Assembly: GCF_903772925.1 (NCBI RefSeq)
Contig: NZ_LR812090.1
Coordinates: 3,965,830 to 4,029,829, forward strand
Length of the DNA: 64,000 nucleotides
Reading direction: 5' to 3'
Source: Alteromonas macleodii
GTDB lineage: Bacteria > Pseudomonadota > Gammaproteobacteria > Enterobacterales > Alteromonadaceae
The notes beneath the pieces are model-generated. The model had not been told where the DNA came from. It did not search any database and worked only from the letters and a program-made list of their open reading frames with translations. This document shows, in pieces, positions 1 to 64,000 of the stretch. A program made the translations under genes and the position numbers. Positions within the stretch are counted from its first letter, which is position 1. Every line of letters begins with the position of its first letter.

Positions 1-367
1 TTTCCATGTCTTGCTTAATAGCAACCTGACATGAAAGACGGCAGCCTTCGCGTGCTTCACCTTTAGTGATGTGGTCTAGTTCAGTTGGAAGAATTTCACC
101 ACCACCTGAGTGTACGTCTACACGACACTGACCACATGAGCCACCGCCACCACACGCAGAAGATACGAAGTATCCCGCATCAGCTAGAGCACCAAGTAGC
201 TTACCACCTGGCTCTGTTTTGATTGCTTTGTCTGGGTCACCGTTGATAGTGATAGTAACATCACCGCTTGGTACCAATTTAGACTTGGCAAACATGATAA
301 TAAATACCAGCGCTAGAACGATGGCAATGAACATGCCTACGCCTAGATATATTTCTACATTATTCAT
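1..367 (-). CDS. nqrF: Na+-translocating NADH:quinone reductase subunit F (N-terminal part)
   Basis: NqrF is the NADH-oxidising subunit of the Na+-pumping NADH:quinone reductase; it passes electrons from NADH through FAD and a [2Fe-2S] centre into the membrane subunits. Only the first 122 codons are present; the rest lies beyond the window start. Visible are an N-terminal membrane helix (about residues 7-27) and the plant-ferredoxin-type cluster site with cysteines 72, 78, 81 and 113, with the spacing usual for the family. The FAD/NAD(H) domain is off the edge. The start ATG lies 20 bp after the nqrE stop, making this the last visible gene of the nqrABCDEF operon. Identification is firm; completeness cannot be judged. 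Confidence 0.96.
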
Positions 368-387
368 TTATATGCTCCCGAGCTTTC

Positions 388-996
388 TTACAGCTGAATA
401 CCAGTGAATGACTGGAAGCCTAGTGCCATTAGACCCGCGATCATAAATACAGAACCTAGACCACGAACACCATCTGGCATATCAGCATACTTAAGCTTTT
501 CACGTACTGCCGCAAGCAACACAATTGCTATTGCCCAGCCAATACCACTTCCTACGCCGTAAACAACACTTTCGCTCAGGTTATATTCACGCTGTACTGC
601 GAACGCTACACCACCGAAGATTGCACAGTTAACGGTAATAAGCGGAAGGAAGATACCTAGTGCGTTATAAAGCGCAGGGAAGAACTTATCTAAGCTCATC
701 TCTAGGATCTGTACCAATGCCGCAATAACACCGATAAAGGTTAGGAAGTTAAGGAAGCTTAAGTCAGCTTCAGGGAAACCTGCCCATGCTAATGCGCCTG
801 GAGCAAGAATGTTTACATAAATAATTTGGTTAACCGGAACCGAGATACCTAGTACCACGATAACAGCAACACCAAGACCCATAGCAGTTTTTACTTTCTT
901 AGATACCGCAAGGAAGGTACACATACCTAAGAAAAGTGATAACGCCATGTTCTCAACGAAAATTGAGCGAACAAATAACGACAAATAATGTTCCAT
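388..996 (-). CDS. nqrE: Na+-translocating NADH:quinone reductase subunit E
   Basis: Integral membrane subunit of Na+-NQR, 202 residues with about six hydrophobic segments and no soluble domain. NqrE and NqrD are homologous and inversely arranged in the membrane; in the Vibrio enzyme four cysteines from the two proteins hold an iron centre midway across the membrane. Here the equivalents appear to be Cys26 and Cys124, each in a hydrophobic segment. The gene starts 3 bp after the nqrD stop and is followed by nqrF, so it is inside the operon. Length and sequence match the family. Confidence 0.97.
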
Positions 997-999
997 GAC

Positions 1000-1632
1000 T
1001 TACTCCTTAGGCTCTACTTGCTCAGGACGGATAGTACGGATAACCCAAATCATACCGCCGATTAAGAAGAATGAGCTGAATGGTAGAATTAACAAACCAT
1101 TACCTTGGTACCAGCCACCGTTTTGAACCAGTGGAAGGATTTCGAAACCTAAAATAGTACCGAAACCAAATAGCTCTTTAATTGTACCAATAACAATTAG
1201 AATGAAAGAGTAACCCAAGCCGTTACCGATACCATCAAGGAAGCTCATCAGAGGTGGGCTCTTCATGGCGTAAGCTTCAGCACGACCCATTACGATACAG
1301 TTAGTAATAATTAGACCAACGAATACCGACAGCTGCTTCGATATTTCATACGAATACGCTTTTAGGATTTGGTCAACAACGATTACCAACGACGCAATAA
1401 TGGTCATCTGGATAATAATTCGAACGCTAGATGGAATCTGGTTACGAATAAGTGAAATAAACAAGTTTGAGAACGCTACAACGCTTGTAAGCGCTAGCGA
1501 CATTACCAAGGCTGTTTCCAGCTTAGTGGTAATTGCCAGTGCTGAACAGATACCCAATACCTGTAGGGCGATCGGGTTGTTGTCCAGGATTGGCCCAAAG
1601 AGGGCCTTTTTCATTTCTTTAGTATCTGCCAT
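1000..1632 (-). CDS. nqrD: Na+-translocating NADH:quinone reductase subunit D
   Basis: Integral membrane subunit of Na+-NQR, 210 residues, about six membrane helices, paralogous to NqrE. Cys29 and Cys112 lie in hydrophobic segments at the positions known from Vibrio NqrD to ligate the intramembrane iron centre shared with NqrE. It lies between nqrC (10 bp gap) and nqrE (3 bp gap), on the same strand, so the genes are almost certainly cotranscribed. Nothing odd was seen. Confidence 0.97.
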
Positions 1633-1642
1633 GAGACTTCCC

Positions 1643-2407
1643 TTATGAACGCCATGCTTGGTTCTTCAGGAACTGGCCGAAGCCTTGCTCGCCTACCCAG
1701 TAACGAATGGTGTTTTCAACACCGTTACTAGTTAGGGTTGCACCTGAAAGCGCATCGATAGTGTGAGGATTGCTAGGGTTAGCATTTTTCACTACGCGAA
1801 TAGCAACTTCGCCATTCTCGTAAAGCTCTTTGCCGTCCCATTTGTCCTGCCAAGCAGGGTTTTGCACTTCACCACCTAGTCCTGGCGTTTCTTTTTGCTG
1901 ATAGTAAATAAGCTCGCGAACCGTTTGGCCGTCTGCATCTATCGCTAAGAATCCGTACATAAGATCCCAAAGACCGCTACCGTGTACAGGTAAGATAATA
2001 CGAGATACATCACCTGCTTCGTCACGAACTAAGTAAACACTCGCCACGTTAGGGCGACGTTGAAAACCAACATTGCTGTTAGTTACCTTTGTGCTGTACT
2101 CAGTTTGCTTAGCAGCTTTATACATATCGTAATCTGGAGCAGGCGCCTCAACAAATGTGCCTTCTTCAAGATTTACGTAACGCTGCTCTACTCGCTCACT
2201 GTACGTGCTTTCGATAGCGTTGTTGCTCATGCCCATTTCGTAAAGGCCTGCAGCATTAAGAATGTTGCTCTTTTTATCAAGAGCCGCGTTTGTTTGCTGT
2301 AAAGAGCGAAGGCCAACAGCCGCGCCAGAAACAACAATTGAACAAACCAAACATACGGCAACTACTACACCGATAGTTTTGCCTAAAGATTCTTTCTTAG
2401 CCGACAC
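1643..2407 (-). CDS. nqrC: Na+-translocating NADH:quinone reductase subunit C (covalent FMN)
   Basis: NqrC carries a covalently bound FMN on the periplasmic side and takes electrons from the NqrD/E iron centre towards NqrB. The 254-residue protein has one N-terminal membrane helix (about residues 11-34) and a soluble FMN-binding domain. The flavinylation motif D-A-L-S-G-A-T is at 218-224, so Thr224 is the predicted attachment site; the family is known to be flavinylated by ApbE, which is not in the window. Its start overlaps the end of nqrB by 11 bp, which suggests translational coupling. Confidence 0.97.
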
Positions 2408-3599
2408 GTGCTACCCTCCGCTTGATGTTGCTTTGTGCGACGAAATAGTCGAACAGTGGCGCCCACAAGTTAGCAAATAGAATTGCTAGCATTACACCTT
2501 CAGGGAAGGCTGGGTTAAGGACGCGGATTAGTACCGTCATGAAACCAATGAAGATACCGTAAGCCCACTTACCTTGGTTTGTGAACGACGCAGAAACTGG
2601 GTCTGTCGCCATAAAGAACATACCAAAAGCAAGACCACCAACAACAAAGTGCCAATGTGCAGGCATTGCAAACATAGGGTTAGTATCGCTGCCAATTAGG
2701 TTTAGCAAAGTTGCGAAGAAGGCAACACCTATCGCTACACCAGCAACAATGCGCCAGCTTGCTATACGCATGTACATGATGAACAAGCCACCAAGAATAA
2801 TAGCAAGAGTAGATACTTCACCCGCAGAGCCCGCGATAGTACCGATAAAGCTATCCATCCACTGAGTCATATCAGCGTAGTCTAGGTTACCCCACGCTGC
2901 TTGGCTAAGAGACGTTGCACCCGAATAACCGTCTGCTGCTACCCATACTTGGTCACCTGAGATTTGTGCAGGATACGCAAAGTAAAGGAATGCACGACCA
3001 GACAGAGCTGGGTTAAGGAAGTTACGACCTGTACCACCGAATACTTCTTTAGCGATAACAACACCGAAGGTAATACCTAGTGCTACTTGCCATAGAGGGA
3101 TAGTGGCTGGAAGTGTAAGTGCAAACAGTACTGACGTTACGAAGAAGCCTTCGTTAACTTCGTGCTTACGCACAGAAGCGAAAAGTACTTCCCAGAAACC
3201 ACCAACAGCAAAAGTTACTGCATAAATAGGTAGCCAGAAACATGCACCGTAGAAAAATAGACCTAAAATGCCAGCATTTGTCAGATCACCACCTAATGCA
3301 GTGAAAAGACCCGCCTGCCATGTGTCAGGCAGCGTTCCCGCACCAGCAGCAATAGCTTCTTGCGCTTGGAAACCAATGTTATACATACCAAAGAACATAG
3401 CTGGGAATGTTGCCATCCATACCATGATCATGATGCGCTTAAGGTCAATGCTGTCACGCACGTGCGTGTTAGCTTTGTTTACTTTACCTGGCGTATAAAA
3501 GATGGTCGCTGCAGCTTCGTAAAGCGCGTACCATTTTTCATGCTTACCACCCGGCTCGAAATCCGGCTCAATTTTTTCTAAATACGCTTTTAAACCCAT
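2397..3599 (-). CDS. nqrB: Na+-translocating NADH:quinone reductase subunit B (covalent FMN, riboflavin)
   Basis: Main membrane subunit of Na+-NQR, 400 residues, with about ten membrane helices. In Vibrio it carries a covalent FMN and a riboflavin and takes part in Na+ translocation and quinone reduction. The flavinylation motif D-G-Y-S-G-A-T is at 223-229, making Thr229 the likely FMN site. The start ATG follows the nqrA stop by 3 bp and the 3' end overlaps nqrC. Length is typical. No truncation or unusual insertion is seen. Confidence 0.97.
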
Positions 3600-3602
3600 G
3601 AC

Positions 3603-4943
3603 TTAACCCTCTTTCTCTATCGTGGTCAAACAGTCGCGTAAGATAGGAGCGTAGTTGTATTTGCCTGGGCATACATAAGTACACAGTGCCAAATCTTCTT
3701 CGTCCAACTCTAAGCAACCCAACGTCTGAGCACCGTCAGTATCACCAGAAATCAGGTCCCTAAGCAGAAGCGTAGGAATGATATCTAGGGGCATAACGCG
3801 TTCGTAATTACCAATTGGAACCATAGAGCGTTCTGAACCATTGGTAGTTGTTGTCATATCATATTTCTTGCTACCACTTAGATGACCTAAGTAAGCGCGT
3901 GTCACTGAGTGTTGGTTTGAACCAGGTAGGATCCAACCAAACAATTTCTTCTCGTGACCTTCTTTTAATAGTGAAACTTGGGTGTGGAAACGACCTAAGA
4001 AACCGTGTACGCCCATTGCAGTGGTACCGTTAAGTACAGAACCAGAAACAACACGTACTTCACCGTCTACCTGCTCGTTCGCAGTTAGCTCGGTCACGTC
4101 TGCGCCAATTACAGTGCGCACTAGACGTGGGTTTGTTGCAGCAGGACCTGCAATTGAGATAACACGGCGGTTATCTAATTCACCCGTAGTTAGCAATGCA
4201 CCAATCGCCATAACGTCTTGGTAATTGATGTGCCAAACCGTTTTGTTCATGCCGGCTGAATCAAGGAAGTGGATATGAGTACCCGGTAGGCCCGCAGGGT
4301 GAGGACCGCCAAACTCTTCAACATCAACTGCCGCATCGCCAGTAGCAACAGAAGCACCTGCCGCTTTACAAACGTAAGTTTTGCCACCACTCAATTGCGT
4401 TAGCGCTTTAAGACCATTTACAAAATCGTCTTGGCGCTCAGCAATAATCACAGCAGGATCTGCTGCAAGTGGATTAGTATCCATTGCTGTAACGAAAATT
4501 GAGTTTGGTACAGAGTCTAGCTGAGGCGATTTGCTGAATGGACGTGTGCGTAACGCTGTCCACATGCCTGACTCTACAAGGATTGACTGAAGCTGCTCAC
4601 GTGTTGCGCTCGCGATCTGGTCAGCTGCAATTTTATCAAATGTTACGGCATCACTGCCGTTCACTTTGATAACTACAGACTGAAGAACACGTTTTGCACC
4701 ACGGTTAACCTCTACCACTTCACCCGCAGCGGGAGCAGTGAATTTAACGCCAGGATTCTTTTTGTCTTCAAAAAGAACCTGACCTTTCTTCACTACATCG
4801 CCAACTTGGACGTGCATGGTAGGGCGCATACCCACATATTCTTCTCCCAGAATGGCAACGCGCGTTGCAGCAGATGCATCAGCAATCTCCTGCTTTGGCG
4901 CTCCCTCAATTGGGAGGTCGAGACCTTTCTTGATTTTTATCAT
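3603..4943 (-). CDS. nqrA: Na+-translocating NADH:quinone reductase subunit A
   Basis: Peripheral cytoplasmic subunit of Na+-NQR, associated with the quinone-binding region. First gene of the operon nqrABCDEF. The frame is open for another 26 codons upstream, but the family's conserved start ([12 protein letters not shown]) begins at 4943, giving 446 residues, the same length as Vibrio NqrA, so I place the start there. The N-terminal half contains a barrel-sandwich (biotinyl/lipoyl-like) region, around residues 30-110. The operon promoter should lie in the gene-free 4944-5390 region, but I could not point to a convincing one. Confidence 0.96.
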
Positions 4944-5390
4944 ATGTAATTGCACTACTCTAATAGAAATACCCTTTTGCATGACCGCAGAAAACCTGCC
5001 TGTCAGCATGCAAAAACGCACTATTAACAGGTGTTAAACACCTTTTTTGTTGATTGATGGAACTTGCTGCAATTGCTACGGTCAGCCTGTTATGAAGCCG
5101 TAACGCATAATTCCTTTAGCGGACGCTTTGTTCGCCCTTTCTATATAGACCACCAGCAGAAATTTACACTTATTATTGTTGTTGTGTAGCTGCAATCGCC
5201 ACTGCTGTTTTGGTAGAGGCAGAAAAGACCCCTACTTAATTTCGGGATTTTAGCATTAACCCATACGTTTGTGCCACGCTATTTCAAGATAAAGGCAAAT
5301 TTTTCTACAATTTAATGTAAACCTTTGGTCTTATTCATTTACATTTTTTTCGCTAGCACCCTATATCGGCTTGTAATAATGCACAAAAAA
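4944..5390. other. Gene-free region upstream of nqrA
   Basis: About 450 bp between the nqrA start and the fabV terminator. The open frame extending nqrA leftwards is not used by the family. I see no other gene. The region must contain the nqr promoter, but no clear -35/-10 pair or operator could be singled out by eye. Confidence 0.5.
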
Positions 5391-5412
5391 GCCGTCAAAT
5401 CAGACGGCTTTT
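5385..5412 (-). terminator. Rho-independent terminator of fabV
   Basis: Perfect six-pair hairpin GCCGTC / GACGGC (5391-5408, six-base loop). Reading the minus strand it is followed by a run of six T, so it should end the fabV transcript; the T4 on the other side makes it weakly bidirectional. Confidence 0.85.
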
Positions 5413-5452
5413 GCACAAATAGCATTAAGTTAATTAATGGTAAGTTTAGATT

Positions 5453-6631
5453 TTACCAGTTAACCAACGGGTCAACTTCACTGTCGTAATCAACGCTGTC
5501 AATGTCAAAACCAAACAGCTTTAGGAACTCATGGTGGTAACCTTTGTAGTCACTTAAGTCATGAAAGTTCTCTTGTGTCACTTGGTCCCATAGCGCTTTA
5601 ATTTTCGCTTGGGTAGCATCGTTGGTTTCTTTGCCGTCCATGCGATAGCGATTTGCTTCATCTAGCGTAGGAGTATTCCCAAATAGGCACTGTGTGAATA
5701 AGCCATGAATTTGTTCAATACAGCCTTCGTGAGTGCCCTCTTCTTTCATCACTTTGTAGATAAGTGAAATATAAAGGGGCATGACGGGGATGGCAGAACT
5801 TGCTTGAGTCACTAGCGCTTTTAGTGAGCTCACGTTTGCTTGTACAAGCAAATCACTGTTTTTGCCGATAATGGCTGCAGCTGCGCGGTCTAGGTCTTCT
5901 TTTGCTTTGCCGATAGTCGCTTGACCGTAAATAGGCCATGTAAGCTCTTTACCTATGTAGGTATAGGCAGTGGTTTTGCAACCTTCTGCTAGCACATCAG
6001 CATCGCGTAGAAAGTCCATCCAACGTTCCCAATCTTCGCCACCCATCACTTTAATAGTGTTGAGGATCTCATCGTCATTAGCAGGCTCAAGCGCCACTTC
6101 ATGCACTTTATCTTTATCTGTATCGTAAGTTTTTGTGGTATATGCCTCGCCTACTGGCTTAAGCGTCGACTTGTAGGTCACACCGGTTTCCGGGTCGGTT
6201 CTGCGCGGAGATGCAAGACTGTAGATAACCAAGTCAACCTTACCCATTTCAGCTTTGATTTTTTCGATAGCTGCGTTTTTAATCTCATCAGAAAAGGCAT
6301 CGCCATTAATTGTATCTGCATACAAGCCTTTTGCCTTGGCTTTTTCGTGGAACGCTGCAGTGTTGTACCAACCAGCAGTACCCGTTTTGCGTTCCGTTGG
6401 TGGTTTTTCAAAGCACACACCTAGTGTTTTTGCGCCATAACCAAAGGCAGATGTGATGCGTGACGCTAAGCCATAGCCTGTTGAGCTACCAATAACCAGC
6501 ACATTTTTAGGGCCTTCGCCTAAGTCACCTTTTGCTTCCACATAAGCAATTTGTTCATCAACCGCTTTAGCACAGCCTACCGGGTGCGCGTTTGTACAAA
6601 TGAAGCCTCTCACTTTAGGCTTGATAACCAT
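5453..6631 (-). CDS. fabV: trans-2-enoyl-ACP (CoA) reductase FabV
   Basis: FabV catalyses the NADH-dependent last step of the fatty-acid elongation cycle, reducing the enoyl-ACP double bond; it replaces FabI in many marine gammaproteobacteria and is known to be less sensitive to triclosan. The 392-residue protein starts with the typical M-V-I-K-P-K-V-R-G-F segment. Visible are the nucleotide-binding loop G-S-S-T-G-Y-G at 48-54 and the long-spaced active-site pair Tyr235 / Lys244 (Y-x8-K), characteristic of FabV as opposed to FabI. It stands alone with its own terminator. Confidence 0.95.
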   Translation of the reverse strand: MVIKPKVRGFICTNAHPVGCAKAVDEQIAYVEAKGDLGEGPKNVLVIGSSTGYGLASRITSAFGYGAKTLGVCFEKPPTERKTGTAGWYNTAAFHEKAKAKGLYADTINGDAFSDEIKNAAIEKIKAEMGKVDLVIYSLASPRRTDPETGVTYKSTLKPVGEAYTTKTYDTDKDKVHEVALEPANDDEILNTIKVMGGEDWERWMDFLRDADVLAEGCKTTAYTYIGKELTWPIYGQATIGKAKEDLDRAAAAIIGKNSDLLVQANVSSLKALVTQASSAIPVMPLYISLIYKVMKEEGTHEGCIEQIHGLFTQCLFGNTPTLDEANRYRMDGKETNDATQAKIKALWDQVTQENFHDLSDYKGYHHEFLKLFGFDIDSVDYDSEVDPLVNW

Positions 6632-6923
6632 AATAATTTTCCTTATTTGAGCGTGGGGCTATTGTAATGCCGAAGCCACTGATAACAACTCGGAGCAGAT
6701 GGAACTCTGCTGACATTTAATACTCTTTTTCCAGCATATCGCATACATGCATTCTCACCTACAAAACATAGTAGCATCACATATTTAGATTTGAAAAAGC
6801 GAAACACAAACGACCTCAAAGTATGAGTACATCGCTCGTTTACAAACTAAGCGTTAGAAAAGTACGAGGAATAGACTAGAAGATAGAAAGGAATCAAAGA
6901 TTAAACAAAGAAGAATACAGGTA
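6632..6923. other. Gene-free region between fklB and fabV
   Basis: About 300 bp, A+T rich, between the 3' hairpin of fklB and the start of fabV. No open reading frame of coding character and no repeat was found. It should contain the fabV promoter, not identified. Confidence 0.4.
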
Positions 6924-6955
6924 TTCACAGGAGTACCACTGGGCACTCCCGTGAA
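6924..6955 (-). terminator. Possible terminator of fklB
   Basis: Imperfect hairpin TTCAC-A-GGAGT ... ACTCC-C-GTGAA with one mismatch, 8 bp beyond the fklB stop. The minus-strand sequence after it is T-rich but lacks a clean T run, so termination is only likely. Confidence 0.4.
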
Positions 6956-6962
6956 GAAATCA

Positions 6963-7583
6963 TTAACCTAGAACGTCAAGAAGTTCTACGTCAAAGATTA
7001 GGGTGCTGTAAGGTGCAATAGCTGCGCCAGCGCCTTGCTCACCATAAGCTAGGTCGTGTGGTACGTATAGACGATACTTTGAACCTGCTTTCATAAGTTG
7101 AAGTGCTTCAGTCCAACCTTTGATTACGCCGCCTACTGGGAATTCAGCTGGCTGACCACGCTCGTAAGAGCTATCAAACGTAGTACCGTTTATAAGCGTA
7201 CCGTGGTAGTGAACACGTACTGTGCTAGAAGCATCTGGAGTCTCGCCGTCACCTTCAGTAACAACTTCGTATTGAAGACCAGATTCAGTTACGGTTACTT
7301 CGTCACGCTTTGCGTTTTCTTCAAGGTACTTTGTGCCTTCTTCAATAACCGCTTTGCTTGCTTCTTCTTTAGCAGCTTGCATACGCTTGTGAATTTCGCC
7401 AAACGCATCACGTAGAGTGTCGTTATCAACCTGAGGTGCTTGACCTGCGAAGGCGTCTTTAAGGCCAGCTACAACAGCGTCAATCGCTAGTCCGTCAAAC
7501 GGATTTGATTGTAGTTGTTGACCCATTTGAAAACCAATGCCGTAGCTTGCTTGGGTTTCTACTGTATTGAATGTATCAGTCAC
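6963..7583 (-). CDS. fklB: FKBP-type peptidyl-prolyl cis-trans isomerase FklB
   Basis: Accelerates proline cis-trans isomerisation during protein folding. I start it at the GTG at 7583, preceded by an AGGAG ribosome site 6 bp away; this gives 206 residues, the length of E. coli FklB, and the family N-terminus (T-D-T-F-N-T-V-E-T-Q-A-S-Y-G-I-G). A longer frame opens 12 codons upstream but lacks a ribosome site. The N-terminal part (1-95) is the helical dimerisation domain and residues 110-206 are the FKBP domain, with F-D-S-S and G-V-I-x-G-W motifs. No signal peptide, so a cytoplasmic form. Confidence 0.93.
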   Translation of the reverse strand: MTDTFNTVETQASYGIGFQMGQQLQSNPFDGLAIDAVVAGLKDAFAGQAPQVDNDTLRDAFGEIHKRMQAAKEEASKAVIEEGTKYLEENAKRDEVTVTESGLQYEVVTEGDGETPDASSTVRVHYHGTLINGTTFDSSYERGQPAEFPVGGVIKGWTEALQLMKAGSKYRLYVPHDLAYGEQGAGAAIAPYSTLIFDVELLDVLG

Positions 7584-7816
7584 AAGAACTCCTGAAATTA
7601 AATTACAAATGCAGTACAAATTTCAAACAAAACGCATATTGCGAGAATGTTTCTGCATTTTCCGGTGCAAGAGTGTATCACACCACAAAATATCTTGCTT
7701 TGAGCAATGTTAACTAGGGTGCAAAAGTATCAAAATGTTGTAAATTATAACCGAAAGTGGTTAGACAAGTCGCAAAGGACACAGTATGGTTAGGCCCATA
7801 TATTTAGGAGGAAAGC

Positions 7817-10438
7817 ATGCAAACACACTACGATGCTGAACTGAAAGATACCGTTCGATACCTTGGTAAAACCCTTGGTGAAACAATCAAAAATCAATTA
7901 GGTCAGGAGTGGTTAGACCGTATTGAAAAGATTCGAAAAGGCGGCCGAGCTTCTTATCAGGGAGACGCTACCTGTAGCGAAGAACTGAAAGAAACTTTCA
8001 AAACAATGTCTGACAGCGATTTGCTTACTGTTGGTCGTGCCTTCGCACAATTCTTGAACCTAGGTAATATTGCCGAGCAAGAATACAACGCGGCGATGAA
8101 TGTTGATGCATCGATAGATGCTCTGTTTAAACACCTAGATAAAGCAGAACTGACTGCTGACAAAGTACAAGACGCCGTTGCAAAACTAAACATTGATCTT
8201 GTATTAACCGCGCACCCTACCGAGGTTACGCGCCGTACACTTATTCATAAACATAAAGAGCTAGCGGATTGTCTTCAGGCTGTGCATCAAGCATCGTTAA
8301 GTGATGTTGAGCGTAAAAAGATAGAAACACGCATCGCTGACCTTATTGCACAGGCTTGGCACACTGAAGAAATTCGTTCAGTGCGCCCGACGCCTGTTGA
8401 TGAAGCGCGCTGGGGCTTCTCGGTCATTGAAAACTCATTGTGGGAAGCGGTACCTGACTTCATGCGCGAGCTTGATGGTCGTTTAAACGAAGACTACGAC
8501 GTATCGCTACCGCTAGACTCGTCACCAGTACAATTTAGCTCTTGGATGGGTGGAGACAGAGACGGTAACCCATTTGTTACTTCGAAAGTAACTGAGCAAG
8601 TATTGCTGCTGGCAAGAAAGCGCGCGGCTAAACTTTTCGCTATCGACCTTGATCGTTTGCAAGTAGAACTTTCAATGTACGATTGCAACGAAGAACTACG
8701 TGAACAAGTAGGCGATGCAAACGAACCGTACCGCGCCCTACTTCGCCCGTTGGTTAATAAGTTTATTGCTACTCGTGACGGCATTGCCGACTATCTTGCG
8801 GGTAAAAACCCGGACACGTCTAACTGGATAGAAAGCGACGATGAGCTTATCGAGCCGTTAATGCTTTGCTATCAGTCGCTATTAGACTGCGGTATGCAGG
8901 TTGTTGCTAATGGCCTACTTCTAGACACCATTCGCCGTGCTCGCGTATTTGGTATTCATCTTCTACGTCTTGATGTGCGCCAAGACTCTGAGCGTCACGC
9001 AGACGTATTTAGCGAACTCACTCGCTATTTAGGCTTAGGCGATTACGCACAGTGGAGCGAAGCCGACAAGCAAGCATTCTTATTGCGCGAGCTTGGTTCG
9101 AAACGTCCTCTGTTCCCTGCTCAATGGGATGCATCTGACGATGTAAAAGAAGTACTTGAGACCTGTAAGGTCATTGCAAAACACAGCAAGCATGGCTTTG
9201 GTATCTACATTATCTCTATGGCAAGTGAGCCATCAGATGTCATGGCGGTTCAGCTGCTTCTTCAAGAAAGCGGTGTAGACTGGCCGATGCCGGTAGCACC
9301 ACTATTTGAAACGCTTGACGATTTGAACAACTCACCAGATGTAATGCGCAAACTCCTGTCTATCGACTGGTATCGCGGTTACGTGAAGGGCCGTCAGTTC
9401 GTTATGATCGGTTACTCTGATTCAGCGAAAGATGCAGGTGCATTGGCTGCTGGCTGGGCACAGTATCAGTCGCAAGAAGCATTGGTTGCCATTGCAGAAG
9501 AATTCGACGTAAGCCTCACCCTGTTCCACGGGCGTGGCGGTACGATTGGTCGTGGTGGATTGCCAGCACACGCTGCTATTTACTCACAGCCTCCTGGCTC
9601 ACTAGAAGGCGGTTTCCGTGTAACAGAACAGGGCGAAACCATTCGCTATAAGTTCGGTATGCCTAAACTGGCTAAACGCAGCCTAGGTATTTACGCCAGC
9701 GCCATTATTGAAGCCATGTTGTTCCCACCTCCGGCACCAAAAGAAGAGTGGCGTGAGCTTATTACCGCAATGGCAGCGCAAGGTCGTGATAACTACCGTG
9801 CAACTGTACGTCACGATGAAGAGTTTGTACCTTATTTCCGCGTGGCTACACCAGAGCAGGAATTAGGTAAGTTACCACTAGGTAGCCGACCTGCAAAGCG
9901 TAAGCCTCAAGGCGGTATTGAGAGCCTACGTGCGATCCCATGGATATTTGCCTGGGCACAAACCCGTTTGGTACTGCCAAGCTGGTTAGGCGTTATGCGC
10001 GCTATTGATAGCGTGAAGACTCCTGAGAACGAAAAAGTGGTTAATGAGATGTTCAGCGAATGGCCATTCTACCGTTCACGTCTTTCTATGCTCGACATGG
10101 TGTTCCATAAAGCTGACCCACGTATCAGCGAAGCTTATGACGAGCGCTTAGTACCAAAAGAGCTTAAACACTTTGGTGAGGCGCTGCGCAGCGAACTTAA
10201 AGAAAGCATCTCGTCGCTGTTGGCTATTACAGGCGATGACGACATTATGAAGAACGACCCGCAAGGTAAAGAGTCGATGGAGATCCGTGCAGCGTATCTT
10301 CAACCGCTTCATTACTTGCAAATTGAGCTTCTAGATCGTATCCGTAAAGCCGGTGACGATGCGCAAAACACCAGTTTAGAGCGTGCTATGATGGTAACGA
10401 TAACTGGTATCGCTATTGGTATGCGTAACACAGGTTAA
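7817..10438 (+). CDS. ppc: Phosphoenolpyruvate carboxylase
   Basis: Adds bicarbonate to phosphoenolpyruvate to give oxaloacetate, refilling the citric acid cycle. The 873-residue protein has family length. Seen motifs: V-L-T-A-H-P-T-E-V with catalytic His133; G-G-D-R-D-G-N-P near residue 243; the mobile loop F-H-G-R-G-G-T-I-G-R-G-G near 574-585; and the R-N-T-G C-terminus that closes the active and allosteric sites. The start is supported by a strong TAGGAGG site 6 bp upstream. Monocistronic: long gap before it and a strong terminator after it. Confidence 0.97.
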   Translation: MQTHYDAELKDTVRYLGKTLGETIKNQLGQEWLDRIEKIRKGGRASYQGDATCSEELKETFKTMSDSDLLTVGRAFAQFLNLGNIAEQEYNAAMNVDASIDALFKHLDKAELTADKVQDAVAKLNIDLVLTAHPTEVTRRTLIHKHKELADCLQAVHQASLSDVERKKIETRIADLIAQAWHTEEIRSVRPTPVDEARWGFSVIENSLWEAVPDFMRELDGRLNEDYDVSLPLDSSPVQFSSWMGGDRDGNPFVTSKVTEQVLLLARKRAAKLFAIDLDRLQVELSMYDCNEELREQVGDANEPYRALLRPLVNKFIATRDGIADYLAGKNPDTSNWIESDDELIEPLMLCYQSLLDCGMQVVANGLLLDTIRRARVFGIHLLRLDVRQDSERHADVFSELTRYLGLGDYAQWSEADKQAFLLRELGSKRPLFPAQWDASDDVKEVLETCKVIAKHSKHGFGIYIISMASEPSDVMAVQLLLQESGVDWPMPVAPLFETLDDLNNSPDVMRKLLSIDWYRGYVKGRQFVMIGYSDSAKDAGALAAGWAQYQSQEALVAIAEEFDVSLTLFHGRGGTIGRGGLPAHAAIYSQPPGSLEGGFRVTEQGETIRYKFGMPKLAKRSLGIYASAIIEAMLFPPPAPKEEWRELITAMAAQGRDNYRATVRHDEEFVPYFRVATPEQELGKLPLGSRPAKRKPQGGIESLRAIPWIFAWAQTRLVLPSWLGVMRAIDSVKTPENEKVVNEMFSEWPFYRSRLSMLDMVFHKADPRISEAYDERLVPKELKHFGEALRSELKESISSLLAITGDDDIMKNDPQGKESMEIRAAYLQPLHYLQIELLDRIRKAGDDAQNTSLERAMMVTITGIAIGMRNTG

Positions 10439-10520
10439 GCACTGTGTTAGCGAAGTGGTTGAATTGACGCATACAGCTTTATTATGTTGGTCACCTCTCG
10501 CTTCGCTAAGCAATAATATA

Positions 10521-10556
10521 AAAAAGCCCGCTTCATCAAAATGAAGCGGGCTTTTT
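10521..10556. terminator. Bidirectional terminator between ppc and katG
   Basis: Perfect 16-bp stem (arms 10521-10536 and 10541-10556, four-base loop). It begins with A5 and ends with T5, so it serves both the ppc transcript from the left and the katG transcript from the right. Confidence 0.93.
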
Positions 10557-10600
10557 ATTGCTTACGTGTTTTTACTTACACTAAAGATAAGTACCACGTA

Positions 10601-12835
<2,235 letters not shown>

Positions 12836-12846
12836 TTAGTTAAGTT

Positions 12847-12861
12847 ATAGGATTGACCTAT
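12847..12861 (-). promoter_or_regulatory. Candidate OxyR site upstream of katG
   Basis: The 15-mer ATAGGATTGACCTAT has the ATAG-N7-CTAT form of an OxyR half-site pair, with the preferred A at the tenth position. It is 57 bp upstream of the katG start. Only one of the two dyads of a full OxyR operator is convincing. Inference from the published OxyR consensus and gene identity. Confidence 0.55.
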
Positions 12862-13344
12862 GGAGTTACGCTGCGACATCACCTTCGACATCAAAAAAGC
12901 GTTTTTCAAGCATAGTCAAAGTTTTACGCTTTGCCATAATTCAAAGCATTAATTCACAATACGAGCACTTGCCCATATAAGATCATTTGAGAGAAACGCC
13001 ACCCTTTTCGTTTGTCATGTAATAATGAGCAAAATAGCGATAATTTGTATGTTGCGATAGTTCGTAAGTAATTAATTGATTATGCATTTTCTGTTCGCCT
13101 AGGTAGTAACTTAAAGAAGATAAACGCCGTTTCACCTAAAGGCTGAACGCATAGTTTTATAGCTAGGTTTTAGGGTAAATATGCTGATTTACTTAGATAA
13201 ATCTGAGTTAGCGCTACTGCAGCTGAATGAAGATAAACAGACAACAAAAATTCTAGATATATAAGGTTGTAACAGATTGCTCTTTTCAAAAGAACTTAAG
13301 TGATTAGGCTATCGGGGAGTTTGAAGTTGGCGGGGCTTTGATAA
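12862..13344. other. Gene-free region between katG control region and palindromic repeats
   Basis: About 480 bp with no coding frame on either strand that looks real. A+T rich in its left part. Apart from the neighbouring OxyR-like dyad and the repeats to the right I see nothing recognisable. Confidence 0.4.
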
Positions 13345-13393
13345 GTAGGCTCTCCTGTGCCAAGAATGCCGTGGCGAAGCCTAAATAGACGCG
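13345..13393. repeat. Degenerate copy of palindromic intergenic repeat
   Basis: Resembles the better copy at 13482-13555: it shares TAGGCTCTCC, GTGGCGAAGCCTA and a following ATRGACG, but the inner stem is decayed and the outer arms are missing. Confidence 0.6.
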
Positions 13394-13481
13394 ACAAAAG
13401 AGGCAGAAATACGTAAGGTCTTAAAAGAGTGATTGTTATCTATAGAAATGAGAACTTGCAATAAGGCCTGTGAAGGTTATT

Positions 13482-13555
13482 AAAATATAGGCTCTCCACC
13501 GCAGGAAAGCGGTGGCGAAGCCTACATGGACGTATTCACGGCGGGCCTATATTTT
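13482..13555. repeat. Nested palindromic intergenic repeat downstream of mdh
   Basis: A 74-bp element with three nested inverted repeats: outer arms AAAATATAGGC (13482-13492) and GCCTATATTTT (13545-13555); TAGGCT / AGCCTA (13488-13493, 13519-13524); inner stem CCACCGC / GCGGTGG (13496-13515). It sits 35 bp past the mdh stop and may act as the transcript end. Similar sequences with the GTGAATACGTCCATGTAGGC core are, to my knowledge, common between genes in Alteromonadales-type genomes; copy number could not be checked here. Confidence 0.75.
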
Positions 13556-13590
13556 GGTTGCCTTTTCAGGCTTACCCGCCAAAGGCACTA

Positions 13591-14529
13591 TTAGCCGTTT
13601 ACGAAGTCAACGCCAAGCTTGATGTCGCCACGTAGGCCTTCAAGCATGTCGTTTTTCGCTTTTTCTTCAAACGCGCTTAGCTCACCGTATGGCAAGATTT
13701 CTTCAACACCGTTTGCGCCAAGGCGTACTGGGTGTGCGAAGAATGCTGCGTCGTCGCTGTCGTCAGTTTGTACGTAAGTGTACTCAACAACGTTCTCACC
13801 TTGCATTGCTGCAACTAGAGACAGGCAGAAACGAGCTGCTGCTTGACCCATTGAAAGGGTTGCAGAGCCGCCGCCAGCTTTCGCTTCAACAACTTCAGTA
13901 CCCGCATTTTGGATACGAGTAGTTAGGCTAGATACTTCTTCGTCTGTAAACTCTACGCCTTCAACTTGTGAAAGAAGAGGAAGGATAGTTGTACCAGAGT
14001 GACCACCGATTACCGGTACGTGCACAGAAGATACGTCTACATCTTTAAGTTCAGCAACGAAAGTTTCAGCACGGATAACGTCTAGTGTCGTTACACCGAA
14101 AAGCTTGTTCTTGTCGTAAACGCCTTTAGCTTTAAGCGTTTCAGCTGCAATAGCAACAGTAGTGTTAACTGGGTTAGTGATGATACCAACACACGCGTTC
14201 GGGCAGTTATCAGCTACACCTTCGATTAGGTTTTTAACAATGCCGGCGTTGATGTTGAACAGATCAGAACGATCCATACCTGGCTTACGAGGCATACCCG
14301 CTGGAATAAGAACTACGTCTGCTCCAGTAAGTGCATCAGCTAGGTCATCTTTACCGTGACCGGTTACTTTTACCGCAGTGGGGATGTGGCTCAAATCAAC
14401 GGCAACACCAGGAACAACTGGCGCAACGTCATATAGCGCTAAATCTGAACCTGCTGGCAATTGTGTTTTCAACAACAAAGACAGCGCCTGACCAATACCA
14501 CCGGCAGCACCTAACACGGCTACTTTCAT
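13591..14529 (-). CDS. mdh: Malate dehydrogenase
   Basis: Oxidises malate to oxaloacetate with NAD+ in the citric acid cycle. At 312 residues it is the length of E. coli Mdh. Seen are the NAD loop G-A-A-G-G-I-G (7-13), the mobile loop with paired arginines around [10 protein letters not shown] (78-87), G-V-T-T-L-D-V-I-R near 145-153 and the catalytic histidine in I-G-G-H-S-G-T-T near residue 177. It is divergent from argR, the arrangement found in E. coli and relatives. Its own promoter is in the 237-bp gap shared with argR. Confidence 0.97.
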
Positions 14530-14638
14530 ACCATTTCTCCTATGGGATTACTTCACGTATTTAAACGGAACGTCACACTAATGCAACGCGGGGGAAAACT
14601 CAATCACCGGATCGTCTTATTAACGTTATTTATGGCGA

Positions 14639-14677
14639 TTTTCATTCGATATTCATTATCATGAATGATTATGCAAA
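14639..14677 (+). promoter_or_regulatory. Tandem ARG boxes controlling argR
   Basis: Two 18-bp ARG-box-like sites, 14639-14656 and 14660-14677, separated by exactly 3 bp, the spacing typical for ArgR hexamer binding. The right box, CATGAATGATTATGCAAA, differs from TGAAT-N4-ATTCA at one core position; the left box keeps one good half. They lie about 90 bp before the argR start and fit known ArgR autorepression. Confidence 0.65.
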
Positions 14678-14766
14678 GAAATTGCGCAAAGTCTACCTGT
14701 ACGGCACAATATACGCATACTAAATACAATTCCTTACGATAACACTTAAAAAAGAAAAGAGCGCTA

Positions 14767-15231
14767 ATGGCAAACGCAAAACAAGAGCAACTCATCAAAG
14801 CTTTTAAAGAAATCCTAAAAGCAGAAAACTATGGTTCGCAGGGCGAGATTGTTGACGCTTTAAAAGCACAAGGTTTTGACAATATCAGCCAATCCAAAAT
14901 CTCTAGAATGCTAAGTAAGTTTGGTGCAGTACGAACCCGAAACGCACGAGGAGACATGGTTTACTGTTTGCCTCCTGAATTAGGTATGCCTACCGCCAAA
15001 AGCCCGCTCAAACAGTTGGTATTAGATATTGTGCACAACAATGTCATGGTTATCATTAGAACTAGCCCAGGTGCAGCACAGCTTATCGCTCGTCTACTTG
15101 ATTCATTGAGTAAAAAAGACGGCGTATTAGGGACTATTGCAGGTGATGACACTATTTTCATTGCCCCTGCTGACGTGACAAGAATTGAAGAATTAAGACA
15201 ACGCGTTGAAGATTTGTTTGAAAATGTTTAG
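14767..15231 (+). CDS. argR: Arginine repressor ArgR
   Basis: Hexameric regulator that binds ARG boxes when arginine is present and represses arginine biosynthesis. 154 residues. Residues 1-70 are the winged-helix DNA-binding domain with the [10 protein letters not shown] recognition helix; residues 85-154 are the oligomerisation and arginine-binding domain, with [10 protein letters not shown] including the paired aspartates that contact arginine. Divergent from mdh. Tandem ARG boxes upstream indicate autoregulation. Confidence 0.96.
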
Positions 15232-15265
15232 TTAAGGCAACTAAAAGCTGACAAACAAAAAACAA

Positions 15266-15290
15266 GAAACCGCATACAAGATGCGGTTTC
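15266..15290 (-). terminator. Terminator of the DJ-1/PfpI gene
   Basis: Perfect ten-pair stem GAAACCGCAT / ATGCGGTTTC with a five-base loop. On the minus strand it is followed by TTGTTTTTTG, so it mainly ends transcription of the gene to its right; it may also help end argR. Confidence 0.75.
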
Positions 15291-15316
15291 CCAATACGTT
15301 ATAAGCTAAGATTATC

Positions 15317-16000
15317 CTAAGATAAAAGCTTAATTATTGCATCTGCTGCGGGGCGTGATGACGGTGGATTCTGCCCCGTTACCAACAAACCATCAGTAAA
15401 CACTTTGACGGCGAAATCATCCGCACTTTCGTATTTACCGCCCTTTTTAACTAGCTCATCTTCAACCAGATAAGGTACAACGTCGGTAAGTTCCATTGCA
15501 GCTTCTTCGCTGTTTGAGAACCCCGTTACTTGTTTGCCATCAACTAAGTATTTGCCATCTGGAGTTTTAACGTCTTTAAGCACGATTGGAGCGTGGCACA
15601 CTGCACCAACAGGTTTATTCGCCGCTATCGTGTCTTCGATTAATTTAATTGAGTGCGCGTTATCAGAAAGATCCCATAACGGGCCATGGCCACCAGGGTA
15701 AAATACGGCGTCGAACTCATCTGCACGCACATCTTCAAGCGGTATGGTCGAGGCGATAGCACTACGCGCTAACTCATCCTTTGTATACCGTATTGCGTCG
15801 TCTGTCATCGCATCATCTGCAAGGCTATTGGGGTCAATAGGTACTTGCCCGCCCATTGGCGATGCCAGCGTAATCGTATAGCCTTGGTCTTTAAATGCGT
15901 AATATGGCGCTGCGAACTCTTCTAACCACATGCCAGTTTTCTTACCCGTATCACCCATAATTTCGTGAGACGTCATTACCATTAGCATACGTTTTGTCAT
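15317..16000 (-). CDS. DJ-1/PfpI (type 1 glutamine amidotransferase-like) family protein
   Basis: 227 residues, close to the class of large DJ-1/PfpI proteins related to Hsp31 chaperone/glyoxalase III. The nucleophile elbow A-V-C-H-A-P places Cys135 and His136 as catalytic residues; the acidic partner is likely Glu27 or Glu28 in W-L-E-E. Y-P-G-G-H-G at 101-106 is the oxyanion-hole region. A GGAGGG ribosome site precedes the start. It stands alone. Function could be methylglyoxal detoxification or protein/nucleotide repair; sequence alone cannot decide. Confidence 0.85.
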   Translation of the reverse strand: MTKRMLMVMTSHEIMGDTGKKTGMWLEEFAAPYYAFKDQGYTITLASPMGGQVPIDPNSLADDAMTDDAIRYTKDELARSAIASTIPLEDVRADEFDAVFYPGGHGPLWDLSDNAHSIKLIEDTIAANKPVGAVCHAPIVLKDVKTPDGKYLVDGKQVTGFSNSEEAAMELTDVVPYLVEDELVKKGGKYESADDFAVKVFTDGLLVTGQNPPSSRPAADAIIKLLS

Positions 16001-16123
16001 AAGCCCTCCTTGCGAGCATTTAAAAGTTTTCTCGTCAGTTAGTTCGTGTGGTGGGGGAACTTAGATCATAAGCAATCACAGTGATCGATTAGCGGCTTGT
16101 GTGTGAGATAAATCGCAGGCATA

Positions 16124-16157
16124 AAAAAGTGCCACTTCCTGTTAAGGAAAGTGGCAC
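16124..16157 (-). terminator. Terminator of the TonB-dependent receptor gene
   Basis: Hairpin GTGCCACTTCCT / AGGAAaGTGGCAC (16129-16157) with one bulged base. The minus strand continues with T6, so it fits as the end of the receptor transcript. Confidence 0.8.
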
Positions 16158-16198
16158 CTAACACTACAACTTGTAGTCTGAGTAATTAGCTAACGCTA

Positions 16199-19100
16199 TT
16201 AGAAGCGGTAGTTAATACCCACACGTGCAGACCATGCAGACGCTTCAGTATCGATGCGCTGACCACTAGGTCCATCAAAGTTTGTGAAAGTATATTGACC
16301 GTCTGCAAACTCAGCATCTACAACTGGCTCGTTATACTCAAAAGGAACTTGACGCAGTACGCCCCATTGATCGTTCAGCAAGTTACCTAGGTTACGAATA
16401 GCGAAGAAGATTTCACCTTCATGCCCTTCCATGAAACCAGGGATTTCTTGTGCAACACGGAAGTCCACACGAGAAACCCAATCTGAGTCTTGTGCATTTC
16501 GGTCAACAATAGTACCTCGTGAGCCCTCTAAACCAGCATCTGCAATGAATCTATCAAATGCAGCTTGGTCAAAATTTGGCCCGTAATTTACTAGCGGATC
16601 GTTTTCTAGAGGTACGTAAAGAAGGTTACGATCTTCGAAGAAACGTTCATCACCAAATCCTGGATCGCCGTCAAATGTATAGCTAAACACTTGACCACTA
16701 CGACGAGTTGCGAATAGGTTGAAGCGTGTTGCATAACCGTCAAAGAACTCATGCGTATAGCTTAAGTTAAGCGTAAAACGATGTTCAATCTGATAGTTAC
16801 TTGTAGCAACCCCAGGGCTCTGTAAGTCAGCTACAGAGAGGTTACCGTAGTTTGAACTAGCAGTTGAGCTGTTCATTGGGCTACCTTGCTCAATATCTTG
16901 ATGCGAGTAACCAAATGTTGCGTTAAAGCCGTTTTCAAAATTTTTCTGTGCAGTGAACGTGTAAACCCACCCGCTACCTTCATCAGGATTGTTTGTTAAC
17001 AAGTAATCTGTACCTGAACGACCACAGTTAGAGCTTGTTGGATCTGCCTGACAATCTGCGTCCAGAGCATCAAAATCTTGATAAACCGGACGACCGTCAG
17101 GTGCAGTACCGGCGTTGCGAATGTTGAGCGGAATGCTCATAGCAGGATTCTTTTCGCGTGTATAAATAATATCTGCGGTCAAAACCAAGCCAGCATCTAA
17201 CTCATGTTGAACACCGATATTATATTTCCACAGTGCTGGCACGTCAAAGTCAGGGTCTAGCGCATTTACTGCTCCATCACCACCAACAAAGAACTCAGGA
17301 TCAGTAGCAAGCGCTGGTAATTCAAAACCAAAGTTTGCTGTGTTTGTCCCATCAAGTGCTGCTAGAACTCGAGGATCGGTAGAATCACCTTCAAACTCTG
17401 AACCACGGATAGAAACACCATTGTTAGAATAGTTATTAGACAACCATACGTTAGGGTTACCACCAGAAAACAGACCTACGCCACCATAAATGAATGTTTC
17501 ATCATCATAGATATAGTTGAAGCCTAGACGAGGTTGAATTAGGTCGAAGTCTGGACCTTGCGCATTTGAGAAACCATAGCGTTGCTCAAAACGGCTGTTC
17601 TCAATAGGGTCGCTATCAGAAGTATACTTATCATAACGCAGCCCCAGCGTTAAGGTTAGATCAGCGTTAACCATCCAACGGTCCTGGAAGTAAGCAGTGA
17701 ACGTACGGAAATCAAACTCAGCAGCACCGTCATTTACATCCAAAGATGGAGGAATGTTGTAGGCTATACGGCTAGCTTGTTGATTTTCGAAATCTTCTAG
17801 TGAATCAAATTCAAAAATACCTTGACTGCCTGGAACGAATAAGTTGAAAACAGACACGTTTTCGTACTCAACGCCTGCTGTAAATTCGTGGTCACCTTCA
17901 AAATAGTTTGCGATGAATACATAATTGTCTGTATCGTAATCTAACTGATTCGCTTGACGGAATTGATCAACACCAATACTTACGTCAACACCCGGTGCCG
18001 CGTTGAAAATAGTGATATCGCCAAAATCTGGCTGTGAAGAGCCAGGAGTCTGGCCATTTACAACTTCTGCACGGTTAACACGGAACTGAGTCGATAATTT
18101 AGAGTTCCAATCAGAGAAAATCTGAACACCGTAAGTCGTTAACTCGTTTCTTCTTTGGTAATAACGATCAGAGAACGCAAAGCTATCGTTACCCAAACCT
18201 GTTGTAGAAAGTGTGAAACCTTTCGTGTTTTGATAGGTAATTTGAGCTCGGTGATCGTTACTGATTTCCCAGTCAATTTTCGCAAGCACTTTCTCTTCTT
18301 CAAGATCAAGAGCACTTAGAACGTCACCAACTTGATAACCATAAACATCGCTAGCAATGCTTGATACTCTGTCTAAAATTTCAGACGTTAGGCCTTCAAT
18401 TTCATTCAGTACTGGAGCTCCTTCAGGTCCAAACTCGATAACGTCTACTGGCTCATGTTTTTCAAAAGCACCGAAGAAGAACAACTTGTCTTTAATAATA
18501 GGGAACCCTACAGTACCGCCGTAGCGTCGTTCGTTAAAAGCTGGAACAACAAATTCGTTGCTGTCTACTTCGTCGCCCTGAAGAGAGTCGTTAGTGTAGT
18601 CGAAGAATACGCTACCGTGAACTTCATTGGTACCAGAACGCGTAACCGCATTGATAGTACAGCCAGTGAAACCGCCATAAAGAACATCAAATGGTGCTAG
18701 TTCTACTGCAACTTGATCAATTGCATCAAATGGGAAAGGAAGACGCTCAGTCGGGTATCCGTTTGCATTTAAACCAAAGTTATCATTCTGCTTTACGCCA
18801 TCTACAGTCAGACTGTTAAATCTGTTGTTCACACCTGCACAACCAATTGCGCCAGAATTCGTAGGGTCGATAGATATACGAGGGTCAATAGCGATTACAT
18901 CTTTGATATCACGATCAACGTTTGGCTGAGACTGAAGTTGTTCAAAGCCAAAAGAAGCGCCTGGACCTGTTGCTTCAGTCATAACACCAGATGCGTAACC
19001 GCTAACAACAATGCGTTCTACATCTGCTGGTTGAAGTGAAATTTCAATATTTGATGTCTCACCTAGGGTCAGAAAGATATCTTTAACCGTACGTGTACCT

Positions 19101-19369
19101 TCACTGTCAGTTACGCTGATAGTGTAAGGTCCACCAACGCGTAGACCACGTGCACTGAACGCACCGTTACTCTCAGAGTTGTAGGTACGAGATTGGCCAG
19201 TACGAGTATCTGTGACAGTGATAACCGCACCCTCAACGATAGCACCGCTTTCGTTCACGATAGTACCTCGAACACCGGATGACGTTTCTTGCGCCATTGC
19301 AGTGGTCGACAAACCGATTGACAGCGCAACCGCAGCCGCAATGCGACTGAATTTAGCTGATGAGCTCAT
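16199..19369 (-). CDS. TonB-dependent receptor, Oar-like, with N-terminal carboxypeptidase-regulatory-like domain
   Basis: Outer-membrane active transporter, 1056 residues. A Sec signal peptide ends at A-M-A-Q (about residue 26). Residues about 30-115 form a CarboxypepD_reg-like beta domain, followed by a plug region (about 130-250) and a large beta-barrel that closes with the aromatic C-terminal residue of outer-membrane proteins (N-Y-R-F). The plug has two cysteines (G-C-A-G and G-C-T-I), as seen in Oar-like receptors. The substrate is unknown; relatives are implicated in uptake of large substrates or adhesion. The PhnD-like binding-protein gene is divergent to it, but a functional link is only a guess. 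Confidence 0.9.
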   Translation of the reverse strand: MSSSAKFSRIAAAVALSIGLSTTAMAQETSSGVRGTIVNESGAIVEGAVITVTDTRTGQSRTYNSESNGAFSARGLRVGGPYTISVTDSEGTRTVKDIFLTLGETSNIEISLQPADVERIVVSGYASGVMTEATGPGASFGFEQLQSQPNVDRDIKDVIAIDPRISIDPTNSGAIGCAGVNNRFNSLTVDGVKQNDNFGLNANGYPTERLPFPFDAIDQVAVELAPFDVLYGGFTGCTINAVTRSGTNEVHGSVFFDYTNDSLQGDEVDSNEFVVPAFNERRYGGTVGFPIIKDKLFFFGAFEKHEPVDVIEFGPEGAPVLNEIEGLTSEILDRVSSIASDVYGYQVGDVLSALDLEEEKVLAKIDWEISNDHRAQITYQNTKGFTLSTTGLGNDSFAFSDRYYQRRNELTTYGVQIFSDWNSKLSTQFRVNRAEVVNGQTPGSSQPDFGDITIFNAAPGVDVSIGVDQFRQANQLDYDTDNYVFIANYFEGDHEFTAGVEYENVSVFNLFVPGSQGIFEFDSLEDFENQQASRIAYNIPPSLDVNDGAAEFDFRTFTAYFQDRWMVNADLTLTLGLRYDKYTSDSDPIENSRFEQRYGFSNAQGPDFDLIQPRLGFNYIYDDETFIYGGVGLFSGGNPNVWLSNNYSNNGVSIRGSEFEGDSTDPRVLAALDGTNTANFGFELPALATDPEFFVGGDGAVNALDPDFDVPALWKYNIGVQHELDAGLVLTADIIYTREKNPAMSIPLNIRNAGTAPDGRPVYQDFDALDADCQADPTSSNCGRSGTDYLLTNNPDEGSGWVYTFTAQKNFENGFNATFGYSHQDIEQGSPMNSSTASSNYGNLSVADLQSPGVATSNYQIEHRFTLNLSYTHEFFDGYATRFNLFATRRSGQVFSYTFDGDPGFGDERFFEDRNLLYVPLENDPLVNYGPNFDQAAFDRFIADAGLEGSRGTIVDRNAQDSDWVSRVDFRVAQEIPGFMEGHEGEIFFAIRNLGNLLNDQWGVLRQVPFEYNEPVVDAEFADGQYTFTNFDGPSGQRIDTEASAWSARVGINYRF

Positions 19370-19750
19370 GTGTGTTTCCCTTTTTGTTTAAATTCTTTTT
19401 TACACGGTCTAGTGTAGAGCAAAAATACCACAATTAAGCCGTGTTTAAACTCGGATGTCACAAATTGTCGTAAACATTCGTGTCAGTTTTATTACAGTTT
19501 TACATTTTTATTTAGCGCTAATCGCCCGAGGCTACTGAGTTTGCAATTTATTTCTTGACCATATGGTCAAGTTAATTTACTTATTGTTATTATCGATAAC
19601 TCATTCCGATTAGCTGAAGCTATTCTTGACAGATATACGACTAATAAACAGCGTTTATTAAAAATCAGGTTTACCCATAATAAAACATTTAATATCAACA
19701 ACATAACTCATTAAAATAAATTTACCTATTGCAATAAATAACCTTAGCTG
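19370..19750. other. Divergent promoter region of the TonB receptor and the PhnD-like gene
   Basis: 381 bp, very A+T rich, no coding frame. It contains the 16-bp palindrome at 19555-19570. Promoters for both divergent genes should be here; none could be assigned with confidence. Confidence 0.5.
19555..19570. promoter_or_regulatory. Perfect 16-bp palindrome, candidate operator
   Basis: TTGACCATATGGTCAA is a perfect dyad in the gap between the TonB receptor and the PhnD-like gene. The core GACCA-N2-TGGTC recurs at 23648. The regulator is unknown; the form suits a TetR- or GntR-type dimer. Confidence 0.5.
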
Positions 19751-20644
19751 ATGAAATTACTACATAAATCGTTAATTCATTTGGTCGTTTTTTTGACGAA
19801 TTTCAGAATTGTTACTACTGGAAAATGGATATTTTTTATTATTGCTGCATTTATCTGCGGCTTGATAAATTATTCCCAAAGTTCGGCATTTTATGCTGAT
19901 ATAGCCCCCCAAACTGGTCAATATTTAAGCTGCAAGACAGAACTTGCGGAGAATTTTGATATTTTTTCTGTTTACGTGACTGATGGTGAAATTGCTGAAT
20001 TAGCGAAGGCAAAGTTGTGCAATAACCAAACAATCAAACGCCAATATGGAGAGGTCAAAATAATTATCGGACAAGGCGATTACGACACTTTTCGCTATAT
20101 AAACCACGGCGTTGTTGATTTAGCTTTAGTCAAAAGCAATGTAGTTGATGCATTTGGAGCGGACCAGATTTATGGCTTAACTAAAATAGCGTCGCATCCT
20201 AATTACTCGGCATTTTTTATTGCTTTAAGAGAAAAGCCAACCCTTTCAAAAGAATACCTTTTAGGAAAACGCATCGGCCTATTAGATTATCCAAGTAGTC
20301 GCTCGGGGCATATTGTTCCGAAGACCGTAATGCAAAAATTTGGTCTGAGTGACAATAATGTCGATATTGTCTATTTCAGCTCTCACCAAGAGCTGAGACG
20401 CGCTCTACTTGCTGGTGATGTTGATATTATTTCTTCGTATTGGGCAGAAGAAGATAAGGAAAGATTTTCACGCAACTACGCTACGCCGATATTAGAAAGC
20501 GTAAGCGGGATGCAGTGGTTTTTGAAAATGCAAACGCAAAACACCGACTTGTTTTGTGCAATGCAGTCTGTAATTCATGACATAGCGATGTCTCACCCCA
20601 GGCCTTATTACAAAACTATTACGTTAGAACAGGGGTGTAACTAA
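19751..20644 (+). CDS. PhnD-like periplasmic substrate-binding protein (orphan)
   Basis: 297 residues. An N-terminal hydrophobic segment (about 26-46) is either a signal or a membrane anchor. The rest resembles phosphate/phosphonate-type (PhnD-like, type 2 periplasmic) binding proteins: the G-x-x-D-Y-D-T-F-R-Y segment, L-L-G-K-R-I-G-L-L-D and repeated D-I-V/D-I-I-S-S-Y-W patterns. No ABC permease or ATPase gene is nearby. The stop overlaps the start of the next gene by one base (TAATG), so the two are coupled. It may be a sensor module rather than a transporter part. Base composition is visibly more A+T rich than in the flanking genes. Confidence 0.7.
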   Translation: MKLLHKSLIHLVVFLTNFRIVTTGKWIFFIIAAFICGLINYSQSSAFYADIAPQTGQYLSCKTELAENFDIFSVYVTDGEIAELAKAKLCNNQTIKRQYGEVKIIIGQGDYDTFRYINHGVVDLALVKSNVVDAFGADQIYGLTKIASHPNYSAFFIALREKPTLSKEYLLGKRIGLLDYPSSRSGHIVPKTVMQKFGLSDNNVDIVYFSSHQELRRALLAGDVDIISSYWAEEDKERFSRNYATPILESVSGMQWFLKMQTQNTDLFCAMQSVIHDIAMSHPRPYYKTITLEQGCN

Positions 20645-21597
20645 TGCGTAATAAAAAGGTTTATTTTAAGTCTAATCCCCTGATTGCTGTTAACGTCTTG
20701 GCCTTAATTTTGGCGCTACAGTGTGTTGCTATAGTCGCACAATATTTCTCTTTTCAATCTTCAATACATCAAGCGGTCGATAATGTTCAGAGACGAATTA
20801 GTTTAGACAGTGCCTTTTTAGATGTTGGAAATAAGACGCTTAATACGCCGGTCAATCAATTTGCTATTCAACGCTATATGAATAGATTAAACGGCAACCT
20901 CAAACAAAATGATTACCCAGTTATTGTTAAAGGGATTCAGGGGATAGAAACAAGTACAGAAAGTTTCGTTCACTATCCCAGCGAAACTTTCTCACGCTTC
21001 GTTAACGCAGAACAAGAAATTCTCGTTGTCTTGCGCAGCAAAACACCGTTTAGCGCTTTAACTTTCAGCTGGACCAGTTTATTAGCATCACTGGTTATTT
21101 CACCGCTATTCTTTATTTCGAATAAGACGAAAAAGACTCAAAAAGCGCTTGAGGAAGAAATACCTCCTTCTCCAAAGCTTATTATAAATTTGCAAAACAA
21201 AACAATTTCTAACGGCGTAGACGATAAAGTGGTTACCCTTCAAAACAAACCATTATGTTTCTATACTGCTTTAGTAAAATATTGTATAGAGTATTCAGAT
21301 ACTCCACTTCCCCCGCACAAGGATGTACCTCCTGAATTGCTTGCATTGGCAAACAAAAGTTTTGGGCGGCTTATCGAACTTGGCCATACGAAGCGAAAGC
21401 GCCCTGATTTCAACGCAAACCTAGATAAAACGTTAAGTGAAATAAGAGCCGCCCTTGATGAGCTATTCTTGTCTTACAATGAAGAAAAAGAGAAGTATTA
21501 CCCACCTCGTGCTCAGGGTGAAGGTTCACGTTCAAAGCAACACTCTTATGCATTGCCACCGATAAAAGAAGAGGATATCGAAATTATTGGTAACTAA
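20644..21597 (+). CDS. Membrane protein with periplasmic sensor-like and cytoplasmic domains, unknown function
   Basis: 317 residues, not recognised. Two hydrophobic segments (about 13-33 and 141-160) enclose a periplasmic loop of about 105 residues. The cytoplasmic part (about 175-317) has a K-L-I-I-N-L-Q-N-K-T-I-S start, a conserved-looking segment L-G-H-T-K-R-K-R-P-D-F-N and a helical L-S-E-I-R-A-A-L-D-E-L-F stretch, suggesting a compact output domain, perhaps DNA-binding, then a charged tail. It is translationally coupled to the PhnD-like protein, so a two-protein sensing unit is likely. No catalytic motif was seen. Confidence 0.65.
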   Translation: MRNKKVYFKSNPLIAVNVLALILALQCVAIVAQYFSFQSSIHQAVDNVQRRISLDSAFLDVGNKTLNTPVNQFAIQRYMNRLNGNLKQNDYPVIVKGIQGIETSTESFVHYPSETFSRFVNAEQEILVVLRSKTPFSALTFSWTSLLASLVISPLFFISNKTKKTQKALEEEIPPSPKLIINLQNKTISNGVDDKVVTLQNKPLCFYTALVKYCIEYSDTPLPPHKDVPPELLALANKSFGRLIELGHTKRKRPDFNANLDKTLSEIRAALDELFLSYNEEKEKYYPPRAQGEGSRSKQHSYALPPIKEEDIEIIGN

Positions 21598-21785
21598 TTA
21601 AAAACTGACCACTTGGAGAACTTTTTTGTATTTTATGCGAGTTTATAAAACAGCCCGCAATACCTTGAAAATACAATAAAGTTCTAGCAAAGACCGCGCC
21701 CAAAAGTGAGAACTTGTGAATATAACATTGATTCGCGAGTCCTAAACGCGTATCTTTGCACCAACAAAACCAGCTTTATAGTACT

Positions 21786-22409
21786 ATGCAATCGCCACTA
21801 ATTATTGCCATTTCTGGAGCTTCTGGCTCTGGGAAGTCTCTTTTTACAAAAAATTTGTTTAACGGCTTCAGTGCTCAAGGCCGCCCTGTTCAAGTGCTGC
21901 GCGAAGATCACTACTATCGCGCCCAAGATCACCTTCCCATGGAACAGCGTGAGAAGAATAACTACGATCATCCAAATGCGTTTGAACACGAGCTATTGAA
22001 AGCGCACTTGCAAGCATTGCGTGATGGCCAACCTATTGACTATCCACACTACTGTTATAAAACGCACACGCGCTTACCTGAAACTGAACGCCTTAACCCA
22101 GCGCCAGTTATCATCCTTGAAGGTATCATGTTGCTTGCGCGTACCGATTTATTACCTCTATATGACGTAAAAATCTTTATCGACACTCCTCTTGATATTT
22201 GTTTGATGCGCCGAATGATGCGAGACCTGAAAGAACGTGGCCGTAGCATTGAGTCAGTGGCAAAGCAGTACGAAGAAACTGTAAAACCTATGTATCATCA
22301 ATTTATCGAACCGAGCCGCTTCACTGCCGACGTAGTAGTGACGCAAGGTGGCAAAAACCAAATTGCATTAGATGTGATCAAATCACACATTCAGCAAGCG
22401 CTTCTTTAA
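21786..22409 (+). CDS. udk: Uridine kinase
   Basis: Phosphorylates uridine and cytidine to their monophosphates in pyrimidine salvage. P-loop G-A-S-G-S-G-K-S near the N-terminus, the D-H-Y-Y substrate segment, N-Y-D-H-P and the H-T-R motif are typical of Udk. From the ATG at 21786 it has 207 residues; a TTG ten codons upstream is possible and would match the 213 residues of E. coli Udk more closely, but neither has a clear ribosome site. Twelve bases separate it from the nucleoside transporter gene, so uptake and phosphorylation of nucleosides form one operon. Confidence 0.88.
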   Translation: MQSPLIIAISGASGSGKSLFTKNLFNGFSAQGRPVQVLREDHYYRAQDHLPMEQREKNNYDHPNAFEHELLKAHLQALRDGQPIDYPHYCYKTHTRLPETERLNPAPVIILEGIMLLARTDLLPLYDVKIFIDTPLDICLMRRMMRDLKERGRSIESVAKQYEETVKPMYHQFIEPSRFTADVVVTQGGKNQIALDVIKSHIQQALL

Positions 22410-22421
22410 GGAAACATTACT

Positions 22422-23633
22422 ATGGTAAGTTTACTGGGCATTGCAGTCCTTCTGGGTATTGCCTTCGCGTTATCATCGGCGAAACGCAGTATAAATTGGC
22501 GCACCGTTGGTGGCGCATTTGCTATTCAAGCATCAGTTGGCGCATTTGTCCTGTATTCTGAACCAGGTAAAGAGGTATTGTTAAGTGCAACCAAGTTTGT
22601 TGCTAATATTATTGCTTACAGCCAAGAGGGCATAAACTTCCTGTTTGGCCCTATTGGCGACAAGTCAATAGCATTCATATTCGCTTTTAACGTACTTCCC
22701 GTTATTGTCTTTTTCTCAGCCCTTATCGCAGTGCTCTATCACCTTAAAGTGATGGGAGTTATCATTAAAGTTATCGGTGGCTTCTTACAAAAGGCGCTGG
22801 GTACCAGTCGACCTGAATCCATGTCATCTGCCGCTAACATCTTTGTCGGCCAAACCGAAGCCCCTCTTGTTGTTCGCCCTTTCATCCCTCACATGACAAG
22901 CTCTGAGCTGTTTGCCATTATGGTAGGCGGTTTAGCGTCAATTGCTGGTTCTGTCATGGCAGGCTACGCGGGCATGGGTGTAGACCTTAAATACTTATTG
23001 GCAGCAAGCTTTATGGCTGCGCCAGGTGGCTTATTAATGGCAAAAATCATTTTGCCTGAAACCAGTAAGCCTAATGAAGATTTACATGACGTAGACGCGG
23101 AAGACACCGGCTACGCCAATGTATTTGATGCTGCCGCCAGTGGCGCAGCGTCAGGCATGCAGCTTGCGTTAAACGTAGGTGCCATGCTACTCGCTTTCAT
23201 AGCTTTAATTGCCATGTTCAACGGCCTTATCGGCTGGACGGCAGCGCTATTTGGTTATGAAAACGTTACGTTTGAAGGGATCCTGGGTTATGTACTTCAA
23301 CCTCTCGCATGGGCAATCGGCGTACCATGGGAGGAAGCACAACTTGCAGGTAGCTTCATTGGTCAGAAAATGGTGGTCAACGAATTTGTTGCTTACCTCA
23401 ACTTCTTAGAAAACCAATCACAGCTATCTGAAGCATCTCAGGCCATTATCACCTTTGCACTTTGTGGTTTTGCAAACTTCTCTTCTATCGCTATTTTGAT
23501 GGGTGGAATTGGTGCTATGGCACCAACACGCAGAAAAGAAATTGCGAGACTGGGGCTAAAAGCTGTTATTGCTGCAACGTTATCTAACTTAATGAGTGCC
23601 GCGCTAGCGGGCTTTTACCTCTCTCTTGGTTAA
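22422..23633 (+). CDS. nupC: Concentrative nucleoside transporter (CNT/NupC family)
   Basis: Cation-coupled nucleoside importer of the inner membrane, 403 residues, about nine to ten hydrophobic segments. The family signatures G-Q-T-E-A-P-L-V (near 145), [10 protein letters not shown] (near 315) and G-F-A-N-F-S-S-I (near 350), which hold the nucleoside-binding residues, are all present. TAAGGA lies upstream of the start. It is the second gene of a udk-nupC operon. Whether the coupling ion is Na+ or H+ cannot be told from this reading. Confidence 0.92.
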
Positions 23634-23647
23634 ATTTCATTAATTTG

Positions 23648-23683
23648 GACCAGTTGGTCAAGATTTTACTAGACTAACTGGTC
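23648..23683. promoter_or_regulatory. Pair of GACYA-N2-TGGTC dyads
   Basis: GACCAGTTGGTC (23648-23659, perfect arms) and GACTAACTGGTC (23672-23683, one mismatch) start 24 bp apart, so on nearly the same helix face, between the nupC stop and the oxygenase gene. The core matches the palindrome at 19555. Probably an operator for the oxygenase gene; regulator unknown. Confidence 0.5.
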
Positions 23684-23802
23684 AGGTTTCTGTAAATTAC
23701 GCGCAAATTCCTCGCGGGGTTGATTTATGTCAATTTCTGCGACTTTTTTCTGTAGCCCGTCTACCTTTATAATGCCGCAGTCAAAATATACGGGATAAAG
23801 TT

Positions 23803-24642
23803 ATGCAATTAGTTGCTGTTGATTACCAAGCGGAAAACGCACAAGAAGAATTCGTGAAGTCACTTCGCGAGACAGGGTTCGGTGTTTTAAAGAATCACCC
23901 TATCCAGCAGTCATTAGTTCAAGGTATTTACGACAATTGGCAGGGCTTCTTCGACAGTGAAGAGAAGAATGATTACCTGTACAACAAAGGTAAACAAGAC
24001 GGATTTTTCCCTCAGAGTGTATCTGAGGTGGCCAAAGGCTTTACGAAAAAAGATATTAAAGAGTATTACCACTTCTATCCGTGGGGACAGTGTCCAGAAG
24101 CACTACACCCACAAATTTCTCAGTACTATGAGGAAGCAAACACACTGGCGAAAGAGCTACTGGGTTGGATAGAAAAACATTCTCCTTCAGAGGTGAGTGA
24201 TAAGTACAGTCAACCGCTGGGTAACATGATCAAAGATTCTGATCAAACCTTGCTACGTATACTGCACTACCCACCACTAAAAGGTGATGAAGAAGTAGAT
24301 GCAATTCGCGCTGCTGCTCACGAAGATATTAACTTAATTACTATCTTACCGGCAGCTAACGAACCTGGATTGCAAGTACAAGCTAAAGACGGTAGTTGGA
24401 TTGACGTTCCTTGTGATTTTGGGAACTTGATTGTGAATATTGGCGACATGCTTCAAGAAGCATCAGGCGGATATTTCCCATCAACTACGCATAGGGTTGT
24501 AAACCCAGATGGCACTGATATGACGAAATCTCGTATTTCACTGCCACTATTTTTACACCCTAGACCAGATGTTGTTCTTTCAGAACGTCATACTGCAGGG
24601 TCATACCTGCAAGAGCGCCTTCGTGAGCTGGGCGTTATATAA
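23803..24642 (+). CDS. Isopenicillin-N-synthase-like Fe(II)/2-oxoglutarate-dependent oxygenase
   Basis: 279 residues. Non-haem iron oxygenase fold with a DIOX_N-like N-terminal region (1-110) and a jelly-roll core. The metal triad is His173, Asp175 (H-E-D) and His230 (T-T-H-R); Arg244 and Ser246 (S-R-I-S) are the expected 2-oxoglutarate carboxylate ligands. Substrate unknown: related enzymes act on small metabolites, amino acids or nucleobases. The neighbouring udk-nupC operon ends 169 bp before it, but the gap carries its own putative operator, so a link to nucleosides is only speculation. A terminator follows directly. Confidence 0.88.
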   Translation: MQLVAVDYQAENAQEEFVKSLRETGFGVLKNHPIQQSLVQGIYDNWQGFFDSEEKNDYLYNKGKQDGFFPQSVSEVAKGFTKKDIKEYYHFYPWGQCPEALHPQISQYYEEANTLAKELLGWIEKHSPSEVSDKYSQPLGNMIKDSDQTLLRILHYPPLKGDEEVDAIRAAAHEDINLITILPAANEPGLQVQAKDGSWIDVPCDFGNLIVNIGDMLQEASGGYFPSTTHRVVNPDGTDMTKSRISLPLFLHPRPDVVLSERHTAGSYLQERLRELGVI

Positions 24643-24672
24643 ATTAAGTTCCTTTTGTAGTGTTATTCTTTT

Positions 24673-24699
24673 GCCGCAGCTAGTCTGCGGCTTTTTTTT
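24673..24699 (+). terminator. Terminator of the oxygenase gene
   Basis: Seven-pair stem GCCGCAG / CTGCGGC with a five-base loop followed by eight T. It runs into the 3' end of the convergent lipoprotein gene. Confidence 0.92.
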
Positions 24700-25855
24700 A
24701 GTTGCTTGCCAAGGTCGCTAATTTAGAAGAATAGCGCTGTTTTTCCTGTTGATTTGGTGAATGCTTCACGGCCCTCTCTAAAAAACGTTGTGCTTCGCTA
24801 ACATCCCCTAACTCGTGATGCGCTTTTGCCATGCCGAATAAAATCTCGTGGCGCGCATTATCAAGCTTTAGTCCTTTTCTATAATGCTCTATAGCAGCAA
24901 TAATGTCGCCAGCCTCAAACGCCTGCTCGCCCAATATGTAATGATAAAAAGGGTTATTTTTACGCTTTGCTTCAACCATTTGCGTGATCTGCATTGCTTC
25001 TTCATCTCTATCTTGATGAGTATAGAGAATGGATAAATTCTCCCAAGCTGTGAGGTTTTCATCATCCAGTGAGAGTGCATGCTTGTAAGTCATCTCAGCC
25101 TGCTCATAAGCGTCAACCATTCTGTATAAAACGCCAAGGTTAACCCAACTTTGCTGTAACTCAGGAGTTAATGTAGCAGCGGCACGAAAGTAGCTGTAAG
25201 CCCTTGTGTAACTATTCGCAACCAACGCGTCTGCTCCTTTGTTGTTGTAGTACATAGACACTATTTTGTTTTTCGATACCGGCTTTCTGGGGAAGTAGTT
25301 GCGCAACATTTGCGGGTCAAAGTCTACGTCCGCCCATGAACCTCCAATTGATGTTACGTGGTTGACTTCAGGCATTGAAACTCGCATATTAATATGCCCA
25401 TTTAGCAGGCTATACCCTTCTCTTCGTGTCCAATATTCTGGAATATCTACCTCATAGAAGGTCGCGACTAAATCCACGTGTTCAGCAAGCGCATAGGTCA
25501 TAATTGAAAGGGATAAACAGTTTGCCGCGCGATTGTTAAACGTAGTGTCTGCTGTGGTATTCGCACTATTGCGATAAAGCATGCCGTAATCTGAATGGTC
25601 AAAAATAGCTTTCACTAAACCCTTAACGTTTTTCTGCAAAGTGCTTTTGTTATGCACCGCTTTTTCAGCAAAAAACTGAGCGTCTTCACCTAAGTAAAAA
25701 ATTTCGTCGATGGTCTCTACGGGAAACAAATGATACGACGGAAATAGGCTATCGTTTAATAAGGTAGGCGGCGATGCTACATTTTGCTCGTCGGTAGACT
25801 GGCAAGCACTTAAAAAACAACAAAGTAGCCAAATTAAAACTAGTCGAGTATTCAT
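24698..25855 (-). CDS. Lipoprotein with transglutaminase-like region and TPR repeats
   Basis: 385 residues from the ATG at 25855, preferred over a GTG three codons upstream because AGGTG precedes it at the right distance. A lipoprotein signal ends in L-S-A-C, with Cys18 as lipidation site. Residues about 100-180 hold N-C-L-S-L-S (Cys113), N-G-H-I-N (His154) and a following D-V-D-F-D, the order of the Cys-His-Asp triad in transglutaminase-like proteins. The C-terminal half (about 195-380) is built of TPR repeats. Probably an envelope protein acting on or binding a polypeptide partner. The catalytic assignment is inference. Confidence 0.75.
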   Translation of the reverse strand: MNTRLVLIWLLCCFLSACQSTDEQNVASPPTLLNDSLFPSYHLFPVETIDEIFYLGEDAQFFAEKAVHNKSTLQKNVKGLVKAIFDHSDYGMLYRNSANTTADTTFNNRAANCLSLSIMTYALAEHVDLVATFYEVDIPEYWTRREGYSLLNGHINMRVSMPEVNHVTSIGGSWADVDFDPQMLRNYFPRKPVSKNKIVSMYYNNKGADALVANSYTRAYSYFRAAATLTPELQQSWVNLGVLYRMVDAYEQAEMTYKHALSLDDENLTAWENLSILYTHQDRDEEAMQITQMVEAKRKNNPFYHYILGEQAFEAGDIIAAIEHYRKGLKLDNARHEILFGMAKAHHELGDVSEAQRFLERAVKHSPNQQEKQRYSSKLATLASN

Positions 25856-25930
25856 ATCAGGCACCTATTTTAGTTACTCGATAGTTTAAAATTATAGCAG
25901 TTAAACCATTTTTTACATTTTATTTACATC

Positions 25931-26140
25931 ATGCACATTTGGGCTTTTATCGCAAAAGACGTATCCGCGCTTTCTGATGCCACTACGGTGGAGGGAAGTA
26001 AAGTTATGGTGTCTACTACTATGAATAAAGTCATGATAAACGGTGCTCAGGTTATTAAGGCTGATGTGATGACTAGCAAGGGTGTTATTCACGTTATTGA
26101 TACGGTATTACTTCCAGAGGATGTAAAAGCCTCTTTATAA
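25931..26140 (+). pseudogene. Remnant of a fasciclin (FAS1) domain gene
   Basis: 69 codons whose C-terminal 50 residues match the end of a FAS1 domain: V-x-G-S-K-V-M-V, V-M-I-N-G-A-Q-V, A-D-V-M-T-S-K-G-V-I-H-V-I-D, V-L-L-P. A complete FAS1 domain has about 130-140 residues, so the signal peptide and first half are missing, and no upstream frame supplies them. The start shown has no ribosome site. Best read as a decayed gene fragment; a short expressed protein is less likely. A terminator still follows it. Confidence 0.7.
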
Positions 26141-26154
26141 GATGTGTTTCTAAG

Positions 26155-26190
26155 AAAAGTAAAGATCGCCTGGAGTTGATCTTTGCTTTT
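26155..26190 (+). terminator. Terminator after the FAS1 remnant
   Basis: Stem AAAAG-T-AAAGATC / GATCTTT-G-CTTTT with one T-G pair and a ten-base loop, ending in CTTTTCT. Rho-independent terminator in form; it may be a relic of the intact fasciclin gene. Confidence 0.65.
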
Positions 26191-26359
26191 CTCAAAATTG
26201 TCTCCGATCTCTCCCACTAACTTCTTCGTAAACAAAATCATACGAAACGCAGTTTTCATCGTATCAGTACTACAAACGCGTTAGTTGAACAAATAAATAT
26301 CAATGTCATTAGAGCTTTAAATAATTGGCCTTGATCTTTGGACAAGAAAAGGAGTTCAT

Positions 26360-26779
26360 ATGTTTACGGTTTACACATACAGCATTGCTGGACTATTAGT
26401 CATTAGCTTTACGGTTTTCGTTCAAAACATTGTTGCCGCTGTGGCGCATAGAAAACAGACTCGCTACATACCCGGTAAAGTCAGCGAGGAACTAAGCCAT
26501 GATAGTTTTGTGTTTAGAAGCCACAGAACCTTTCATAACTCGCTTGAAAATATTCACCAATTTGTGCTGCCCGCCCTACTTTGCATATTTCTTGGCGCGC
26601 AAACAGACGTACTCGCCATTTTGGTTTGGGCTTACGCACTAAGTCGTATTATTCATATGGTTCTGTACTATGCTATTGCCACAGAAAAGAACCCTAGCCC
26701 AAGGAGCTATTTTTATATGCTAGGCGTTCTATGTACGCTTGGCGTTTATGTGCTGGCGTTATTTCAGTTATTGTTCTAA
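26360..26779 (+). CDS. MAPEG family membrane protein
   Basis: 139 residues with four hydrophobic segments. The MAPEG (membrane-associated eicosanoid/glutathione metabolism) pattern is visible: R-x-x-R-x-F-H-N-S-L-E-N at about 51-62, followed by a helix and the Y-A-L-S-R-I-I-H motif. Bacterial members are poorly characterised and may use glutathione. The start has a strong AAAGGAG site. Monocistronic by position. Confidence 0.8.
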   Translation: MFTVYTYSIAGLLVISFTVFVQNIVAAVAHRKQTRYIPGKVSEELSHDSFVFRSHRTFHNSLENIHQFVLPALLCIFLGAQTDVLAILVWAYALSRIIHMVLYYAIATEKNPSPRSYFYMLGVLCTLGVYVLALFQLLF

Positions 26780-26989
26780 CTAGCGACATCTTAAGCTGTA
26801 CAAAAATCACACAAAACAGTAATCTCTAAGCTTTAGAAAATGCTTTATTTGTTAAAGGTTTTTCTAGAGAAGCAGATAACCATGATGATGAATCCTACGC
26901 TTGAATATTACACTTTTGATTAATGTTTTTTTCGAAATTCAGGCGTATTCTTACTAATTGAACACTCACATATGTGTTTAGGAGTACCA

Positions 26990-27973
26990 GTGTACATTGA
27001 CCAAGTCGGCGATCGGACTTTAGCTGATTGCAGTGTATTGATTGTCGACGATCAAGCTAGCAGTAGACTTATTTTAGAAACACTACTCGATGAAATAGTA
27101 GAGTGCTTTTCTGTGCATTCAGGAAAGGCAGCCATTGAGTACTGCAAGCATAACAAGCCAGACCTAATCCTAATGGACGTTTCCATGCCAGAAATGGATG
27201 GGCACGAAACCACAGCGCTGCTTCGACAAAAGCCATCTTGTGAACACATACCTATTATCTTCGTTACCTCTTCGTCAACAGACGAGGAAGAATCCCGTTG
27301 TTGGGACTCTGGTTGTGTAGACTTTGTGGTAAAACCTGTAAATGCTTGTACGCTGCGTAATCGCGTAAAGTCGCATCTCCAACACAAGCTTAGAAGTGAT
27401 TTTTTAGAAACACTAATTTATATCGATAAATTAACTGGAGCCTACAACAGACACTATCTAGACGACTACCTCCCCCGTTTAGTTAAAGACGCCGAACGTA
27501 ACGCTACCCCACTGTCTTTGGTTATATTTGATGTGGATCACTTTAAGCTATTCAATGATATGTATGGACATTTGGATGGTGATAGCTGCTTATGGAAGGT
27601 TAGTAAAACGATAAACGATGCACTCCTTCGTCCTATGGACAAATTGGTGAGAATTGGTGGTGAAGAGTTCTTGGTAATTTTACCAAACACCGATGTAGAG
27701 GGGGCGGTAGCTGTTGCCGAGCGCCTATTACAAACCGTTTACGACCTCAACATTCTTCATAGTTCGTCTGAGTACGGGCGTATAACACTGAGCGCTGGCT
27801 TAGCGATAAAAACCGCCAACGATGATAAAACGATTGATTATGTCATGCTGGAAGCGGATAAAAACTTGTATGCAGCCAAAACGTCCGGCCGGAATCGGTT
27901 AGTATCACCTTCACTTACGCCTACTAAAAAAGCAAAGATCTCTCGCTCATCACAAACGATAAAAAGTTTCTAG
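26990..27973 (+). CDS. Response regulator with GGDEF domain (probable diguanylate cyclase)
   Basis: 327 residues from a GTG at 26990, which has TAGGAG 5 bp upstream; an in-frame ATG six codons earlier has none. Receiver domain 14-130 with phosphoacceptor Asp63 (L-M-D-V-S-M-P) and Lys115; GGDEF domain about 145-310 with intact active loop G-G-E-E-F at 223-227. R-P-M-D at 214-217, five residues before it, is a product-inhibition (I) site. It should therefore make cyclic di-GMP under control of an unknown histidine kinase. The stop overlaps the convergent exonuclease stop by four bases. Confidence 0.92.
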   Translation: MYIDQVGDRTLADCSVLIVDDQASSRLILETLLDEIVECFSVHSGKAAIEYCKHNKPDLILMDVSMPEMDGHETTALLRQKPSCEHIPIIFVTSSSTDEEESRCWDSGCVDFVVKPVNACTLRNRVKSHLQHKLRSDFLETLIYIDKLTGAYNRHYLDDYLPRLVKDAERNATPLSLVIFDVDHFKLFNDMYGHLDGDSCLWKVSKTINDALLRPMDKLVRIGGEEFLVILPNTDVEGAVAVAERLLQTVYDLNILHSSSEYGRITLSAGLAIKTANDDKTIDYVMLEADKNLYAAKTSGRNRLVSPSLTPTKKAKISRSSQTIKSF

Positions 27974-28656
27974 CTGCCGCCTAGCTGAATGTGCCCAACA
28001 GCCCCGGTATGAAGTAGACAGTCGAGCGTAGCCTCTTTTGCTACGCCTAATTCTGTCAACTGAGCAAGGAAAAGCTGAAATGTAGCTAACGCATCATCTA
28101 GCGCATTGTGTTCATTAAATGCTGGAAGGCTTAAGCGTTGGCGGCACACGCTTAGCGTGGCACTATTGCTTGGCAAAACTTGATGCTGCTTGTTTAGCTG
28201 ATATAGCGCAAGCTGAAGGGTATCAATGTAAAACACCTCTAACTTTGGTACAGCAAACTGTTTAAAAGCTTTGTTTAACGCCATTAAGTCTAGCCTAGCG
28301 TTGTGAAAAATAAGTATTTGTTGTTGAAATAACGGTATGAGCGCACGCAGCGCCACTTCTAAATATTCGCCTTTTTGCAAGATGTCAGGGGTTAACCCAT
28401 GAATCACAGGGCTTTGCCCTAAGTTCGCGGTGGTATTGATGACATGATAACCGCTCGTCGACAAATCGATACGGCCCCCCGTGCCGCTCACATAACCCAC
28501 GGAAGTAATTTGCGTAGTTGAAGGGTTAAGCGACGTAAGCTCCAAATCAACTGCGGTAAACAATGTATTGTAAACGTGGTGTTCACGAACGTGCCGTTTC
28601 AACGTAGTGTTACCCACAAACGTCTGTACGCACGCCTTTATCCATCTATTAATCAT
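27970..28656 (-). CDS. DEDDh 3'-5' exonuclease (DnaQ-like)
   Basis: 228 residues. Exo I contains Asp37 and Glu39 (V-D-L-E-L), Exo II contains H-N-A-R-L-D with Asp123, and Exo III contains His183 and Asp188 (H-N-A-L-D-D), so this is a complete DEDDh exonuclease site. The gene follows the CNB-CBS-DUF294 gene by 5 bp in the same direction. In other gammaproteobacteria this pair is often found next to the acetate symporter operon, as here; why is not known. Substrate (DNA or RNA) cannot be told. Confidence 0.88.
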   Translation of the reverse strand: MINRWIKACVQTFVGNTTLKRHVREHHVYNTLFTAVDLELTSLNPSTTQITSVGYVSGTGGRIDLSTSGYHVINTTANLGQSPVIHGLTPDILQKGEYLEVALRALIPLFQQQILIFHNARLDLMALNKAFKQFAVPKLEVFYIDTLQLALYQLNKQHQVLPSNSATLSVCRQRLSLPAFNEHNALDDALATFQLFLAQLTELGVAKEATLDCLLHTGAVGHIQLGGS

Positions 28657-28661
28657 ATCGA

Positions 28662-30509
28662 TTAACTCACGCCACCTGAAAACTTCATCACCATAGCTTG
28701 ATTTGTTCGTTCTATTGCTTTGAATGCGGCTTTGAGCTGATGTTTTTCAATTGATGATAAGCTTGATATGGACACGCGATTGTCGGTAACTTTATTTTCA
28801 AGTTGATGACGCCAGCGCAGACGATTAAGGAATAGCCAAATATCGCTAAGATTCGTTGCATCGCGTTTTGAAAGTTGGGAGCGAGCAGATAACGCTTCAA
28901 GACGTGCGAGAGTGTTGGGTAAAGTCACACCATCAGCCAGCGCGTAAATTCTTGCTATGTTGTTGATTAAAGCGACAGCACGGGTCTTTAGATCAATAAC
29001 GTCTTTTTCTTTTCTTCCCTTCTCATAAACAAACTTCTGGAACATAGAAAGCGGCACCGATATTTCGTTACTATGTCTGGTAAGGGCTGCTAAAAACATA
29101 TTTTGTTGCATTAATGGAGCGCGTTGTTTTTGAAGCTGCTTAAACAAACCTACATCACCTGCAGCACATCGCACATCCAAAAAGATATTGAAGTGCATAA
29201 TGGCATCTTTAGTGGGCGCTTTTACCCACTGTTTAGCTTCTTCGAGTGCCTCATCAAGGGATAACCTTAGTTTAGGATTACTGGCCATTATATTGCCATC
29301 GCAAAGCTTAATGCCACACTTCGCCAACCCGTTACATACGTACTCTGCCATATTCGAAAAGTACTCGGCTTGCACTTCGGTAGGTGTTTTTGCAAGAAGT
29401 AACCCGTTGTCTTGATCTGAGCCCATAGTTTGGTCTTCTCGGGCTTGTGAACCATATACCAACCACGCGAACATCATGGGAGCTTTACCGTTAGCTTGTT
29501 GGAAAAAGCCAATTAACTTTCTGGTCATGATGTCAGTTGCTTGTGACAATATTTTCCCAGCAATGTCGTAATCACCCGCTTTTTTTGCATGGGCCGAAAA
29601 GTAATGAGGCAGTTGCCACGACAGGCGCGTAAGCTCATAAAGGTTCTCGGCCTTGCTCAATTCACCAATAATGAAGAGTACGTTTCCTCGCTGATGACGA
29701 ATGATATCGCTGGCGGTTACCATGCCAAGGGGTACTAGCGTTTGGTGATCAATAACGGGCAAGTGATGAATGTTTTTTTCAGTCATTAGCGCTAGCGCGT
29801 CAAATAAGGTCCTATTCCCCATAATTTGAGCCGGGTTAGCTGTCATTATTTGGCTAATCGGAAGGTGAGTGTCTAAAGAGGCTGCCACTACTCTCGACCT
29901 TAAATCGCGGTCAGTGATAATACCAATTAGCTTCTCGTGTTCAGTTACTAGCAAAGAAGATACTTTTTGCGATGTCATTAACTGGGCCGCCACCGTGATT
30001 GAAGTTTGAGCCTCGACAGAAACAGGGGCTTTTTCGATAACTTCTAGAAGCCCTTTGTAAAGCCACATTGAATTACTATCTGCAATGGCATGGCTTTGCA
30101 GCGAGTTATTGCTAAGGCCATCAAAAAAATGCCGTATGGTAGGTATTTCCAGTAAAGGTTCTACAGCTCGCGCATCAAAGCAATAAACCAACCCAGGGCT
30201 ATCCACCGTTATGCTTAGTGGAAAATTTCGCTTTTCTATTAGGTTTGCGTAACCGAAATAGTCACCTTCACTTAAATGTTGAATGGGTGCATCAGAGTCT
30301 TTCACTGAGAACTGGCCGCTTTGAATAAGAAACAGCGCGACCTTATCTTTTAGAACTTGATCCACATTATCAGCGGTCAAATAGATTAGCTCGGTGTGTT
30401 TTATAAGCTGCTGCTTTTGCTCTTTGTCCAGCGAGTCAAAAGGCGCGGAAGCATTAAGAAAGTCTTCAACTTGTTTAGCCATTGCAGTCATAGAAATTGT
30501 CCAGTTCAC
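28662..30509 (-). CDS. Cyclic-nucleotide-binding / CBS / DUF294 nucleotidyltransferase-like protein
   Basis: 615 residues from a GTG start; ATGs at codons 7 and 10 are equally possible since none has a clear ribosome site. Order of domains: CNB-like barrel (about 25-125), CBS pair (about 155-275), then a nucleotidyltransferase-like domain with Y-G-S-Q-A-R-E-D-Q-T-M-G-S-D-Q-D-N at 352-368 that keeps the G-S and D-x-D metal motif, and a helical C-terminal DUF294_C domain. Probably a nucleotide-sensing regulator. It lies just past the actP terminator and is coupled to the exonuclease gene; its neighbourhood suggests a role linked to acetate or carbon status. Confidence 0.87.
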   Translation of the reverse strand: MNWTISMTAMAKQVEDFLNASAPFDSLDKEQKQQLIKHTELIYLTADNVDQVLKDKVALFLIQSGQFSVKDSDAPIQHLSEGDYFGYANLIEKRNFPLSITVDSPGLVYCFDARAVEPLLEIPTIRHFFDGLSNNSLQSHAIADSNSMWLYKGLLEVIEKAPVSVEAQTSITVAAQLMTSQKVSSLLVTEHEKLIGIITDRDLRSRVVAASLDTHLPISQIMTANPAQIMGNRTLFDALALMTEKNIHHLPVIDHQTLVPLGMVTASDIIRHQRGNVLFIIGELSKAENLYELTRLSWQLPHYFSAHAKKAGDYDIAGKILSQATDIMTRKLIGFFQQANGKAPMMFAWLVYGSQAREDQTMGSDQDNGLLLAKTPTEVQAEYFSNMAEYVCNGLAKCGIKLCDGNIMASNPKLRLSLDEALEEAKQWVKAPTKDAIMHFNIFLDVRCAAGDVGLFKQLQKQRAPLMQQNMFLAALTRHSNEISVPLSMFQKFVYEKGRKEKDVIDLKTRAVALINNIARIYALADGVTLPNTLARLEALSARSQLSKRDATNLSDIWLFLNRLRWRHQLENKVTDNRVSISSLSSIEKHQLKAAFKAIERTNQAMVMKFSGGVS

Positions 30510-30524
30510 AAAAAGAAAAAACCA

Positions 30525-30560
30525 ACCTACTCACTTTCGCCAGTAGATTGGTTTTATTTT
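30525..30560 (-). terminator. Terminator between actP and the CBS-DUF294 gene
   Basis: Stem AACCAA-C-CTACT / AGTAG-A-TTGGTT (30530-30553, one mismatch), followed on the minus strand by T6CT5. It should end most of the actP transcript about 35 bp past its stop. The next gene begins only 20 bp further, so its transcription would come from read-through or from a promoter inside actP. Confidence 0.8.
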
Positions 30561-30589
30561 GCTAAAGCCTATCTTTAGGCAATACTAAC

Positions 30590-32296
30590 TTAGTGCGCTG
30601 ATGCTTCACCCGCTCCCTTAGGATAACGAATGCTCTCAACCAGCTCTTGAATTTCTTCAGGCGCTTCATCTGTTACTTTAAACACTAAGAAAGCAACAAT
30701 GAAGTTCACCATCATACCCAAAGTACCAATACCTTCAGGAGAGATACCAAACCACCAGTTGTCAGGCGTATTAGCAGCTGGGTTTACAAATTTAAAGTAG
30801 ATAATATAAGCCGCAGTAAACACAATGCCTGAAATCATTCCCGCAATAGCACCTTTGTCGTTCATGCGCTTGCTAAAGATACCCATAATAATGGCTGGGA
30901 AGAAACTCGATGCCGCCAAGCCAAAGGCAAAGGCCACCACCTGCGCCACAAATCCGGGCGGATTGATACCAAAGTAACCTGCAATGACAATAGCTACCGC
31001 TGCCGCCAATCTGGCGTACATCAGCTCGGCTTTATCCGTAATATTCGGCATAAAGTTTCGCTTCAGTAAGTCGTGGGATACAGAGGTGGAAATGACTAAC
31101 AGTAAGCCCGCTGAGGTAGAAAGGGCTGCTGCCACACCACCTGCCGCGACAAGCGCAATCACCCATGCTGGTAAGTTCGCAATTTCAGGGTTAGCCAATA
31201 CCATGATGTCGCGGTCAACTTTCATTTCGTTGCGCTCATCCCCCGAGTAGAACATTTTGCCATCGCCATTTTTATCTTCAAACGCGATAAGGCCAGTCTG
31301 TTCCCAATTTTTAATCCACGACGGCGCTTCTGCATAGCTGGTGCCCGTCATTTCTGGACCATTGATGGTCTCAATCATGTTTACACGAGCGAATGCTGCT
31401 AACGACGGTGCTGTAGTATAAAGAATGGCGATAAATGCTAATGCATAACCTGCTGATTTACGCGCATCGTGAACTTTAGGCACAGTAAAGAAGCGAACAA
31501 TTACGTGTGGAAGGCCCGCAGTACCCACCATTAGTGCAAAGGTGATAAAGAATACATCGATAGTACTTTTTGTCCCCGAGGTGTATTCATTGAACCCGAG
31601 CTCGACGGATAAATTATCGAGTTTCTGCAGCATATGCACCCCCGAACCGTCTGCCAAGGTCGCACCAAAACCGGTTTGTGGAAGGATATGCCCGGTAACC
31701 ATCATTGAGATAAATACGGCAGGTACTATGTACGCAAAAATCATTACGCAATATTGAGCAACCTGAGTGTAGGTAATGCCTTTCATGCCGCCAAGTACGG
31801 TGTAGAAGAACACGATAACCATACCAATAACAACGCCAGACACAATATCAACTTCTAAGAAACGGCTGAATACCACGCCTACGCCACGCATCTGACCTGC
31901 GACGTATGTGAAGCAAACAAAGATGGCACAAAATACCGCAACGGTACGTGCTGTTTGTGAGTAGTAACGATCACCAATAAAGTCAGGAACCGTAAACTTA
32001 CCGAACTTACGTAGATAAGGCGCTAAACAAAGTGCGAGTAGAACATAGCCGCCGGTCCAGCCCATAAGGTATACCGCACCGTCGTATCCCATAAATGAGA
32101 TAAGACCCGCCATTGATATAAACGATGCAGCCGACATCCAGTCTGCCGCTGTAGCCATACCGTTCATAACAGGGGGCACGCCACCACCCGCTACATAGAA
32201 GTCATTCGTCGACCCAGCGCGTGCCCAAATTGCAATTGCAATATATAGCGCGAACGACGCGCCAACGATAATGAATGTTAAAGTTTGAACGTCCAT
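30590..32296 (-). CDS. actP: Acetate/solute:sodium symporter, VC2705 type (ActP-like large subunit)
   Basis: 568 residues, SSS family (SLC5-like) inner-membrane symporter with about thirteen helices. It belongs to the subfamily paired with a small DUF4212 subunit, whose gene ends 3 bp upstream. A soluble insertion near residues 310-370 contains D-K-N-G-D-G-K-M, which looks like an EF-hand-type Ca2+ loop. Location beside a CrbS-like kinase and in the same region as acs supports acetate as substrate, but related short-chain acids are possible. Confidence 0.85.
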   Translation of the reverse strand: MDVQTLTFIIVGASFALYIAIAIWARAGSTNDFYVAGGGVPPVMNGMATAADWMSAASFISMAGLISFMGYDGAVYLMGWTGGYVLLALCLAPYLRKFGKFTVPDFIGDRYYSQTARTVAVFCAIFVCFTYVAGQMRGVGVVFSRFLEVDIVSGVVIGMVIVFFYTVLGGMKGITYTQVAQYCVMIFAYIVPAVFISMMVTGHILPQTGFGATLADGSGVHMLQKLDNLSVELGFNEYTSGTKSTIDVFFITFALMVGTAGLPHVIVRFFTVPKVHDARKSAGYALAFIAILYTTAPSLAAFARVNMIETINGPEMTGTSYAEAPSWIKNWEQTGLIAFEDKNGDGKMFYSGDERNEMKVDRDIMVLANPEIANLPAWVIALVAAGGVAAALSTSAGLLLVISTSVSHDLLKRNFMPNITDKAELMYARLAAAVAIVIAGYFGINPPGFVAQVVAFAFGLAASSFFPAIIMGIFSKRMNDKGAIAGMISGIVFTAAYIIYFKFVNPAANTPDNWWFGISPEGIGTLGMMVNFIVAFLVFKVTDEAPEEIQELVESIRYPKGAGEASAH

Positions 32297-32299
32297 GAT

Positions 32300-32566
32300 T
32301 TACTCCTCATCTACGCCGTAGCGTTTGTCCATGGCGTTCATCTTCGCCATATAGACAAAGATCAATGCAACAAATACGTAAATTGAGCCCTGTTGTGCAA
32401 ACCAGAAGCCTAATTTAAAGCCAAAGAACTGAATTTCATTTAAGATATCGACAAACAGTATGCCGGCACCAAATGATACGATGAACCAAACGACTAAAAG
32501 CTTAGCTAGGAGCGCAAGGTTTTCACTCCAGTAGGCTTTTTTGTCCTCTTCGTTTCTAAATGCCAT
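32300..32566 (-). CDS. DUF4212 small subunit of sodium:solute symporter
   Basis: 88 residues, two hydrophobic helices (about 18-40 and 58-75) and a charged N-terminus. Members of this family (DUF4212, the small partner of VC2705-type symporters) always lie directly before the large subunit gene, as here with a 3-bp gap. Role in the transporter is not known in detail. A tandem palindrome lies about 180 bp upstream, in the gap shared with the CrbS-like kinase gene. Confidence 0.9.
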   Translation of the reverse strand: MAFRNEEDKKAYWSENLALLAKLLVVWFIVSFGAGILFVDILNEIQFFGFKLGFWFAQQGSIYVFVALIFVYMAKMNAMDKRYGVDEE

Positions 32567-32745
32567 TGTTTCACCCTCATGTCAGGTTAACTAGTTGTTA
32601 TGATTTTACAATTCCCTAACGCTCGGCTTTGTTAACGTTATTGCTGCGTTTGAAACTTTTGTTCACAACAGAAACAAAGCAGCAAAAGTCAAGCATTTAG
32701 GAGGTCGGCTATTACTCTAGACCTGAGGTGTGAAATTCAAAATGA

Positions 32746-32772
32746 GACCATGGTCGTAGGTAGACCATGGTC
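32746..32772. promoter_or_regulatory. Tandem GACCATGGTC palindromes between symporter operon and crbS
   Basis: Two perfect copies of GACCATGGTC, 32746-32755 and 32763-32772, 17 bp apart from start to start. The left one is set in CAAAATGAGACCATGGTC, nearly the same as CAAAATGAGACTTTGGTC upstream of acs. Candidate binding sites for the CrbR-like regulator. Inference from repetition and gene context. Confidence 0.6.
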
Positions 32773-32823
32773 GAAATGATTATAATATCAGCACAGTTGT
32801 TAAAACTAAGTTAAAGGAAGATT

Positions 32824-35800
32824 ATGGTTTTTGGTTGGGTAACGCTTGCAGTCTTGTACCTTTTTTTGCTGTTTTCATTAGCAAGTTGGGGAGAAAAGAA
32901 CTCGCCTACCGCAAGAGCATTGACCTCTCACCCTGCCATTTATTCATTAGCTCTGGCAATCTACTGTACCGCATGGACCTTCTTTGGCATGGTGGGGCAA
33001 GCAAGCAGGGATACGTGGATTTACCTTCCGATTATGCTCGGACCTATCCTAGTCTATGCACTGGGATACAAGTTTATTTATAAACTAACGTTGGTAAGTA
33101 AAAAGCAGCATATTACGACCATTTCAGACTTCATTGCGTCACGCTATGGCAAACGCCAAACCGTTGCCCTAGTCGTTACTCTTATTGCCCTACTTGCAAC
33201 TATTCCCTACATTGCGCTTCAGCTTAAGGCGGTAGGCGCCACCTTTCAATTGTTAACTCAGCAACCTAACAGCAATGGAATTATCATTGCTGCTACAGGC
33301 TTTATTGCTGCCTTCGCCATTTATTTTGGTACACGCCAAACTGATGTAACAGAGTATAGGCGTGGCCTTATGCTAGCCATAGCATTTGAGTCCACGATCA
33401 AGCTTCTTGCTTTAGTGCTGGTTGCTGTCGTGGGTTATAGCGCGTGGAAGCGCACCCAGTCTGGTGCATTTTTCGAAAGTTTTACTAACGAAATTGCACT
33501 TGCTCAGTTCGGTTCATTTAGCTTCATTGCACAAACCATTATGGCTGCGGCAGCCATTGTCTGCTTACCTCGTCAGTTTCACGTTGCCATTATCGATAAC
33601 TTAAGCCTGGGGCACATACGCACAGCGCGTTGGCTATTCCCGCTCTACCTAACCATTATTTCTGCAGTTATTCCCGTTATTGCTATCGCAGGTAAAGCTA
33701 TTTTTGCAGGTCAGGGCATTGAACCTGACTCATATGTATTGTCTCTTGCGATGTTTTCGGAGTCTGCGCTTCTTCAAGTCATCGTTTTTGTCGGTGGTTT
33801 GTCTGCGGCTACTGCTATGATCATAGTCGCTACGCTAACCCTTAGTACCATGCTTACCAACGACGTGATATTGCCACGAATTTTAGCGTTCACAGGCAAC
33901 ACCGACGACAAAAAAGACGTATCCAAAAAAATCCGCCTAATTAGACGGATTGTTATTGCCTTTATTTTATTGATGGCTTTTCTCTACCACCAGCAAATGA
34001 CCAGCAGTCGCTCTCTACACTCCATTGGCCTTATCGCGTTTTCACTGGTTATCCAGCTGATGCCTGCCATTGTCGGCGGTCTTTACTGGAAACGCGCTCA
34101 TGCCCACGGCGTTTATGCGGGGCTTATGGTCGGGCTTGTTATCTGGGTGCTTTGGTTAGTGCTTCCTATTGTAAGTGAGCAAGTCTCTCAAATGGAGCAA
34201 AACGAACTTATAAGCCAGGGGGCCATGATTAGCTTGGCTGCAAACACCTTTGTTTACGTACTCTTTTCTCACTTCGCTCCCCAACGCCTTATTGACAGAA
34301 TGCAAGCAGAAGCATTCGTTTCACCCGCTATATCTGGCAATAATACAGTTAAAGCCCAAGCGACGAACGTTACCGTGTCTGATCTCATCACCTTGCTTTC
34401 AACCTTTATGGGAACAGGGCGCTGCGACCAACTTCTTGACCAATACCAACAGTTAAATAATTGCCAGCTAAGCCATACCGAAACACCTGATGAATCGTTC
34501 TTATCGTTTTGTGAACGGGCCCTTGGCGGTGTAATTGGTGCATCGAGCGCTAAGGTTTTACTGGACAGTGCGCTGCGTGGTAAGAAAATGGACTTCACTG
34601 AGGTTATTAACTTTTTCGACGATACCACGCAGGCGATGCAATTTAATATGACAGCGCTGTTAACCTCCCTTGAAAACATGGATCAAGGCATTAGCGTGGT
34701 AGATAAGCATTTAAATTTGGTTGCTTGGAACAAGCGTTACGCTAACCTGTACCCTTACCCTGACAACTTACTTGCTGTGGGCACGCCCATAGAAAAGCTC
34801 ATCCGCTACAATGCTTCTCAAGGCGAATTTGGAACTCACGACGTCGATGCTGAAGTAGAAAAACGCTTAGCGCACTTGCGCTCTGGCATGCCACACCGCT
34901 TCACTCGACAACGCAAAGATGGCCGGGTCATTGAAATGGTGGGTAACCCACTGCCCGGCGGCGGCTTTGTAACAAGCTTCAACGACATCACAGGGCACGT
35001 GGAAATTCAGCAAGCGCTTGAAGAATCGAATATTGACCTTGAAGCTCGTATTAAAAAGCGTACTGAAGAAGTGCACTCTATCAACGCTGAGCTTCGCCTT
35101 GAAATAGAACGACGCTCAGAGGCCGAAAAAGAACTAATAAGAGCACGAAAAGCAGCAGAAGATGCCAACGCCAGTAAAACCCGTTTCTTAGCACTTGCCA
35201 GTCATGACGTACTTCAGCCGCTTAATGCGGCTAAGCTCTACGTAAGTGCTTTGGAAGAGCAGGAACTATCTGAGCAGGCCCAAGCTATTATTCAGAAACT
35301 TGGCCATAGCGTTAGTTCAAGTGAAACGCTCATCGGCACCTTGCTTGATATTGCTAGATTAGATCAAGGGGAAATGAAACCCGATATCGAATCAATTGAT
35401 GTAAGTGCCCTACTCTCTCCGTTAGTTGATGAAATGGCAATGCGTGCCCGTGAAAAAGGGCTAGGATTTAAAGCGATTATTCGCCCTTGCTGGGTACGAG
35501 GGGATAAAACCTATTTATACCGAATTACTCAAAACTTGTTATCAAATGCAGTGAAATACACCGAAAAAGGGCGGGTTCTTTTTACCGTTAAAGCTGTTAA
35601 AGAAGTAGTTTATTTCAAGGTTATCGATACAGGTATTGGTATTTCTAATGATAAAAAAGACAGTATATTCGGCGATTTCTTTCGCGCCAACGAAAGTAAA
35701 GAGCATGGGTTAGGCTTGGGTTTGGGCGTGGTGCGCCGCTTAAGCCTACAGTTGAACAGTGATATCAGAGTTAACTCGAAAGTTGGCAAAGGAAGCTGCT

Positions 35801-36267
35801 TTGCGTTTTCTCTTGCCAAAGCTGAGCCAAAACTGGTTTCTAATGTAGCATCAAAGCCACGCAGCACCACGTTCACAGGAATGGATGTACTTTGTGTTGA
35901 CGATCAAAGGGAAAACTTAGATGCCATGCAAACCCTATTGCAAAAATGGGGAGTTAATGTTTTCTTGGCGAATAACTGGGAAGATGCGCTTAAGGTTTGT
36001 GAAGTTATCCAGCCTCAAATCTTACTGATGGATTACCAACTTAGTTTTGATGATGAGAAAAATGGGCTCGCGCTGATTGAAGAAATAAGACATCGGTTGA
36101 ACATCGTTGTGCCGGCAGCCCTGATAACGGCTACGCCAGATGATAGTTTAGTTACCCAATGTAAGGCACAAGGTGTTAACTTTTTGGCGAAGCCGTTAAA
36201 ACCAGCAAAGCTTCGTGCGCTACTTCAAAGTATGACCCGTTACATTAGAGAAGCAAAAAACGTGTAG
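32824..36267 (+). CDS. crbS: CrbS-like hybrid sensor histidine kinase with SSS transporter domain
   Basis: 1147 residues. The N-terminal half (about 1-500) is a sodium:solute-symporter-like membrane domain of about thirteen helices; a PAS domain follows (about 612-735), then a coiled coil, a HisKA domain with phosphoacceptor His794 (A-S-H-D-V-L-Q-P-L), a HATPase domain (N-box N-L-L-S-N-A-V-K-Y) and a C-terminal receiver with Asp1070. This is the build of CrbS/MxtR, which with CrbR/ErdR switches on acs in Vibrio and Pseudomonas when acetate is used. The symporter-like domain probably senses the substrate. Divergent from the symporter operon; good AAGGAAG ribosome site. Confidence 0.9.
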   Translation: MVFGWVTLAVLYLFLLFSLASWGEKNSPTARALTSHPAIYSLALAIYCTAWTFFGMVGQASRDTWIYLPIMLGPILVYALGYKFIYKLTLVSKKQHITTISDFIASRYGKRQTVALVVTLIALLATIPYIALQLKAVGATFQLLTQQPNSNGIIIAATGFIAAFAIYFGTRQTDVTEYRRGLMLAIAFESTIKLLALVLVAVVGYSAWKRTQSGAFFESFTNEIALAQFGSFSFIAQTIMAAAAIVCLPRQFHVAIIDNLSLGHIRTARWLFPLYLTIISAVIPVIAIAGKAIFAGQGIEPDSYVLSLAMFSESALLQVIVFVGGLSAATAMIIVATLTLSTMLTNDVILPRILAFTGNTDDKKDVSKKIRLIRRIVIAFILLMAFLYHQQMTSSRSLHSIGLIAFSLVIQLMPAIVGGLYWKRAHAHGVYAGLMVGLVIWVLWLVLPIVSEQVSQMEQNELISQGAMISLAANTFVYVLFSHFAPQRLIDRMQAEAFVSPAISGNNTVKAQATNVTVSDLITLLSTFMGTGRCDQLLDQYQQLNNCQLSHTETPDESFLSFCERALGGVIGASSAKVLLDSALRGKKMDFTEVINFFDDTTQAMQFNMTALLTSLENMDQGISVVDKHLNLVAWNKRYANLYPYPDNLLAVGTPIEKLIRYNASQGEFGTHDVDAEVEKRLAHLRSGMPHRFTRQRKDGRVIEMVGNPLPGGGFVTSFNDITGHVEIQQALEESNIDLEARIKKRTEEVHSINAELRLEIERRSEAEKELIRARKAAEDANASKTRFLALASHDVLQPLNAAKLYVSALEEQELSEQAQAIIQKLGHSVSSSETLIGTLLDIARLDQGEMKPDIESIDVSALLSPLVDEMAMRAREKGLGFKAIIRPCWVRGDKTYLYRITQNLLSNAVKYTEKGRVLFTVKAVKEVVYFKVIDTGIGISNDKKDSIFGDFFRANESKEHGLGLGLGVVRRLSLQLNSDIRVNSKVGKGSCFAFSLAKAEPKLVSNVASKPRSTTFTGMDVLCVDDQRENLDAMQTLLQKWGVNVFLANNWEDALKVCEVIQPQILLMDYQLSFDDEKNGLALIEEIRHRLNIVVPAALITATPDDSLVTQCKAQGVNFLAKPLKPAKLRALLQSMTRYIREAKNV

Positions 36268-36346
36268 TACATGGGGAGCGACGATACATTTTCACCACGT
36301 TTTTCGCTCTCTATAGATGAACTTCAAACAACGTATTAAGACGTGC

Positions 36347-36970
36347 CTATAATAACTCGTCCTGCGGTTTAGCCTCTTCGGTCTTAACTACCGGCTTATC
36401 TGCACTGGACTTAGCGACGACTTTGCCCATTGCGCCCCATTTCTCCTTTGGGTTAAGCAGCACAGGGCGAGTTAGAATTAAGTTATTTGGGTACATTAGG
36501 GTTTCACGCTCTGAAGTAAGTAAACGTGTACTAAATGGACCAACGTCCGCAATAACACCCTCTATGTAGTTATCGCCATCAAGAATACGTACATGATTAC
36601 CACGCCTATAAGCCACATTCGTTAACAAGATAAAGTACGCTGTGATGTTACTAATAAGTGACCAGCTTGCGAAAAGGGCCACCCCAGTGACAGTTATGAT
36701 TGACGTAGAAAGTACAAGTAAGCCCGAGAAATCAATACCCCATGCCAGAAGCAGCAGGGAAAGCGATACTGTAGCGACAATCACACGCGCAGCAAAAAGC
36801 CCTTTCAAGGCACTCGTTGATTTAAGCTTTGATTTTTCGATATTAGTTTCTAATTTTGGCAGTAACTTCCGCGACATTGCCAAGTAGATAAGCAGAACTA
36901 AACCACTGAACACGACGTTTGACTGGTACTGAACTAACCACGCCAAAAAACCATGCCACCACTCATTCAT
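36347..36970 (-). CDS. Small mechanosensitive (MscS-like) channel protein
   Basis: 207 residues from ATG 36970, with AAGGAT 8 bp upstream. Three hydrophobic segments: about 17-35, 58-78 and 85-118. The third continues into L-I-S-N-I-T-A-Y-F-I-L-L and the beta-domain start R-R-G-N-H-V-R-I, as in MscS TM3 and middle domain. It lacks most of the C-terminal vestibule of the 286-residue E. coli MscS, and ends in a charged tail. It probably acts in osmotic protection, but this short type is not well studied. Confidence 0.82.
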   Translation of the reverse strand: MNEWWHGFLAWLVQYQSNVVFSGLVLLIYLAMSRKLLPKLETNIEKSKLKSTSALKGLFAARVIVATVSLSLLLLAWGIDFSGLLVLSTSIITVTGVALFASWSLISNITAYFILLTNVAYRRGNHVRILDGDNYIEGVIADVGPFSTRLLTSERETLMYPNNLILTRPVLLNPKEKWGAMGKVVAKSSADKPVVKTEEAKPQDELL

Positions 36971-37306
36971 CAACTTTAATCCTTAATTCTTTTCGTTAAG
37001 CATGCTGACTTAAAATTATTAATATCATTTTTAAACAGCCAGCGCGCTCTAATGCTAACGTGAATAACAAACAAGTTCATGCATTAAAAGCAATCGACAC
37101 AACAAGAATTATTCGTAAGACTCCCCCTACCACTTCAATTAGTATGCGCGCAAAAATGACTTGTCTAATTTTAATACCAGCCCGCATAGAAATTAACCTA
37201 TTGAGTGGGCGATTATCTATACAGATTGGTATACTCACGTGCTAACGTGGTAAATGAAACGTCGATTCAACGACAAAATAAATCTCAAACTACAGGCTTT
37301 TTAATA
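36971..37306. other. Gene-free region upstream of rimK
   Basis: 336 bp between the divergent MscS-like and rimK genes. The frame that extends rimK leftwards for 34 codons does not resemble the family. A short 8-9 base direct repeat (GCTAACGTG) occurs near 37050 and 37240. No operator or other gene recognised. Confidence 0.4.
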
Positions 37307-38212
37307 ATGCGCATCGCTATTCTTTCAAGAAATCCACGTCTTTACTCTACTTCACGCTTGGTGGAAGCTGGGCAGGCTCGCGGGCATGAGGTCGACGTTA
37401 TCGACACTATGCACTGCTACATGGATATCACGAGCGCGCGACCGTCTGTTCGCTATAACGGTAAAAAACTGCCTTACTATGATGCAGTGATCCCGCGTAT
37501 CGGTGCATCTGTTAGCTTTTACGGCACCTCTGTCGTTCGTCAATTTGAAATGATGGGGACATATAGCCTTAATGAGTCAGTAGCGATTAGCCGTTCGCGA
37601 GATAAACTGCGCTCACTACAGCTGCTTTCGCGCAAAGGCATTGGCATGCCTAGAACCGGCTTTGCTCATCATCCAGATAAAATTGACGATGTGATCAAAA
37701 CCGTGGGTGGCGCACCAGTGGTTATTAAGCTGCTAGAAGGTACCCAAGGTATAGGTGTGGTTCTGGCTGATACGCAAAAAGCCGCAGAGTCGATTATTGA
37801 AGCGTTTATGGGGCTTAATGCCAGTATCTTAGTACAGGAATTTATCAAAGAGGCGGGCGGCTCCGATATACGCTGCTTTGTAGTTGGTGGAAAAGTCGTT
37901 GCCGCTATGAAGCGTCAGGCTGCTCCGGGAGAGTTTCGCTCTAACCTTCACCGCGGTGGTCAGGCAAGTTTAGTTCGATTAAGCCCTGCCGAGCGCAAAA
38001 CGGCGGTAGATGCAGCAAAAACCATGGGACTAAACTGTTGTGGTGTAGACATTCTTCGCTCAAACAACGGTCCTGTGGTGATGGAAGTTAACTCTTCACC
38101 GGGCCTGGAAGGTATCGAAAAAGCGACCAACAAAGATGTTGCCAGTATGATTATTGAGTTCATTGAAAAGAGCGCAGAGCCGCACAAAACCAAAACCCGC
38201 GGTAAAGGCTAA
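37307..38212 (+). CDS. rimK: Ribosomal protein S6--L-glutamate ligase RimK
   Basis: ATP-grasp ligase that adds glutamate residues to the C-terminus of ribosomal protein S6. The start at 37307 (M-R-I-A-I-L-S-R-N) gives 301 residues, the length of E. coli RimK; an in-frame extension of 34 codons upstream is not conserved. Seen are the ATP-binding segment [21 protein letters not shown] and the metal-binding end [13 protein letters not shown]. First gene of a likely operon with a zinc deacylase and a RimB-like protease. Confidence 0.94.
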
Positions 38213-38254
38213 CCCCTTCAACCTACGCAGTAACGTAAATATAGGAAAACGTTA

Positions 38255-39286
38255 GTGGTAAATGATGTTTTAAAAATTGGGGGTGAAAGCATTGCTCCTG
38301 GCGAAACAAAAAAGATTGAGTTGGAGATGCCACCGTTATACACGGCTACCAACATGAGTATTCCCGTTTATGTGAAGCGTGGAAAGCGACCAGGCCCAAT
38401 TATGTTCGTAAGCGCAGCCATTCACGGTGACGAGTTAAACGGTATTGAAATAGTGGGTCGGCTGATTCGCTCGAAGGCTATTGAGCGTTTAAGAGGCACC
38501 TTGATAGCGGTGCCCATGGTTAATGTGTATGGCGTATTAAACCAGTCTCGTTATTTACCCGACAGACGCGATTTGAACCGCAGTTTTCCGGGTAGTAAAA
38601 AGGGCTCGCTTGCCGGCCGACTAGCGAACCTGTTTTTTAAGGAAGTCGTAAGTAAATGTGACGTGGGCATCGACCTTCATACAGGCGCTATCCACCGTAG
38701 TAATTTGCCACAAATACGCGCAGATCTAGACGATCCTGAAGTACTGGAAATGGCTAAGGCGTTTGGTGTGCCGGTATTATTAAACGCGGAATTACGAGAC
38801 GGTTCATTGCGCGAGGCGGCCAGTGAAAATGGCGTAAAAATATTGCTTTATGAAGCAGGCCAAGCACTACGCTATGACGAGTTTTCTATTCGCGCAGGCG
38901 TAAAAGGTATTATCAATACCATGCGTCACTTAGGCATGCTAAACAAAAGCCGTAGCAAAGGCCATAGCATTGAGCGTTTCATTGCCAGACAAAGTGGCTG
39001 GGTACGCGCGCCTGAAAGTGGGTTTGTCAATCATCTTGCACAGCTAGGCGATCATGTTGAAAAAGGCGACAAACTGGCCACTATTTCAGATCCATTTGGC
39101 AATTATTTAGACAGCCTTGAAAGCCCTGCTGAAGGCGTTGTTATTGGTAAACAAAATATTCCGCTTACCCAAGAAGGCGAAGCCGTTTACCACATTGCAT
39201 ACTTTTCAGAGCCTGATACTGTTGCCGAACATGTAGAACTATTACAAGACAATTTATTGCCACCAGAGCAAAGCCCTGATTTATAA
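38255..39286 (+). CDS. Succinylglutamate desuccinylase/aspartoacylase-family zinc hydrolase
   Basis: 343 residues, GTG start with AGGA upstream. M14-type zinc site: His57 and Glu60 (H-G-D-E) with His142 (D-L-H-T-G), the D-L-N-R-S-F-P-G substrate motif and Glu200 (Y-E-A-G) as general base. A C-terminal barrel-sandwich region (about 255-320) resembles biotinyl/lipoyl domains. Located 42 bp after rimK and 15 bp before the RimB-like gene, so it may trim glutamyl tails or process a related peptide; this is inference. AstE itself is not indicated, because no arginine-succinyl pathway genes are nearby. Confidence 0.85.
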   Translation: MVNDVLKIGGESIAPGETKKIELEMPPLYTATNMSIPVYVKRGKRPGPIMFVSAAIHGDELNGIEIVGRLIRSKAIERLRGTLIAVPMVNVYGVLNQSRYLPDRRDLNRSFPGSKKGSLAGRLANLFFKEVVSKCDVGIDLHTGAIHRSNLPQIRADLDDPEVLEMAKAFGVPVLLNAELRDGSLREAASENGVKILLYEAGQALRYDEFSIRAGVKGIINTMRHLGMLNKSRSKGHSIERFIARQSGWVRAPESGFVNHLAQLGDHVEKGDKLATISDPFGNYLDSLESPAEGVVIGKQNIPLTQEGEAVYHIAYFSEPDTVAEHVELLQDNLLPPEQSPDL

Positions 39287-39301
39287 ATTGGTAGAAATCT
39301 G

Positions 39302-39736
39302 ATGAACAACAAAAAAATTGTAGGAGCGGTAGAACTGTGCGACTTGCCCAAACTTGCTATCTCCGACTTAACCGTGCGTGTTGATACAGGTGCGGCAACA
39401 TCGTCACTTCATGTAGACAACATCGAAGAATTTGATCACAACGATGAACTATGGATAAAGTTTGATATCCACCCTGATATTCATAACGTTGAGCGTGTGG
39501 TACGCAGGGAAGCACGAGTTGAAGGTAAAAAACGCGTAAAAAGCTCAACAGCTACACGTGAGAAACGCTATGTTATCATTACGCCTATCGTTATGGACGG
39601 ATTCCAGTGGGATATCCAGTTAACGCTTACAGACCGCTCTGAAATGACTTACTTAATGCTACTTGGCAGAGAGGCGATGAGTGGACAGTTTATTGTAGAC
39701 CCCGAACACGACTTTTTACTTACAGGAAAAGATTAG
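39302..39736 (+). CDS. rimB: RimB-like retropepsin-fold zinc protease (DUF785)
   Basis: 144 residues. Retropepsin-like active-site motif V-D-T-G-A-A-T-S-S-L with Asp28, and L-L-G-R-E-A-M near 119-125. This family (often annotated as ATP-dependent zinc protease) is encoded with rimK in many bacteria; in Pseudomonas the RimABK proteins modify ribosomal protein S6 and respond to cyclic di-GMP. Here the gene lies 15 bp after the deacylase gene. No signal peptide. Confidence 0.82.
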   Translation: MNNKKIVGAVELCDLPKLAISDLTVRVDTGAATSSLHVDNIEEFDHNDELWIKFDIHPDIHNVERVVRREARVEGKKRVKSSTATREKRYVIITPIVMDGFQWDIQLTLTDRSEMTYLMLLGREAMSGQFIVDPEHDFLLTGKD

Positions 39737-39806
39737 CAGCTAAAAAAGGGGCTATACTTTAGCAAAGCACGTAGCAGGGCTCGCGCCACGTATATGAGTT
39801 AAAAAT

Positions 39807-40778
39807 ATGGATATCAAAGCTAAATCATTAAGCCGTATCATTTTATTAATGAGTTTACTTGCGCATTTTGTTGTTCACGGGCAACAGCAGTCATCTGATG
39901 AGGTAAGCGCAGACTTGCCTCATACCGTTTTACGATTACCCAATGTCCACCCTGGGAGGGATAGCGTTTACTCTTACGCTAAGTCACTGCTAACGGAAGC
40001 TTTGCGCGTTACACAGTCGCAGTACGGTACCTTTGAACTTATTGTTAGCAACCAAGAAACGGCCCAAGAACGCCAGTTGCGTAGCTTAGAGCACAATATG
40101 CTAGACGTAACGTGGAGCGTAACGTCAACCGAGCGCGAGCGCCAGTTCCTCCCTATTCGCATTCCCATCATGGCTGGACTATTTGGTAAGCGCGCCTTGT
40201 TTGTTAAAGAGGGGGATGTGCGACTAAAAAAGGTAAAAAACCTTGCAGATCTCCAAGAGTTTCGCGCGGTTTTGGGGTATGACTGGCCTGATACAAAGAT
40301 TTTTCGGGCTAATGATATCCCCGTTTTAGAAACCACGTATCGCGCTTCATTTCGCATTATTTCGGAAGGATTCGCTGACATATTTCCACGAAGTGTGATG
40401 GAAATTAACGAAGAGTTCGCCGATAAAACCTTATCTAAAGGCTTAACTATTGATGATAACCTCATCATTTCATACCCAAGCCCTATCTTTTTCTTTGTTG
40501 GCAGTGATAATCAGGCATTAGCAAGGCGTATCGCTGAAGGCCTACTGATGCTGTTTGAAACCGGGAAGTTTCAAGAATTACTACTTGCACATAAGAACTT
40601 TAAAGAAGGGATGACCTTAATTGATGGGCGTACGGTTATTGAAATCAATAACCCGCTATTGAGCGAGCAAAGCCGCTTGGCGTTAGAAAAGTTTTTACCT
40701 GAATTTGCTATGTCTGAAGCCGTGCTTAAACGCGATGTTACTGAACCGGTGGCTCCAGCTCAAGCTGCGAAGCAATAA
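39807..40778 (+). CDS. Periplasmic solute-binding-like protein, orphan
   Basis: 323 residues. Hydrophobic N-terminus (about 9-24) ending in V-V-H-G-Q fits a signal peptide. The body resembles type 2 periplasmic binding proteins (family 3-like): V-L-R-L-P-N, R-L-K-K-V-K-N-L-A-D-L, V-L-G-Y-D-W-P-D and A-R-R-I-A-E-G-L-L-M-L segments. No ABC permease or kinase fusion is near. Its last 41 bases overlap the convergent crbR coding end. It could feed a separate sensor, or bind a peptide or amino acid. Function not assigned. Confidence 0.68.
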   Translation: MDIKAKSLSRIILLMSLLAHFVVHGQQQSSDEVSADLPHTVLRLPNVHPGRDSVYSYAKSLLTEALRVTQSQYGTFELIVSNQETAQERQLRSLEHNMLDVTWSVTSTERERQFLPIRIPIMAGLFGKRALFVKEGDVRLKKVKNLADLQEFRAVLGYDWPDTKIFRANDIPVLETTYRASFRIISEGFADIFPRSVMEINEEFADKTLSKGLTIDDNLIISYPSPIFFFVGSDNQALARRIAEGLLMLFETGKFQELLLAHKNFKEGMTLIDGRTVIEINNPLLSEQSRLALEKFLPEFAMSEAVLKRDVTEPVAPAQAAKQ

Positions 40779-41382
40779 GTACCGCTTGGGTACGGTTGTT
40801 GATGCCCAACTTTTTAAAGATAGCGGTAACATGCGCCTTAACGGTGGCTTCAGCAATATCTAAATTAAAACCAATTTGCTTATTCAATAAACCATCTCGC
40901 ATGTAGCAAAGCACCTTATATTGCGATGGCGTAAGCGACGCGACTTTGTCAGCAAGTTCAGAAAAGGCTTCATTTACCTCATCAACATCTTCGCTTAAGT
41001 TTTCAGGCAACCACACGTCACCATCTAAAATAGCTTCTACTGCGTTTGCAATATCTTGTGCACTGGCAGTTTTGGGAATAAAACCGAGTGCTCCTACGCT
41101 GATGATTTTTGAAATAAGCGTGGTGTCTTCCGTACCAGAAACCACGGCAACGGGCAGTTCAGGAAAAAGTTTTCGGATATGCAACAAGCCGAATAAATCA
41201 TTGCTGCCAGGCATATGCAAATCAAGAAGCAATAAGTCGATATCCTCATTATTAAGGATATCGACTGTGGTGTTTAGGTCTCCCGCCTCTTTTAAAGTAA
41301 GGGCTGGAAGTGACAACGACAACGCGCCTCGTAGTGCATCGCGATACAGCGGGTGATCATCAGCGATTAGAAGGGTTATCAT
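40738..41382 (-). CDS. crbR: CrbR-like response regulator (LuxR/NarL type)
   Basis: 214 residues. Receiver domain 1-120 with phosphoacceptor Asp54 (L-L-L-D-L-H-M-P-G); LuxR-type helix-turn-helix at about 148-205 (L-T-P-S-Q-Y-K-V-L, K-Q-I-G-F-N-L, T-V-K-A-H-V-T-A-I-F-K-K-L). It follows acs by 17 bp with an AAGGAT ribosome site, so acs and its likely activator share a transcript. With the CrbS-like kinase in the same region, it is best read as CrbR/ErdR, activator of acetate scavenging. Its 3' end overlaps the convergent binding-protein gene by 41 bases. Confidence 0.88.
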   Translation of the reverse strand: MITLLIADDHPLYRDALRGALSLSLPALTLKEAGDLNTTVDILNNEDIDLLLLDLHMPGSNDLFGLLHIRKLFPELPVAVVSGTEDTTLISKIISVGALGFIPKTASAQDIANAVEAILDGDVWLPENLSEDVDEVNEAFSELADKVASLTPSQYKVLCYMRDGLLNKQIGFNLDIAEATVKAHVTAIFKKLGINNRTQAVLIASQLELEPPVQ

Positions 41383-41399
41383 TGTCTATATCCTTAATT

Positions 41400-43346
41400 C
41401 TACTTATTTAGACGTTCCTCTATCAGTGTATCAACAACCGATGGATCCGCCAATGTAGATGTATCACCTAATTGCTCGTGCTCATTGGCAGCAATTTTAC
41501 GCAGGATACGGCGCATGATCTTACCAGAACGAGTCTTAGGTAGCCCGTTCGACCACTGAATCATATCAGGAGTAGCAATAGGGCTTAACTCTTGGCGCAC
41601 CCACGCTTTAAGCTCTTTAGTCAGCGCTTCATCTGCTTCAACACCTTCATTAGGCGTAACGTAAACGTAAATCCCCTGCCCTTTGATATCGTGAGGGAAA
41701 CCGACTACCGCAGCTTCAGCCACTTTTGAGTGGGCAACAAGCGCACTTTCTATTTCAGCGGTACCTAAACGGTGACCAGACACGTTTAGTACGTCGTCTA
41801 CGCGGCCGGTTATCCAATAAAAGCCATCTTCGTCACAACGTGCACCATCACCTGTGAAGTACACACCTTTGTAAGCACTAAAATAGGTATTGATAAAGCG
41901 CTGATGATCGCCGTATACCGTTCTAGCCTGACTAGGCCAGCTATCTTTAATCACTAGATTACCTTCTGCCGCACCTTCAAGTTCATTACCGTCAGCGTCA
42001 AATAGCGCTGGCTGTATGCCAAAGAACGGACGGGTTGCCGAGCCAGGTTTCAATTCTGTCGCGCCAGGCAGAGGCAAAATCATGTGTCCGCCTGTTTCAG
42101 TCTGCCACCATGTATCGATAATAGGGCAACGACCTTCACCAATAACCCGGTGATACCATTCCCACGCCTCTGGGTTAATTGGCTCACCCACTGTACCAAG
42201 CAAACGAAGTGACGATAAATCACAACCTTCAGCAGGCACGTCACCGTGCGCCATTAACGCGCGGATAGCGGTTGGCGCAGTATATAGACTGTTTACTTTA
42301 TATTTTTCTACTACCTGAGCTATGCGTTTTACGTCTGGATAAGTCGGTACACCTTCGAAGAAGACTTGTGATGCAGCATTAACCATAGGGCCGTAAACCA
42401 TATAGCTGTGACCTGTGATCCAGCCTACATCAGCAGTACACCAGTAAACGTCATCGTCTTTGTAATCGAAAGCGTATTTAAAGGTCATAGCGGAATAAAG
42501 TAGATAACCGCCTGTGGTATGAACCACACCTTTTGGCGTACCCGTAGAACCTGATGTATAGAGAATAAATAGCGGGTCTTCCGCATTCATTACTTCAGGT
42601 TCACACTGGGCAGACATACCGTCCACAGCTTCATGCCACCATACATCGTGCTTCTGGTTCCAGTCTACGTCGCCACCCGTTAGTTTATGTACCAAAACGT
42701 GTGTAATAGACGGGCAGGCATCATCGGCCAACGCTTTATCGACATTGGCTTTAAGCGGAATGCTTCTTCCTGCCCGGCGCCCTTCATCGGCAGTAATAAC
42801 AACCTTTGCACTACTGTCGTTAATACGATCAGCAATAGCGTTTGGTGAGAAACCACCAAAAATTACCGAGTGAACTGCACCAATACGTGCGCACGCAAGC
42901 ATTGCGTAGGCAGCTTCAGGTACCATAGGCATGTAAATGGCGACGCGATCACCTTTTGTGACTCCCATCTCTTTAAGTGCATTCGCTAACTTACATACTT
43001 CATAATGCACTTGTTGGTATGTCACATCTTGGCTGTCTTCCGGTGAGTCGCCTTCCCAATGAAAGGCAACTTTTGTGGCATTGTCTGCCAAGTGACGGTC
43101 AATACAGTTGTAGCTAGCGTTTAACTCACCGTCTTCGAACCATTTAATAGACACATCATTTTCACCAAACATGGTGTTTTTAATTTTGGTTGGCTTTTGG
43201 TACCACTCAAGCATAGACGCGTGCTCAGCCCAGAACGCCTCTGGTTCCTCAACTGACTGCTTATACATCTCGTCATACTGCGATGCAGTTAAATGAGTAG
43301 ATTGAAGAATGTTCTCAGGCACAGGATAGGTTTTGCTGGCGGTCAT
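41400..43346 (-). CDS. acs: Acetyl-CoA synthetase
   Basis: Activates acetate to acetyl-CoA through acetyl-AMP. Start at 43346 (M-T-A-S-K-T-Y), chosen for the GGAGG site 8 bp upstream; 648 residues, near the 652 of E. coli. Seen are the P-loop-like [11 protein letters not shown], the W-W-Q-T-E-T-G motif, and S-G-K-I-M-R-R with Lys609, the residue whose acetylation switches off this enzyme in other bacteria. First gene of acs-crbR; GACYWWRGTC palindromes lie in the divergent promoter region. Confidence 0.97.
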
Positions 43347-43428
43347 AAAGATTGCCTCCAATATCAATAATGTAAAAATCTTGTTGTATGGTGAAACACT
43401 CTAGCTATTCACCCACAAAGCAAAATGA

Positions 43429-43500
43429 GACTTTGGTCTTAGCAGCATAAAACTAAGGTATTAGTAAAAAAGTTAGACTAAAAGTAGTAAGACTATAGTC
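43429..43500. promoter_or_regulatory. Candidate CrbR sites upstream of acs and the porin gene
   Basis: GACTTTGGTC (43429-43438) in the context CAAAATGAGACTTTGGTC, and the perfect palindrome GACTATAGTC (43491-43500). A weaker GACTAAAAGTA lies at 43476. They resemble the pair of GACCATGGTC sites before the symporter and kinase genes. Together they suggest one regulator for both loci. Confidence 0.55.
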
Positions 43501-43603
43501 TTATGCGACCATCGGCTTATTTAAATTTGAGATAATAAGTACACAATCAGCGATGTTAACGTTGAATTTACATTTATTTAACCACTTTTTTGGAACAGAC
43601 ACG

Positions 43604-44767
43604 ATGAAAGCTAAAATAAAAAATACCGCTACCGCAGTAGCGCTGTGCCTGGCAGCAGCGGGCGGCACAGCACAAGCAGCAACAATCGGCGACACTAGTG
43701 TGAAATTCACGGGCTATATTAAAGTTGACGCTATGGTAAGCGACTATTCAGATGGCACCATTGCCTCGGGTAGCGTAGGTCGAGACTTTTATATACCTTC
43801 ACTAACTCCCGTTGGTGGCGTTGACGAAGATCCACAGTTCGATGCACACATCAGAACATCCCGTTTCCGTTTTGCCACATCGACACCTACCGCCGAGGGT
43901 GACACTATTAACGGCGTATTCGAGCTGGATTTTGTTGTGACTAGCGGTGGTGATGAGCGTATCAGTAACTCTTATACTCCGCGAGTACGCCACGCGTACT
44001 TAACTTATAAGAATTGGTTGGTAGGCCAAACGTGGACTACCTTTATGGACGTAGGTTCGTTACCAGAATCACTTGATTTTATTGGTACCACTGACGGTAT
44101 CACCTTTGGCCGTCAAGTCATGGTGAGATATACCAATGGCGGGTTTCAGATTGCACTAGAAAACCCAGAATCTACAATTACACCGTTTGGTGGTGGTAGC
44201 AGGATCACGAGTGATGACAGCAGTGTTCCAGATTTGGTTGCAGCCTACACCACAAAACAAGATTGGGGTTATGTAAAAGTAGCGGGCTTAGTTAGACAAC
44301 TTTCTTATGATAATGCCGCAGGTATTGACGCTGACGAAACCAGCTTTGGTGTGTCGGTGACAGGTAAATATAATTTATCGAATGGCGATGACATTCGCTT
44401 CACGTTCAATACAGGTAAAGGTTTAGGCAGATACTCTGCACTTAACGCAGTAAATGGCGCAGTGCTTACTGAAAGCGGCGACCTTGAAGCCATCGACTCA
44501 ACGGGTTACGGCATTGCATACCGTCATAAGTGGAGCGAAAAAGCGCGCAGTAGCATCATGTTCTCAGCGTTTGAAGCAGACAATGATGTGTCACTCACAG
44601 GCTTAAATACCACTGAGAGCACTTATAGTACACGTGTGAATTACTTGTACTCACCAACTAAGGCACTAACCGTTGGTGCTGAATATGCGTTCGCAAAGCG
44701 CGAAATTGAAGCAGGCCTTGAAGGCGACATGAACCGCTTCCAGGTTTCAGCTAAATACGCGTTTTAA
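43604..44767 (+). CDS. DcaP-like trimeric outer-membrane porin
   Basis: 387 residues from the ATG at 43604 (M-K-A-K-I-K), which gives a clean signal peptide ending A-Q-A-A; the frame is open 17 codons further upstream but that part is not signal-like. The mature protein has alternating beta-strand pattern, a F-T-G-Y-I-K-V-D-A start and closes with K-Y-A-F, the aromatic C-terminus used by the BAM complex. DcaP-like porins admit small acids and other anions. Divergent from acs with shared candidate operators, so possible entry route for acetate or a related acid. Confidence 0.85.
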   Translation: MKAKIKNTATAVALCLAAAGGTAQAATIGDTSVKFTGYIKVDAMVSDYSDGTIASGSVGRDFYIPSLTPVGGVDEDPQFDAHIRTSRFRFATSTPTAEGDTINGVFELDFVVTSGGDERISNSYTPRVRHAYLTYKNWLVGQTWTTFMDVGSLPESLDFIGTTDGITFGRQVMVRYTNGGFQIALENPESTITPFGGGSRITSDDSSVPDLVAAYTTKQDWGYVKVAGLVRQLSYDNAAGIDADETSFGVSVTGKYNLSNGDDIRFTFNTGKGLGRYSALNAVNGAVLTESGDLEAIDSTGYGIAYRHKWSEKARSSIMFSAFEADNDVSLTGLNTTESTYSTRVNYLYSPTKALTVGAEYAFAKREIEAGLEGDMNRFQVSAKYAF

Positions 44768-44790
44768 TTACATACTGAAACCTAATTAAG

Positions 44791-44816
44791 AAACGGCGCA
44801 TCAGCGCCGTTTTTTT
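44791..44816 (+). terminator. Terminator of the porin gene
   Basis: Nine-pair stem AAACGGCGC / GCGCCGTTT with a four-base loop followed by T; the run of T is seven long including the stem end. Confidence 0.93.
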
Positions 44817-44850
44817 GTTCTTAAGAGAGCGTTCTAGTTTTCTTAAGCAT

Positions 44851-46020
44851 TTACATGGTAGTAAAAATTATGCCTAAGGGCATAATGAAAAATAACCCGC
44901 CTACATAAGCTGCGCCATACATTTTTCGTTCTGCAGCAACAACCGATAGTTGGTAAGACAAATTAAGTGGAATATTACGCAACAAGGGTAACCCGTAAAT
45001 TAGCGTAACGCCCAAAACGTTATAAATAAGGTGTACCAGCGCAATTTGTAATGCGAAACCGCTGTTTACGCCAGCTACGCCTAATGCTGCAATAAGCGCC
45101 GTTATACAGGTTCCTATATTCGCGCCCAGAGTAAACGGGTAAATTTCCTTAGCTTTTAAAATGCCACTGCCCACCAACGGCACCATAAGTGACGTTGTGG
45201 TTGATGATGACTGCACTAGCACAGTCATTACTGCACCTGAGGCAATGCCGGAGAGCGGCCCCTTACCAATACTGGTATGTAGGAGTGCTTTTGCCTTACC
45301 TACCATAAGCGATTTCATAATCTTGCCCATGTAAGTAATAGAAAGCATGATTAAGCCTATGCCAAGAATAATTTTGGCTACACCCGGATAAATGGAGGGT
45401 AAAAATGAAAAGCCTTGAGTTATAAGGTCGGTAATGGGTTGGGTCGTCGCTTTTATTGGGTTAAAGCCCCCTACTCCCATCGCTTCACCCGTGTGGAGCA
45501 GAGCAACTAACTGGCCGCTCAAAAACTCTAAAATTCCGAACGCCATCTCCAGCGGCAAGAATATCAACACTGATAACACGTTAAAGAAGTCATGGATTGT
45601 TGCTGCATTGAAAGCTCGTTGAAATTCCTCTTTTCTTGCAACATGCCCTAGGCTAACCAAGGTGTTAGTTATGCTGGTTCCAATATTTGCTCCCATCATC
45701 ATGGGTATAGCAATGGTTATTGGTAAGCCACCCGCCACCATCCCAACTATAATTGAGGTAACTGTGCTTGAAGACTGAATGAGCGCAGTACAAACCATAC
45801 CGATAATTAACCCCATCACAGGGTTAGAGGCAAAGCTGAAAAGGGCCTTAGCGTGATCGCCTGCAGCAAATTTAAAGCCGCTGCCAATCATACTGACGGC
45901 AAGCAACATTACATACACTAACAAGACTAAAAGAAGCCATTTGCGCCCATTGTGTGTGTGTTCTACCACATTGTTTTGAGCAGCTTGAGTTTGAGCGGCT
46001 TGGGGGTCAATCATTGACAT
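44851..46020 (-). CDS. Na+/phosphate cotransporter (NptA/type II family)
   Basis: 389 residues from the ATG at 46020; the frame opens 34 codons earlier but that part covers a large inverted repeat and is unlike the family. About eight hydrophobic segments in two related halves, each with a Q-S-S-S motif (I-Q-S-S-S-T-V-T-S and V-Q-S-S-S-T-T-T-S), the Na+/Pi binding signature of SLC34-like carriers. Length fits bacterial NptA. No Pho box was recognised upstream. Confidence 0.88.
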   Translation of the reverse strand: MSMIDPQAAQTQAAQNNVVEHTHNGRKWLLLVLLVYVMLLAVSMIGSGFKFAAGDHAKALFSFASNPVMGLIIGMVCTALIQSSSTVTSIIVGMVAGGLPITIAIPMMMGANIGTSITNTLVSLGHVARKEEFQRAFNAATIHDFFNVLSVLIFLPLEMAFGILEFLSGQLVALLHTGEAMGVGGFNPIKATTQPITDLITQGFSFLPSIYPGVAKIILGIGLIMLSITYMGKIMKSLMVGKAKALLHTSIGKGPLSGIASGAVMTVLVQSSSTTTSLMVPLVGSGILKAKEIYPFTLGANIGTCITALIAALGVAGVNSGFALQIALVHLIYNVLGVTLIYGLPLLRNIPLNLSYQLSVVAAERKMYGAAYVGGLFFIMPLGIIFTTM

Positions 46021-46094
46021 AATACGCACAGATTCATACTTGAAAAATTTATAGTATGACGTGCGTATTACACAAAAATGACGATAAATACTCT

Positions 46095-46136
46095 GGGCTA
46101 GTTGATATTTGATATACACCAAATATCACCTAGCCC
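46095..46136. repeat. 42-bp dyad between the Na/Pi transporter and aldo-keto reductase genes
   Basis: GGGCTAG-TT-GATATTTG (46095-46111) pairs with CAAATATC-AC-CTAGCCC (46120-46136) around an eight-base centre: 15 of 17 pairs. It is 39 bp after the reductase stop and 75 bp before the transporter start. Could be a terminator hairpin without a clean T run, or an operator of the transporter. Confidence 0.65.
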
Positions 46137-46174
46137 TAGTAAAGCTCGCCATTTTAAGCTGGAAAAAGTCGCGC

Positions 46175-47227
46175 TTAGAAGCCTAACGGATATTGTCTAA
46201 AGACCTTGTGAACCTCCTCCAACGTCTCGTTTGAGAGCGTGATATCAAACGCATCGATATTTTCCTTTAACTGAGGCATTGTTGTTGCCCCAATAATAGT
46301 AGACGTTACACCTGGTACTTGCTGACACCATGCTAGCGCTAATTGCGAGGGTGTTATTCCTGCTTTTTCTGCAATTTTCACATATTCTGCTGTAGCAGCC
46401 TGCGCAGGCGCTTTATCTCTGAAAAGCCCCATCCGCTGAGCTAGCGTCCACCGGCTACCTTCTGGCCGTGCGCCGTTTTGGTATTTGCCGCTTAGTATGC
46501 CTGTCGCTAATGGTGACCAAGGCAGGTAAGCGATATTTTCTAGTTCACACATCTCAATTAAATAGGGCCAGTCTTTTGCGTGCAGTAAGCTGAACTCATT
46601 TTGGATAGATACAGGAAGAGGCATATCGAGCTCTTTGCAAAGGGTGAGAAAAATGTGAATGCCCCAAGGCGTATCGTCCGACAGCCCCCAGTGTCTTATT
46701 TTACCTTCGTCTAATGCACGCTTAATTCCCATGAGAATATCGCGCATACCCTCTATTTCTTTTTCGCGATTCGTTTTGGTGGGATTCGCGCCATCAGGCC
46801 AATGTTTTCCAAAATGTGGCGTGACTCTGTTCGGCCAATGTAGCTGGTAAACATCAATATAGTCAGTATTTAAACGCTCTAGCGAATCAGTAAGCGCGTT
46901 GCTAACCGCATCAGACGTAATTGGCCCAGCATTGCGGATATACTTCAAGCCGCTGCCAGCAACTTTGGTCATCAATATAATATCTGAGCGCTTCGCTTCA
47001 TTTCGCGAGATCCAATTACCTATAATTCGCTCTGTATCGCCATAGGTTTGCGCATTAGGGGGAACGGGGTACATTTCCGCGGTATCTAAAAAGTTAACGC
47101 CTTTATCAAGGGCGTAAGCTATTTGTTCATCTGCATCTTGCTGGGTGTTTTGAATACCCCATGTCATTGTTCCTAAACAGATGTCTGACACCTGTAGGTC
47201 GCTATTTCCTAAGCGGTTAAACTTCAT
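46175..47227 (-). CDS. tas: Tas-like NADP(H)-dependent aldo-keto reductase
   Basis: 350 residues, TIM-barrel aldo-keto reductase. The E-M-Y-P-V-P-P segment and overall length are those of E. coli Tas. Catalytic tetrad: Asp48, Tyr53, Lys88 and His130. C-terminal cofactor site I-I-G-A-T-T near 310-315. Physiological substrate unknown; Tas was first noted for suppressing a tyrosine requirement in starved E. coli. Single gene. Confidence 0.88.
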   Translation of the reverse strand: MKFNRLGNSDLQVSDICLGTMTWGIQNTQQDADEQIAYALDKGVNFLDTAEMYPVPPNAQTYGDTERIIGNWISRNEAKRSDIILMTKVAGSGLKYIRNAGPITSDAVSNALTDSLERLNTDYIDVYQLHWPNRVTPHFGKHWPDGANPTKTNREKEIEGMRDILMGIKRALDEGKIRHWGLSDDTPWGIHIFLTLCKELDMPLPVSIQNEFSLLHAKDWPYLIEMCELENIAYLPWSPLATGILSGKYQNGARPEGSRWTLAQRMGLFRDKAPAQAATAEYVKIAEKAGITPSQLALAWCQQVPGVTSTIIGATTMPQLKENIDAFDITLSNETLEEVHKVFRQYPLGF

Positions 47228-47319
47228 CTTTGCTTCTACCTTGGCTTATACCTTGTTAATGCAATAGTGAGTCGGCCGCTTTAGAAAATCTACCTACTTA
47301 TAGCTTTTTTAAATGAAAG

Positions 47320-48378
47320 CTATGAGGCTTTCTTATTGGCCAACTCGGCTTCTACGCTGGCGAGGCGTGCCTCAATATCTCTTTTCGACTCGACCATTTC
47401 ATTCGCCAGCTCTGCAAGTGACTTTAACTCTGCAAATCCTAACTTTCTGGTATCAATCATTTGATACTGACGCTTGCAGCGATAAAAGAAAGTAAGAAAG
47501 TTAACAAATGCTCGATGAAATGTCGCAAAACTCTTGATCAGTACCAGAATTAACACGACAGAGGTAAGCGCGGCAATACTTAAGCTATAAATACGTACTT
47601 TTGCTTCTTGTTGCTCAATCATGGGTTGCAAGGCGGCATCAACACCTCTTAGCTGAGTTTCAACATTGTGAGCGCTTTGTCTAAATTCTCCACGAAGCCC
47701 TTCATTATGAGTTACGCCATAGGTAGTAAATGCATCAACTAACTGTAAAAGCGCTTCTCTATACTGAACCAAAGTGCCGTTCAGTAAAGCGGTACCGCCA
47801 TTTTCGGCCACTAAACGCTCACTCAACGTCATCATTTGCCTTGCATACACGCCTTCTTGGTTTATCTGATAGTTACGCGTTGCCAGTTGAATATTAGTTA
47901 ACAGTTCACTCGCTTGCGAGTCCTGAGCAAGTTGCCCTTCGTCAAGGGTATTTTCTAACTCGGTAATACGTGCTCTTAAACCATCGTTTTGCGTTAAGCC
48001 GATGCGCTCTTGAAGCGATACAACCTGTCGAAATGTACCGCTATAGGCTTCCATCGAAGATGACAGGCTTTCCACGTCGGCCACAGGCAATCTGTACTCA
48101 TTAAATAAGGGAACAAGCGTTGTTAGCCGCCCTTTAAATTCATAGCTCCGCTCAAGGAACTTGTCGTAATAAACTGTCTCGTGGCGAAGAAGAAAATCTT
48201 TTTCATGTCGTCGCATTTGCAGCAGATCTTGCCCCATTCTTAACAACACATCACGCTGCTGGTGTAAACCTATAAGTCGTTGGGTGAAGTAATGCTGGCT
48301 AACAACTAACACCCCCATACCAATAACGCAAACAAGGGTCATTAAAACTAGGCGAGATTTAATAGAGTCGAACTTCAT
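47320..48378 (-). CDS. Orphan membrane sensor with HBM-type helical domain, no output domain
   Basis: 352 residues. Two membrane helices (about 9-29 and 264-284) enclose a 235-residue helical region with M-R-R-H-E-K-D-F-L-L-R, the signature of the helical bimodular (HBM) sensor domain of chemoreceptors. After the second helix there is only a short coiled-coil tail (about 320-350); no methyl-accepting, kinase or GGDEF domain follows. It may pass signals to a separate partner or be a chemoreceptor that lost its signalling part. It is divergent from the first subtilase gene. Confidence 0.75.
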   Translation of the reverse strand: MKFDSIKSRLVLMTLVCVIGMGVLVVSQHYFTQRLIGLHQQRDVLLRMGQDLLQMRRHEKDFLLRHETVYYDKFLERSYEFKGRLTTLVPLFNEYRLPVADVESLSSSMEAYSGTFRQVVSLQERIGLTQNDGLRARITELENTLDEGQLAQDSQASELLTNIQLATRNYQINQEGVYARQMMTLSERLVAENGGTALLNGTLVQYREALLQLVDAFTTYGVTHNEGLRGEFRQSAHNVETQLRGVDAALQPMIEQQEAKVRIYSLSIAALTSVVLILVLIKSFATFHRAFVNFLTFFYRCKRQYQMIDTRKLGFAELKSLAELANEMVESKRDIEARLASVEAELANKKAS

Positions 48379-48470
48379 GACAAGCTCCTCTTGGGAGAAG
48401 GGCGAACATTAGCTACATAAACAAAATCTAATAAACGCTGAAAACACATCAACATACGTCAACAATATAG

Positions 48471-48500
48471 ATGTTTAATACGCGTTTTATTATTAAACAT
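48471..48500. promoter_or_regulatory. Inverted repeat between HBM sensor and subtilase genes
   Basis: ATGTTTAATA (48471-48480) and TATTAAACAT (48491-48500), perfect ten-base arms with a ten-base spacer. Possible operator in the divergent promoter region. Confidence 0.4.
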
Positions 48501-48546
48501 TTGTAGCATTTTTGAACGTTCTGCTATTTAAAAAAATCTCATAATT

Positions 48547-48562
48547 AGGGTGAAACCCCTAT
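48547..48562 (+). promoter_or_regulatory. Shared 16-bp motif, copy 1 (upstream of first subtilase)
   Basis: AGGGTGAAACCCCTAT, 101 bp before the start codon. Fits AGGGKGAAMYCCCYAT, found also before the second subtilase and the PEP-CTERM gene, in the same orientation relative to the gene each time. Confidence 0.6.
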
Positions 48563-48663
48563 GTTCTGGCCCTTTTCAAAAAGTCACTATTAAGGCGTAC
48601 ATTGCTGCGATGACGTAACCCGATACCAAAGCAAACCGCAGCTTTTAGAATTTGGAGAAGAAT

Positions 48664-51141
48664 ATGAAGAAGTTCGCCCTATCTACCTTAGCTGCTGCAA
48701 TGCTGGCAAGTCCTTCGGCTCACACGCTAGCCGACGCTTACATTGGCTCGCAAATGGCCGATAAACTAGTGTCTCTATCCCCTACAGAATCACTAATGGC
48801 GGTTGTTACGTACGATCAGATGTCGCCCCTTGCCGAATCGCAAATTACCCAACTATTAAACTTGGGGATTACAGAAGGCATTCAATTTAAAAACCTTCCA
48901 ATTATTGGTGTAGTAGCCACTAAGGCTCAAATTGAAGCTATTGCACAATTTGACGGGGTACGCTCAGTATTTGCAAACCGAGAGATGAGCTTATACAACG
49001 CAGACGCGCGTGAAATAACGGGTGTTGCTGATATGCAGGGCGAAGCATTTGCATCGCGCAACAATGTTGAATTTACTGGTAAAGGGTCAACGGTTTTAGT
49101 CATTGACTCTGGTATTGATGCTTCTCACCAAGACCACTTCTTTGGCGATACCGTTGTTGATAATGTGCAAGCGATATTGAACCCAGGCGCGTTGTCTATT
49201 GTTGGCATAACGGGCCCAACGCTATCTAACCAAGTAAATACCGACTTAAACTCAGGTCACGGTACTCACGTAACAGGCACTATTGCAGGTACTGGCGCTA
49301 TGTCTGACGGCAAGCACCGCGGTGCAGCGCCAGATGCTGATATTATTGGTTATGGTTCAGGGGCAGCGGTATTGCTACTTGATACCATAGGCGGCTTTGA
49401 TTATGCGATAAGTAAGCAGTACACCTTTGATAACCCTATCAAAGTCATCAGTAATTCATGGGGCTCAAGCGGCAAGTATGAACCACTTGGCCCTGTATCG
49501 TTGGCAAGCTATAAAGCGCACACAATGGGAATGATTAGTGTCTTCGCGGCGGGTAACAGCGGCCCTGGTGAAGACTCACACAACCCATACGCGCAAATTC
49601 CTTGGGGAATTTCTGTGGGTGCGGGCGATAAGTTTGGCAAACTTGCAGATTTTTCATCTCGTGGTCTTAAAGGCGAGTCTGGTGACTTTACTATGCCCGA
49701 TGGCACTGAGTGGACGTATACAAACGACGTAACCGTTGTCGCTCCAGGTGTAGATATTATCTCTACTCGTGCGGTTTTAAATGCGGCAGCGAATGGTGGT
49801 GATGCAGATATTGATGCCATTGAGCCGCAAAACATTCCTTTTTACACCATGATCTCTGGTACCTCTATGGCAACGCCACATGTTTCAGGCATCATTGCGT
49901 TAATGTTAGAAGCCAACCCGAACCTTGATAACTTAACCATAAAGCGCTTGCTCCAAGAAACTGCTACTAATATGCCTGGTTACGAGCGCTGGGAAGTAGG
50001 TGCAGGTTATGTGAATGCCCGTTCTGCCGTTGCTGCTGCGCTGCTTGAAGATATGGACCATAAGGTGACGGTTAATAACCTTGATTCTAAGACCTTTAAA
50101 GCCAACGCTTTAGTGACCACCAGCGACCGCGTAGAAAACTTCGATGTTTTTTATTCACCGGTAGGCGCGCCTGAAGTCATTGAGTTTGAGGTGGGAACGG
50201 AAGAAGTACTAGTAAAGGCATCTGCCGATAGCTTCGCTAATTTGACCAAGCTAGTCCTTGTAGCGCCAGATGGTACCGAGTACCGCGGCAACCTAACTAC
50301 CCCAGTACTTACGACTACAATGCGTGTTGCTGCACCCGCCATGCCCGGCACTTGGGGAGTGTATGTTTATGGGCTGACGTCGCTTTCCGGTATAGAGGCC
50401 GATCCACTAGGTCTAACTAACGGCCCGGGCTTACCAGAAACATTTAATGTTACTGTCTCGTTTGAAAATAGCGGTGGCTTTGAAGGTATGGATGACGTTG
50501 AAGGCCATCCTCAGCAAAATGCTATTGAATTTGCGGTAAGTGAGCGTCTAATGGACGCCATTAACAGCCGTGGTTTCTCTCCAGATGCGCGCCTAAAACG
50601 TAAAGATTTTGCCCGCTATGCAGTGATGGGTGGTGCTGTAAGACAATACCGCGACCTGCTAGACGAAGAGCGCCCTAACATCGGCTCAGTGCCTGGCTTT
50701 GACAAGGCATTCATAGAGTCAGTAATGGTTAATGGCGGCGCGCTTAAAGATAAACTTCGTACACAAGCCCCAGTACTAAGAAGTGTAGACGGCAGCGCAG
50801 ACCCATTTGCAAGCGTCACTAAGTTAGACATTGCATACTCACTTGTTCAGATGCTAGGACTTGAGGAAGCGGCGCTTAGCTTCGACCCAAGTGCCGATAT
50901 TGTAATTGACTATAATGGTGAGCAATTCGTGCTAGAGGACCAAGACAGTATTCCAGCTGACATGAAAGGCTATGTGCAACTTGCCCTTACTCTGTCTTTG
51001 ATTAACGCTGAGTTCGGCGTAGAGCAAAGCCCTTTTAGCATTACGCCAACAATCACTGCGAGCTTCGCGCCAGATACAGTGATAACCCGAGCACATTATG
51101 CGGTACTTGCGTCACGCTTCTTTGCTCAATACTTTGAATAA
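48664..51141 (+). CDS. Secreted subtilisin-like (S8) protease with SLH-like C-terminal region, copy 1
   Basis: 825 residues from the ATG at 48664 (GGAG 6 bp upstream). Signal peptide to about residue 24; inhibitor-I9-like propeptide about 40-110; peptidase domain about 140-455 with Asp148 (V-I-D-S-G), His199 (G-H-G-T-H) and Ser401 (G-T-S-M-A-T-P), oxyanion Asn298. A beta-rich region follows, then from about 625 a segment with SLH-like pieces: F-S-P-D-A-R-L-K-R-K-D-F-A and I-T-R-A-H-Y-A-V-L. It is paralogous along its whole length to the protein at 58023-60470. Probably acts on extracellular protein, perhaps surface-bound. Confidence 0.9.
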   Translation: MKKFALSTLAAAMLASPSAHTLADAYIGSQMADKLVSLSPTESLMAVVTYDQMSPLAESQITQLLNLGITEGIQFKNLPIIGVVATKAQIEAIAQFDGVRSVFANREMSLYNADAREITGVADMQGEAFASRNNVEFTGKGSTVLVIDSGIDASHQDHFFGDTVVDNVQAILNPGALSIVGITGPTLSNQVNTDLNSGHGTHVTGTIAGTGAMSDGKHRGAAPDADIIGYGSGAAVLLLDTIGGFDYAISKQYTFDNPIKVISNSWGSSGKYEPLGPVSLASYKAHTMGMISVFAAGNSGPGEDSHNPYAQIPWGISVGAGDKFGKLADFSSRGLKGESGDFTMPDGTEWTYTNDVTVVAPGVDIISTRAVLNAAANGGDADIDAIEPQNIPFYTMISGTSMATPHVSGIIALMLEANPNLDNLTIKRLLQETATNMPGYERWEVGAGYVNARSAVAAALLEDMDHKVTVNNLDSKTFKANALVTTSDRVENFDVFYSPVGAPEVIEFEVGTEEVLVKASADSFANLTKLVLVAPDGTEYRGNLTTPVLTTTMRVAAPAMPGTWGVYVYGLTSLSGIEADPLGLTNGPGLPETFNVTVSFENSGGFEGMDDVEGHPQQNAIEFAVSERLMDAINSRGFSPDARLKRKDFARYAVMGGAVRQYRDLLDEERPNIGSVPGFDKAFIESVMVNGGALKDKLRTQAPVLRSVDGSADPFASVTKLDIAYSLVQMLGLEEAALSFDPSADIVIDYNGEQFVLEDQDSIPADMKGYVQLALTLSLINAEFGVEQSPFSITPTITASFAPDTVITRAHYAVLASRFFAQYFE

Positions 51142-51161
51142 AATCGCAAACCCCTGAAAAC

Positions 51162-51196
51162 GGTGCCATTATTTACATTGATAATGGCACCATTTT
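51162..51196 (+). terminator. Terminator-like hairpin after first subtilase
   Basis: Perfect 11-pair stem GGTGCCATTAT / ATAATGGCACC with an eight-base loop, followed by ATTTTA. The tail is not a strong T run. Confidence 0.7.
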
Positions 51197-51233
51197 AGGT
51201 TAAATTTTAACCAACACTGAAAGAGGTCATCCT

Positions 51234-52079
51234 ATGATGTTTACTGCGATGAAATTCAGACAACTCACCACTGTTGTTGCCGCCACTGCATTACTTCTGT
51301 TCTCAACTGCCCAAGCGCAAGTTGTTACTCCTGCGACCTTAACTGTCGATGACAATAAGATTCAGGCGAAGCTTACGCTAACCAGTTTGATTGAAGTCGA
51401 TTTGACTGTTGAGTTCGAAAACAGCATTGGTCTAAATGCTAATAATTTCGACATTACCGCCGAGTTGCTCGACCCTACAGATTTAACGATTACAGACCGT
51501 CTTCCTTCTGCGCTAACAAGCGCTGTTTCAGGCTTTCCGGTTCTTGTTTCAATTTCTCCAAAAACAGACGCAGGATTTGGTTTTGAAGGTTTAGCCATGG
51601 TTGAGTTGTATACCAAAGCTATACACTACACCCCGACCATTCCATGGCGTTTATTCACATCCCATGACGGTGGTCAGTTTGAAGATATCACTACGCTTAC
51701 TTCATCTGGCAGTTTTCGTGCACGCGGAAGCACAGGGCAGTTTTCCGATTTCATCATTTTGCTCGACAACCGACCTTCAACAACAGTTATCAACGATAAG
51801 GTTGCCTCACTCAGCACAACACTGAACGACAACCGCGACAAAATTACAGCGCTTCTAGAAACTGCAATAGATAGCGGTGTTAATGATATACAGTCAGCGC
51901 TGGCGGTAAACGATGACGATGCAGCATTAACTGCGGTTGATAGCCTGATCACACTTGTTGATAGTGCTTCTGGAAGCCAGATTGCCGACGTATGGCGGTC
52001 AAGTGGCGACGTAGTTAATGTGAAAGGCTTAATTCTTACTCAGCTGCAAACATTACGTTTTAGTTTGAGAACGCTGTAA
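51234..52079 (+). CDS. Secreted protein of unknown function
   Basis: 281 residues, not recognised. Signal peptide ends at A-Q-A-Q (about residue 29). Residues 30-180 look beta-rich, with F-T-S-H-D-G-G-Q-F-E-D-I-T-T-L and a G-Q-F-S-D-F-I-I-L-L-D-N-R segment; residues 190-281 are helical with repeated L-S-T-T-L-N-D-N / V-N-D-I-Q-S-A-L pieces. GAGG lies 7 bp before the ATG. It comes directly after the first subtilase, so it may be substrate, partner or part of the same surface layer. An imperfect inverted repeat (arms at 52083 and 52135) follows its stop. Confidence 0.7.
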   Translation: MMFTAMKFRQLTTVVAATALLLFSTAQAQVVTPATLTVDDNKIQAKLTLTSLIEVDLTVEFENSIGLNANNFDITAELLDPTDLTITDRLPSALTSAVSGFPVLVSISPKTDAGFGFEGLAMVELYTKAIHYTPTIPWRLFTSHDGGQFEDITTLTSSGSFRARGSTGQFSDFIILLDNRPSTTVINDKVASLSTTLNDNRDKITALLETAIDSGVNDIQSALAVNDDDAALTAVDSLITLVDSASGSQIADVWRSSGDVVNVKGLILTQLQTLRFSLRTL

Positions 52080-52223
52080 ATAGCCCTGTTGACCTTATAT
52101 CCACACTATTTTTCGAACAGCTACACGGGTCTAGGGTCAACTTGGCTTCGTGCCTATCCGGGTATGGTGTAGGTTGCAAGAACAATAAAAACTCAGCGTC
52201 AGTTACATAATGAGGGTGATGCT

Positions 52224-53066
52224 ATGCCATTACAGTTTGCCTTTACAGAAAGCAACGGTAGCGTAAGTGAGCACTTGCTTTTTGAGGGCCGTGAATATCA
52301 AGTTGGGCGCGCCGATAGTGCCGACATCATTATTCCTCACCCTCAAGTCTCTCGCTCTCATATCGTCTTGCGCGCCGCAAAACATGCTGACAACGACCAT
52401 ATCTGGCAATTGGACGACACCAGTTCTACAGGGTGCTTCAGCAACGCAGGTATCCCCGTAAAACACCTTACGCTAGACAAACCTCACGTATTGCAACTTG
52501 GTCCAATTCCTTGTGAATTCACGCCTGTCGCATTTAATAATGTAGTTAAACTTGATAGCCAACGTGAATGGCGTAAGCAGCAACTAAAGCGATATCAAAA
52601 CCAGCTACAGCACTGTAATAACAGTACTGCACTTATTAACCTCGCAAGAGAGTGTCTAACTCAGTCGCTTGGGTGCGAACGCGCTTCGCTTATTCTGTTT
52701 GATAAAATAAATAACTATCAGCTTGGTGTAGGTTATGAAGATTGGATGCAGGGCGATGACTTTACAGGCAGCCGCACTATCATCAAACAGTGTATGCAAA
52801 CAAATGCTGTTCGCGCTATCGGTAATATTGTTTGCGACAACACACTTAATAAGCAGCACAGTATAATTAACCACGGTATTCAGGCAGCCGTTTGTGTACC
52901 CGTATGCTTGGATGAAAAGCCTATTGGTGTTTTATATGCTGACTCTGTTCTAGGGCGACGTTACTTCACACAAACGGACATAGAATTTGCCACCTCCTTA
53001 GCAAATATGATTTCCATGCGTTTGTTATTCCACACAATAGAGCATAAACTTTCACTTATAAGCTAG
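52224..53066 (+). CDS. FHA-GAF domain protein
   Basis: 280 residues, no signal or membrane segment. N-terminal FHA domain (about 20-95) with G-R-x-x-x-x-D-I-I-I and S-R-S-H, the residues that hold phosphothreonine. C-terminal GAF domain (about 130-275) with N-L-A-R-E-C, A-A-V-C-V-P-V, G-V-L-Y-A-D-S and F-T-Q-T-D-I-E-F-A. FHA domains usually read out Ser/Thr kinase activity, and a Ser/Thr kinase gene begins 122 bp downstream, so it is a likely substrate or adaptor of that kinase. Output is unknown. Confidence 0.87.
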   Translation: MPLQFAFTESNGSVSEHLLFEGREYQVGRADSADIIIPHPQVSRSHIVLRAAKHADNDHIWQLDDTSSTGCFSNAGIPVKHLTLDKPHVLQLGPIPCEFTPVAFNNVVKLDSQREWRKQQLKRYQNQLQHCNNSTALINLARECLTQSLGCERASLILFDKINNYQLGVGYEDWMQGDDFTGSRTIIKQCMQTNAVRAIGNIVCDNTLNKQHSIINHGIQAAVCVPVCLDEKPIGVLYADSVLGRRYFTQTDIEFATSLANMISMRLLFHTIEHKLSLIS

Positions 53067-53188
53067 AATAAAAGCAATAACGTTTAAGCCAGTCGACCAT
53101 TTGTTATACCTATGGTTAACAGGCCTGCGTGGCGTAAACCGTATTTGAGTTGCTTCGTCGCGTTAATTAGTGAAGTGTGGAGAAGGCT

Positions 53189-56100
53189 TTGAACAGGCCA
53201 GATGTATTCTCGTCGCAAGAAGATTCCCTTAAAACTGAAGCCTTAGCTTTAGGGCCATCTATTGCGCCAAATTCACGCCTAGCTAACCGTTTTCTTATAG
53301 TAGAACAGTTAGGCGGTGGCGCCCAGGCTAGTGTTTATAGTGCGCTTGACGAGCTACTTGATGTGAAAGTGGCGCTGAAAGTGATAGAGGGTGGTGCTAG
53401 CGACCCGGTTAAAATGCAAACTATCCGCAATGAAGTCAATATTGCCAGACAGCTTCAACACCCCAATATCATTCGTGTACATGATGTTTTCTCTGACGGA
53501 GACACTGCGTTCTTTACCATGGCTTTCATAGAAGGGGAGCCTCTATATACGCGCCTTCAAAAGCCTATCACCAAGACCGATTTCGATAAGTGGCAACAAC
53601 AGCTTATTGAGTCCTTACTTGCATGTAAATCCATAGGTATTAAGCATGGCGATATAAAGCCAGACAACATCCTTATTGACCATAATGGAGATATTAAGCT
53701 TATCGACTTTGGCATTGGTCAAAGCGCGGCTTCGGGTGTCCAAACCAGCGGGCATCAACGCTACACAGCGCCTGAAGTTATTCAAACCGGAAAAGCAAGT
53801 GAGCATTCTGACACCTATAGCCTAGGTAAAGTGTTAGAAGACATGTTGGGCTGTGTTGGAAAAGAAGGCGTTGGCATCTCCCATTACTTGTGGTTGAAAA
53901 AGCGCAAAACCTGCATTGCTCAATTAACCCATCACTTACCGGCTAAGAGGCTTTCGCTGGAAGAAGCCCTTAGCGTTAATGGACGAGCCCTTAGCGTTAA
54001 TGCCAGAGCCCTTAGCGTTAACGGTAGCGCCCTCAGCGATAATGGCAGCACTAGCGTAACTAACAAAACCCTTGTTGTGTTTTCTGTAACTGCTTTACTT
54101 GTATTAGTGTTGAGTGCCAGTATTTTTTCCTTCACTTGGTATCAAAAAAGCCATCCAAAACTAGCGACAAATAGCCCTATTCAGCTTTTGGTATTGAACG
54201 ACCCTCAGTATCCGCTTTTAGAAACTATTAACACCTTACTTCGCTACCCTTTGTCTACCCATCCTAATATAGTGTTAGATAACAAAGAACAAACTCAAGC
54301 TTTGATAAGCAATTTAGCGTTATCACCCTTTACAAGTAAAAATGATCGCACTGACTTGGCCGCTACACTTGCAGCTAATAGCGTATTGCTTCTTGATGCT
54401 ACGCCTACCAGTAATAGTGCGTACTTGCTTCACGCTAGCGTACTCAGTATGCCTGCCAATACGCCTATTTTTTCAGTGTCGCACAATGTAGATGCAAACT
54501 CCCTTTCTGAGGATTTGGGGGAATTTTCTAATAAATTAATCCAGCAACTATTTGATGCAGTTGAATCTCAATCCCCCCAACCACTTCCTGATTTACGTTA
54601 TCTAGATGCGTTGGATAGCGCATGGCAAAAGGGTGAAACATTAAATAGTGCAGATGCTATTGATGCCATTATAGCGACAACTCCCGATTACCCCGGAGGG
54701 TGGGTAGCCGATGCCCGCAATAGGATGAATATTGGCGACTATGATGGTGCCAGACAGGCACTGGAAACCTTAACCAGCATTTCAAACTTAGCACCATATT
54801 GGCGGCTACAAAGTGAACTTCTAAGGGCCGAACTTAATGAAGATTTAGCTCTTGCAAAACAATCGATAGATGCACTGGTTTCTCAATTCCCCAACCGACC
54901 AGAATTGCTATCAATGCGGGCCGACATATACCAGTGGGCGGGCGAAGATGCCAAAGCCATGGCCGACTACAAAGCCGCATTAGCCCTCCGCCCTAATAAC
55001 GGACAACTGTGGTTTGAGCTGGCTCGTTTGCAGATCATTAACGGAGATATAGAAGCTGCCACCAGCGATTCGTTAACGCGCGCACTGGTGGCATTTCGAC
55101 AGGCCAAGGATACCCAAGGTGAAAGTTTAGTGATGAATGCCTTTGGTATTGCCTACCTGCGAACGGCCGACAATGTAGCTGCGGCGCGTTATTTTAAAGA
55201 TGCGCTGGCGCTGCGAGATGCGAAAACACAGCCTTCTCAGCGGGCTAAAACCTTAGCAAACTATGCTATTGCTACGTCACTCACAGGCGACTACACCACT
55301 GCTGAAGCGTCGCTAGAAGAAGCAGTAAAGCTACTTCACGATTTAGGTGACTTGGCACAAGAAGCGCATGTGAACGACACTTTAGGCTTTATGTTTGAAG
55401 AACGAGGACAGTTTGCAAGAGCGTTAGATTACTACAAACGAGGCCTTGATATTCGTGTTCAAACCGATGACAAAGTACTTCAGCCCCAAAGCATGAGCAA
55501 CGTGGCCTATATGCACTTTTTAATTGGTGATATTTCACTTGCAGAAATATATTGGCAGCAGGCTGAGATGTTATTTGAGAGAAATGGTGATGAATCTCAC
55601 CTGCTTCGAACCCAACAAAACCTTGCGCAACTGAGTTTAGTCAAAGGTGATAAAAATATCGCTAGCAATTACTTAACGACGGTAGAGGGGCAGTTAGGTA
55701 CACAGCATAATCAGGAAAAGCTCTACAATCACCTTCTGTTCAGCTATTTAAACTTTGCAAACGGAAATTTAAATGAAGCTACACAACATGCCGCAAAGGC
55801 GAAACGGTTAGCACAGAAGTCTGAAGATAGCCGCGCAAAAACAGAAGTTTTACTCTGGGAGGGTGAAATATGCTTACTAACTGCAAACTGGTCGTGCTTA
55901 GAGAAGCGTCTTGTTTCCGTATTGCCCACCATTAGCGAAGAACGTCACGAGCAATTCGCCGTTTATCAATGGTTAACTTTAGGGTTAAAGCATCATCAAG
56001 GTAACCTTAACGATGAGAGCGACAACATCTACAAAACGCTTCTAAATAACGACAATGTTCCCGCGATCACCGAAACAAAGATTTTGCTCGATATGCAGCA

Positions 56101-56395
56101 GCGTCTGTCTTTAGGCGCTTCGAGCACTATCATGGAGAAGCTTAACTCTCTTATTAAACCCACTTATTATCAACAATATTTACAGTGGCTGTATATAAAA
56201 GCGTCGTTAGGTGATGAAGCATCTGTTGAAAAACTCAAGCAAAAGCTTGCGCTATACCCTTCATATTGGCGTAATCACCTATACTATCGCGCTATTCCCG
56301 GCAAAGAAGATACCGTAAATAAGTTAACAACGCAGTGGCTGTCTCAATTACCTGAAAAACAAGCTGGTGACTACAGGAACGCCTATTTTGAGTGA
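53189..56395 (+). CDS. Transmembrane Ser/Thr protein kinase with long TPR region
   Basis: 1068 residues from a TTG at 53189 that has GGAG 6 bp upstream; a GTG four codons earlier lacks one. Kinase domain about 33-260: glycine loop G-G-G-A-Q-A-S-V-Y, Lys64, catalytic Asp155 (H-G-D-I-K-P-D-N) and Asp173 (D-F-G), so active-looking. Next come four seven-residue repeats (260-287), one membrane helix (about 295-316) and a long C-terminal part predicted outside the cytoplasm with TPR repeats (about 500-860). The 3' end overlaps the histidine kinase gene. Likely a sensor of an envelope partner bound by the TPR part. Confidence 0.87.
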   Translation: MNRPDVFSSQEDSLKTEALALGPSIAPNSRLANRFLIVEQLGGGAQASVYSALDELLDVKVALKVIEGGASDPVKMQTIRNEVNIARQLQHPNIIRVHDVFSDGDTAFFTMAFIEGEPLYTRLQKPITKTDFDKWQQQLIESLLACKSIGIKHGDIKPDNILIDHNGDIKLIDFGIGQSAASGVQTSGHQRYTAPEVIQTGKASEHSDTYSLGKVLEDMLGCVGKEGVGISHYLWLKKRKTCIAQLTHHLPAKRLSLEEALSVNGRALSVNARALSVNGSALSDNGSTSVTNKTLVVFSVTALLVLVLSASIFSFTWYQKSHPKLATNSPIQLLVLNDPQYPLLETINTLLRYPLSTHPNIVLDNKEQTQALISNLALSPFTSKNDRTDLAATLAANSVLLLDATPTSNSAYLLHASVLSMPANTPIFSVSHNVDANSLSEDLGEFSNKLIQQLFDAVESQSPQPLPDLRYLDALDSAWQKGETLNSADAIDAIIATTPDYPGGWVADARNRMNIGDYDGARQALETLTSISNLAPYWRLQSELLRAELNEDLALAKQSIDALVSQFPNRPELLSMRADIYQWAGEDAKAMADYKAALALRPNNGQLWFELARLQIINGDIEAATSDSLTRALVAFRQAKDTQGESLVMNAFGIAYLRTADNVAAARYFKDALALRDAKTQPSQRAKTLANYAIATSLTGDYTTAEASLEEAVKLLHDLGDLAQEAHVNDTLGFMFEERGQFARALDYYKRGLDIRVQTDDKVLQPQSMSNVAYMHFLIGDISLAEIYWQQAEMLFERNGDESHLLRTQQNLAQLSLVKGDKNIASNYLTTVEGQLGTQHNQEKLYNHLLFSYLNFANGNLNEATQHAAKAKRLAQKSEDSRAKTEVLLWEGEICLLTANWSCLEKRLVSVLPTISEERHEQFAVYQWLTLGLKHHQGNLNDESDNIYKTLLNNDNVPAITETKILLDMQQRLSLGASSTIMEKLNSLIKPTYYQQYLQWLYIKASLGDEASVEKLKQKLALYPSYWRNHLYYRAIPGKEDTVNKLTTQWLSQLPEKQAGDYRNAYFE
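53966..54049 (+). repeat. Four in-frame 21-bp tandem repeats in the kinase gene
   Basis: Repeats at 53966, 53987, 54008 and 54029, each 21 bp and encoding A-L-S-[VD]-N-[GA]-[RS]. The first three begin GCCCTTAGCGTTAA; the fourth has drifted. They lie between kinase domain and membrane helix, so repeat number would change the juxtamembrane linker by seven residues without a frameshift. Confidence 0.9.
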
Positions 56396-57077
56396 TTTAG
56401 CCAAAGAAATAGAGAGTATTAAGGCACTTCAGGCAACACTTCAAGCGCGACTAGATGCTGATCAGGAAGTACTTCAGCAGCTTGCAAAGCGCCTTTGGGC
56501 TCAGCAAGAGTCGGAAAAAGCTAAGCTTTCAAGAGAGTTGCATGATGGTATTGGGCAGTTGCTTACAGGCCTTACCAGACGACTGCAGGCGCTCTCATCT
56601 TCCTCGCCTGAAATAGAAGCCCTACACGGTATTGCTGAAATGGCGCTAAATGACGTGAGGCAGCTGTCGCGACTTATGAGCCCCACCATTTTAGATGACC
56701 TCGGCCTTAAACCCGCACTGAACTGGCTGTGTCGGAACCTGCTTAGTGGTGAAGATATGGCGTATAACACAGACATAAATCTACCCACAGACCTCTCGAA
56801 AGACATAAGCACCTTGTTATTCAGAATTGCGCAAGAGACATTGGTGAATGCTATAAAACACAGCGAAGCAACACACCTTTCCCTAACGGTTTCTTACCAC
56901 CATAACGTTATTCGTTTAGATATTCTTGATAATGGTGTAGGGTTTGATAGTAGAACAATAGAGCCTGGCATTGGTCTTTCAAGTATTCGCGATAGAGCCG
57001 AAGCGTTCAACGCTACGCTAGAAATAGATTCAGCTGTAGGGCAAGGCACAAGAACAACAGTAACGGTACCTGTATGA
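56367..57077 (+). CDS. Soluble NarL-type sensor histidine kinase (HisKA_3)
   Basis: 236 residues, no membrane segment. N-terminal coiled coil (about 8-55), HisKA_3 dimerisation box with His59 (S-R-E-L-H-D-G-I-G-Q), and HATPase domain (about 145-236) with N-A-I-K-H-S, D-N-G-V-G-F and G-I-G-L-S-S-I-R-D-R. The GTG start overlaps the Ser/Thr kinase end by 29 bp; a TTG at 56388 is an alternative. It lacks a sensor domain, so its input probably comes from another protein, the coupled kinase being the obvious candidate. ATGA overlap with the response regulator gene. Confidence 0.88.
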   Translation: MTTGTPILSDLAKEIESIKALQATLQARLDADQEVLQQLAKRLWAQQESEKAKLSRELHDGIGQLLTGLTRRLQALSSSSPEIEALHGIAEMALNDVRQLSRLMSPTILDDLGLKPALNWLCRNLLSGEDMAYNTDINLPTDLSKDISTLLFRIAQETLVNAIKHSEATHLSLTVSYHHNVIRLDILDNGVGFDSRTIEPGIGLSSIRDRAEAFNATLEIDSAVGQGTRTTVTVPV

Positions 57078-57703
57078 CAATTCGAGTAGTGCTAGCCGAC
57101 GATCATGTACTCATGCGTCAAGGCGTATCTCAAATGCTAAATGCAAACCCAGATATTGATGTGGTCGGAGAATGTGATGACGGTGTTGAGCTTATTGCAG
57201 CGGTGCTAAAACTCTCCCCCGACGTTATTTTGATGGATATTTCTATGCCGCGCATGAGCGGGCTCGTTGCCATTGATAAAATATTGTCCCAGCGCAGTGA
57301 TGCAAAGATACTGGTGCTGTCTATGCACAACGAAGTGGAATATATAGAGGCCATGCGCGACGCGGGCGCAAAGGGCTATATTTTAAAAGAGTCGTCTGGT
57401 GATAGTTTAGTCGACGCGATAAAAAAAGTGGCGGCCAACAAAACCTCTTTTCCCGACGAATTAACCCAGTCATCCAATGAGCAGTGCCAAAAGCACGTAT
57501 CGCCGCTAAGCGTATTGACGCGAAGAGAGCGAGAAGTTTTTTTCTTAGTTGCCGCAGGTAACACCAGTAAGAAGATAGCTGAACTGTTGGACATGAGCCT
57601 TAAAACTGCTGAAAACCATCGGAGTAACATTTATAAGAAGCTCAATTTAAGCAGTTCCGCAGAACTTATCAGAATGGCTGGAAAGGCAGGCTTGCTAGAG
57701 TAG
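57074..57703 (+). CDS. LuxR/NarL-type response regulator
   Basis: 209 residues. Receiver 1-120 with Asp55 (I-L-M-D-I-S-M-P) and Lys105; LuxR-type helix-turn-helix about 145-205 (L-T-R-R-E-R-E-V-F, T-S-K-K-I-A-E-L-L-D-M-S-L-K-T-A-E-N-H). Start overlaps the histidine kinase stop as ATGA, so the two are a cognate pair. Its targets are unknown; the shared 16-bp motif before the flanking subtilase genes is a candidate site. Confidence 0.92.
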   Translation: MTIRVVLADDHVLMRQGVSQMLNANPDIDVVGECDDGVELIAAVLKLSPDVILMDISMPRMSGLVAIDKILSQRSDAKILVLSMHNEVEYIEAMRDAGAKGYILKESSGDSLVDAIKKVAANKTSFPDELTQSSNEQCQKHVSPLSVLTRREREVFFLVAAGNTSKKIAELLDMSLKTAENHRSNIYKKLNLSSSAELIRMAGKAGLLE

Positions 57704-57753
57704 CTGTACCCGCTTTTAGGTTGAAGCACGGCTTCCCTCCCCCGCAAACTACA

Positions 57754-57818
57754 CGAGATCTGGTTGTGACATTCAAAACCTTCAGCAGCAGGGATGCTGC
57801 AGTGAAACGCCCGGGGAT
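57754..57818. repeat. Decayed copy of the 27-bp-arm palindromic repeat
   Basis: Matches the left half of the element at 57908-58013 at most positions, sharing the ACATTCAAAACC segment and the CAGCAGCAGGGATGCTGC hairpin, but the right arm is missing. It is a direct repeat of that half, 155 bp away. Confidence 0.75.
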
Positions 57819-57907
57819 AAATTCTAATGTTAAGCGATAAACTTTCGGCGAAACCTAACAAAAAGAGGGGCCTTGCTTCATCTGTCTTTCCCCTCTCTAA
57901 AAATTAC

Positions 57908-58013
57908 GCGAGGGCCGGTTGTAACATTCAAAACCCTCAGCAGCAGGGATGCTGCTGTGGAGCGCCCATGGATGGGTTTACCGCGTGTTTTGAATGTTAC
58001 AACCGGCCCTCGC
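57908..58013. repeat. 106-bp palindromic (MITE-like) repeat with perfect 27-bp arms
   Basis: Arms 57908-57934 and 57987-58013 are perfect inverted repeats. Inside is a second perfect hairpin, CAGCAGCA / TGCTGCTG (57938-57957), and then GCGCCCATGGATGGG. It sits 10 bp past the stop of the second subtilase and past the response regulator gene, so it may end both convergent transcripts. No transposase frame. A 74-residue open frame crossing the region is not coding in character. Confidence 0.85.
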
Positions 58014-58022
58014 CTCAAAGGA

Positions 58023-60470
58023 CTAAAGTTCTGCGTATTGCGTTAGGATAAACGCAGCTTCGCCTCGTGATACGCCATCTTGTGGTTTAAAGAAGGCTTT
58101 AAGTGTAGGCTGTAGGTCAAATGGACCTTGCTCTACTTTCACTTCTACCTGCATTATCCCTGCAGCTAAAGCTTGTTGAACATAGCCGCGATACTCAGGT
58201 GCAATTGCGTCTGTGTCTTCAACTTCCACCGCTTCACCCAGCACGATAGCGATAACTTTTTCAGAATCAAAGCTGTTCGCGGCATCTTCAAGGCCTAATG
58301 CTTGAACCATTGAGTACGCCATTTCTTCTTTGCTTACCTGCATGTTGCTACCAAAGAAGTCGCCGTCAACTTGCATTACAGGTTGTGTATTCATTTCTAA
58401 ATCTCCCAACACGGCACCTGTCGCTGTGGCAGAGTTTACCGCTGCAGCATTTTCTGCACTCACATCGGTGTAGTTAACTGTGTTACCGTCGTTGGTTTGA
58501 CGAAGGTTAGCGCTAAGCGCTAGCGTATCAGCAAGCTCTACTCGAGTAAGTGGCGCGTCTGGCGCAAAGCCACTTTCTTTTGCATCCATTAGCTCATTTG
58601 CTACTACGTACTCAATAAATGGTTTTGCAGGGTGACCCACTGCATCATCAATACCCGTATAGCCTGATGTTACTAATAAGCGAATATTCACATCGTTAGT
58701 GCCGGGAATACCCACACCGTTTGTAACACCTAGTGGGTCAACTGACACACCACTAATGCTACCAATACCTCGGCTGTATAGTTTCCATGTACCCGGCATA
58801 CCCGGAGCAGCTGTACCAACAGAAGAACCTAAAACAGGTAGGCCAATGCCAGAACCGTAGGTATTTCCCGCCGGGTCTTCTAATACGAACGCTGTTGCCG
58901 TTTCAATTGACGCGCTTGCCACCACCATAGATACGTCAGGCGTTACATCAAACTCTTCTACTGGTGACTCACCTACAGGAAGATAAGTTGTAGGTAGCGT
59001 AAAGCTATCGCCTTCAGCAACGTTAGCAAATGCGTTAAATTCGCGATTTTTCTTCACGGTATCGCCGAATACTTCTTCACCCTCAAGCACTGCAGTTACC
59101 GCAGCATAGGCGTTAACATAACCTGCACCCACTTCCCACTCGTCCATACCAGCCATCGGCGTTGCCGTTTCCTGGAGAATGCGCTTCACATCTTCCCACT
59201 GAAGGTTTGGATTCGCTTCTAGCATTAGTGCAACAATACCTGACACGTGCGGTGCAGCCATTGAAGTACCGCTAGATACGGTATAAAACGGCAAGTGCTG
59301 TGGCTCAATCATTTCAGCGTCATCAGCCGCGCTTAAGCCGCCTAAGCTAGATAGTGAAGCACGGGCAGAAATAACGTCTACACCAGGAGCCGTTACGGTA
59401 GGACGGTCTTCCCACGTGAACACTTCACCATCAACAACCGCTTGTCCGCCTTTTCCGTCGACACCGCGAGAACTAAAGTCAGCTAGCTCGCCCTGCTTGT
59501 TGCCCGCAGCCACTGTAATTACCCAAGGTGCTTTTTTAAAGTTACCGGTAATTGTCGATTCGCCTGGACCTGAGTTACCTGCCGAGAACACGGTAATAAT
59601 ACCGTTGTCTGCCAGTGCTTTGGTTACAACGTTAGTTGGGTCGTCTGGGTTGAAGTCTGTACCTACATCACCTGTGTTACCGAACGAGTTAGAGATAACA
59701 CGAATGTTGTAATCGAACTGGTGTGTTAACGCGTAGTCGAAGCCACCGATGGTATCTAAAATGAATAGACCTGCGCCCGAGCCATAACCAATGATGTCTG
59801 CACCAGGCGCTACACCTGCATGTAAGCCACCACTCTTGGCGCCGTTACCGCCTACTGTGCCAGCTACGTGTGTTCCGTGACCGCCTAGAATATCAGTGTT
59901 AGATACGTTTTCTTGGTATGTAATCGGCAAAATGCCGCTATAGCTATTTAGGTTCACCTGCGCTAGTACGTTTTGTACAACATGATCAGGGAATGCTAAA
60001 TCGCCATGTGTGCCATCAACACCCGAGTCGTTTACTACTACGCCAATGCCTTTACCTGATACTGGCATGCCGTTAATGCGAATATCGCGATCAGCCTGTA
60101 GTGCCTGTACGCCGGTAATTTGGGTAGACTCATGGTTCTCTAGTTCTAGCGGGTCGTTGTTCCACACTGACACCACGTCATCGCGCTGATAAAGTGCTTC
60201 GACTTGCTGTTTGTTGGCTAACACACCAACAATAGGCACGTTACGTAGGCTAACACCGCCAGTGATACCTAACGATTCAAGTGCTGTAATTTGTTCTGTT
60301 GTGGCAGGTCCCTTACCTTCAAATGTAACAATAACTTGTTGTAGTTCTAGTGGCGAAGCAGCAAGTGCGTCGGCTAATGTTTTATCGAAAGTTTTTGCAT
60401 TCACCATGCTCGCTGGTAGGGCACAAGCAATAGCAACTGATAATACTGTTTTGTTATTAAGGAACTTCAT
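58023..60470 (-). CDS. Secreted subtilisin-like (S8) protease with SLH-like C-terminal region, copy 2
   Basis: 815 residues from the ATG at 60470 (GAGG 6 bp upstream; the frame opens 17 codons earlier). Signal peptide to about residue 25, I9-like propeptide about 40-108, catalytic Asp148 (V-N-D-S-G), His198 (G-H-G-T-H) and Ser403 (G-T-S-M-A-A-P). SLH-like pieces near the end: F-A-P-D-A-P-L-T-R-V-E-L-A and V-S-R-G-E-A-A-F-I-L. Same domain order as the protein at 48664-51141, from which it has clearly diverged. Transcribed toward the response regulator. Carries the shared 16-bp motif 55 bp before its start. Confidence 0.9.
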   Translation of the reverse strand: MKFLNNKTVLSVAIACALPASMVNAKTFDKTLADALAASPLELQQVIVTFEGKGPATTEQITALESLGITGGVSLRNVPIVGVLANKQQVEALYQRDDVVSVWNNDPLELENHESTQITGVQALQADRDIRINGMPVSGKGIGVVVNDSGVDGTHGDLAFPDHVVQNVLAQVNLNSYSGILPITYQENVSNTDILGGHGTHVAGTVGGNGAKSGGLHAGVAPGADIIGYGSGAGLFILDTIGGFDYALTHQFDYNIRVISNSFGNTGDVGTDFNPDDPTNVVTKALADNGIITVFSAGNSGPGESTITGNFKKAPWVITVAAGNKQGELADFSSRGVDGKGGQAVVDGEVFTWEDRPTVTAPGVDVISARASLSSLGGLSAADDAEMIEPQHLPFYTVSSGTSMAAPHVSGIVALMLEANPNLQWEDVKRILQETATPMAGMDEWEVGAGYVNAYAAVTAVLEGEEVFGDTVKKNREFNAFANVAEGDSFTLPTTYLPVGESPVEEFDVTPDVSMVVASASIETATAFVLEDPAGNTYGSGIGLPVLGSSVGTAAPGMPGTWKLYSRGIGSISGVSVDPLGVTNGVGIPGTNDVNIRLLVTSGYTGIDDAVGHPAKPFIEYVVANELMDAKESGFAPDAPLTRVELADTLALSANLRQTNDGNTVNYTDVSAENAAAVNSATATGAVLGDLEMNTQPVMQVDGDFFGSNMQVSKEEMAYSMVQALGLEDAANSFDSEKVIAIVLGEAVEVEDTDAIAPEYRGYVQQALAAGIMQVEVKVEQGPFDLQPTLKAFFKPQDGVSRGEAAFILTQYAEL

Positions 60471-60525
60471 AATACACCTCTCTTTGAGTACACCTTGAGT
60501 ATTTAACATCCCAAGCGGCAAAACT

Positions 60526-60541
60526 ATGGGGGGTTCCCCCT
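60526..60541 (-). promoter_or_regulatory. Shared 16-bp motif, copy 2 (upstream of second subtilase)
   Basis: On the minus strand AGGGGGAACCCCCCAT, 55 bp before the start codon. Its core GGGGG-AA-CCCCC is nearly self-complementary. Same consensus as at 48547 and 61316. Confidence 0.6.
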
Positions 60542-60592
60542 ATTCGAAGTGATTTATAAAGCACATTAAAAACAAAAAGTTAGAACGAAAAA

Positions 60593-60613
60593 AGCCCTCG
60601 CAAACGGAGGGCT
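60593..60613 (-). terminator. Terminator of the PEP-CTERM gene
   Basis: Seven-pair stem AGCCCTC / GAGGGCT with a seven-base loop; on the minus strand it is followed by TTTTTTCG. Confidence 0.85.
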
Positions 60614-60701
60614 AAAAACACCAACTATCGAGAAACATTGATAGTGTGGAGGGAACGAACGAGGTACAGAAAATAAAGCATCTACTGCAATTGAAAACGC
60701 T

Positions 60702-61256
60702 TTACTGTTTGCGCTTCCTCATTGAGGTAAACGCGAACAAAACTAGCATTGCTGTAGCGAAGGAAGCAGGTTCACTCACTTGTGTTGAGCCATTGTTAGA
60801 GCCATCATTAGGCTCGACAGTTTTAACTAATTGAAACAAGCCGCCCGCACAGCGGTCGCCATTTTCAAAGAAAACACAAGTATCTGTTGATCCTAAACCG
60901 GCTAAACCTGAACTAATAGTAAACTCGTAAGGAACGCTAGCGTCCTCGATAAAAAACTGAAAACCTTCGCCGCTGTCATCACCAAATACACCATCATCTA
61001 TATCAACTATCGCAAAGTCAGCAATGTCGTCTTCTAGAATACTGTAGATGTCGCCATTAAACTCTAACTGAAAGACAAACGATAACCATGTGTTCATATT
61101 GAACTGGGTTTCGTTTTCATCGAAAGTGATTTGCCCAATCAAACTGGTTTCGTCAGCTTCGTTACCTAACACTAATCGAGTGAAATCATAGGTGATTACG
61201 CCAGCGAAAGAGGATGATGTAAAAAAGATAAAAAATGCTGCAAGTAACGTTCTCAT
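60702..61256 (-). CDS. PEP-CTERM domain secreted protein
   Basis: 184 residues. Signal peptide ends at S-F-A-G (about residue 18). The C-terminus has the exosortase sorting pattern: V-S-E-P-A-S, a hydrophobic helix, then R-K-R-K-Q; the first proline of the usual V-P-E-P is replaced by serine. The body is acidic with one cysteine pair (about 135 and 143). Such proteins are sorted to the surface by exosortase, which is not in this window. It shares the 16-bp upstream motif with both subtilases, so it may belong to the same surface system. Confidence 0.82.
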   Translation of the reverse strand: MRTLLAAFFIFFTSSSFAGVITYDFTRLVLGNEADETSLIGQITFDENETQFNMNTWLSFVFQLEFNGDIYSILEDDIADFAIVDIDDGVFGDDSGEGFQFFIEDASVPYEFTISSGLAGLGSTDTCVFFENGDRCAGGLFQLVKTVEPNDGSNNGSTQVSEPASFATAMLVLFAFTSMRKRKQ

Positions 61257-61302
61257 AGTAAACCCACTTCTAGATTCTTATGGGCTTAGTATTGAACTTA
61301 CT

Positions 61303-61346
61303 GCATTGAATACAAATAGGGAGTTCCCCCTAGTTGTATTCAATGC
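61303..61346. promoter_or_regulatory. 44-bp dyad enclosing the 16-bp motif, copy 3 (upstream of PEP-CTERM gene)
   Basis: The minus-strand motif AGGGGGAACTCCCTAT (61316-61331) is flanked by perfect 13-base arms GCATTGAATACAA (61303-61315) and TTGTATTCAATGC (61334-61346). It lies 47 bp upstream of the PEP-CTERM start and 19 bp past the ankyrin gene stop, so it could be operator, terminator hairpin, or both. Confidence 0.65.
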
Positions 61347-61364
61347 TATCTAATATGACGTGGT

Positions 61365-61982
61365 TTAATTAGCGTTTTGTTCGCGTAGTACTTTTGCTAG
61401 TTCGTAATTACCTTGCGAAAGAGCGATATCTGCTACCGAATTACCAGCTTTATCCATGTGAGCTGGGTTAGCCCCTTTATCGATAAGCGTATTGATAATT
61501 TCTTGTCTGTCAAAAAGGCTTGCAAACATTAACGCGGTTTGCCCCTGTGCGTTTTCTTCGTCTATGTCGCAATCGGCAAAGACCAGTTGCTTAGCCACAC
61601 TGACGTGACCTTTAAATATGGCCCCCATGAGTGCGGTGTTTCCGCGGTTGTCTTCTTGACATGGGTTGGCATTAGCTTCACCGATTAGAAAATTTACGGT
61701 GTCGGTGTGCCCATGGTACGCCGCAAGAATAAGTGCGGTATAGCCTTTATCATCGGCTACATTAACATCTAGACCGGCTTTATAAAATGCACCTAGCATG
61801 GCGCTATCACCATCTCGCGCTGCATCAAAATAGCGTGCTTTCAAGGTCTCCATATTAGGCCTAGTTGCACTTTGTTGAGTATTAGCCTGAGTGGTTGTTT
61901 CAGTTGCCGCACTAGTATAAAAACTGGTGAAGGTGGCAACGACTAACAGTGCTGCCGTAAGTGTTTGCTTCAAAAAAGACAT
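61365..61982 (-). CDS. Periplasmic ankyrin-repeat protein (AnkB-like)
   Basis: 205 residues. Signal peptide ends about A-A-T (residue 27). Residues about 45-200 are four to five ankyrin repeats (D-K-G-Y-T-A-L-I-L-A-A-Y-H-G-H-T-D-T-V; D-N-R-G-N-T-A-L-M-G-A; A-Q-G-Q-T-A-L-M-F-A-S). It lies 123 bp downstream of the periplasmic catalase gene, same strand. In Pseudomonas aeruginosa an ankyrin protein, AnkB, is needed for activity of the catalase KatB, so a similar partnership is likely. Confidence 0.85.
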   Translation of the reverse strand: MSFLKQTLTAALLVVATFTSFYTSAATETTTQANTQQSATRPNMETLKARYFDAARDGDSAMLGAFYKAGLDVNVADDKGYTALILAAYHGHTDTVNFLIGEANANPCQEDNRGNTALMGAIFKGHVSVAKQLVFADCDIDEENAQGQTALMFASLFDRQEIINTLIDKGANPAHMDKAGNSVADIALSQGNYELAKVLREQNAN

Positions 61983-62105
61983 TGTGCCCCCTTACTGGTA
62001 AATCTAAATTTGAGTATTAGATGATTGGTTTCAGCTTTTGCGTTAGGAAAAGCGGGAGCGAATTAACACTGTTAAATAGCTCCCGCTGTTCTTTTGCAGT
62101 TTAGC

Positions 62106-63722
62106 TTATTGCATAAGTGCCGTTAGGCTTTCTGCAACTTGCTTCGCTTTGGCAGCACGTGCTGCTTGTTGCTCCATCAAGTCTTTGGCAGTTTGGCGAA
62201 CTTTTGACATTGGCGCTTTAGCTAGTTTAGCTACGCCCTTACCGTAGTTCTTATCTGCGTTGTACATAAAAGCACTAATGATTACGCGAATCTCTTCTTC
62301 AGGTACCGATGCTAACGCTCCGCCTAAGTTACTAATCAGGTGCGCTTGACCTTCTTTAGTCAGGTTTCTGAAAAACTCACCCGCTTGCTTAAAGTTCTGT
62401 TCTTTATAGAACGGAATTTGTTGAGTCATACCTGCAAGCGGCTTGCTTGAATAACGAAACGCTGGGTCTTCGTTTAGGTCTAGACGACGGCTTGGTTGAT
62501 AGTTCACATCGCGATTAGAGCTAGTTGTACGAAGCTGACCGTGTTGCTCGTGATTATTAATAACTGCGTTTTTCGGCGCGTTAATCGGAATGCGGTACGC
62601 ATTAACGCCTAAACGATAGCGCTGCGTGTCGGCATACGAGAACAAACGACCTTGAAGCATTCTGTCTTCTGATGGCTCAATTCCTGGAATTAAGTTGCTT
62701 GGTGCAAATGCCGCTTGCTCAGTTTCTTCAAAGAAGTTATCTGGCACACGGTTAAGCACTAGGCGACCAATTTTCTTAGCAGGAACCAAAGATTCAGGCC
62801 AAATTTTAGTAGTATCAAGTGGGTTAAACTCGAAATCATCTAACTGTTCTGGCTCTAACTCTTGAAGATACAGATCCCAAGATGCTGTTTCACCTTTTTC
62901 ACCGATACGGGTATACACATCAGTGGTGTGCGGCTGGAAGTCCATACCTTGAACTTTCATTGCTTCTTCAGCAGAGAAGTTCTTAATAGGTTGGTTCGCT
63001 TTCCAAGTAAACTTCACGTACTTGTAATTGCCTTCGTCATCAACAAATTTGAATGCGTGAACACCTGAGCCGTCCATATTTAAATAGCTTGCTGGTGTGC
63101 CGTAATCAGAGAAAAGCATGGTTAACGTATGCGTTGACTCTGGCACGTGCGAGAAGAAATCAAAAATACGCTTCGCGTCTTGCTTGTTCGTCACTGGTGA
63201 TGGTTTAAATGCGTGAACCATATCAGGGAATTTAATTGCATCGCGAATAAAGAATACCGGGAAGTTGTTACCTACTAGATCCCAGTTTCCTTGTTCGGTG
63301 TAAAACTTCACCGCAAAACCACGTGGGTCACGCAGCGTCTCTGGCGATAAATGTCCGTGAACTACTGATGAAAAACGAACAAATACTTCTGTCTTTTTAC
63401 CTTCGCCTTGAAATGGTGCGGCTACCGTCTCGTCAGATAAATCGACATAGTTTTCATAGTAGCCATGGATACCGACACCACGGGCGTGAACAACGCGCTC
63501 TGGAATACGCTCACGGTCAAATGCCGCTAACTTTTCAATAAGGTGAGAGTCTTGCAGTAATACTGGACCCCATGGACCCGCTGTTTGCGAGTTCTGGTTA
63601 TCACCTACCGGTGCGCCATTTTGGCGAGTTAGTGTATCTGCGCTTACACCTAAAGTAAGCATACTGGCAGCAACGCCGCCTAATACGAATTTAGTTAAGG
63701 TTGATTTCATTGTGGTTCTCAC
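62106..63722 (-). CDS. katB: Periplasmic clade-type haem catalase (KatB-like)
   Basis: 538 residues. Starts at a GTG at 63722 with AGGAG 7 bp upstream; an ATG four codons later has a weaker site. Signal peptide ends V-S-A-D (about 29), so it is exported, unlike KatG. Catalytic His79 (V-V-H-A-R-G), distal asparagine in V-G-N-N at 150-153, and proximal haem tyrosine in R-L-F-S-Y-A-D-T-Q-R. The start overlaps the stop of a 58-residue gene (GTGA), so translation is coupled. Followed by the ankyrin gene. Confidence 0.93.
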   Translation of the reverse strand: MRTTMKSTLTKFVLGGVAASMLTLGVSADTLTRQNGAPVGDNQNSQTAGPWGPVLLQDSHLIEKLAAFDRERIPERVVHARGVGIHGYYENYVDLSDETVAAPFQGEGKKTEVFVRFSSVVHGHLSPETLRDPRGFAVKFYTEQGNWDLVGNNFPVFFIRDAIKFPDMVHAFKPSPVTNKQDAKRIFDFFSHVPESTHTLTMLFSDYGTPASYLNMDGSGVHAFKFVDDEGNYKYVKFTWKANQPIKNFSAEEAMKVQGMDFQPHTTDVYTRIGEKGETASWDLYLQELEPEQLDDFEFNPLDTTKIWPESLVPAKKIGRLVLNRVPDNFFEETEQAAFAPSNLIPGIEPSEDRMLQGRLFSYADTQRYRLGVNAYRIPINAPKNAVINNHEQHGQLRTTSSNRDVNYQPSRRLDLNEDPAFRYSSKPLAGMTQQIPFYKEQNFKQAGEFFRNLTKEGQAHLISNLGGALASVPEEEIRVIISAFMYNADKNYGKGVAKLAKAPMSKVRQTAKDLMEQQAARAAKAKQVAESLTALMQ

Positions 63723-63895
63723 AGCTGTACTCCTACATGAAGGTTGGTACGAGGTTTAGGGGCTTTCACTTCTACGCATACTTGGTCGCCGTAATAGTTA
63801 TCAGCGTAATTACATTGCGTTTGAATTGGTTGATTCGTGGTGGAGGAAACACGATGGCTATTTGCCGTTGTTAGCTTTTTTAATAGTGCGCTCAT
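63719..63895 (-). CDS. Small protein translationally coupled to katB
   Basis: 58 residues, beginning M-S-A-L-L-K-K-L-T-T and ending H-V-G-V-Q-L. A strong AAGGAG site lies 6 bp before the ATG, and its TGA overlaps the GTG of katB as GTGA. Two cysteines (28 and 40), no signal peptide, no membrane helix; middle part N-Y-A-D-N-Y-Y-G-D-Q. I do not recognise it. The ribosome site and tight coupling make it a real translated frame, either a functional small protein or a leader that sets katB translation. Confidence 0.65.
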   Translation of the reverse strand: MSALLKKLTTANSHRVSSTTNQPIQTQCNYADNYYGDQVCVEVKAPKPRTNLHVGVQL

Positions 63896-64000
63896 TTCGC
63901 TCTCCTTGTTAAGTTGAGAGCATTATCATTAATTGAGTAAGACTATTAAAACGAGATAATATGATTCAATTGATTAAATAAAGCGATTGTAAATATGCTG
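63896..64000. other. Promoter region of the small gene and katB
   Basis: 105 bp to the window end, A+T rich. It should hold the promoter of the katB unit. I found no convincing OxyR or Fur site in what is visible. Confidence 0.35.

Follow-up and report, generated by a model that had tools for sequence, protein, structure and literature searches.

How does a soluble histidine kinase without a recognised input domain receive its signal? The question is raised by a stretch of 64,000 nt of Alteromonas macleodii (GCF_903772925.1, NZ_LR812090.1, 3,965,830 to 4,029,829, forward strand; hereafter the window), in which such a kinase is encoded together with a transmembrane Ser/Thr kinase. Crosstalk between Ser/Thr kinases and two-component systems is known mostly between separately encoded systems. 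An original prediction had grouped an FHA-GAF gene, the Ser/Thr kinase gene and a two-component pair as one signalling cassette at 52224..57703. The genes and intergenic features that bear on this grouping are listed below by position in the window.

48652..51141, + strand: S8a, a secreted subtilase, SLH-like match at its C-terminus (Peptidase_S8 1.3e-40, SLH 2.7e-5)
51162..51191, + strand: terminator-like hairpin of 12 pairs in the S8a-DUF6689 gap, a possible attenuator (pattern scan)
51234..52079, + strand: DUF6689 protein with a signal-peptide-like start, beta-sandwich and helical bundle (PF20396 1.8e-71)
52224..53066, + strand: FHA-GAF protein, presumed cytoplasmic adaptor (Pfam: FHA 3e-8, GAF 7e-12)
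53177..56395, + strand: receptor-type Ser/Thr kinase (Pfam: Pkinase 1e-39, TPR)
56367..57077, + strand: histidine kinase (Pfam: HisKA_3 1.6e-8, HATPase_c)
57074..57703, + strand: NarL/LuxR-type response regulator (Pfam: Response_reg, GerE)
58023..60521, - strand: S8b, a second secreted subtilase with an SLH match, convergent (Peptidase_S8 1.8e-40, SLH 2.2e-11)
60702..61256, - strand: 184-residue protein with a signal-peptide-like start (no Pfam match; palindrome ~60 nt upstream)

Gene layout in the window and across genomes

The four genes that had been named all lie on the + strand at the positions given for them, with Pfam domains that agree; the grouping stood, and only its extent had to be revised, as the secreted DUF6689 gene and two subtilase genes lie outside it. 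Both predicted overlaps were found, of 29 nt between the Ser/Thr kinase and histidine kinase genes (8 nt if an in-frame TTG at 56388 is the histidine kinase start) and of 4 nt between the histidine kinase and regulator genes. The FHA gene does precede the kinase gene, with a gap of 110 nt between the two. TTG-like histidine kinase starts were also assigned in several relatives by the start-picking script. S8a, which carries Asp, His and Ser motifs, probably starts at the ATG at 48664, as judged from its signal-peptide-like stretch, and S8b probably at the ATG at 60470. The region of the hairpin at 51162..51191 held 16 terminator-like hits against 14 expected from shuffles, which is weak evidence for it; promoter prediction, with 12 hits where 20 were expected, gave no information. 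Pfam recognised no phosphatase gene among the cassette genes, and no type VI or other secretion apparatus was identified adjoining the cassette.

A search of other genomes for the order FHA / kinase-TPR / HisKA_3 / LuxR found it, together with the DUF6689 gene, kept in 63 of the 66 DUF6689 loci read: in 26/26 carriers within the genus (window included), in 13/13 loci from two other families of the same order, and in 24/27 from a second order, where, of the three others, two are cut by a contig end and one is a DUF6689 gene fragment. Because the order is kept in this way, DUF6689, FHA-GAF, the receptor Ser/Thr kinase, the sensor-less histidine kinase and the NarL-type regulator are strongly supported as one cassette, a putative envelope-to-DNA signalling unit of five genes. 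Among 59 genomes of the genus, DUF6689 occurs in 26, and those same 26 have a strong FHA-GAF match; the one extra, weak match is an orphan degenerate gene in G002, the only case of genes found apart in relatives, which the original prediction had named as speaking against it. The secreted subtilases flank the cassette in 25 of the 26 genus carriers, and S8b matches of E 1e-60 or better occur in 25 of the 59 genomes, every one a carrier. In the non-carrier G080, all that is left of S8a is its promoter, the palindrome described below and 52 codons, next to genes that in the window are found on the far side of S8b; read from this sequence remnant, it is a loss of the cassette as a block.

The DUF6689 name was found in no paper in a small literature search. 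An AlphaFold2 model of the protein has a mean pLDDT of 92.9, and we consider this secreted protein a candidate envelope ligand or co-receptor. The original prediction had the TPR region sense a surface protein, for which DUF6689, a gene it did not include, is the obvious candidate.

The receptor kinase, its FHA-GAF neighbour and the two-component pair

The Ser/Thr kinase comprises a kinase domain (residues ~37-225), a single hydrophobic segment (293-322) taken as the membrane segment, and an alpha/beta domain (~335-461) followed by a TPR solenoid (~474-1070), these last two presumed periplasmic. The Hanks-type catalytic residues K68, E86, D159, N164 and D177 are invariant in 15/15 kinases aligned (L048 from G025, with broken frames, was left out of this and the FHA alignment). 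A survey of 36 loci, which set aside L048, L123, L124, L131, L134, L140 and L143 for a broken, cut or long frame, found H-x-D-x-K-P-x-N and DFG in all 36 kinases and no segment above the hydrophobicity threshold in three. Pfam finds TPR and no PASTA repeats, and the PknB_PASTA_kin model scores 135 bits, below its cut-off of 450. The N-terminal tail holds a further feature.

53234..53245, + strand: codons for Thr20-Glu-Ala-Leu23 in the tail, a candidate FHA phospho-docking site (conservation, disordered tail)

T20 and L23 are invariant in 15/15 kinases and reach at least 90% conservation in a set of 35, within a tail that is predicted to be disordered (modelled pLDDT ~23-54); 11 of 103 tails lack T-x-x-[LIVMD], a count from a redundant set and a loose motif without a chance control. 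This conserved Thr-x-x-Leu is likely an FHA docking site. In the FHA domain itself the core residues G28, R29, S43 and H46 (Gly-Arg, Ser-x-x-His) are invariant in 14/14 sequences (L041, with an in-frame stop, was left out) and in 20/20 across both orders. The Asn of the Asn-Gly loop, which has a role in phosphothreonine-binding FHA domains, is replaced by Thr or Ser in all 5 Alteromonadaceae sequences of the 20, the window's among them, and kept in the other 15.

As had been proposed, the histidine kinase is sensor-less, with no further Pfam domain and no hydrophobic segment; such a segment was found in none of 36 homologues scanned (229-264 aa), of which one is missing the exact LHDxxGQ string. 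In L123 and L124 the histidine kinase frames run on to 519 and 494 residues. The phospho-accepting H59 is invariant (16/16, and 20/20 across both orders), as are D55 of the regulator and its recognition-helix core, K177, T178, E180, N181, H182 and R183 (20/20, both orders). With HisKA_3, HATPase_c and the His on one side and a receiver Asp and GerE helix-turn-helix on the other, this is by domain content a two-component pair of the NarL/DegS type. DegS is also cytosolic, so the missing sensor does not exclude the DegS branch. No Ser/Thr is conserved between the orders in the N-terminal coil of the histidine kinase; the nearest conserved site is T67, past His59, which is Ser or Thr in 19/20 sequences.

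By analogy, a relay from the Ser/Thr kinase to the histidine kinase, also part of the original prediction, is plausible. According to excerpts of the reports, the Bacillus subtilis Hanks kinase YbdM phosphorylates DegS at Ser76 (PMC3033389), and in the IreK-CroS and PknL-NarS pairs a Ser/Thr kinase phosphorylates a histidine kinase, whose activity goes up (PMC12189002). It is possible instead, if doubtful, that the Ser/Thr kinase phosphorylates its own tail and perhaps FHA-GAF, and that the histidine kinase or regulator is then captured or let go by the complex so formed, the two phosphorylation systems meeting in protein contact alone. The coil without conserved Ser/Thr favours such a scaffold, docking would fit the invariant FHA Arg and Ser together with the conserved tail motif, and in the loci read FHA-GAF is the gene directly before the kinase; phospho-sites may, however, shift position between orders, and in the precedents, as excerpted, the histidine kinase or regulator is phosphorylated directly.

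A palindrome before the subtilase genes

The output of the cassette is suggested by a palindrome with the consensus TAGGGG-N4-CCCCTA before the subtilase genes, found three times in the window.

48546..48561, no strand assigned: palindrome TAGGGTGAAACCCCTA, before S8a, probable regulator site (motif search, best-site table, window and genus scans)
60527..60542, no strand assigned: palindrome TAGGGGGAACCCCCCA (- strand reading), before S8b (motif search, window scan)
61317..61332, no strand assigned: palindrome TAGGGAGTTCCCCCTA, before the 60702-61256 gene (window and genus scans)

The motif reached a log-likelihood of 327, against 2, -5 and 4 in three shuffles, which ignore the shared ancestry of related promoters. 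The best-site table allowed spacings of 14-18 for the observed regions and a spacing of 16 alone for the shuffles, and it lists L159 and L162 twice, one gene answering for both subtilases; the comparison was repeated by rescoring at a single spacing with control genes. At fixed spacing, 9 or 10 of 10 positions match before 16/24 S8a and 20/24 S8b genes and before 0/35 control genes of the same loci, a count made after setting aside 5 control regions identical with the S8a region. The S8a palindrome fits less well in Idiomarina-like loci (3/11 at 9 or more). Homologous regions upstream of the 60702-61256 gene match at 8 or more of 10 positions in 4/4 tested, and this gene is possibly a further regulon member.

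An independent motif search in the second order gave a similar palindrome (236, with 24-36 for the six shuffles; L123 and L124, near-duplicates of L122, were left out), which there also precedes DUF6689 and sits in shared divergent regions; 15/24 DUF6689 regions score above 10 in the fitted model, and some regions are without a good site. Because the recognition-helix core is invariant, TAGGGG-N4-CCCCTA is probably the binding site of the cassette regulator, and the cassette probably controls secreted protein-cutting enzymes.

Genus-wide, the exact pattern occurs in 25/26 carriers and 8/33 non-carriers. In carriers it has 75 hits and a reversed control pattern 21; in non-carriers the two have 9 and 20, self-palindromic hits being counted on both strands. 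The S8a site accounts for much of the excess in carriers. A looser form (at least 9 of 12) precedes a giant adhesin gene in 10/11 carriers and 6/8 non-carriers, a test covering 19 of 21 adhesin matches, and of a second giant surface gene the copies in the carriers G000 and G027 have a site, the one in the non-carrier G021 none. Exclusivity to carriers was rejected on the exact pattern in non-carriers and the adhesin sites. Off-cassette sites inside reading frames look like chance (5 in 20 stretches: L204, L216, L220, L221 and L222).

The adhesin promoters of non-carriers could mean that another surface-protein regulator binds the palindrome, or that it works at the RNA level, as a hairpin in the 5' leader; two of the window sites, those of S8b and of the 60702-61256 gene, do also score as terminator-like hairpins. 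We consider this unlikely in view of the similar palindrome that arises independently beside second-order cassettes, the conserved recognition-helix core, the control regions of the same loci, none of which carries it, and a distance to the called start that varies from ~20 to 260 nt.

A proposed relay and its alternatives

The best explanation of the locus, to which we give slightly better than even credence, is a two-component unit fed by the Ser/Thr kinase and steering the flanking secreted subtilases. The alpha/beta and TPR region outside the membrane would read the state of the envelope, perhaps via the secreted DUF6689 protein, and the activated cytoplasmic kinase domains would phosphorylate each other, tail Thr20 included. 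The FHA domain would then dock on phospho-Thr20, with the GAF domain adding a soluble signal, and either the Ser/Thr kinase or the FHA-GAF protein would switch the soluble histidine kinase. Phosphorylation of the regulator by the histidine kinase is expected from their families and the gene overlap, and comparative support suggests that the regulator binds the palindrome and controls the flanking subtilases, joined in some genomes by further surface proteins. These steps would therefore make the Ser/Thr kinase the missing sensor of the two-component system. Weighed against this explanation were the replaced FHA loop Asn in Alteromonadaceae, a tail motif that is not universal, the histidine kinase coil without a conserved Ser/Thr, a palindrome not exclusive to carriers and poorer or missing at some loci (S8a of the Idiomarina-like loci, some second-order regions) and the lack of a recognised phosphatase.

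The kinase genes overlap in 14/14 unbroken genus loci and in 22/24 loci of another set, and the proteins of the cassette have drifted to ~19-43% identity between the two orders with the set still together. Both observations tell against two parallel branches, in which the histidine kinase-regulator and Ser/Thr kinase-FHA pairs would have separate signals and targets and share an operon since both serve surface protein production. Co-transcription alone would be enough for the observed order, and GAF and TPR may be separate inputs, but a histidine kinase without its own sensor is then left unexplained, and we regard this arrangement as decidedly improbable. A control module for anti-phage defence or type VI secretion, roles that some other kinase and FHA genes have, is very hard to credit. 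Among PADLOC models, those for defence kinases hit the kinase domain (best 5.8e-43), a subtilase model hits S8a (1e-27) and S8b (1.7e-14), and a CARF-fusion model hits the regulator (1.4e-7). A defence kinase system such as PD-T4-6 or MADS would be expected to match beyond the kinase domain and with its partner genes, but the best 25 of 35 kinase matches span residues ~28-262 (kinase domain) only, and DUF6689, FHA-GAF and the histidine kinase have no PADLOC match. The folds behind the subtilase and regulator hits are very common, and the identified neighbours of the cassette are secreted proteases and FG-GAP proteins.

Comparison with known systems

The proposed Ser/Thr kinase-fed relay may be set beside several described systems. 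Cyanobacterial HstK-type proteins fuse a Ser/Thr kinase and a histidine kinase; the cassette likewise has both kinase types in one unit, yet as separate proteins accompanied by FHA-GAF and the secreted DUF6689 protein. DegS is a HisKA_3 kinase and DegU a NarL-type regulator, with secreted proteases under their control. Like the cassette, DegS-DegU with YbdM and YabT combines a soluble histidine kinase with a NarL-type regulator; unlike it, DegS-DegU lacks a TPR receptor, an FHA-GAF or a DUF6689 partner, and to our knowledge forms no conserved operon with a Ser/Thr kinase. The CroS and NarS histidine kinases possess their own sensors. For IreK-CroS and PknL-NarS, the excerpted text describes no single operon or FHA-GAF adaptor (PMC12189002).

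The PASTA kinases PknB, StkP and Stk1 resemble the cassette kinase in having a cytoplasmic Hanks kinase, one membrane segment and sensing outside the cell; the cassette differs in its TPR and alpha/beta region in place of PASTA and in its two-component pair. As excerpted, PknB has an FHA partner, GarA, and the PpkA-Fha1 pair of type VI secretion is a Ser/Thr kinase working with an FHA protein (PMC6213207). The cassette differs from PpkA-Fha1 in that its last gene is a transcription factor and no secretion apparatus was identified alongside.

Within a small literature search, no such system has been described. We see about an even chance that the cassette is a relay fixed as an operon over two orders: a receptor Ser/Thr kinase, with FHA-GAF as its reader, would stand in for the sensor of the histidine kinase and pass a phosphothreonine signal into a His-Asp system, the secreted DUF6689 protein would be its envelope partner, and secreted subtilases and surface proteins would form a regulon of its own. 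The cassette joins both systems in one operon over two orders, around a histidine kinase with no other visible input, which makes one small module with a predicted output promoter a place to test in which direction, at which site and by what logic such a relay works. DUF6689 gains a first functional context, and the locus yields a prediction of how these marine bacteria may control their secreted subtilases.

Conservation of the signalling cassette as a five-gene unit

The original prediction had placed an FHA-GAF protein, a transmembrane Ser/Thr kinase with a TPR region, a sensor-less histidine kinase and a LuxR-type regulator in one cassette. Pfam searches and reading-frame analysis identified all four genes, with open frames, in the window, which is part of a 4.67 Mb Alteromonas macleodii genome in one contig. 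The gene directly upstream encodes a DUF6689 protein whose N-terminus resembles a signal peptide, and two secreted subtilases, S8a and S8b, which share ~43% identity and each carry an SLH match, flank the set.

Features in and around the cassette
47320-48378, divergent from S8a: 352-residue protein with a hydrophobic N-terminal stretch, without a match in Pfam; adjoins the cassette in many, not all, genus loci
48652-51141, + strand: subtilase S8a
51162-51191, in the gap from S8a to DUF6689: hairpin resembling a terminator, which would permit S8a output in excess of the signalling genes
53177-56395: receptor Ser/Thr kinase
58023-60521, - strand: subtilase S8b
60702-61256: 184-residue protein that differs between species, without a match in Pfam; its tail is PEP-CTERM-like, and the gene has its own copy of the palindrome described below

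In the Ser/Thr kinase, the kinase domain is followed by a single membrane segment and ~750 further residues, which the model (mean pLDDT 85.6) shows as an alpha/beta domain and then a long TPR solenoid. The catalytic residues do not vary across the 15 aligned orthologues, and the HRD motif has the form HGD both in the window and in the 14 surveyed relatives from the genus. A short ALSVNGR-like tandem repeat at residues ~268-292, between the kinase domain and the membrane segment, is longer in the window strain than in 14 aligned relatives. The histidine kinase has no input domain recognised by Pfam and no membrane segment in a hydrophobicity scan, and the regulator is NarL-type by Pfam. The DUF6689 protein is confidently modelled (mean pLDDT 92.9) as a beta-sandwich, of middling likeness to GAIN and ZU5 domains, with a C-terminal helical bundle; its position close to a receptor kinase suggests a candidate ligand, chaperone or co-receptor.

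The gene order is conserved within the genus and beyond it. A Ser/Thr kinase orthologue was found in 15 of the 35 other genus genomes sampled first, and each of these 15 keeps the order and the strand of all five genes, albeit with broken frames in one (G025). A scan of named genomes, which overlaps with this sample, yielded 23 loci, including Aliiglaciecola, Marisediminitalea, Aestuariibacter and one Paraglaciecola MAG, with five genes in every case. Across 59 genus genomes, DUF6689 occurs in 26; strong FHA-GAF matches fall in the same 26, with one weak match elsewhere, and S8b is present in 25 of them and in none of the others. We read all 26 loci, the window's included, and G031 is the exception as to subtilases. 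In G025 (L048) the cassette genes are split into several frames, and in G007 (L041) the FHA-GAF gene has one in-frame stop; each reflects either sequencing error or decay.

Across the window's order, DUF6689 was detected in 17 of 335 genomes (16 above cut-off), and each of the 13 above-cut-off genomes outside the genus, drawn from two further families, keeps the order of the five genes and has one or more subtilase matches alongside. Most Idiomarina-like loci (L160-L170) show an additional subtilase match located upstream of S8a, confirmed by Pfam in L160. The five genes also occur in G447, a genome of another order, where best local matches to the window proteins are 26-38% identical. This second order is probably Lysobacterales, since named DUF6689 proteins of the branch are labelled Lysobacterales and Dokdonella. 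Among 250 of its genomes, 26 have DUF6689, at 27 loci, of which 24 show the five-gene order (in one, a contig end truncates the regulator); two others end at a contig edge, after three genes and after one gene, and the last is a DUF6689 fragment without the cassette. A subtilase match lies near 13 of the 27. Ten flanking proteins picked from nine loci lacking such a match comprised four with FG-GAP repeats, one Calx-beta protein (2005 residues), one cytochrome-like protein and four without a match in Pfam. The frame of the histidine kinase extends past its usual end and over the regulator gene in L123 (519 residues) and L124 (494 residues).

Loss is also visible. In G080, which lacks the cassette (L215), the left-hand neighbour gene of the cassette leads into the S8a promoter, palindrome included, and 52 S8a codons, and then directly into the ankyrin-repeat gene located beyond S8b in the window, with a catalase-like gene also there; we read this remnant as the scar of a cassette deletion. 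G002 retains the FHA-GAF gene alone, in degenerate form. Judged from these genomes, the cassette is gained and lost as a block, and the comparative evidence that it is real, conserved and a single unit of five genes is very strong.

A palindrome before the flanking secreted-protein genes

An unsupervised palindrome search covered 41 upstream regions at 20 loci: 40 subtilase regions, of which two were counted twice, and the region upstream of DUF6689 in the window. It gave TAGGGG-N4-CCCCTA, with a log-likelihood of 327 versus 2.3, -5.2 and 4.3 in three shuffles. Half-site scores of 9 or 10 of 10 were reached by 37/41 regions at five spacings versus 3/1000 shuffled sequences at one spacing. With one spacing throughout, a score of 9 was reached by 16/24 S8a, 20/24 S8b and 5/40 control regions from the same loci; all five scoring controls belong to the gene divergent from S8a, which shares its upstream region, leaving 0/35. 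The window has three palindromes, with one mismatch each, before S8a, S8b and the small 184-residue gene. Because chance matches are not rare (three matches at two mismatches arise in 9/100 shuffles), the argument rests on position and conservation. From 47 upstream regions of the second order, several divergent ones counted twice, the search gave TGGGGGAnnTCCCCCA (log-likelihood 236 versus 24-36 in six shuffles), and the fitted model scored >10 in 15/24 DUF6689, 12/15 subtilase and 5/8 other secreted-gene regions. Regulator residues K177, T178, E180, N181, H182 and R183, which we take to sit in the recognition helix, are invariant in 20/20.

Elsewhere, palindromes lie before a third subtilase (G035, G075) and before giant surface proteins. 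At the giant-adhesin promoter a related palindrome is present in 10/11 carriers of the cassette and 6/8 non-carriers tested, which counts against the site being exclusive to the cassette. The window's genome (G000) has two giant surface-protein genes, whose open frames span 5754 and 6225 residues: the first (L203, G000:C1:4135000-4143000) has the site TAGGGGTAACTCCCTA ~256 nt upstream of its start, and the second (G000:C1:1080095-1080460) a weaker related site. Together, the comparative evidence for a palindrome-linked regulon is good, and the palindrome is a probable output site of the cassette.

A possible link between the two kinases

The model shows the N-terminal tail of the Ser/Thr kinase as disordered, and its sequence varies, yet Thr20 and Leu23 are invariant in 15/15 and conserved at 90% or more in a set of 35. 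Since the +3 residue largely decides which phosphothreonine peptides an FHA domain selects, the tail would be well suited to docking of the FHA-GAF protein from the neighbouring gene. In second-order tails a T-x-T-G-like motif is recurrent, not universal. FHA Arg29 and Ser43 are invariant, and the loop Asn is replaced in Alteromonadaceae rows only.

The Ser/Thr kinase or FHA-GAF would then act on the histidine kinase. Published work describes steps of this kind: YbdM phosphorylates the soluble histidine kinase DegS at Ser76, stimulating DegU phosphotransfer (PMC3033389), and a review gives the pairs IreK-CroS and PknL-NarS (PMC12189002). The cassette histidine kinase has in its aligned coil no conserved Ser/Thr comparable to Ser76, so a scaffold mechanism may operate in place of direct phosphorylation. 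The comparative evidence for a phosphorylation link between the Ser/Thr kinase and the histidine kinase is circumstantial.

We found no description of this cassette within a small literature search and consider it new on that basis. It appears to be a variant of the two-component system in which input has been handed over to a receptor Ser/Thr kinase.
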